Shown: positions 1 to 22,556 of the stretch, piece by piece
Numbering within the stretch: position 1 is the stretch's first letter
Layout: every line of letters starts with the position of its first letter
Source of the DNA: a virus
IMG/VR virus record: IMGVR_UViG_3300027902_000028
Span: 1 to 22,556 of that record
DNA: 22,556 bases
Reading direction: 5' to 3' (one strand)
The notes under the pieces: generated by a model
The model's database searches: none
The model's input: the letters and a program-made list of their open reading frames with translations, nothing else
What the model was told of the DNA's origin: nothing
Translations under genes and position numbers: made by a program

Positions 1-114
1 ACATAAAAATGCATAAACCCAATACACATTAGAAGGTTTAGTAAACGTTCCACCAGTGGTAAATTCTGAAACTTTGGGACTAGATCCACCCAAAAATTGA
101 CTAAGATTTGACAT
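1..114 (-). CDS. Fibre-like virion protein, N-terminal 38 residues only (partial)
   Basis: The gene starts at the ATG at 114 and runs off the left edge of the window, so only 38 codons are visible, with no stop among them. The start is supported by an AGAGGA ribosome site upstream and by its position 16 bases after the stop of the preceding fibre-like gene. The peptide opens MSNLSQFLGG and continues with TTGGTFTKPSNVYW. Short phage tail-fibre and adhesin-like proteins often begin this way, followed by a glycine-rich domain (a Thr-Phe-Thr-x-Pro strand leading into a poly-glycine region). The glycine-rich part would lie outside the window, so this assignment is inference. It is the last visible gene of the minus-strand baseplate operon, a place where host-contact fibres are expected. 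No function beyond likely fibre or virion protein can be claimed. Confidence 0.6.
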   Translation of the reverse strand, partial: MSNLSQFLGGSSPKVSEFTTGGTFTKPSNVYWVYAFLC

Positions 115-130
115 TAATTATTATCCTCTT

Positions 131-1165
131 TTATGCTAGAACCCAACCCAGACCTGTGTAGACAAGATCAAAGGGTGATGCACTATCAACTACCAAGGGA
201 GGAGCAACTCCCATAATTCCTGTTGAACCAGTTACTGAATAGTTATTTATTGTAGAATTATTTGGTCTGAATCCTACAAAGACTCCTGTGGATCCTGGAG
301 TCGGCAGAGTCATCACACCAGTCGATCCGATGTTATAGATGGTATTTGCTAACAGAGTATTATTTCCCACCGCAGCCGCAACCAGGTTCTGATTACCTTT
401 AAGCACACCAGCGAATGTTGCCGCACCATTGAATGTGGCTGCTCCAGTAATAAGCAATGTTGCTGCTTGAATTGAGGAATTAAATACGCCTGCACCAGTG
501 ACATTGAGTGTGGTCAGGGTACCTACAGAGGTGAGACTTGAATTAACAACACCACCACCCAGAGTTGTTGCACTGAGTACAGAATTCCCACCAACATAAT
601 ATGCAGTCGAGGTAGCAATATTACCAGTAACATCCAAAGGCTGAGCCGGAATAACATTACCAATACCAACCTTACCACCAGCCACATACAGATTGTTGGT
701 GTTGATGGTCAAACCAGTAGGCACCGAAAGCACACCAGCCGAGAATGTGAATCCAGTCGCCCCACCAAAGGCTCCAGCATTATTAAATTGTACAAAGGTA
801 GTGGATCCACCCGGAGTGGCAATATACTGAGGATTGACTTTCTTGACCAATCCTGAAGAGTTCTGATAGATCAACAGATAATCAGCGGCAGTATCTACTG
901 AGGTGATGGCAGTCTTGTTTGTAAATGCAGCAGGAGTTATTGTGAAGTTTATGTTACCACCAGAGATTGCGGAAGACAGATCCGCACCAGGTGTATAGTT
1001 GATCCAGGACGTTCCATATGCAGCGATCTGTCCAGAAGTATATCCAGACCCACCAATCGATCCTGAAGTTGCACTGATTACATCAACCTGGTCCGCAAGT
1101 TGATTTGTTTTCTGCGCCCATTGAGCGAGAGAATCCGAACTTTTAAGCCTTGACGTTGATGGCAT
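131..1165 (-). CDS. Tail-fibre-like virion structural protein, 344 residues
   Basis: This is a probable trimeric fibre or fibre-associated protein exposed on the virion. Residues 10-30 look helical (SLAQWAQKTNQLADQVDVI) and could start a coiled coil. The rest is rich in Thr, Ser, Gly and Ala with alternating beta patterns. Residues 121-142 carry the repeat-fibre signature TTFVQFNNAGAFGG, and residues 164-182 carry KVGIGNVIPAQPLDVTGN, close to the VGIGTxxPxxxLDVxG element common in phage fibres and bacterial surface proteins. The C-terminus (residues 280-344) has three Gly-Ser-Thr-Gly turns. Its ATG overlaps the TAA of the upstream 75-codon gene by one base (TAATG), and an AGAGGAAA ribosome site lies about 7 bases before it, so translation is probably coupled. 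The family is loose, so which fibre it is in T4 terms cannot be said. Confidence 0.7.
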   Translation of the reverse strand: MPSTSRLKSSDSLAQWAQKTNQLADQVDVISATSGSIGGSGYTSGQIAAYGTSWINYTPGADLSSAISGGNINFTITPAAFTNKTAITSVDTAADYLLIYQNSSGLVKKVNPQYIATPGGSTTFVQFNNAGAFGGATGFTFSAGVLSVPTGLTINTNNLYVAGGKVGIGNVIPAQPLDVTGNIATSTAYYVGGNSVLSATTLGGGVVNSSLTSVGTLTTLNVTGAGVFNSSIQAATLLITGAATFNGAATFAGVLKGNQNLVAAAVGNNTLLANTIYNIGSTGVMTLPTPGSTGVFVGFRPNNSTINNYSVTGSTGIMGVAPPLVVDSASPFDLVYTGLGWVLA

Positions 1166-1392
1166 TAACTATTTCCTCTAGAGATAGCCGAAAGTAATAG
1201 AGCTTTTATTTCCTGAATTTCTTTCGCAACAGTCCCGCTCAGTTCTTCTACAGACTTCCTTAGAGTATTTATTTCGTTCTGAATCTTCTGTTTCTCCAGG
1301 AACTCAGTCCGAGCCTTATTATCGACAAAGTGAATTGCCTTTGAATAAGGATCTCTGATAGCTCCTGGTGTATTAGTCTGTATGAAGTTCAT
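1165..1392 (-). CDS. Small coiled-coil virion-operon protein, 75 residues
   Basis: This is a small conserved-looking protein of unknown function. It opens MNFIQTNTPGAIRDPYSKAI, then from about residue 25 to 70 is predicted to form a charged helix with heptad spacing (FLEKQKIQNEINTL, VEELSGTVAKEIQEI). Small proteins with an N-terminal DPYSKAI-like element and a helical tail occur next to fibre genes in cyanophage-type myoviruses; that is recollection of a pattern, not a search result. The start is chosen at the ATG at 1392. It lies 10 bases beyond the stop of the DUF4815 gene and has GGAG just upstream (spacing of only 3 bases). The frame is also open from a GTG at 1461, but that would overlap the DUF4815 gene by 59 bases and has no ribosome site. 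It may be an oligomerising or assembly factor for the adjacent fibre; this is inference. Confidence 0.65.
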   Translation of the reverse strand: MNFIQTNTPGAIRDPYSKAIHFVDNKARTEFLEKQKIQNEINTLRKSVEELSGTVAKEIQEIKALLLSAISRGNS

Positions 1393-1402
1393 ATACTCCA
1401 AC

Positions 1403-4400
1403 CTATTGTAGTACGATTGATCTGAAGTCAGATACTCGGGGAACCAGTAGCGGATCGGCACTCAACATAACAATCTTGATAGCATACTTAATGAAGTTAG
1501 TATAAGTAACTCCACCAGAGTTGTAGTAGATTGCCTGTGTTGCACCAGTCGCCCCAGACGCATAGGGTAAGAACTGATATTCAAGGAACTGAGTTGGATC
1601 AGTAGAATAGGTAGATGTCGCAGGAGTTACCTGCTGCATCAGAGTCCAATTCTTTGAGGCCAGTGTAGAAGAATCATCAGCCGACAAAACCTTGTAGTAA
1701 ACAAGGACGTTTGAGTTAGCAGGTTTATTTGCAGTCAGATAAATCTTGATGTAGGATGAATTGGTACTAAGCACCACTGGACGGGTGATGTACTTGGCAT
1801 AGGCACCACCACCAGTCGGTCGAGTCTCATCCAGAGTAATATCATTCACAATACCAGATGCCCCTGTGGAACCAATTGTCGATCCATTGTATCCACGAAT
1901 AACAGTCAGGTTAGTTGCATTAGCGACATTACCACCAGAGACAACCTGCATAAATTCAGCACCAGGACCAGTAGCTCCGGTGAAGTTTAGAATATCATTG
2001 TTATTGATTGTAAGAGCATTGGCAACAGGAATGATTGTTGAAAACCGATTCAGTAGTGCCAGAGCACCAGTGGCCGCAGGAGTTGTGCTATTGTAGCCAC
2101 GAACTACTGTGATACCAGTCGCACCCAGCGCACCAGTGATATTGATCTGTTCCGCACCATTGATAATAACACCAGAGGTAGGAGTCGAAGAACCAAAGCT
2201 AGTCGCACCAAGTTGCTGAACAACACCAGCACCTGTTGCAGCCAGAGCACCAACAATCGTGATACCAGTCGAACCCACATCAGCAGTAAGAGTTGTAGTA
2301 AATCCAGATACATTATTGACTACGTTCTGGACGGCAATAACTGACTGACGAGTTGCATTGAGCACCGGAGAAACATACTGAGAAGTCGTAGCACAGGTTA
2401 CCTGTTTACGGAATGATTCTCCAGCAGTCACTACCTGATAAGCACTCGAAGGATAGGCAAAGTTCTTATTGGTTGGTAGTGTGGTATATGATCCATCAAT
2501 AACACCAGGACCAGTAGATCCTTTGATTGCCTGAACGATTGATGTGGAGGAGAACGGATTGTATGATTCATCAGGAACCATAATCACATTAGGACGAATC
2601 ACTCCCTGAGGTTTCCGATAAAAGGTGATCGGAGTTCCTGAGGGAATCGAGTAGTTCAGTGTGTTTGATAGTGTGATCGACCCAGCGGTGACTGATCCTC
2701 CGGTGATTGTGGTAGAAGAAGGAACCGCACCAGTCGCTCCAGTCGAACCAACAATGGCACCATACACCAGACTCGGAGCCATAATATCAGTGAAGTATAA
2801 CGTGGCCCCAGTAGAACCTGCTACTGTATTGATTGTGATGATATTATCAGCCGCAGTGGGAACACCACCAGAGCTATCATAGTCACTCCAGGTTGTTACG
2901 AAAGGCGCAGCGGGATTGAACTTGCAGTAGTATAGATTGAATGCAAGATCCGTAGTAACATCAGCCGTCCAGGAAGAAGCATTCTGGGTTCTGAAGATAT
3001 TACCAACATAGGGTCTCTGAGAGATCAGGGTCGAGGTACCGATTTGTTTCTGACCAACCACAGCAGCCCAGGGTGCATACAGATTAGAATTTGCTATCAG
3101 AACGATACAGTATTCGCCCGGCTTCAGATATACAACATTCGGAAAGGTTACAGTTGTTGCCACAGTTCCGGTTGTTGATGTATTAACCGAAGCCGCAGAG
3201 ATGGTTACTGTACTTAGAATATTTGTGGGTGAAGGATATCCATTAGAAGTATCTCGAATCTGTACTGTAAGAGGCAGAGTCGGATCCTTGGTTGCAAAGA
3301 ACAGATCAGCCTTGGAAAGGAATATGCCTTCAGGATAATTCTTACCATCAATATAGAATGTCTGAGCCAGAGGATAGATCTTTGTCTGGGGTTGATTCTG
3401 AGACAAGGACTGAGAAGAAGTAGCATCAACCAGGGCCAGAGGAGTGGCCAGATTCAAGGAAGGATCGGCAAGACCCTGAACCTTATAGGTTGTCTGACAA
3501 CCAGTAGACTCAGCAGTTCTGGTACCATTAATATTATCAGTAAGAAGGAAAATATTAGAACCAGTGTAATATGCACCCAGAGTGATCGCAAAGGTTCCAG
3601 ATACAGATCCAGCAGCATTAGTTGTTAGTGCTCCACCCAAGGTTCCGCCAGTCGGAGTGACACCAGCAGTCGCAGTCTTACCATCGAAGAATGGATATAC
3701 TCTGGTAAATGGTTTAAGACCCACAGCCGAGAATGTCAGAGTCCGTGAACGAATGAACTGAGTCATCGCAATATTGGTAACCATATTACCAATCTGATAT
3801 TGATTCAGACCAATCGGAGGAGGCACCGGAACATTAGTCGATGAAGTTACTGCATTGGTTACTGAGCGAGGAACTGTTGTAATATTGGTAACATAAGTTG
3901 GTTCTGTATATAGATTCCAGTAACCAACAATATCATTTGGATCAGAAGTGAGGAAGGGGCCTTTTCTAACAGCAACAGACGTGGTGGCTATGGCCTCACT
4001 GTGGCCGGAAAATATTGCCAGGGGACCGAATAATTTATCCGCCGTGCTACCCGGAGTTATGGGTTGTAGACCATAGACAGAACCCGTGGCATCGGCTCCT
4101 CTGGTCGTTGTTGATACTGAATCATACTCTGTGGTGTTCTCATATGATGTTGTTGTGTGTACACCATACCAGAGATTATTCCACTGATTGTATAACGACC
4201 CATAAGGATTGACTGCACCCGGATGGAAGTTATCATAGATGCCATTGGGACTTGTGAGGTTGATAGGACCAACCTGAATGTCATACCAAGTATCATTGTT
4301 CGGTGTGATAGTAAGACTACCAACCCAATCAAACACCGAGAAGGGATTGAGATTGATTGGAGTTGTGGCCTGAGGCTGAGATACTACGGTATTCGAATCA

Positions 4401-7366
4401 TCAAACGCAGCAGTAACCAGATCGCCTCTTTGAGTGTATCCTGTGGCTCCATCAGTAGATACCAATGATAGACCATATGATCTCTGGAGGAATGCTGGAC
4501 GAAGTTCCTGATCAGCAATATCAATAGAGCAAGTATTGTCAGGATTGAATACATCAGAAATATTTGTTCCGGTGAATGAATCAACCAGAATAGAATTATT
4601 GAATCGAGTATTACCATTGGCATCAACCACATTAAAGGTCGAGGTGGATTGTTCCAGGGCACTCAGAGCAGCATAATATTCAAGGTTGACGATTCTATCT
4701 TCCAGCTTTGAGATATCATTCATTGTATATCTCTTGTTGCTGATCGCAGTAAGACCTACTGAATCAGTTCCATATGTATACGCAGGAATGTACATCGTAT
4801 ACAGGTCAAGAGAATTATCAATATCAGCAGGAGCCTTGGGCGACTTGCTAGGTGTGCCTGTGATATCAAGGAACTTACCATCAGAGGTTACAACAATCTT
4901 ATCGATTCTCGGAAGGTAATATGATATGGTAGAGATGAAGTTGGAGTTAGGAGCAGCAATTGTCTGAGCACTGACGAATGTAGTAGAGGTCAGCTTTGTT
5001 GGACGACAATCGATAGCATTGAATAAATTGATTCTTATTCCGTGAGAATCATTATAATACTGAGGCAGATTCTTATTGCTATATGAATTCGCACAGAAGA
5101 ACCCATCATTGATACCGTGAGAGAAGTATTCAAAGAAGATTACCACAGGAGTGGCCACAGCCTGACCTGTGCCTAATGTGACAGAAGATAAGTCATAGTA
5201 ATTATCTCGCTGGCCAGTATCGAATGTGTATTTACCAGTAACATCATTGGCAGTATTGAACCAATCCGTCGAGGTAGGATTGCCTGAGGCAGTGGTGATG
5301 ATCTTTACGATTCGAGTTACATCTGACACACCCAGAGAAATAGTTCCCATTCCTGTGGCCGAGTAGACATAACCTGTACCAGAACCACCTGTGGTAAATG
5401 TAGGACATACATTGTATGTAGAGGTCGTGGTTACTGTGACAGGCACAGTAAGTGTTGCAACTTTAGTCGAACCCACATATGAACTAACAGTATATACAGT
5501 ACTGCCTGAACCAGTACCTGAGGTGATGGTGAGATTGCTATAGAAGTTATTTGTAGTCGAGGCATCAGCAGCCAGAGTGACGTTTGTGCTGGCAGTCGAA
5601 TTCGCACCAAACTTACCCTGAGTTGATATCGGAGCCAAAGTCTTGGTATTGGGTACGGCATTACTATTATTGATGTATGCAGTAACAGTCAGAGTACCAG
5701 TACTAGCATATCCGGTGATTGCGGAAATGGTTGCGGTCTGCTGACTAGAGATAGAAGGATTATCCAGAGCCAGAGTGTATGTCGTGATAGGAGCGTATGC
5801 AGTACCAGAGTCACCAGTCACAACATAATATACTGATTTGGTTGCGGAATCTAGCGTGGTTCCTGCGGTACCTTGGAAACGTTCACGAGCAAATGGAGTC
5901 TGGAAAGTTCCTGATCCAGCAGTAAGAACCACAGAGAACTGTTTCCGATAAGAAACGTTCATCGTGCCACTCGATAGATTATCTACAACATCATATCCAG
6001 TATCATATACCAATGAAGTTGTTCCGGGGAATGATAGAGCAGCCGGAGTGGTAATCAGGAATAACTGAACCGAAGATGCCTTGACAATATTATCACCAAT
6101 CGCAGTAACAGATGTGAAGGTCTTATTGGCAGTGGTGATAGTTACATCAAACAGATATAGATTGTAACTGCCAGCGGTTCCAGAGTATTCGATGTTTCTT
6201 GCTCTGGCAGTACCGATGGTTACATTGCCGCTATCATAAAGATACAGACTCTGGAAAGAACTGATGGTAGGCTGACCCTTGGAAAGGGTTACGATTGCAT
6301 AATTTCCATAGGTGATTGCTGTATAATGATTTGTATCCGTGGCAGTGGTTCTTGCCTTATTAATCGGAAGAGATTGCTTGGCGATTGTGGATATCTCAAA
6401 ACCCTTTACGAATGCTTTGCCCGGAGCAATCTTGAGCAGCATCGAAGGACCAGTCGCACCCACAGCAGGATCGACTTCAAGATTGGCAACAAAGGGATTG
6501 ACAATGAAGTCGCCATTTGTATCATAGGTTCGTCTCGCAAGCACCTTCAAAATTTCAGAGTATGAAGGACCAGTGATTTGTTGCTGAAGAACCCCAGTAT
6601 CAACTCGGAGAATTTCAATAAAAGAACTTGCACTGGTTACTGAATTAATATCCAGTGCAGTAAGTACCAGATTGATCAGAAGTCGATCTGCACCCGGAGC
6701 AGCATAGTTATAGGAACCATTGGCGTTATCAAGTAGAGTAGAATCTACTGTGGAATTCACCGTGGTGATGTTGGCTACCAGACCAACTTTCTTGGTTGGA
6801 ACATTATCAGTCTTATTCAGATACACGGTCTGAGCAGGACAGATTACAAAGCTACCCTGAGTGAAGAAGATACCATTGTCGATTGATACTGTTGAGGACG
6901 AACCAGAGAAGGATGCAGCAGCCACAGTGACATTAGTTAGAGTGGTAAGACCACCAGTCACAGCAACAGATTCTAAGGCTGAGAATGAGAGGCCATTCTG
7001 AGGCCTATAGATAAGAGTGTTGGGATCTGTGGAATCTACGGCAACAACAAGACCAACTGCTCCACTGGTTCCACCAGTAATTGTGGCACCAACGAATGCG
7101 GTGATTGTCTGAGTGTTGCCTGACAATACAAGATACCGAGCAGTCGTAACATCCAGAGTAGATTGTCCGCCCAGAATAAGAGACCCATCATTAAAGATAT
7201 GGCTACCGAATCTCTGGACCTGAGTCTGTAGAATGGCCTGGAGTTGGTTCAGTTCTCTTGCCTGGACCGCATACCCAGGCTTGAACAACACTCGCAGGAA
7301 GTCTTTTGTCTCGGGAGAGTAGTCATCAAAGTAGGGTGCTGAATTAAGAGTGGAAATTACAGACAT
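1403..7366 (-). CDS. Giant DUF4815-type virion protein (peripheral baseplate/fibre), 1987 residues
   Basis: This is the largest gene in the window. Its N-terminus has the DUF4815 signature: a short lead, then YFDDYSPETKDFLRVLFKPG, YAVQARELNQLQAILQ and a segment ending VQRFGSHIFNDGSLILGG (residues about 12-67). That domain occurs in large structural proteins of T4-like cyanophages and relatives. Further in, FIRSRTLTFSAVGLKPFTRV followed by FFDG (around residues 1203-1230) and PLAQTFYIDGKNYPEGIF followed by a beta-rich block (around 1330-1440) match elements seen in the same giant proteins. The region near residues 1690-1840 contains two copies of a module with a TVxRGYNxxT core. It follows gp8 in the operon, where T4 has gp9 and gp10, so a peripheral wedge or fibre-anchoring role is inferred. 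Composition is very rich in Thr, Ser, Gly, Ala and Asn. The start has an AGAGG ribosome site and its own late-type promoter. Confidence 0.85.
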   Translation of the reverse strand: MSVISTLNSAPYFDDYSPETKDFLRVLFKPGYAVQARELNQLQAILQTQVQRFGSHIFNDGSLILGGQSTLDVTTARYLVLSGNTQTITAFVGATITGGTSGAVGLVVAVDSTDPNTLIYRPQNGLSFSALESVAVTGGLTTLTNVTVAAASFSGSSSTVSIDNGIFFTQGSFVICPAQTVYLNKTDNVPTKKVGLVANITTVNSTVDSTLLDNANGSYNYAAPGADRLLINLVLTALDINSVTSASSFIEILRVDTGVLQQQITGPSYSEILKVLARRTYDTNGDFIVNPFVANLEVDPAVGATGPSMLLKIAPGKAFVKGFEISTIAKQSLPINKARTTATDTNHYTAITYGNYAIVTLSKGQPTISSFQSLYLYDSGNVTIGTARARNIEYSGTAGSYNLYLFDVTITTANKTFTSVTAIGDNIVKASSVQLFLITTPAALSFPGTTSLVYDTGYDVVDNLSSGTMNVSYRKQFSVVLTAGSGTFQTPFARERFQGTAGTTLDSATKSVYYVVTGDSGTAYAPITTYTLALDNPSISSQQTATISAITGYASTGTLTVTAYINNSNAVPNTKTLAPISTQGKFGANSTASTNVTLAADASTTNNFYSNLTITSGTGSGSTVYTVSSYVGSTKVATLTVPVTVTTTSTYNVCPTFTTGGSGTGYVYSATGMGTISLGVSDVTRIVKIITTASGNPTSTDWFNTANDVTGKYTFDTGQRDNYYDLSSVTLGTGQAVATPVVIFFEYFSHGINDGFFCANSYSNKNLPQYYNDSHGIRINLFNAIDCRPTKLTSTTFVSAQTIAAPNSNFISTISYYLPRIDKIVVTSDGKFLDITGTPSKSPKAPADIDNSLDLYTMYIPAYTYGTDSVGLTAISNKRYTMNDISKLEDRIVNLEYYAALSALEQSTSTFNVVDANGNTRFNNSILVDSFTGTNISDVFNPDNTCSIDIADQELRPAFLQRSYGLSLVSTDGATGYTQRGDLVTAAFDDSNTVVSQPQATTPINLNPFSVFDWVGSLTITPNNDTWYDIQVGPINLTSPNGIYDNFHPGAVNPYGSLYNQWNNLWYGVHTTTSYENTTEYDSVSTTTRGADATGSVYGLQPITPGSTADKLFGPLAIFSGHSEAIATTSVAVRKGPFLTSDPNDIVGYWNLYTEPTYVTNITTVPRSVTNAVTSSTNVPVPPPIGLNQYQIGNMVTNIAMTQFIRSRTLTFSAVGLKPFTRVYPFFDGKTATAGVTPTGGTLGGALTTNAAGSVSGTFAITLGAYYTGSNIFLLTDNINGTRTAESTGCQTTYKVQGLADPSLNLATPLALVDATSSQSLSQNQPQTKIYPLAQTFYIDGKNYPEGIFLSKADLFFATKDPTLPLTVQIRDTSNGYPSPTNILSTVTISAASVNTSTTGTVATTVTFPNVVYLKPGEYCIVLIANSNLYAPWAAVVGQKQIGTSTLISQRPYVGNIFRTQNASSWTADVTTDLAFNLYYCKFNPAAPFVTTWSDYDSSGGVPTAADNIITINTVAGSTGATLYFTDIMAPSLVYGAIVGSTGATGAVPSSTTITGGSVTAGSITLSNTLNYSIPSGTPITFYRKPQGVIRPNVIMVPDESYNPFSSTSIVQAIKGSTGPGVIDGSYTTLPTNKNFAYPSSAYQVVTAGESFRKQVTCATTSQYVSPVLNATRQSVIAVQNVVNNVSGFTTTLTADVGSTGITIVGALAATGAGVVQQLGATSFGSSTPTSGVIINGAEQINITGALGATGITVVRGYNSTTPAATGALALLNRFSTIIPVANALTINNNDILNFTGATGPGAEFMQVVSGGNVANATNLTVIRGYNGSTIGSTGASGIVNDITLDETRPTGGGAYAKYITRPVVLSTNSSYIKIYLTANKPANSNVLVYYKVLSADDSSTLASKNWTLMQQVTPATSTYSTDPTQFLEYQFLPYASGATGATQAIYYNSGGVTYTNFIKYAIKIVMLSADPLLVPRVSDFRSIVLQ

Positions 7367-7386
7367 TTAATAGTTGGCCTCTGAAG

Positions 7387-7394
7387 TATTTATT
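7387..7394 (-). promoter_or_regulatory. T4-type late promoter box before the DUF4815 gene
   Basis: The minus strand reads AATAAATA here, one mismatch from the T4 late-promoter box TATAAATA. It overlaps the TAA stop of gp8. T4 late promoters place this box at about -13 to -6, which predicts a start at about 7381 and a leader of about 15 bases that begins with GAGG and ends at the ATG at 7366. The match and the geometry are seen in the sequence; promoter activity is inferred. Confidence 0.55.
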
Positions 7395-8976
7395 AGTAGG
7401 TGATGACAACTTTTATATCTTCTATTTGATCTGGGTATCTTGTGATTGGCTTTCTATTCTCCACATAAAGAATATCCCCCAAGTTGGCAACTGTCGCCGC
7501 AGGAGTCACCGCAGTAACCACAACTGAATTGACCTGATCCGAGGTGGTGAATGTTCCTGTTACTGAAGTGAGATAGATTTGTTTATTGACAGCATCATAC
7601 TTCACAACAGATCCTGTGGCAAGACTTGATGTACCTGTTACGGTAGAATCCAGAGCAAAGGTTCCTGTGGTAGCCAGAGTAAGCACCACACACTGATTCA
7701 GTACAGCCGAGTTGGCAAGAATACCATACTTAGAAGTTGTATCAGGAATGGTTGTCCAGTTAGAAACAAAGGACACGGCAGGATTGACATAGTTACTGAT
7801 TACATTAACCTGACCTGCACCAGTACCAGATAGAATTACCATACTCTTACCAGCAGTAGGATAATATGGTGTGGTGGAAATCATAGGAGAAGTCGCTGCG
7901 TGCAGAGCATTCAATCTCAGAGTATTGGGTCCGGTGGCACCACCTGCTCCTGTCGCACCTGCATTATAATATGATCCGGTGAAGATAGGATTGGAAACAA
8001 TACCGATCTGCCGATACTCATTGGTGTCTACAATCTGACCACCTTCATTACCATTGACTCGAACCTTGACCATAAGATTGGTGGCATTCAATTCTTTGAT
8101 AGCATCGGCACCGTGATAGGGAGCAGAACCAGCCAGAGCATTTTGTTGAATCGTCCATTGATCCGAACCATCATTTGATGCAATGGTTCTTACAGACAGC
8201 CAGCTAGTTGTTTGAAATTGTTCCGCATCAAAAGCCGGAATGGTATACATATACTTCCAGATGTAATTATCAGAAGTTGTTACTGAAGCACCTGCCGCAG
8301 TAGATGTCGAAGTAGGTTCAACAGTACTTCCTGTGCTGATATTACTATTGTTACCAAGACACTTATATACTTTGTTGGAAGTGTTGACAACATAGAATGG
8401 TTGAATATCAAATGTGGAAGGAGTGGTACCTGATAGAGTCAGAGGATTGGAAAATGTAATTGTCGGAACCACAGTGTACCCAGTATTGCCTGAGGTGAAT
8501 GTAATTGCAGTCACGGAACCCGCAGAGATAGTAGCAACGGCGATGGCTGTGTTTGGTGCCCCAGTAATAGTTACTGTAGGAGCAGTAGAGTAATTAGAAC
8601 CAGGATTTGTAATTGTATATGAAATAACTCCACCAGACACAGTTGCTGTGGCCGTGGCCCGAGTATATGTCTGAGCAGTGGTGAGAGTCTTGATATCTAC
8701 TGCTGCACTGTACTGTTGATACTTTGTGCCAGTAACCCAACTATAATAAGGAACCACATTAACCACATTGGTAGGTTGTACTCTCTTCATATAGACCATA
8801 TCACCGAAGATATCGTTCTGAAGATTAATACAGTCCAAAGGAGTATCGGGAGAGTTATCGCCATTGGGCCAAGCAAAGGGATCAGAAAATGAGAAATAGA
8901 CACTCTGATTTGTCACGTTGCTGACAAAGTTATTGACGTTCTTGAGTCTGAGTGATTCTGTTAGAATGTTTGGCAT
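7393..8976 (-). CDS. 8: Baseplate wedge subunit gp8, with inserted beta-repeat module
   Basis: This is a structural wedge protein of the baseplate, homologous to T4 gp8. Diagnostic stretches align with T4 gp8 from end to end. FSDPFAWPNGDNSPDTP and IFGDMVYMKRVQPTNVVNVV (residues 30-76) match the GRSEPW...MMGTVKVLPSMLDAVIPR region. DNYIWKYMYTIP (236-247) matches DGYVWEYLFEIP. EYRQIGIVSNPIF (320-332) matches GFRQISIITNPLE. The C-terminal GDILYVENRKPITRYPDQIE (500-519) matches GEMIYMENRPPI...DQTEEI. At 527 residues it is much longer than T4 gp8 (about 334). The excess lies mainly in two beta-rich insertions, residues about 100-190 and 335-495. The first contains a repeat shared with the neighbouring gp7-position protein. 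The start has a good AAGGAAG ribosome site 7 bases after the previous stop, and a late-promoter box upstream. Confidence 0.9.
   Translation of the reverse strand: MPNILTESLRLKNVNNFVSNVTNQSVYFSFSDPFAWPNGDNSPDTPLDCINLQNDIFGDMVYMKRVQPTNVVNVVPYYSWVTGTKYQQYSAAVDIKTLTTAQTYTRATATATVSGGVISYTITNPGSNYSTAPTVTITGAPNTAIAVATISAGSVTAITFTSGNTGYTVVPTITFSNPLTLSGTTPSTFDIQPFYVVNTSNKVYKCLGNNSNISTGSTVEPTSTSTAAGASVTTSDNYIWKYMYTIPAFDAEQFQTTSWLSVRTIASNDGSDQWTIQQNALAGSAPYHGADAIKELNATNLMVKVRVNGNEGGQIVDTNEYRQIGIVSNPIFTGSYYNAGATGAGGATGPNTLRLNALHAATSPMISTTPYYPTAGKSMVILSGTGAGQVNVISNYVNPAVSFVSNWTTIPDTTSKYGILANSAVLNQCVVLTLATTGTFALDSTVTGTSSLATGSVVKYDAVNKQIYLTSVTGTFTTSDQVNSVVVTAVTPAATVANLGDILYVENRKPITRYPDQIEDIKVVITY
8443..8661 (-). 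repeat. GSGY-type beta-repeat module inserted in gp8
   Basis: Residues about 106-178 of gp8 hold two copies of a beta unit of about 35 residues with the pattern A-x-V-x-G-G-x-I-x-x-I-x-x-T-x-x-G-x-x-Y-x-x-x-P-x-V-T-I. The cores are TNPGSNYSTAPTVTITG and TSGNTGYTVVPTITF. Six related units occur in the gp7-position protein next door. The unit is recognised by eye in protein sequence; the copies are diverged at DNA level. Confidence 0.7.
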
Positions 8977-8983
8977 TTCTTCC

Positions 8984-11908
8984 TTAGGCCTTTATGATAT
9001 TTATTTCGGATTCTTGGATGGATTTAATTCTCTTCCCTCGTGTACTGTAGTTCCCAGATACCGAAGCCACAGGTATATTTAGTCCATTACAGGATAGAGT
9101 CGAGGCAGTGAAGTCAGGAGACACTGGATCTTTGAAAATGTAGAGTAGGTTATTATCCTGATCCCATTTATCAACACTTCCCTGAGCACCCGAGGATGGC
9201 TGCACAACTCTGCAACCTTTACGAATTCCCGGAGGATCAATAACTACTGAGGGAATCGAAGTATACTCATATCCATTGGCAGTCAGACCAATACTGGCCA
9301 CAGTACCACCAGACACTACTGCATAGGCCTTGCCACCAGTATCCGTAACAGTAGTTCCAGAATAAGTAATAGTCGCTCCACCACCATTCAAAGTTACTCT
9401 GGGAGTTTCTACATATCCGGCTCCCACATCAATTACTACTATTCCGGTAATAGATCCATTGGCAATAGTAGCATTGGCCCGAGCAGTATTGAAGAGTCCG
9501 GTGGCACCAGGAACAGAAAGAATCACTCCACCAGTCGAAGAGTATGTGAGATAGTCTGCGGCTGGAGCACTGGTATTACTCTTTAGATCTACATAGGCAA
9601 AGGCAGGAACTGTTATCGCAACAGGATTAGTGATTGTTACTTTGGGAGTCGTGATATAACCAGAACCTGTTGCACCCAAAGTCAGAGCAGTAATAACTCC
9701 ACCAACCACCGTGGCGTAGGCCGTGGCCTGAGTTCCTACCAAAGGAGCATCGATTGTAACCAAGGGACCAGTCGCTCCTGATGAATAACCAGAACCACCA
9801 GAAAGCAGAGTGATAGAATCCACATAGGTTGTGAAGTAACCAGAATTATTATATAGATCCTTGGAGATATAGTATGTTGAATTGGTAGTCGGAGCAGTCG
9901 AGAACGCAGGAGAATAGGTGATGATTCCTGAGGCACCATCAAAACCTACGATGGTCGAAGACTGTCCTGAGCCTGTGCCCGAAGTAACATATAACTTGTA
10001 GTCTCGGAATGCGTGGCGTGATGTACTGAACGCAGTGGCTCCTATAGTATGAGCAGCGGCAGTAGTTGAATAGTAACCACGAGTAACATTGAGAAAGGAA
10101 GTCGCCCCTGCCAAAGAACCTGTGGCTCCATTGATCAACATCTTCTCGGAGTCAACCAGAATAACATCATTGGTGTTATAGTAATCGTCGTTCTGAGTAA
10201 CCACAGGAATCACACCAGTAGATGCATCTACCGCAGCGGACAGAGTAGAGACCACATAGTTGGTGAATCCATAGTTGAGGAGATTACCAAAGGCAGTCGC
10301 ACCCTTCATGGTACCAATAGTATTATTGATAAAGGTGAACCGAGGATTTTCCAGAAGTCTATAGCTACAGACCGATCCTGTGGATCCAAATTGAATAGGA
10401 GTATCAAAGGTGATACTCTGAGTGACAGAATTATAACCAGTGACTGTGCGAGTAAGAACACCAGTAGCACCAGTGGCACCAATGATGGCAGTGAATCCCA
10501 CAAGGTCCGAATCATTGGTGAAGTGTCCTGATGCACCAATATTAAGAACTCCGGTGGCTCCGGTGGAACCCTGAGTTGTGGTAGTGCCAGAAAAGTCCTC
10601 AAAGAATATGGGTTCGGTATAGCTCTTGAAGAAATCAATATTCTGATAGGTGGGTCCGAGTGCAGCACAGGTCGGAGAGGACGAACTCACAATACTAATA
10701 TCAGGTCGAGGATTTACATTGGTCTCGGAGTCCGATGCCATATTGTATGCAATCTGTTCATTCAGAGTAAGGAAGATAAAATACTTGAGACCAGCCGGAT
10801 GAATAAGTTCTTCGATCAGATTCTTGAACTGAGTAATTGATTGTTCGGCTCGAAGTTCATAGGAGAACTGCTGATAGTAATATGAATCCTGGATCTTCTT
10901 ATTGGACGAGGGTTGACCATCGGTGCCCAGATATGATCCATTGGCAACATAGAAGATACCTGTGGCTCCGGTATTATAGGTGGTACCAATCTTCTCGGCC
11001 TTACCAGTGATAGGATAGTTGTAGATATCTTCTGGAGTGGAGGAGAAGGTTCCATTAATCCCCGAGAGATCATAGAGATAGACGGCTCCGGTTGCTCCCA
11101 CAGAATCCACCAGAGCCACAGCATTAGAAGTATTACCAATCACTCGATGACCCACATAACCATTGGGATCTATTCCCGAGGCACCTGTTAGAGAAAGATA
11201 ATTGTTCTGAGTCCACTTACCATCGGACACCCGAAGCATATCCGTAGAAGGATAGTAGAAGTTCAGATCCGTATTGAAAAGAATTCTGTACAGGAACCTG
11301 AGTGAATCTTCGGTTCCCTTAGACCCATAGAATTGTTTGATGAACTTGACAAACTTATTGACTTCCACAGTAACATCATTGGAATGTAGATTGACAGGGA
11401 AGTTAGGAATATACTCATTGGTCAGATAGGTGGTGAGCAGAGCATATTCATTGTCGATGTCTCTGACAGAAACCGAAGCCTTGGTCGCCTGATTGATATT
11501 ACCAAGATTGTTTACGACCACCGGAGCAGCAACAGCGCCAGATCCCGTGGTATCGGTGATGACTGCTCGGACGGCATCGGCATCGGTATAACCAGAACCA
11601 TACGCACTGACCACAATCTTGGTAAGCTGTCCCTGCTTCACCACAGCAGTAACCACGGCACCCTTGGTGTCACTGATGTACTGACCATAGGTTACTGAAC
11701 CCACCACGTTGTCCACGATCTGTAACTGAACAGTAGGAGCAGCAGAATAATTCTTTCCAGAATTCTTAACCTTTACTGCAATGAGTTGACCAATGGATCG
11801 ATCCAGATAGGAATAGTACTGCTTGATGAAAGACACAAACAGCGGATAGGTATCCCGGATGTACTGAGGGATCTGAGATTCGATGAATAGACTACGATTG
11901 AAATCCAT
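8984..11908 (-). CDS. gp7-position baseplate wedge protein, 974 residues
   Basis: This is a large baseplate structural protein encoded between gp6 and gp8, the position of T4 gene 7. The N-terminus FIESQIPQYIRDTYPLFVSF followed by IKQYYSYLD (residues 8-35), the core NKFVKFIKQFYGSKGTEDSL followed by RFLYRILFNTDLNFYYPSTD (184-223), and SITQFKNLIEELIHPAGLKY (357-376) are typical of a conserved T4-like cyanophage baseplate protein. Similarity to T4 gp7 itself is not visible, so the gp7 name rests on position. Between these helical parts it carries beta-repeat units: two at residues 44-118 and four at about 694-892, each with a G-x-G-Y-like core. It also has a TVTRGY-containing module around residues 551-629 and many Gly-Ala-Thr-Gly turns. 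The ATG follows the gp6 stop by one base (TAATATG) with no clear ribosome site, so translation is probably coupled. Confidence 0.8.
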   Translation of the reverse strand: MDFNRSLFIESQIPQYIRDTYPLFVSFIKQYYSYLDRSIGQLIAVKVKNSGKNYSAAPTVQLQIVDNVVGSVTYGQYISDTKGAVVTAVVKQGQLTKIVVSAYGSGYTDADAVRAVITDTTGSGAVAAPVVVNNLGNINQATKASVSVRDIDNEYALLTTYLTNEYIPNFPVNLHSNDVTVEVNKFVKFIKQFYGSKGTEDSLRFLYRILFNTDLNFYYPSTDMLRVSDGKWTQNNYLSLTGASGIDPNGYVGHRVIGNTSNAVALVDSVGATGAVYLYDLSGINGTFSSTPEDIYNYPITGKAEKIGTTYNTGATGIFYVANGSYLGTDGQPSSNKKIQDSYYYQQFSYELRAEQSITQFKNLIEELIHPAGLKYFIFLTLNEQIAYNMASDSETNVNPRPDISIVSSSSPTCAALGPTYQNIDFFKSYTEPIFFEDFSGTTTTQGSTGATGVLNIGASGHFTNDSDLVGFTAIIGATGATGVLTRTVTGYNSVTQSITFDTPIQFGSTGSVCSYRLLENPRFTFINNTIGTMKGATAFGNLLNYGFTNYVVSTLSAAVDASTGVIPVVTQNDDYYNTNDVILVDSEKMLINGATGSLAGATSFLNVTRGYYSTTAAAHTIGATAFSTSRHAFRDYKLYVTSGTGSGQSSTIVGFDGASGIITYSPAFSTAPTTNSTYYISKDLYNNSGYFTTYVDSITLLSGGSGYSSGATGPLVTIDAPLVGTQATAYATVVGGVITALTLGATGSGYITTPKVTITNPVAITVPAFAYVDLKSNTSAPAADYLTYSSTGGVILSVPGATGLFNTARANATIANGSITGIVVIDVGAGYVETPRVTLNGGGATITYSGTTVTDTGGKAYAVVSGGTVASIGLTANGYEYTSIPSVVIDPPGIRKGCRVVQPSSGAQGSVDKWDQDNNLLYIFKDPVSPDFTASTLSCNGLNIPVASVSGNYSTRGKRIKSIQESEINIIKA
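8998..9005 (-). promoter_or_regulatory. T4-type late promoter box before gp8
   Basis: The minus strand reads AATAAATA inside the last codons of the gp7-position gene (codons for E-I-N-I). With T4 geometry, transcription would start at about 8992, giving a 16-base leader containing AAGGAAG before the gp8 ATG. This nearly duplicates the arrangement in front of the DUF4815 gene, which supports function. Activity is inferred. Confidence 0.5.
9232..9825 (-). repeat. Four GSGY-type beta-repeat units in the gp7-position protein
   Basis: Residues about 694-892 contain four successive units with cores SGGSGYSSGATGPLVTI, GATGSGYITTPKVTI, DVGAGYVETPRVTL and ANGYEYTSIPSVVI. Each is preceded by an A-x-V-x-G-G-x-I/V-x-x-I/L strand pair. 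Two more units lie near the N-terminus (residues 44-118). The same unit appears inside gp8. It is probably a small beta-domain displayed on the baseplate surface; that role is inference. Confidence 0.7.
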
Positions 11909-11909
11909 A

Positions 11910-13730
11910 TTAGTTGGCCGTCACAGAAACCAGTACATCAGCAGGACTGATAGTCAGAATGGTATTTCTCTTGGAAGTAATATTACCAATCGAGAACTCT
12001 TGGGGTTTGACCACAATATCAAAGGTATTGTCCGAGTTAACCTTAGAGGGTGTGAAGTTATTCAGAGTAATGATACCAGTAGTATAGTTCACAGTCCCGG
12101 CAGTCAGGTTGACATAGTTCGCTGTCTTGACATCGGTACCGACGAAGCAATAGATTCTGATGTTACCCATTGAATCATCATCGAGATATAGATTGGCCGT
12201 GCCCGTATTCAGTTCGGTATCATTCGCTGCCTGGAATGAATACTTATTCTGAACTGATCCTGGATGAATAGTATTCTGAAAGTCAATGGTATATTGTAAA
12301 GAGGTATTGAGCACCACCGGAATATTCTTTCTCATTGTTACCTGAGTGAGGTTACCAATGATAGAAGGATCGGCATTATCAATAAGTGACGTGAACTGAG
12401 AGTATGTGAAGTTGGTTCCGAACTGAGTCAGAGTTGTGTCATTATAATTATTGATCGCAGAGGTAATCAAAGTCTGAATGTCGCCCGACTTATACATCGT
12501 AGACTTAGAATTGAATGTTGCCGTGCTTATGATCTGTAGGAAGATGTATTCAGGATCTACGATCTCAGGAAGGATGGATACAATATTATACTTATCGATA
12601 ACTGTACTTAGAATATATTCTTTCTGTGCTGTAGAAAGGGTGTATCCTGTAACAGGTTTGAATGACATAAAGACTTTGCCATACTGAGGAGGAATCGCAT
12701 CCTGTCCACCCCATACAGAAATGGTAGAGGCAAAGGGATAATCTCGACCTAGGAAGAACTTATAATCATCAGCAGTAACTGCTCGTCCCTGAGTCCTGAA
12801 GTTCTGAAGGCTATTGATACGAACTGAATCGATGGATTCTTCGATTTGTCCACCAAATGCAGGAATGACATTTGTGTATGTTAAAGAAGAATTTGTATAC
12901 ACTCCATTGATTACAGAAGCCAGAGTAAAGCTAGAACAACCATTTCCAGCTTCAGCAGCCGATGTCTGGTAGGTGATATTGACAATATTACCAGCAACTA
13001 ATTTAGTGCCCAGAACACCATCACCAAATTGGATATCATAGGTTCTATTGACCGCTTCGAATAGATAGAAGATCGCTGTAGTGGGAGTGAGTGTGGTGAT
13101 ATCTGATATCAGAGAATAGGTTGTGCTTCTGACATCATTTGCAGAATTTTGAACCTTGACTTGAATCGAATCTAGATCAATATTAAAGTTGTTGATGATG
13201 AACTTTTCATTGACAAGGCCAGCAGAAGTATAATTCAGGGTTGCATATGAACCTTCTCTGATGTCTACTTCTGAGAATGTATACACATTACCGCTACTTC
13301 CTGCAGCAGCAGTTGCATATACAGTTGTTGTGGGAGAGAATACAAAGGTTGATCCGTTATTGGTGGAAGTGAATAGTGTGGTATTATCTATACTAATCTT
13401 AGTTCCAACAATGTCAGTAGTGGGTATGGTAAATGAGATGGTGGCAATTGCGGACTTATTCGATCTGGGAGTGTATCCCATATTCTTCGCAAGAGAAACC
13501 ACAGATGACCGAATCTGCGCCGTATCAATAAAGTTCTCATTGACAGCCATATTGAGATACACGGCATTGTAATGAGTGTTGAATGCCAACACATCCATCA
13601 GAAATGATAGAGCAGAACCTTCGAAGTTATAGTCGGTGAAGTCGGAGTTGTTGGCAATAAAGGTGGCAATATTATTTCGAATCGTTTCGAAATCCAACTC
13701 AGAGATTTGTTTTGTTGTTGTATCGGCCAT
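11910..13730 (-). CDS. 6: Baseplate wedge subunit gp6
   Basis: This is a core wedge protein that in T4 forms the inner ring tying wedges together (with gp53, gp25 and gp7). It belongs to the gp6/J-like baseplate family. The N-terminal signature is clear: FIANNSDFTDYNFEGSALSF, LMDVLAFNTHYNAVYLNMAV, NENFIDTAQIRSSVVSLAKN, then MGYTPRS (residues about 23-89). Very similar strings start gp6 of cyanophages. The length, 606 residues, is close to T4 gp6 (660). The C-terminal third contains alternating beta segments (for example NTFDIVVKPQEFSIGNI). The ATG lies 3 bases after the gp25 stop, with TAAGGT as ribosome site, and it runs directly into the gp7-position gene. None of the Gly-Ala-Thr-Gly turns that fill the downstream proteins is seen here. 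Confidence 0.93.
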   Translation of the reverse strand: MADTTTKQISELDFETIRNNIATFIANNSDFTDYNFEGSALSFLMDVLAFNTHYNAVYLNMAVNENFIDTAQIRSSVVSLAKNMGYTPRSNKSAIATISFTIPTTDIVGTKISIDNTTLFTSTNNGSTFVFSPTTTVYATAAAGSSGNVYTFSEVDIREGSYATLNYTSAGLVNEKFIINNFNIDLDSIQVKVQNSANDVRSTTYSLISDITTLTPTTAIFYLFEAVNRTYDIQFGDGVLGTKLVAGNIVNITYQTSAAEAGNGCSSFTLASVINGVYTNSSLTYTNVIPAFGGQIEESIDSVRINSLQNFRTQGRAVTADDYKFFLGRDYPFASTISVWGGQDAIPPQYGKVFMSFKPVTGYTLSTAQKEYILSTVIDKYNIVSILPEIVDPEYIFLQIISTATFNSKSTMYKSGDIQTLITSAINNYNDTTLTQFGTNFTYSQFTSLIDNADPSIIGNLTQVTMRKNIPVVLNTSLQYTIDFQNTIHPGSVQNKYSFQAANDTELNTGTANLYLDDDSMGNIRIYCFVGTDVKTANYVNLTAGTVNYTTGIITLNNFTPSKVNSDNTFDIVVKPQEFSIGNITSKRNTILTISPADVLVSVTAN

Positions 13731-13733
13731 TTT

Positions 13734-14120
13734 TTACCTTATTCTCTCCAGGTTAACTGTAACTGATACTGGTATAGGAACTCTATTCACATAGAAAAAG
13801 ATTTGAATATTCACTGAATTGTCATCTGATCCTGCGGTAACATCTACCTTGAGTAGTGTTGCTCTTGGCTCAAAATTATTTATTACGTCTTTAATTGATC
13901 GCTGAATTGTAAGAACTGTAGAGGCATCTAGATTCTCGAATAAAGAAGAATACACAGATGATCCTATTTCAGGATGAAACAGTTTCTCTCCCAAAGCAGT
14001 TGTGACCAATAGTTTAACAGATCTCTTTACAGCATCATTATCTGTGACTGTGTATATATCCCCAGTGCTGGCATTTCTCTGGAATGATATATCAAAGTCT
14101 TTGTATGTGAAGTTGGCCAT
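13734..14120 (-). CDS. 25: Baseplate wedge subunit gp25 (GPW/gp25 family)
   Basis: This is a small wedge protein, 128 residues against 132 in T4, that joins the wedge to the sheath initiation site; the family is shared with P2 gpW and type VI secretion TssE. Visible family features are the N-terminal strand region, then DAVKRSVKLLVTTALGEKLF followed by HPEIGSSV (residues 29-56), and the conserved acidic-Pro-Arg element in NNFEPRATLL (81-90). The C-terminus ends in a beta strand (VPIPVSVTVNLERI). It starts 14 bases after the stop of the 313-residue gene with an ATAAGGT ribosome site. Gene order gp25-gp6-gp7-gp8 is the standard wedge block of these phages. In T4 the protein is described as lysozyme-like in older annotation; no lysozyme catalytic motif is visible here. 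Confidence 0.93.
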   Translation of the reverse strand: MANFTYKDFDISFQRNASTGDIYTVTDNDAVKRSVKLLVTTALGEKLFHPEIGSSVYSSLFENLDASTVLTIQRSIKDVINNFEPRATLLKVDVTAGSDDNSVNIQIFFYVNRVPIPVSVTVNLERIR

Positions 14121-14134
14121 TACCTTATATTTAG

Positions 14135-15076
14135 TTAGAATATATCCAGGGCAGCCGCAGCATCTCCCAGGGCACTAATAGCTTCCATAGCAGTATTTAC
14201 TGAGGTGATGATGTTATTCAGATCCTTATACATCTTAACATAAGCATTATTATTCGGATTCAGGAATGATGGTATAGGATACAATACCTTTCTGGGTTTT
14301 CTCTTACTATCACCTAATTTGAATTTCTTGAATGATTTTAGATTATCTGCAATCGCCTGAACATTGGTTATGGTCTGCGTCATATTATTGGCAATGGCAG
14401 TTACCTGTTTGATGTTTGTTGTTACCTGAGACAATACCTGTTGGGCAGCTGCCGTCTGAGCCGTGTTACCTGTGATGAGATTCTGGGTCTTGGCCGACAA
14501 TAGATCAGAAGATACAAAGGTGATTGAACTGGTAAGATTGGCAAGATTCTCTGCTGCCTGTGCCTGGGAATCCTGGAATATCTGTATCACCTCTGCCTTG
14601 CTATTTGATATTCCTGTAGCACCTTCAACAACTGTTTGTTGGAGATTAAGAGCGGTTAATGTAGTATTAAGTGATGTGGTACTCTGAGTGAGATCCGAAG
14701 CGATAGTATTGATCTGATTTAGAGTCTGAGTCAGATTGCCTTTACCACTGGCAATATTAGCATAGGCCTGAGTTAACTGAGTTGTCGAAACCTGAATATT
14801 ATTTGCTGTGGATAGCGAGGTTTGAATAGTCGCAGCTATATCCGATGGAATTACTCCCTGGGCCTCTAGTGCTCGAAGTTCTGCGAAGGCTGCTGTGGAT
14901 ATACTATTCCAGGATACTCCTCTCTTCAAAATAGGAGCAAGAATCGCCTTGGCTTCTGCTGCCTGTAATAGTATAAGCTCAAGCTTCTTCTGATAGGAAG
15001 GTTGCCCCGAGAAAACTGGAGATGCCAGAATAGGAGCGAACACCGTTGATATTGGAGGTAATAGTGGTATGGGCAT
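14135..15076 (-). CDS. Unrecognised helical virion-operon protein, 313 residues
   Basis: This protein sits between the gp5 spike and gp25, and I do not recognise its family. The N-terminus is hydrophobic and proline-rich (MPIPLLPPISTVFAPILASP). It is not a normal signal peptide because it lacks a basic start. Residues about 30-245 look almost entirely helical and low in charge, rich in Thr, Gln, Asn, Ser, Ala and Leu with repeated N-x-I/L-x-x-x-x-x-x-L-T-Q spacing, as in long trimeric coiled coils. A strongly basic linker follows (KSFKKFKLGDSKRKPRK, about 246-262), and then a C-terminal segment of about 50 residues ending in a hydrophobic helix. It starts 4 bases after the gp5 stop without a clear ribosome site. 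Its position suggests a hub or wedge-associated part; an internal rod, a fibre or a second spike component are all possible. Confidence 0.75.
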   Translation of the reverse strand: MPIPLLPPISTVFAPILASPVFSGQPSYQKKLELILLQAAEAKAILAPILKRGVSWNSISTAAFAELRALEAQGVIPSDIAATIQTSLSTANNIQVSTTQLTQAYANIASGKGNLTQTLNQINTIASDLTQSTTSLNTTLTALNLQQTVVEGATGISNSKAEVIQIFQDSQAQAAENLANLTSSITFVSSDLLSAKTQNLITGNTAQTAAAQQVLSQVTTNIKQVTAIANNMTQTITNVQAIADNLKSFKKFKLGDSKRKPRKVLYPIPSFLNPNNNAYVKMYKDLNNIITSVNTAMEAISALGDAAAALDIF

Positions 15077-15080
15077 AGGA

Positions 15081-16418
15081 TTATACTACTGGAGTTATAT
15101 CGAAAGTAAGTTTTACAGGTCGGAATACTTTGGGAGACAGCATGTTGATTTGAATAGGAGACGTGATATTTACCAATCCTGTACTAGATGTGATATCTAC
15201 CAATCCCTTACTCCCAACCTTAATCAAAGCATCAGAAGCCACCGAAGTATACAAGGTCGATGTTAGTAACAGAGTCGGTCCAGATACTGTGGTAATGTTA
15301 TTAGAAGTTACTGTTACCGGACCTGAGGAACTCACAACTGTTCCTGTGTTAGATGATACTGCAACGTAGGTCTGAGAGATCATCGATAGTCCTGCAATAG
15401 ATGATACTGCTGTTCCGCTAACTGAGTGGAGAAACATATTCTGAGCAGCAGTAGCAGTAATATTAGAGGCATTAATATTCAGGTTGCCTCCTGCTTGAAT
15501 AGTAATGTCACCAATTGCGCTGATCGTGATACTGCCACTGGTGTCAATTGTTGTGTCTTTCCAGGTACGAATATTACAGTTAGATTGGGCTTCGATGTTC
15601 AGATCATTCGCAGCATAGATATTACATCTGGCATCGGTGGTGATGTTGATCGATCCCTGCACATACAGGTTATCATCATCAACTACAATGGTGTAATTAT
15701 TACCATTGATCTTGGTTAGTTTGTTTGCCTTACCATCCTCTTCATAGACTTCATAGAATGTTCCCAGTTGATGATACTCGGCGATTCTTGTATGCCCCTT
15801 GGTATCGTCGTATTCCTTGATATGCCCAGACTGAGTCTGCATAACCTGATTAAAAGGATACACTGCTGCATAGGCAGGATCAGGTTCGGTCCAGGAAGTA
15901 TTATCACCAGAATTTCTATACGCTGCCAATGCAATCGGAATGTCTCCTGAGATCTGAGCATCTTTCTTTTTCTGAACAATGGTCTCTGATAACTTTTGAT
16001 TACGAGCTAATCGATTTGTATCTGGTTCCTTGAGATAGTCGGACAGAGGATAGGTTCCATAGGGATCATTGAAGCCTTCCTGCTTATTAGCAGTCTTCTG
16101 AGGGTATCCACCAATCGTACCCAGAATCATTGGATCCTGACAATTCTCACCATCTCTAAAGAAGCCTACTACCCAGGTGCCTTCTACTGCACCCACAGGA
16201 GTCTGACCAATACCATTCATGCTGGCCGAAGTAATAGGCATAACAGGATATGCCCAGGGCAGATCTGCAGTGGGGATCAATCCCTTGTCCTCTGTATGAA
16301 TACCCAGGATTCTTACTTTCAATCTTCCTAGAAATAATGGATCTGCTCTGGATTCCACCACACCCTGGAACCATACAAAGCCATCAAATCCCATGAACTG
16401 ATTGGTAGATTTAAGCAC
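15081..16418 (-). CDS. 5: Baseplate hub spike gp5, lacking the lysozyme domain
   Basis: This is the central membrane-piercing spike of the tail. Residues 14-105 are the gp5 OB-fold: FVWFQGVVESRADPLFLGRL, KVRILGIHTEDKG, LPWAYPVMPITSASMNGIG and VEGTWVVGFFRDG align closely with T4 gp5. EGFNDPYGTYP (114-124) also matches the T4 linker. Residues 194-445 are the C-terminal spike: QTQSGHIKEYDDTKGHTRI (194-212) is the conserved entry motif, followed by short repeating strands (INITTDARCNIYAANDLNIE) typical of the triple-stranded beta-helix. In T4 a lysozyme domain of about 160 residues lies between these parts. Here only about 70 residues separate them and no lysozyme motif is seen. The start is a GTG overlapping the upstream stop by 8 bases, with GAGGA about 11 bases before it; the next ATG (residue 9) lacks a ribosome site and cuts near the fold. 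Confidence 0.9.
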   Translation of the reverse strand: MLKSTNQFMGFDGFVWFQGVVESRADPLFLGRLKVRILGIHTEDKGLIPTADLPWAYPVMPITSASMNGIGQTPVGAVEGTWVVGFFRDGENCQDPMILGTIGGYPQKTANKQEGFNDPYGTYPLSDYLKEPDTNRLARNQKLSETIVQKKKDAQISGDIPIALAAYRNSGDNTSWTEPDPAYAAVYPFNQVMQTQSGHIKEYDDTKGHTRIAEYHQLGTFYEVYEEDGKANKLTKINGNNYTIVVDDDNLYVQGSINITTDARCNIYAANDLNIEAQSNCNIRTWKDTTIDTSGSITISAIGDITIQAGGNLNINASNITATAAQNMFLHSVSGTAVSSIAGLSMISQTYVAVSSNTGTVVSSSGPVTVTSNNITTVSGPTLLLTSTLYTSVASDALIKVGSKGLVDITSSTGLVNITSPIQINMLSPKVFRPVKLTFDITPVV

Positions 16419-17811
16419 TTGCAGTATATCCTCGAACTTCTTTATTCAAAGATTCTTTGGAACAATCCAGAGTCATTTTATATTCTTTTCTTGTAAACAT
16501 ATGTCTGATTGAGTTCACCAAGTATTTACCGTTATAGAATTCATCATATGTTTTCCCATTATCCCCAACCTCAAGAGAACGCATCTTGAATTCAATAAGA
16601 TCTCCAGGCTCGGTCAGACCATCTCCGGGAACCAGAAGATTCAATCGATACGTATTCAAGGATTGCAATCTGTTGATTCTGGAATATGATATGGTGTCCA
16701 AATAATTCGGAGTCTCGTATGTTCCAGAAGAAGTCATCATAGTATGAGTATCACAATAATCAGGGGAAGAAAATGTCTTTCCTTGACTGTTCTTCACACC
16801 TGTAAAGAATCCTGCATTATCTACATGATACTTATACTTTTGAAACTCTGCCTCGTATGTATAATTGGTTTCCTTGTAACTCTTGGTTGTGATGTCATGA
16901 GTAACCATTCTGGATGCATACATACCAGAAGAAGTATTCGCCAAAGTATCGAATGAATGAGTCACTTCATAATTCAATGCATTGGAGAATCTCATATAGG
17001 ATTCAGGATCAGTAGACTTGTAGGTCGAATTATTATTTGCAGGAGCATAGAAGATAGTCTTTCTCACATCACCATCCCACATTGCAATCATCTCATCCAG
17101 CGAAAGAAACCAGTACTTGCTTGAGGAAGTGTTGGTGTGGTTTCCAAAGTTATTCTGGCGATCAACAATGCTTCCGTCATTATACAATGACTGATAGAAG
17201 AAGAATGGAGTAGTCTTGTGTGCTGCTGAGACTGATCTGGAAGCAAGCCAATTAATCGCTTTAAGAGGATTCCAATTGGGCATCACCACAGTATGATTGT
17301 TTAATGTTCTCTCAAACTCATATGAAGAAATAGTATTTTTGAAGTTGTCATTAAATATTGATGTGAGGATATCAGAAAATGGTTTGTCTTTATATGACTG
17401 ACTGATCTTCAAATTTTCCGAAAGTATCATCTCCTCGGAACAGAAATGGATCTCGTAGTTCTGAGCACCTTCATTGATAAGTGTGAGGTTCTTAATATCA
17501 AAGACTCGACCGTAATAGGTGATGACATTTGGAGCACCCATCACCCATTCATCCTTTTCATTCATAATATAATAGGCAGGAAGTTCTGCCTCAATATAGA
17601 TGATCTCATTACCCATGATAGGCAACGCATAATTCTTACCACTAATCAGATTGTATGTGTCCGTGACGGTGAGATATCCGGTGATACAATTCGTCATAAT
17701 AGATTCGAATATATTCAGCTGCGTATATATTGCCGTCAGATCGATTTGTTTCCGACCTTCGGTGGAAATGATTGATACGGTATTGATTTTATAGTTGCCA
17801 GGTAGTATCAT
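16411..17811 (-). CDS. Baseplate hub protein, gp27-like
   Basis: This is a probable central hub component that holds the spike. It is encoded directly before gp5 and overlaps it by 8 bases, as expected for a hub-spike pair. Features of phage hub (gp27/gpD-like) proteins are visible: an N-terminal beta domain with TGYLTVTDTYNL (residues 44-55), a middle segment with SYKDKPFSDILTSIF (139-153) and MPNWNPLKAINWLASRSVSA (177-196), and a C-terminal domain with GDGLTEPGDLIEFKMRS, then GKYLVNSIRHMFTRKEYKMT (about 396-445), the usual measure of parameter-then-solution geometry in hub proteins. Length 466 against 391 for T4 gp27. Direct identity to T4 gp27 is not obvious by eye, so the call rests on pattern and position. 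The ATG overlaps the gp53 stop by one base (TAATG) without a clear ribosome site. Confidence 0.75.
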   Translation of the reverse strand: MILPGNYKINTVSIISTEGRKQIDLTAIYTQLNIFESIMTNCITGYLTVTDTYNLISGKNYALPIMGNEIIYIEAELPAYYIMNEKDEWVMGAPNVITYYGRVFDIKNLTLINEGAQNYEIHFCSEEMILSENLKISQSYKDKPFSDILTSIFNDNFKNTISSYEFERTLNNHTVVMPNWNPLKAINWLASRSVSAAHKTTPFFFYQSLYNDGSIVDRQNNFGNHTNTSSSKYWFLSLDEMIAMWDGDVRKTIFYAPANNNSTYKSTDPESYMRFSNALNYEVTHSFDTLANTSSGMYASRMVTHDITTKSYKETNYTYEAEFQKYKYHVDNAGFFTGVKNSQGKTFSSPDYCDTHTMMTSSGTYETPNYLDTISYSRINRLQSLNTYRLNLLVPGDGLTEPGDLIEFKMRSLEVGDNGKTYDEFYNGKYLVNSIRHMFTRKEYKMTLDCSKESLNKEVRGYTASA

Positions 17812-18359
17812 TATTCGTTTGCCAAAGCAGCGAACAGTTTAACGAATTGCTGCAGGTATTTGTTCTGAAGTACTTTGAATGTTCTCTTGAGTTCGTTTTG
17901 TTCTGACTCCCAGGAAAACATATCAGTTGCTGGAGTAACTCTGAGTGAAGCATTGGCAGAATTGTTATATGTTTCCGCATTGACTTCTATTGTCAATGTA
18001 GAGGGTGAGGCCAACTTCAGATAGTATTTGTACTGAGTCGAGGCTGCAGCAATCGATCCATACTTATCAATGATGTAGCTATTGAATTGATCCTGTGATA
18101 ACACGAAGTCATAGAATCTGTCATACCTGTTATTGATCACCTGAAAGATCCAGTAATAGTCCGGACTACCATAGAGAGATTGTGAGACACTCTCCAGACT
18201 CTGATGATCTGACATTGTATAGTCATAGTAAAGAGTCTGGTCATCAATAAGACTCAGCTTGCGTACGACTCGGGTTGTGATGTTCTTCAGGATCAGTGAC
18301 TGAGCAGGATCCTGGAAGTTAGGATACACAACATAGTTGAATGGATTGAAGTATGTCAT
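17811..18359 (-). CDS. 53: Baseplate wedge subunit gp53
   Basis: This is the wedge protein that in T4 locks neighbouring wedges around the hub. The length, 182 residues, is near T4 gp53 (196). The family core is visible at residues about 46-95: MSDHQSLESVSQSLYGSPDY, then YWIFQVINNRYDRFYDFVLS, corresponding to the widespread LysM-like pattern of a helix, LYG(D/S)PxYYW and a following asparagine-rich helix. The N-terminal FNPFNYVVYP and VVRKLSLIDDQTLYYDY are also typical. It starts immediately after the gp48 stop (TAAATG, no spacer) and lacks an obvious ribosome site, so it depends on translational coupling. The order gp48-gp53-hub-gp5 groups all proteins of the central baseplate. Confidence 0.88.
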   Translation of the reverse strand: MTYFNPFNYVVYPNFQDPAQSLILKNITTRVVRKLSLIDDQTLYYDYTMSDHQSLESVSQSLYGSPDYYWIFQVINNRYDRFYDFVLSQDQFNSYIIDKYGSIAAASTQYKYYLKLASPSTLTIEVNAETYNNSANASLRVTPATDMFSWESEQNELKRTFKVLQNKYLQQFVKLFAALANE

Positions 18360-19514
18360 TTAATCGACACCGAAGACTTTCTTAACTGCATTTTCAACAA
18401 GTAATGCAGCCTGACTAACAGGTCCTGGAGGAGTCTGAATATCCAACACTCCACCATTAACATTAACATCAAAGGCATTGATAACACTCTTATTGAGGAT
18501 CTGAGTTTCTCCGAATTTCAATGTGAGTTCATATTCAACAGGAGCGCCGTCTGAGTGAGTCACAAATTCCTTACCACCACCATAGTTGATAGTCATATTC
18601 TTGAGGACACACGTAGAAAAGAATGGAAGATAATTATTTCTTACACCATTGCCATTTTTATCCAGAGTGTAGAATTCGATGTCAAACTCATCAGGGTATT
18701 TGTATAGAAAGGCTCCGTCCAGATCAGGGTGCATATAGTATCTAAGAAGGCGAATGATATAGTCTAACACAGCTGCTTCGGATTTATTTCTGGCTACCAG
18801 ATTATATTTGAGATCAAATTCTCTGAGTGCAACACCTTTGAATAACATTTGTTTATGAGGATTGATTGCCAGAGCCTTATTGGCTTCAAGCACATTCCGA
18901 AGATTATCTGCATTAGCAGTCACCACTTTGGTAACTCCGCCCAATAGTGGTCCAATGAATGGTATTCTTGATACAACATCACCTGCAGCACCGACTAGTC
19001 CTACTAATTGGGATTCAACTAATTTAGCAGCATCAGTTCCTGGTTCAAAATCCACATATGACATTCCAAAAGAAGTCGAGAGGTTCAGAGGTACAGGAAG
19101 ATATATGGCATATGCAGTCTGAGACCCTTGTCCAGTTGCTCGTATGATACCACCCTGTGAAGCAGTCTTCAATGTAACTGTATCTAAAACTCCGACTTTA
19201 CCAGTAAATTTATTGATTACAGATCCCCCATGAAGAGTTCCTGTTAGATTACTTACTGTAGACCCATTCACATCTTTGACTTGAGGAGGGTTATTAGCTC
19301 CGGAGAAAGTAGTTCCCCCAGGAGTAACATTGATGTAAAGAGCCATAAACTGATTGCCATATCTTGAATTAGCTTTGATCAGATTTTCAGGATAGACTAT
19401 TTTGCGCAATAATTGATTGACTAACCCATTGGTTGCTGCAACTTGGTCCTGAAATGCAGCAATCTGCTGGTCCGAAGGATTTAGATCTGGAGGAGCGTCT
19501 GGGATGATTGGCAT
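18360..19514 (-). CDS. 48: Baseplate tail-tube cap gp48
   Basis: This protein caps the hub and starts tail-tube assembly. Length 384 against 364 in T4 gp48. The recognisable region is residues about 220-345: LFKGVALREFDLKYNLVARN, YIIRLLRYYMHPDL, FLYKYPDEFDIEFYTLDKNG, STCVLKNMTINYGGGKEFVT and SDGAPVEYELTLKFGETQIL. These form the gp48/gp54 tube-initiator domain of T4-like phages, itself related to the gp19 tube fold. The YAIYLPVPLNLSTSFGMSY segment (around 131-149) is also typical. The ATG is set by homology length and by the divergent promoter region, but it has no ribosome site: a perfect late-promoter box ends only 9 bases before it. A separate gp54 gene was not seen beside it on this strand; the gp19-family gene at 19999 could fill that role. 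Confidence 0.85.
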   Translation of the reverse strand: MPIIPDAPPDLNPSDQQIAAFQDQVAATNGLVNQLLRKIVYPENLIKANSRYGNQFMALYINVTPGGTTFSGANNPPQVKDVNGSTVSNLTGTLHGGSVINKFTGKVGVLDTVTLKTASQGGIIRATGQGSQTAYAIYLPVPLNLSTSFGMSYVDFEPGTDAAKLVESQLVGLVGAAGDVVSRIPFIGPLLGGVTKVVTANADNLRNVLEANKALAINPHKQMLFKGVALREFDLKYNLVARNKSEAAVLDYIIRLLRYYMHPDLDGAFLYKYPDEFDIEFYTLDKNGNGVRNNYLPFFSTCVLKNMTINYGGGKEFVTHSDGAPVEYELTLKFGETQILNKSVINAFDVNVNGGVLDIQTPPGPVSQAALLVENAVKKVFGVD

Positions 19515-19523
19515 ATCAGATAT

Positions 19524-19531
19524 TATTTATA
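19524..19531 (-). promoter_or_regulatory. Perfect T4 late promoter box driving gp48 and the baseplate operon
   Basis: The minus strand reads TATAAATA, an exact match to the T4 late-promoter consensus. With the box at -13 to -6, the start would be at about 19518, leaving a 4-base leader before the gp48 ATG. No Shine-Dalgarno sequence lies between. The 38-base gap to the divergent gp4 gene leaves no room for another arrangement unless transcription starts inside gp4. Confidence 0.7.
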
Positions 19532-19538
19532 CATTGAG

Positions 19539-19546
19539 AATAAATA
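19539..19546 (+). promoter_or_regulatory. Late promoter box driving gp4
   Basis: AATAAATA matches the late-promoter box with one mismatch and ends 6 bases before the gp4 ATG. T4 geometry puts the start at about 19552, one base before the ATG. It lies back to back with the gp48 promoter box, with 7 bases between the two. Confidence 0.6.
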
Positions 19547-19552
19547 TCTTAG

Positions 19553-19987
19553 ATGGCATATTCAGGCAAATTTTTCCCAAAAAACCCTCAGAAGTATCGA
19601 GGCAATGTCAACAATATCATCTGGAGATCTCGATGGGAACTCACGATGCTTAAGAGATTCGATGAGGATCCTAGCTTCTTGGAGTATGGATCGGAAGAGA
19701 TAGTCATTCCTTATATCTCTCCGGTTGATGGTAAGCCCCACAGATACTTTGTGGACTTCTATGTTAAGATGATATCCAAACAAGGAGTCATAAAGAAGTA
19801 TATTGTTGAAGTCAAACCATTGTCTCAGACAATGCCTCCGAAACCCAAGTCCAGACTCACTCCTGCATATCTCAAGGAATGCCAGACCTATGCAGTCAAT
19901 CAGGCCAAGTGGACTGCAGCAAAGAAGTTCGCCGAATACAACAAGATTGAGTTCATTGTCATGACAGAAAAAGAGATATATGGATAA
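19553..19987 (+). CDS. 4: Head-completion protein gp4, TnsA-like nuclease fold
   Basis: This is the T4 gp4 (gp50/65) homologue, needed to finish filled heads before tail joining. Length 144 residues, near the T4 size. The start MAYSGKFFPKNPQKYRGN and the body IIWRSRWELTMLKRFDEDPS, IPYISPVDGKPHRYFVDFYV and KYIVEVKPLSQTMPPKPK are characteristic. The protein keeps a full restriction-endonuclease-like acidic set: Glu29 (RSRWEL), Asp68 (YFVDFYV), Glu86 and Lys88 (IVEVKP), with the D...ExK spacing of TnsA/Vsr-type enzymes, so it may still cut DNA; that activity is inference. The ATG is fixed by the family's conserved N-terminus, yet no ribosome site precedes it and the promoter box ends 6 bases upstream. 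It heads the plus-strand operon and is divergent from gp48. Confidence 0.92.
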   Translation: MAYSGKFFPKNPQKYRGNVNNIIWRSRWELTMLKRFDEDPSFLEYGSEEIVIPYISPVDGKPHRYFVDFYVKMISKQGVIKKYIVEVKPLSQTMPPKPKSRLTPAYLKECQTYAVNQAKWTAAKKFAEYNKIEFIVMTEKEIYG

Positions 19988-19993
19988 TAAATA
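19986..19993 (+). promoter_or_regulatory. Late promoter box driving the tail-tube-family gene
   Basis: AATAAATA overlaps the TAA stop of gp4 and ends 5 bases before the ATG of the next gene. T4 geometry puts transcription start exactly on the A of that ATG. No Shine-Dalgarno sequence is present in the 11 bases between the genes. The repeated geometry with gp4 argues against chance. Confidence 0.6.
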
Positions 19994-19998
19994 CTCTT

Positions 19999-20598
19999 AT
20001 GGCATTCAATGTAACCGACATAATCCAGAGTGTTAATACACATGGTGTTCTCAAACCCTCTAAATTTGAGGTGATAATCAGCGGCAATGATACTCTGACT
20101 GTACGTTGCATTGCCGCACAGATTCCTGGACTCACCATCAACACCACAGACTTCAAGTTATATGGTGGCATGCCTGTACTCAAAGTTCCCACATCCAAAA
20201 CCTATACTGATCTTAGATTAACATTCTTAGCAAGATCGGATTCTAATGACAGGTATTTCTTCGAGAATTGGTTCAATCGAATATCCAATTTCTCAAGCAA
20301 CACTGTTGCATACTATAATGATGTTGCACAGGACATCACAATCAATGTGTATGATGAATTCAATAAGACAAAAACATTCAATGTGACAGCTGGTCTTAAA
20401 GGTGCACCTCTAGATCCTGGTACAAACCAAGGAACCACAAAAGATAGCATTGCATACTCAGTAAAGGTTCTCAATGCTATTCCTATAAGTCTTGATGAAG
20501 TAGATATATCCTGGGCAGAAACCGATAGACTGATTGAATTCGCAGTTACTTTCTCGTACGAACAATTACAATTGGCAAACAATAAAATAATGATCTAA
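19999..20598 (+). CDS. Tail-tube family protein (gp19-like; possibly a gp54-type initiator)
   Basis: This is a 199-residue protein of the T4 gp19 tail-tube fold. The family pattern is present: GVLKPSKFEVIISG (residues 16-29) as first strand, CIAAQIPGLTI (37-47) with the conserved AxQxPG turn, LKVPTSKTYTDLRLTFLARS (61-80) and the helix DRYFFENWFNRIS (84-96), then strands ITINVYDEF and YSVKVLNAIPISLDEVDISW (about 152-171). Length matches cyanophage gp19 (about 200) better than T4 gp19 (163). In many T4-like genomes gp19 lies beside gp18, but here it lies beside gp4 and the tape-measure block, so it may be a paralogue acting as tube initiator (the missing gp54) instead of the main tube. The start ATG lacks a ribosome site and coincides with the predicted transcription start. 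Confidence 0.75.
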   Translation: MAFNVTDIIQSVNTHGVLKPSKFEVIISGNDTLTVRCIAAQIPGLTINTTDFKLYGGMPVLKVPTSKTYTDLRLTFLARSDSNDRYFFENWFNRISNFSSNTVAYYNDVAQDITINVYDEFNKTKTFNVTAGLKGAPLDPGTNQGTTKDSIAYSVKVLNAIPISLDEVDISWAETDRLIEFAVTFSYEQLQLANNKIMI

Positions 20599-20612
20599 TA
20601 ATGGAGATATAA

Positions 20613-21335
20613 ATGGCACTACCTAAACTGCAACATCCCACATTTGAAGTGAAGCTTCCTTCTACTCAGAAGTCTTTTATCTTTCGTCCCTACACAGTAA
20701 AGGAGCAGAAGATTCTTCTGATGCTCCAGGAAACAAAGGAACCCGAAGAACTATCCAGATGTGTCAAAGATCTGATTGAATCCTGTTGCACCGTAGACAT
20801 CAACACAGATAAGTTGACATACTTTGATCTTGAATATATTCTACTTCGTCTTCGTTCCAAGTCTGTGGGAGAAATCTCCTCTTTGGCATTCAGATGTAAT
20901 AATCAGGTAGCAGACGAAGCCTGTGGCACTGTTAATAAGATCGAACTTAATCTGGAAGATATTCAGGTAGACTTCTCAAAAGCCAAGAGTCAGGAAATTC
21001 AATTACAGGATACGATCATTATCAAATTGGGTTATCCTTCAATCAAGTCTGCCAGGTTACTCGAACAGTACAACTCGGAGCGAGACCCCAAGATTCTCAT
21101 CGAAGCAATTGCCAATGATACTCTGACCGTAGCAGATCAGGAAAAGATCTATGATGACTTCACCAAAGATGAGTTGGTTACATTCCTATCCGAGTTGAAC
21201 CTAACATCATTCCAATCTATTCTGGAATTCTATGTGAATGCTCCCAAGCTTCGGAAGAGTATTGATTTTACCTGCAGGAAGTGTGGGTTCAAGGATGTGA
21301 TTGTTCTGGAAGGTCTTACTGATTTTTTCGTCTAA
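20613..21335 (+). CDS. gp26-like baseplate hub/tail assembly chaperone, zero-frame product of 240 residues
   Basis: This is a member of the T4 gp26-type family (T4 baseplate protein family), in the genomic place of the tape-measure chaperone. The N-terminus LPKLQHPTFEVKLPSTQKSF and the following FRPYTVKEQKILLMLQE (residues 24-40) are typical. Four cysteines, Cys95 (FRCNN), Cys104 (EACG), Cys221 and Cys224 (FTCRKCGF), could form a zinc site joining distant parts; T4-like relatives often have a CxxC near the end. The length is near T4 gp26 (208). The start has a good GGAG 7 bases before the ATG. The last codons GAT TTT TTC contain a -1 slippery heptamer, and slippage would extend the protein by 61 residues in place of its last Val (see the separate site and the small frame downstream). 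It precedes the probable tape-measure gene, as chaperones do in tailed phages. Confidence 0.82.
   Translation: MALPKLQHPTFEVKLPSTQKSFIFRPYTVKEQKILLMLQETKEPEELSRCVKDLIESCCTVDINTDKLTYFDLEYILLRLRSKSVGEISSLAFRCNNQVADEACGTVNKIELNLEDIQVDFSKAKSQEIQLQDTIIIKLGYPSIKSARLLEQYNSERDPKILIEAIANDTLTVADQEKIYDDFTKDELVTFLSELNLTSFQSILEFYVNAPKLRKSIDFTCRKCGFKDVIVLEGLTDFFV
21323..21329 (+). promoter_or_regulatory. Probable programmed -1 ribosomal frameshift site (T TTT TTC)
   Basis: The heptamer T TTT TTC is in the correct phase for the X XXY YYZ rule: the zero-frame codons are TTT TTC, and after slipping both tRNAs re-pair with TTT TTT. The zero frame ends two codons later at 21335. GGAAGG at 21308-21313 lies 9 bases upstream, the spacing at which an internal Shine-Dalgarno stimulates slippage in E. 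coli dnaX. The -1 frame has no stop from the site to 21514. No strong downstream hairpin was found by eye. Confidence 0.72.
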
Positions 21336-21355
21336 TTCTTAATAATGAAACGTTG

Positions 21356-21514
21356 ATGAATTACTATTTGAGTAATTTTACTATGATGCAGTTCTACAAG
21401 TATTCTCTGAGTGAACTTGAAAATATGTACCCATGGGAAAGAGAGATCTATATTTCTCTGTTGAACAAACATATCGAAGAAGAAAACGAGAGAAGAAAAA
21501 ATGCCAAGCAATAA
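21356..21514 (+). CDS. Small frame of 52 codons; probable C-terminal part of the -1 frameshift fusion
   Basis: This frame encodes MNYYLSNFTMMQFYKYSLSE and goes on with LENMYPWEREIYISLLNKHI, followed by a charged end (EEENERRKNAKQ). The Y-S-L-S-E-L-E-x-M-x-P-W-E-R-x-I-Y core resembles short proteins found between the gp26-like gene and the tape-measure gene in T4-type phages, and the second half of G/GT-type chaperones. No ribosome site precedes its ATG. The frame is open upstream and is entered directly by a -1 slip at 21323-21329, which adds the residues RLILNNETL before this Met. The complete fusion would span 20613-21514 and have 300 residues (239 zero-frame plus 61). I therefore read it mainly as the T part of the fusion; independent translation from 21356 or from the double ATG at residues 10-11 is the alternative. 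Its stop overlaps the next gene's start by 14 bases. Confidence 0.75.
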   Translation: MNYYLSNFTMMQFYKYSLSELENMYPWEREIYISLLNKHIEEENERRKNAKQ

Positions 21515-22556
21515 AGACACAAACAAAAAGCTACCGGAAATTCTGGATAAGTTTGCATCTAATTCAGAAAAAGCAACTAAGCAACTCGGAGAAATGTCTT
21601 CTCAGCTTTCAGCATTTGTGGATATGCTCTCGGAGAATATTCAGAAAGAGTCCCGCAGAAAAGACACCGAGGATAGACGTAGGGAAAAGGCTCGAGCAGT
21701 ACGAGCGGAGAGAGATGCAGAAAGAGATATAGAAAGAGCAGAAAATAAAGCAGAACGAGAAGCAGAAAAGAAAAAGAAAACTGATGATGCTGCAGCAAAT
21801 AAAGCAGAACGAGAAGCAGAAAAGAAAAAGAAAGCTGATGATGCTGCTGCAAATAAAGCAGAAAAGAAAAAGAAAGCTGATGATGCTGCAGCTGCTGAGT
21901 TACAAAAAACCCAGAATGAGTATGCCGAAGCAGTAAAGGGTTTGACTCAGCTAGATAAAGATGAATTAAAAAAAGCGAAACAAAAAGCGAAACAAAAAGA
22001 ATCCGACAAATTAAAAGAACAGCAAAAAGAACGACAAGAAAAAATTGGCAAATTGAAAGAAAAGGGAACACCAATTCTTGATATTGCCAATAATAACTTT
22101 TCTAGCGGCAATATTCTTGGTGGATTATTCGCAAGTATCTTTGCAATAAAAGATGTTTCGAATAAAAGGAAACTATCTTCTTTAGAGAAAGATGAAAAGG
22201 AATACAACGAACAGGAAGAAGATAGAAATAATCAAGAGAAGGAAGACCAAGAAAAAGAAACCGAATCTGATCTAAAGCAAAAAAGATTAGAAGCAAAGAA
22301 GAAGTTACAGGAAAGTGTCACTAAACTCCAGGGCAGTGTACAACCTGCTGCTTCTGTGAGCCCAAGTAAAATCGCTAATCCTGAAGATCAGGTCATTGCT
22401 GAGACAGTCAAGTTAAATGATGAAGACAAGGTCAAGCAAAGCCAGGAACAAACAAAACAGTTAGGTACTTTAGATGATAACATATCCAGAATCTGGACGG
22501 ATCATCTGCAGGTTACTGTTGCAGATATCTCAGATCCTGCTATTGATAAACTCAAG
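21501..22556 (+). CDS. Probable tape-measure protein, N-terminal 352 residues (partial)
   Basis: An open frame starts at the ATG at 21501 and continues past the right edge. AGAGAAG lies 6 bases before the ATG, and the start overlaps the stop of the small frame by 14 bases, so coupling is likely. Residues 1-50 are helical. Residues about 50-185 are an extremely charged Lys/Glu/Ala/Arg coiled coil, including tandem repeats at 82-131. Residues 203-216 (GNILGGLFASIFAI) form a short hydrophobic segment. Another charged helix follows (about 224-275). At about 276-300 comes a Ser/Pro/Ala-rich linker. The segment from about 330 (IWTDHLQVTVADI) is less biased. Position directly after a frameshifting chaperone gene is where tailed phages encode the tape measure, which sets tail length inside the tube. 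The name rests on position and coiled-coil character, not on a recognised motif; another long internal virion protein is possible. Confidence 0.6.
   Translation, partial: MPSNKDTNKKLPEILDKFASNSEKATKQLGEMSSQLSAFVDMLSENIQKESRRKDTEDRRREKARAVRAERDAERDIERAENKAEREAEKKKKTDDAAANKAEREAEKKKKADDAAANKAEKKKKADDAAAAELQKTQNEYAEAVKGLTQLDKDELKKAKQKAKQKESDKLKEQQKERQEKIGKLKEKGTPILDIANNNFSSGNILGGLFASIFAIKDVSNKRKLSSLEKDEKEYNEQEEDRNNQEKEDQEKETESDLKQKRLEAKKKLQESVTKLQGSVQPAASVSPSKIANPEDQVIAETVKLNDEDKVKQSQEQTKQLGTLDDNISRIWTDHLQVTVADISDPAIDKLK
21744..21893 (+). repeat. In-frame tandem repeat, 54 + 54 + 42 bases
   Basis: Two 54-base units (21744-21797, 21798-21851) encode NKAEREAEKKKK(T/A)DDAAA almost identically. A third, shortened unit (21852-21893) encodes NKAEKKKKADDAAA, having lost 12 bases (four codons, REAE). 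The copies differ by only a few bases, so the duplication looks recent. It lies in the coiled coil of the probable tape-measure gene. Confidence 0.9.

Follow-up and report, generated by a model that had tools for sequence, protein, structure and literature searches.

Does the gp26-like gene of this uncultured phage encode a single protein that ends at its stop codon, or does the small reading frame behind it supply the tail of a second, longer form? The window, by which we mean the whole 22,556-nucleotide stretch of viral DNA that was analyzed, carries a zero-frame gene of 240 codons whose 3' end reads GAT TTT TTC GTC TAA, and direct reading places the heptamer T TTT TTC there in exact slip phase, as an earlier reading made from the sequence only had claimed. 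That sequence-only reading set the heptamer two codons before the zero-frame stop (21333-21335), but a single sense codon, GTC, separates them. A -1 frame opens directly after a TGA at 21320-21322 and meets no stop until 21512-21514; it passes through codons for RLILNNETL and then enters a 52-codon frame with an ATG at 21356, just as had been described. The predicted products are a short form of 240 aa and a fusion of 300 aa. The window's 16 main genes comprise 7,356 codon positions, among which this heptamer is the single in-phase occurrence of TTTTTTN, and because it is also kept in relatives we regard the slip site as more than chance. Very probably, one gene yields tail assembly chaperones of two lengths through a programmed -1 slip on T TTT TTC; the analysis shows sequence anatomy, conservation, homology and fold, and from these we infer that ribosomes slip here, at what rate, and that the products act as chaperones. 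The features of the locus are collected in Table 1.

Table 1. Features at the putative frameshift locus and related loci (window coordinates unless a locus is named).
Feature	Position	Strand	Basis or scope
Tail tube protein gene, upstream	19999..20598	+	phrog_45, E 4.6e-30; PF06841, E 1.5e-6
Short form (TAC-N, gp26-like), 240 aa, zero frame	20613..21335	+	PF12322, phrog_150, AlphaFold2 model, fold matches
Shine-Dalgarno-like GGAAGG, proposed stimulator, 9 nt 5' of heptamer	21308..21313	+	direct reading; synonymous-codon test across the family
Slippery heptamer T TTT TTC, slip phase	21323..21329	+	direct reading; uniqueness in the window's genes; conservation
-1 frame, predicted C-terminal extension (TAC-C, gp51 C-terminal domain); fusion 300 aa	21323..21514	+	open frame, phrog_634, purifying selection, T4 gp51 alignment
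Probable tape measure gene (coiled-coil), 3' neighbor, cut by the window end	21501..22556	+	charged residues; relatives' counterparts
Loci with -1 domain and no canonical heptamer	L038:3200-3260, L039, L144, L145, L147, L150, L152		Ackermannviridae and some Vibrio relatives

Both frames belong to the gp26/gp51 family. The zero-frame protein matches PF12322 T4_baseplate at 165 bits, well over the curated cut-off of 24.5 (E 2.7e-48), and phrog_150 'baseplate hub' (E 5.6e-53), while the 53-codon part of the small frame matches phrog_634 'baseplate hub assembly catalyst' (E 2.5e-19) and additionally the last 35 positions of phrog_150. The closest named relatives of the zero-frame protein are cyanophages at about 37% identity or less, and the window thus derives from a divergent, uncultured T4-like phage. 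T4 gp51 (249 aa), which is encoded in one frame, aligns along its length with the predicted 300-residue fusion (E 1e-8), and the alignment crosses the junction (DVFKLLVNPDEI versus DFFRLILNNETL) into the C-terminal domain. On the phrog_150 profile, gp51 covers positions 13-280, whereas gp26 ends at 235. In a 2010 review, gp26 and gp51 were described as hub assembly chaperones, with gp51 essential and its function unknown (PMC3004832).

The chaperone gene lies between the tail tube gene and a gene that is probably the tape measure, judging from its composition and its counterparts. This downstream gene starts inside the -1 frame, giving a 14-base overlap, and 43% of the residues of its protein are charged. 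Its counterparts in relatives are long; two score above the Pfam cut-off for an SLT transglycosylase domain, another has a sub-threshold glucosaminidase match, and such domains are common in tape measure proteins. In Cr30, the annotated tape measure is found one gene further on. The earlier claim that a tape-measure-like coiled-coil gene follows directly therefore holds for the presence of a charge-rich gene at 21501, but the part of its protein that precedes the end of the window gave no direct hit to a tape measure family. Within this gene, window positions 21740-21900 encode near-identical AEREAEKKKKADDAAANK-type repeats, a low-complexity coiled-coil stretch that is possibly a length-variable part of the tape measure.

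To the fold of the short form we applied an AlphaFold2 model built from 70 window and contig sequences (mean pLDDT 92.6). The first-ranked Foldseek match in the PDB was 2ob9, the HK97 tail assembly chaperone (E 0.28, probability 0.72), and VIA-align over residues 1-94 gave 3fgx (Z 8.2), 2ob9 (Z 7.4) and 3klu (YqbN; Z 6.7), with the next row at 4.5; all three match residues 1-87. We take YqbN and probably 3fgx to be prophage proteins of the tail assembly chaperone kind. The scores for 2ob9, 3klu and 3fgx are each modest alone; what is meaningful for this predicted structure is that at least two tail assembly chaperone entries stand in the top three, a result that supports a TAC-N fold. When the family profile was run against PDB sequences, no hit reached a meaningful E-value.

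The sequence-only reading had proposed aligning related phages to see whether the heptamer and the -1 frame are conserved. Loci were gathered from viral contigs and annotated phages, and the C-terminal domain was placed by profile searches, an alignment of the C-terminal domain only being too diverse for scanning contigs. Relative to the gp26-like gene, this domain was assigned to the -1 frame in 120 of 120 usable loci and never to +1 or 0; one of these loci, L117, is cut off and has a C-domain score of only 6.7 bits. Thinning left 101 divergent representatives, and a canonical heptamer just 5' of the stop is present in 98 and absent from 3, so that both features were found to be kept. The heptamer is TTTTTTC in 72 representatives, TTTTTTT in 21, TTTTTTA in 4 (where Phe-Phe becomes Phe-Leu) and AAATTTT in 1. 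Across the 97 TTTTTTN cases, the P-site Phe is always TTT and the preceding codon always ends in T, with TTC making up one third of Phe codons elsewhere; the chance of this pattern would be about 10^-37 if residues were fixed and lineages independent, and shared descent makes it less extreme. The lineage of L023 (positions 3208-3214) and L024 has A AAT TTT in place of T TTT TTC, which is also a canonical slippery site, and keeps the -1 frame.

The -1 codons that precede any possible start of the small frame are under purifying selection in diverse relatives, where the nine codons right after the slip have a pN/pS of 0.53, versus 0.80 and 2.63 in the other phases, and the following thirteen have 0.29. 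Within the window's own small clade, the first nine codons gave about 0.95, a value that is not informative.

The proposed stimulator GGAAGG does lie nine bases 5' of the heptamer, as stated from the sequence. Synonymous codons 5' of the site were shuffled, and pairing with the anti-Shine-Dalgarno was compared. Over 98 representatives, the real sequences pair better than the shuffles for 8-mers whose first base lies 14-18 nt 5' of the heptamer (Stouffer -6.7, inflated by shared descent), and GAG is used at the Glu position in 30 of 63 cases versus 446 of 2,104 elsewhere (Fisher P 7e-6, inflated in the same way). The Shine-Dalgarno-like stimulator is supported at the level of the family, but it is not significant in the window alone, where 31% of synonymous sequences do equally well. 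RNA structure 3' of the site is a weaker trend in the family than this element: none stands out in the window (z -0.23), the family mean folding z is about -0.8 just 3' of the site versus about -0.2 upstream, and strong 3' stem-loops can be formed in several relatives. In relatives the folding z dips again, to about -0.9, some 220-240 nt 3' of the slip site, close to where the downstream gene begins.

Existing annotations treat the small frame differently. The records examined either list it as a gene of its own, 'gp51-like' or hypothetical, or omit it, and the C-terminal frame is without any annotation in Cronobacter phage LPCS28, Aeh1, DSL-LC03 and CC2 (L034, L035, L043 and L044). The cyanophage and Vibrio records would have it a free 'gp51-like baseplate hub assembly catalyst', translated either from a start of its own or by ribosomes that terminate and reinitiate close to the gp26 stop, and the window does offer TTG 21353 and ATG 21356 about 20 nt past that stop. 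These first possible starts, however, have no Shine-Dalgarno match (+0.4 kcal/mol), which agrees with the earlier statement that the small frame has no ribosome site, and independent translation was rejected after a scan of starts and Shine-Dalgarno matches in 97 representatives. A start with a Shine-Dalgarno match occurs in only 4 of the 97; in the stretch searched, 66 lack ATG, and 34 lack ATG, GTG and TTG alike. As the -1 codons ahead of any start are also conserved as protein, a free small protein is unlikely; a separate gene would moreover leave the heptamer unexplained and sits poorly with T4 gp51 being a fusion of the N- and C-terminal parts, and we give it very little credence.

The same fusion could arise without any ribosomal slip if RNA polymerase slipped on the run of six to seven T, producing mRNAs with a changed number of U. 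The site is indeed a T run, but six T is short for slippage by bacterial RNA polymerase, the phase of the run relative to the codons is fixed across the listed loci, the TTTTTTA and AAATTTT variants obey the ribosomal rule, and codon choice 5' of the site favors anti-Shine-Dalgarno pairing, which acts on ribosomes; we hold this explanation to be slightly less probable still. A sequencing error or a decayed pseudogene would look alike in one genome, where a one-base indel suffices, yet the identical frame relation recurs in 120 contigs and annotated phage records, and with this conservation the explanation is refuted, its chance being practically nil.

The programmed ribosomal slip is thus the reading that we retain. 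The canonical heptamer, the open -1 frame and their conservation fit a two-form gene whose long form would arise from a -1 slip shortly before the zero-frame stop, and the earlier proposal of 240- and 300-residue chaperone forms from one gene is supported by conservation, T4 gp51, the predicted fold and the tape-measure-like neighbor. Most ribosomes would stop at 21333 and give the 240-residue short form. A minority would slip back one base on T TTT TTC, with the Phe-Phe tRNAs re-pairing to TTT TTT, and would continue to the 300-residue form with its C-terminal domain. The Shine-Dalgarno-like element 5' of the site, plus a 3' stem-loop in some relatives, probably raises the slip rate. Lambda G/GT suggests a division of labor in which the short form would cover the next gene's product, the tape measure protein, and the C-terminal domain would bring in tail tube subunits.

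Several relatives have the C-terminal domain in the -1 frame and no canonical heptamer, namely members of the Ackermannviridae (Vi01, KWBSE43-6, phiDP10.3, KNP4 and YC) and the Vibrio phages K489, K393 and SUMAE. The site near the stop in these phages is N NNT TTC, with ATT, GTT, GCT or CTT before TTC, and the U_UUC tetramer is the sole part shared; in Salmonella phage Vi01 the site reads GAA ATT TTC ATT TAA. Since minimal -1 sites are Z_ZZN tetranucleotides, per a recoding review, single-tRNA slippage at the U_UUC tetramer is possible in these phages. Tentatively, and with somewhat more doubt than confidence, we suggest that the slip site of T4-like chaperone genes behaves as a cassette that can evolve, in which the internal Shine-Dalgarno element is selected in the family, the heptamer may be reduced to U_UUC in the Ackermannviridae while the -1 domain stays, and part of the family would slip with a single matched tRNA and another stimulator.

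T4 itself appears, from its sequence, to divide the short and the long form between two genes. Its gp26 resembles the window's short form and its gp51 the long form in length, domains and alignment, but the two are encoded by separate genes, gene 51 lying on the opposite strand to gene 26, and gene 26 has no slippery heptamer. The 3' end of T4 gene 26 (L032:5803-6429) reads AAA GAG TTC TTT GAG TTA CTA TAA; it retains the E-F-F-E residues but codes the two Phe as TTC TTT, which leaves no slippery site in a phage whose gene 51 provides the long form.

Frameshifting of the T4-like chaperone was already described in 2022, and our main statement is not new. Vladimirov, Gautam and Davidson reportedly named T4 genes 26 and 51 as a pair and found frameshifting to be conserved in several T4-like groups. 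Two later papers cite this work (Virology 2022), one for slippery sequences in the TAC-N genes of the T4-like group (PMC12846349) and the other for the pairing of a short gene with a fused long gene in some T4-like phages (PMC10885494). The window likewise has a slippery sequence in its TAC-N gene but comes from a divergent, uncultured lineage with at most 37% identity to named phages in this protein, and it adds such a member to the known frameshifted chaperones. The earlier remark that this is not a routine annotation is accordingly right about the records, where the small frame is separate or unannotated, but the phenomenon had been published for T4-like phages. Our additions are small: the breadth of the survey, and a test of the stimulator by means of synonymous codons. 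Strong comparative evidence indicates that the small 'gp51-like' ORF annotated behind gp26 in many marine T4-like phages is no gene of its own but encodes the tail that the frameshift adds to the chaperone.

The E. coli dnaX cassette has an internal Shine-Dalgarno-like element about 9-10 nt 5' of its heptamer, a geometry that the window shares; the window differs in having no strong 3' stem-loop, though several relatives can form one. In lambda G/GT, P2 E/E+E' and their relatives, the gene flanked by those for the tail tube and the tape measure has a -1 slip close to its 3' end and gives a short and a long form (PMC5009743). The window's sequence is unrelated to these, and its short form is longer (240 aa), with a Cys-containing second half. 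Its heptamer, U UUU UUC, stands in place of G GGA AAG. The window's gene is nevertheless like them in lying between tail tube and tape-measure-like genes and in its two predicted forms. The find links gp26 and gp51, long known as T4 'hub' proteins, with lambda G/GT.
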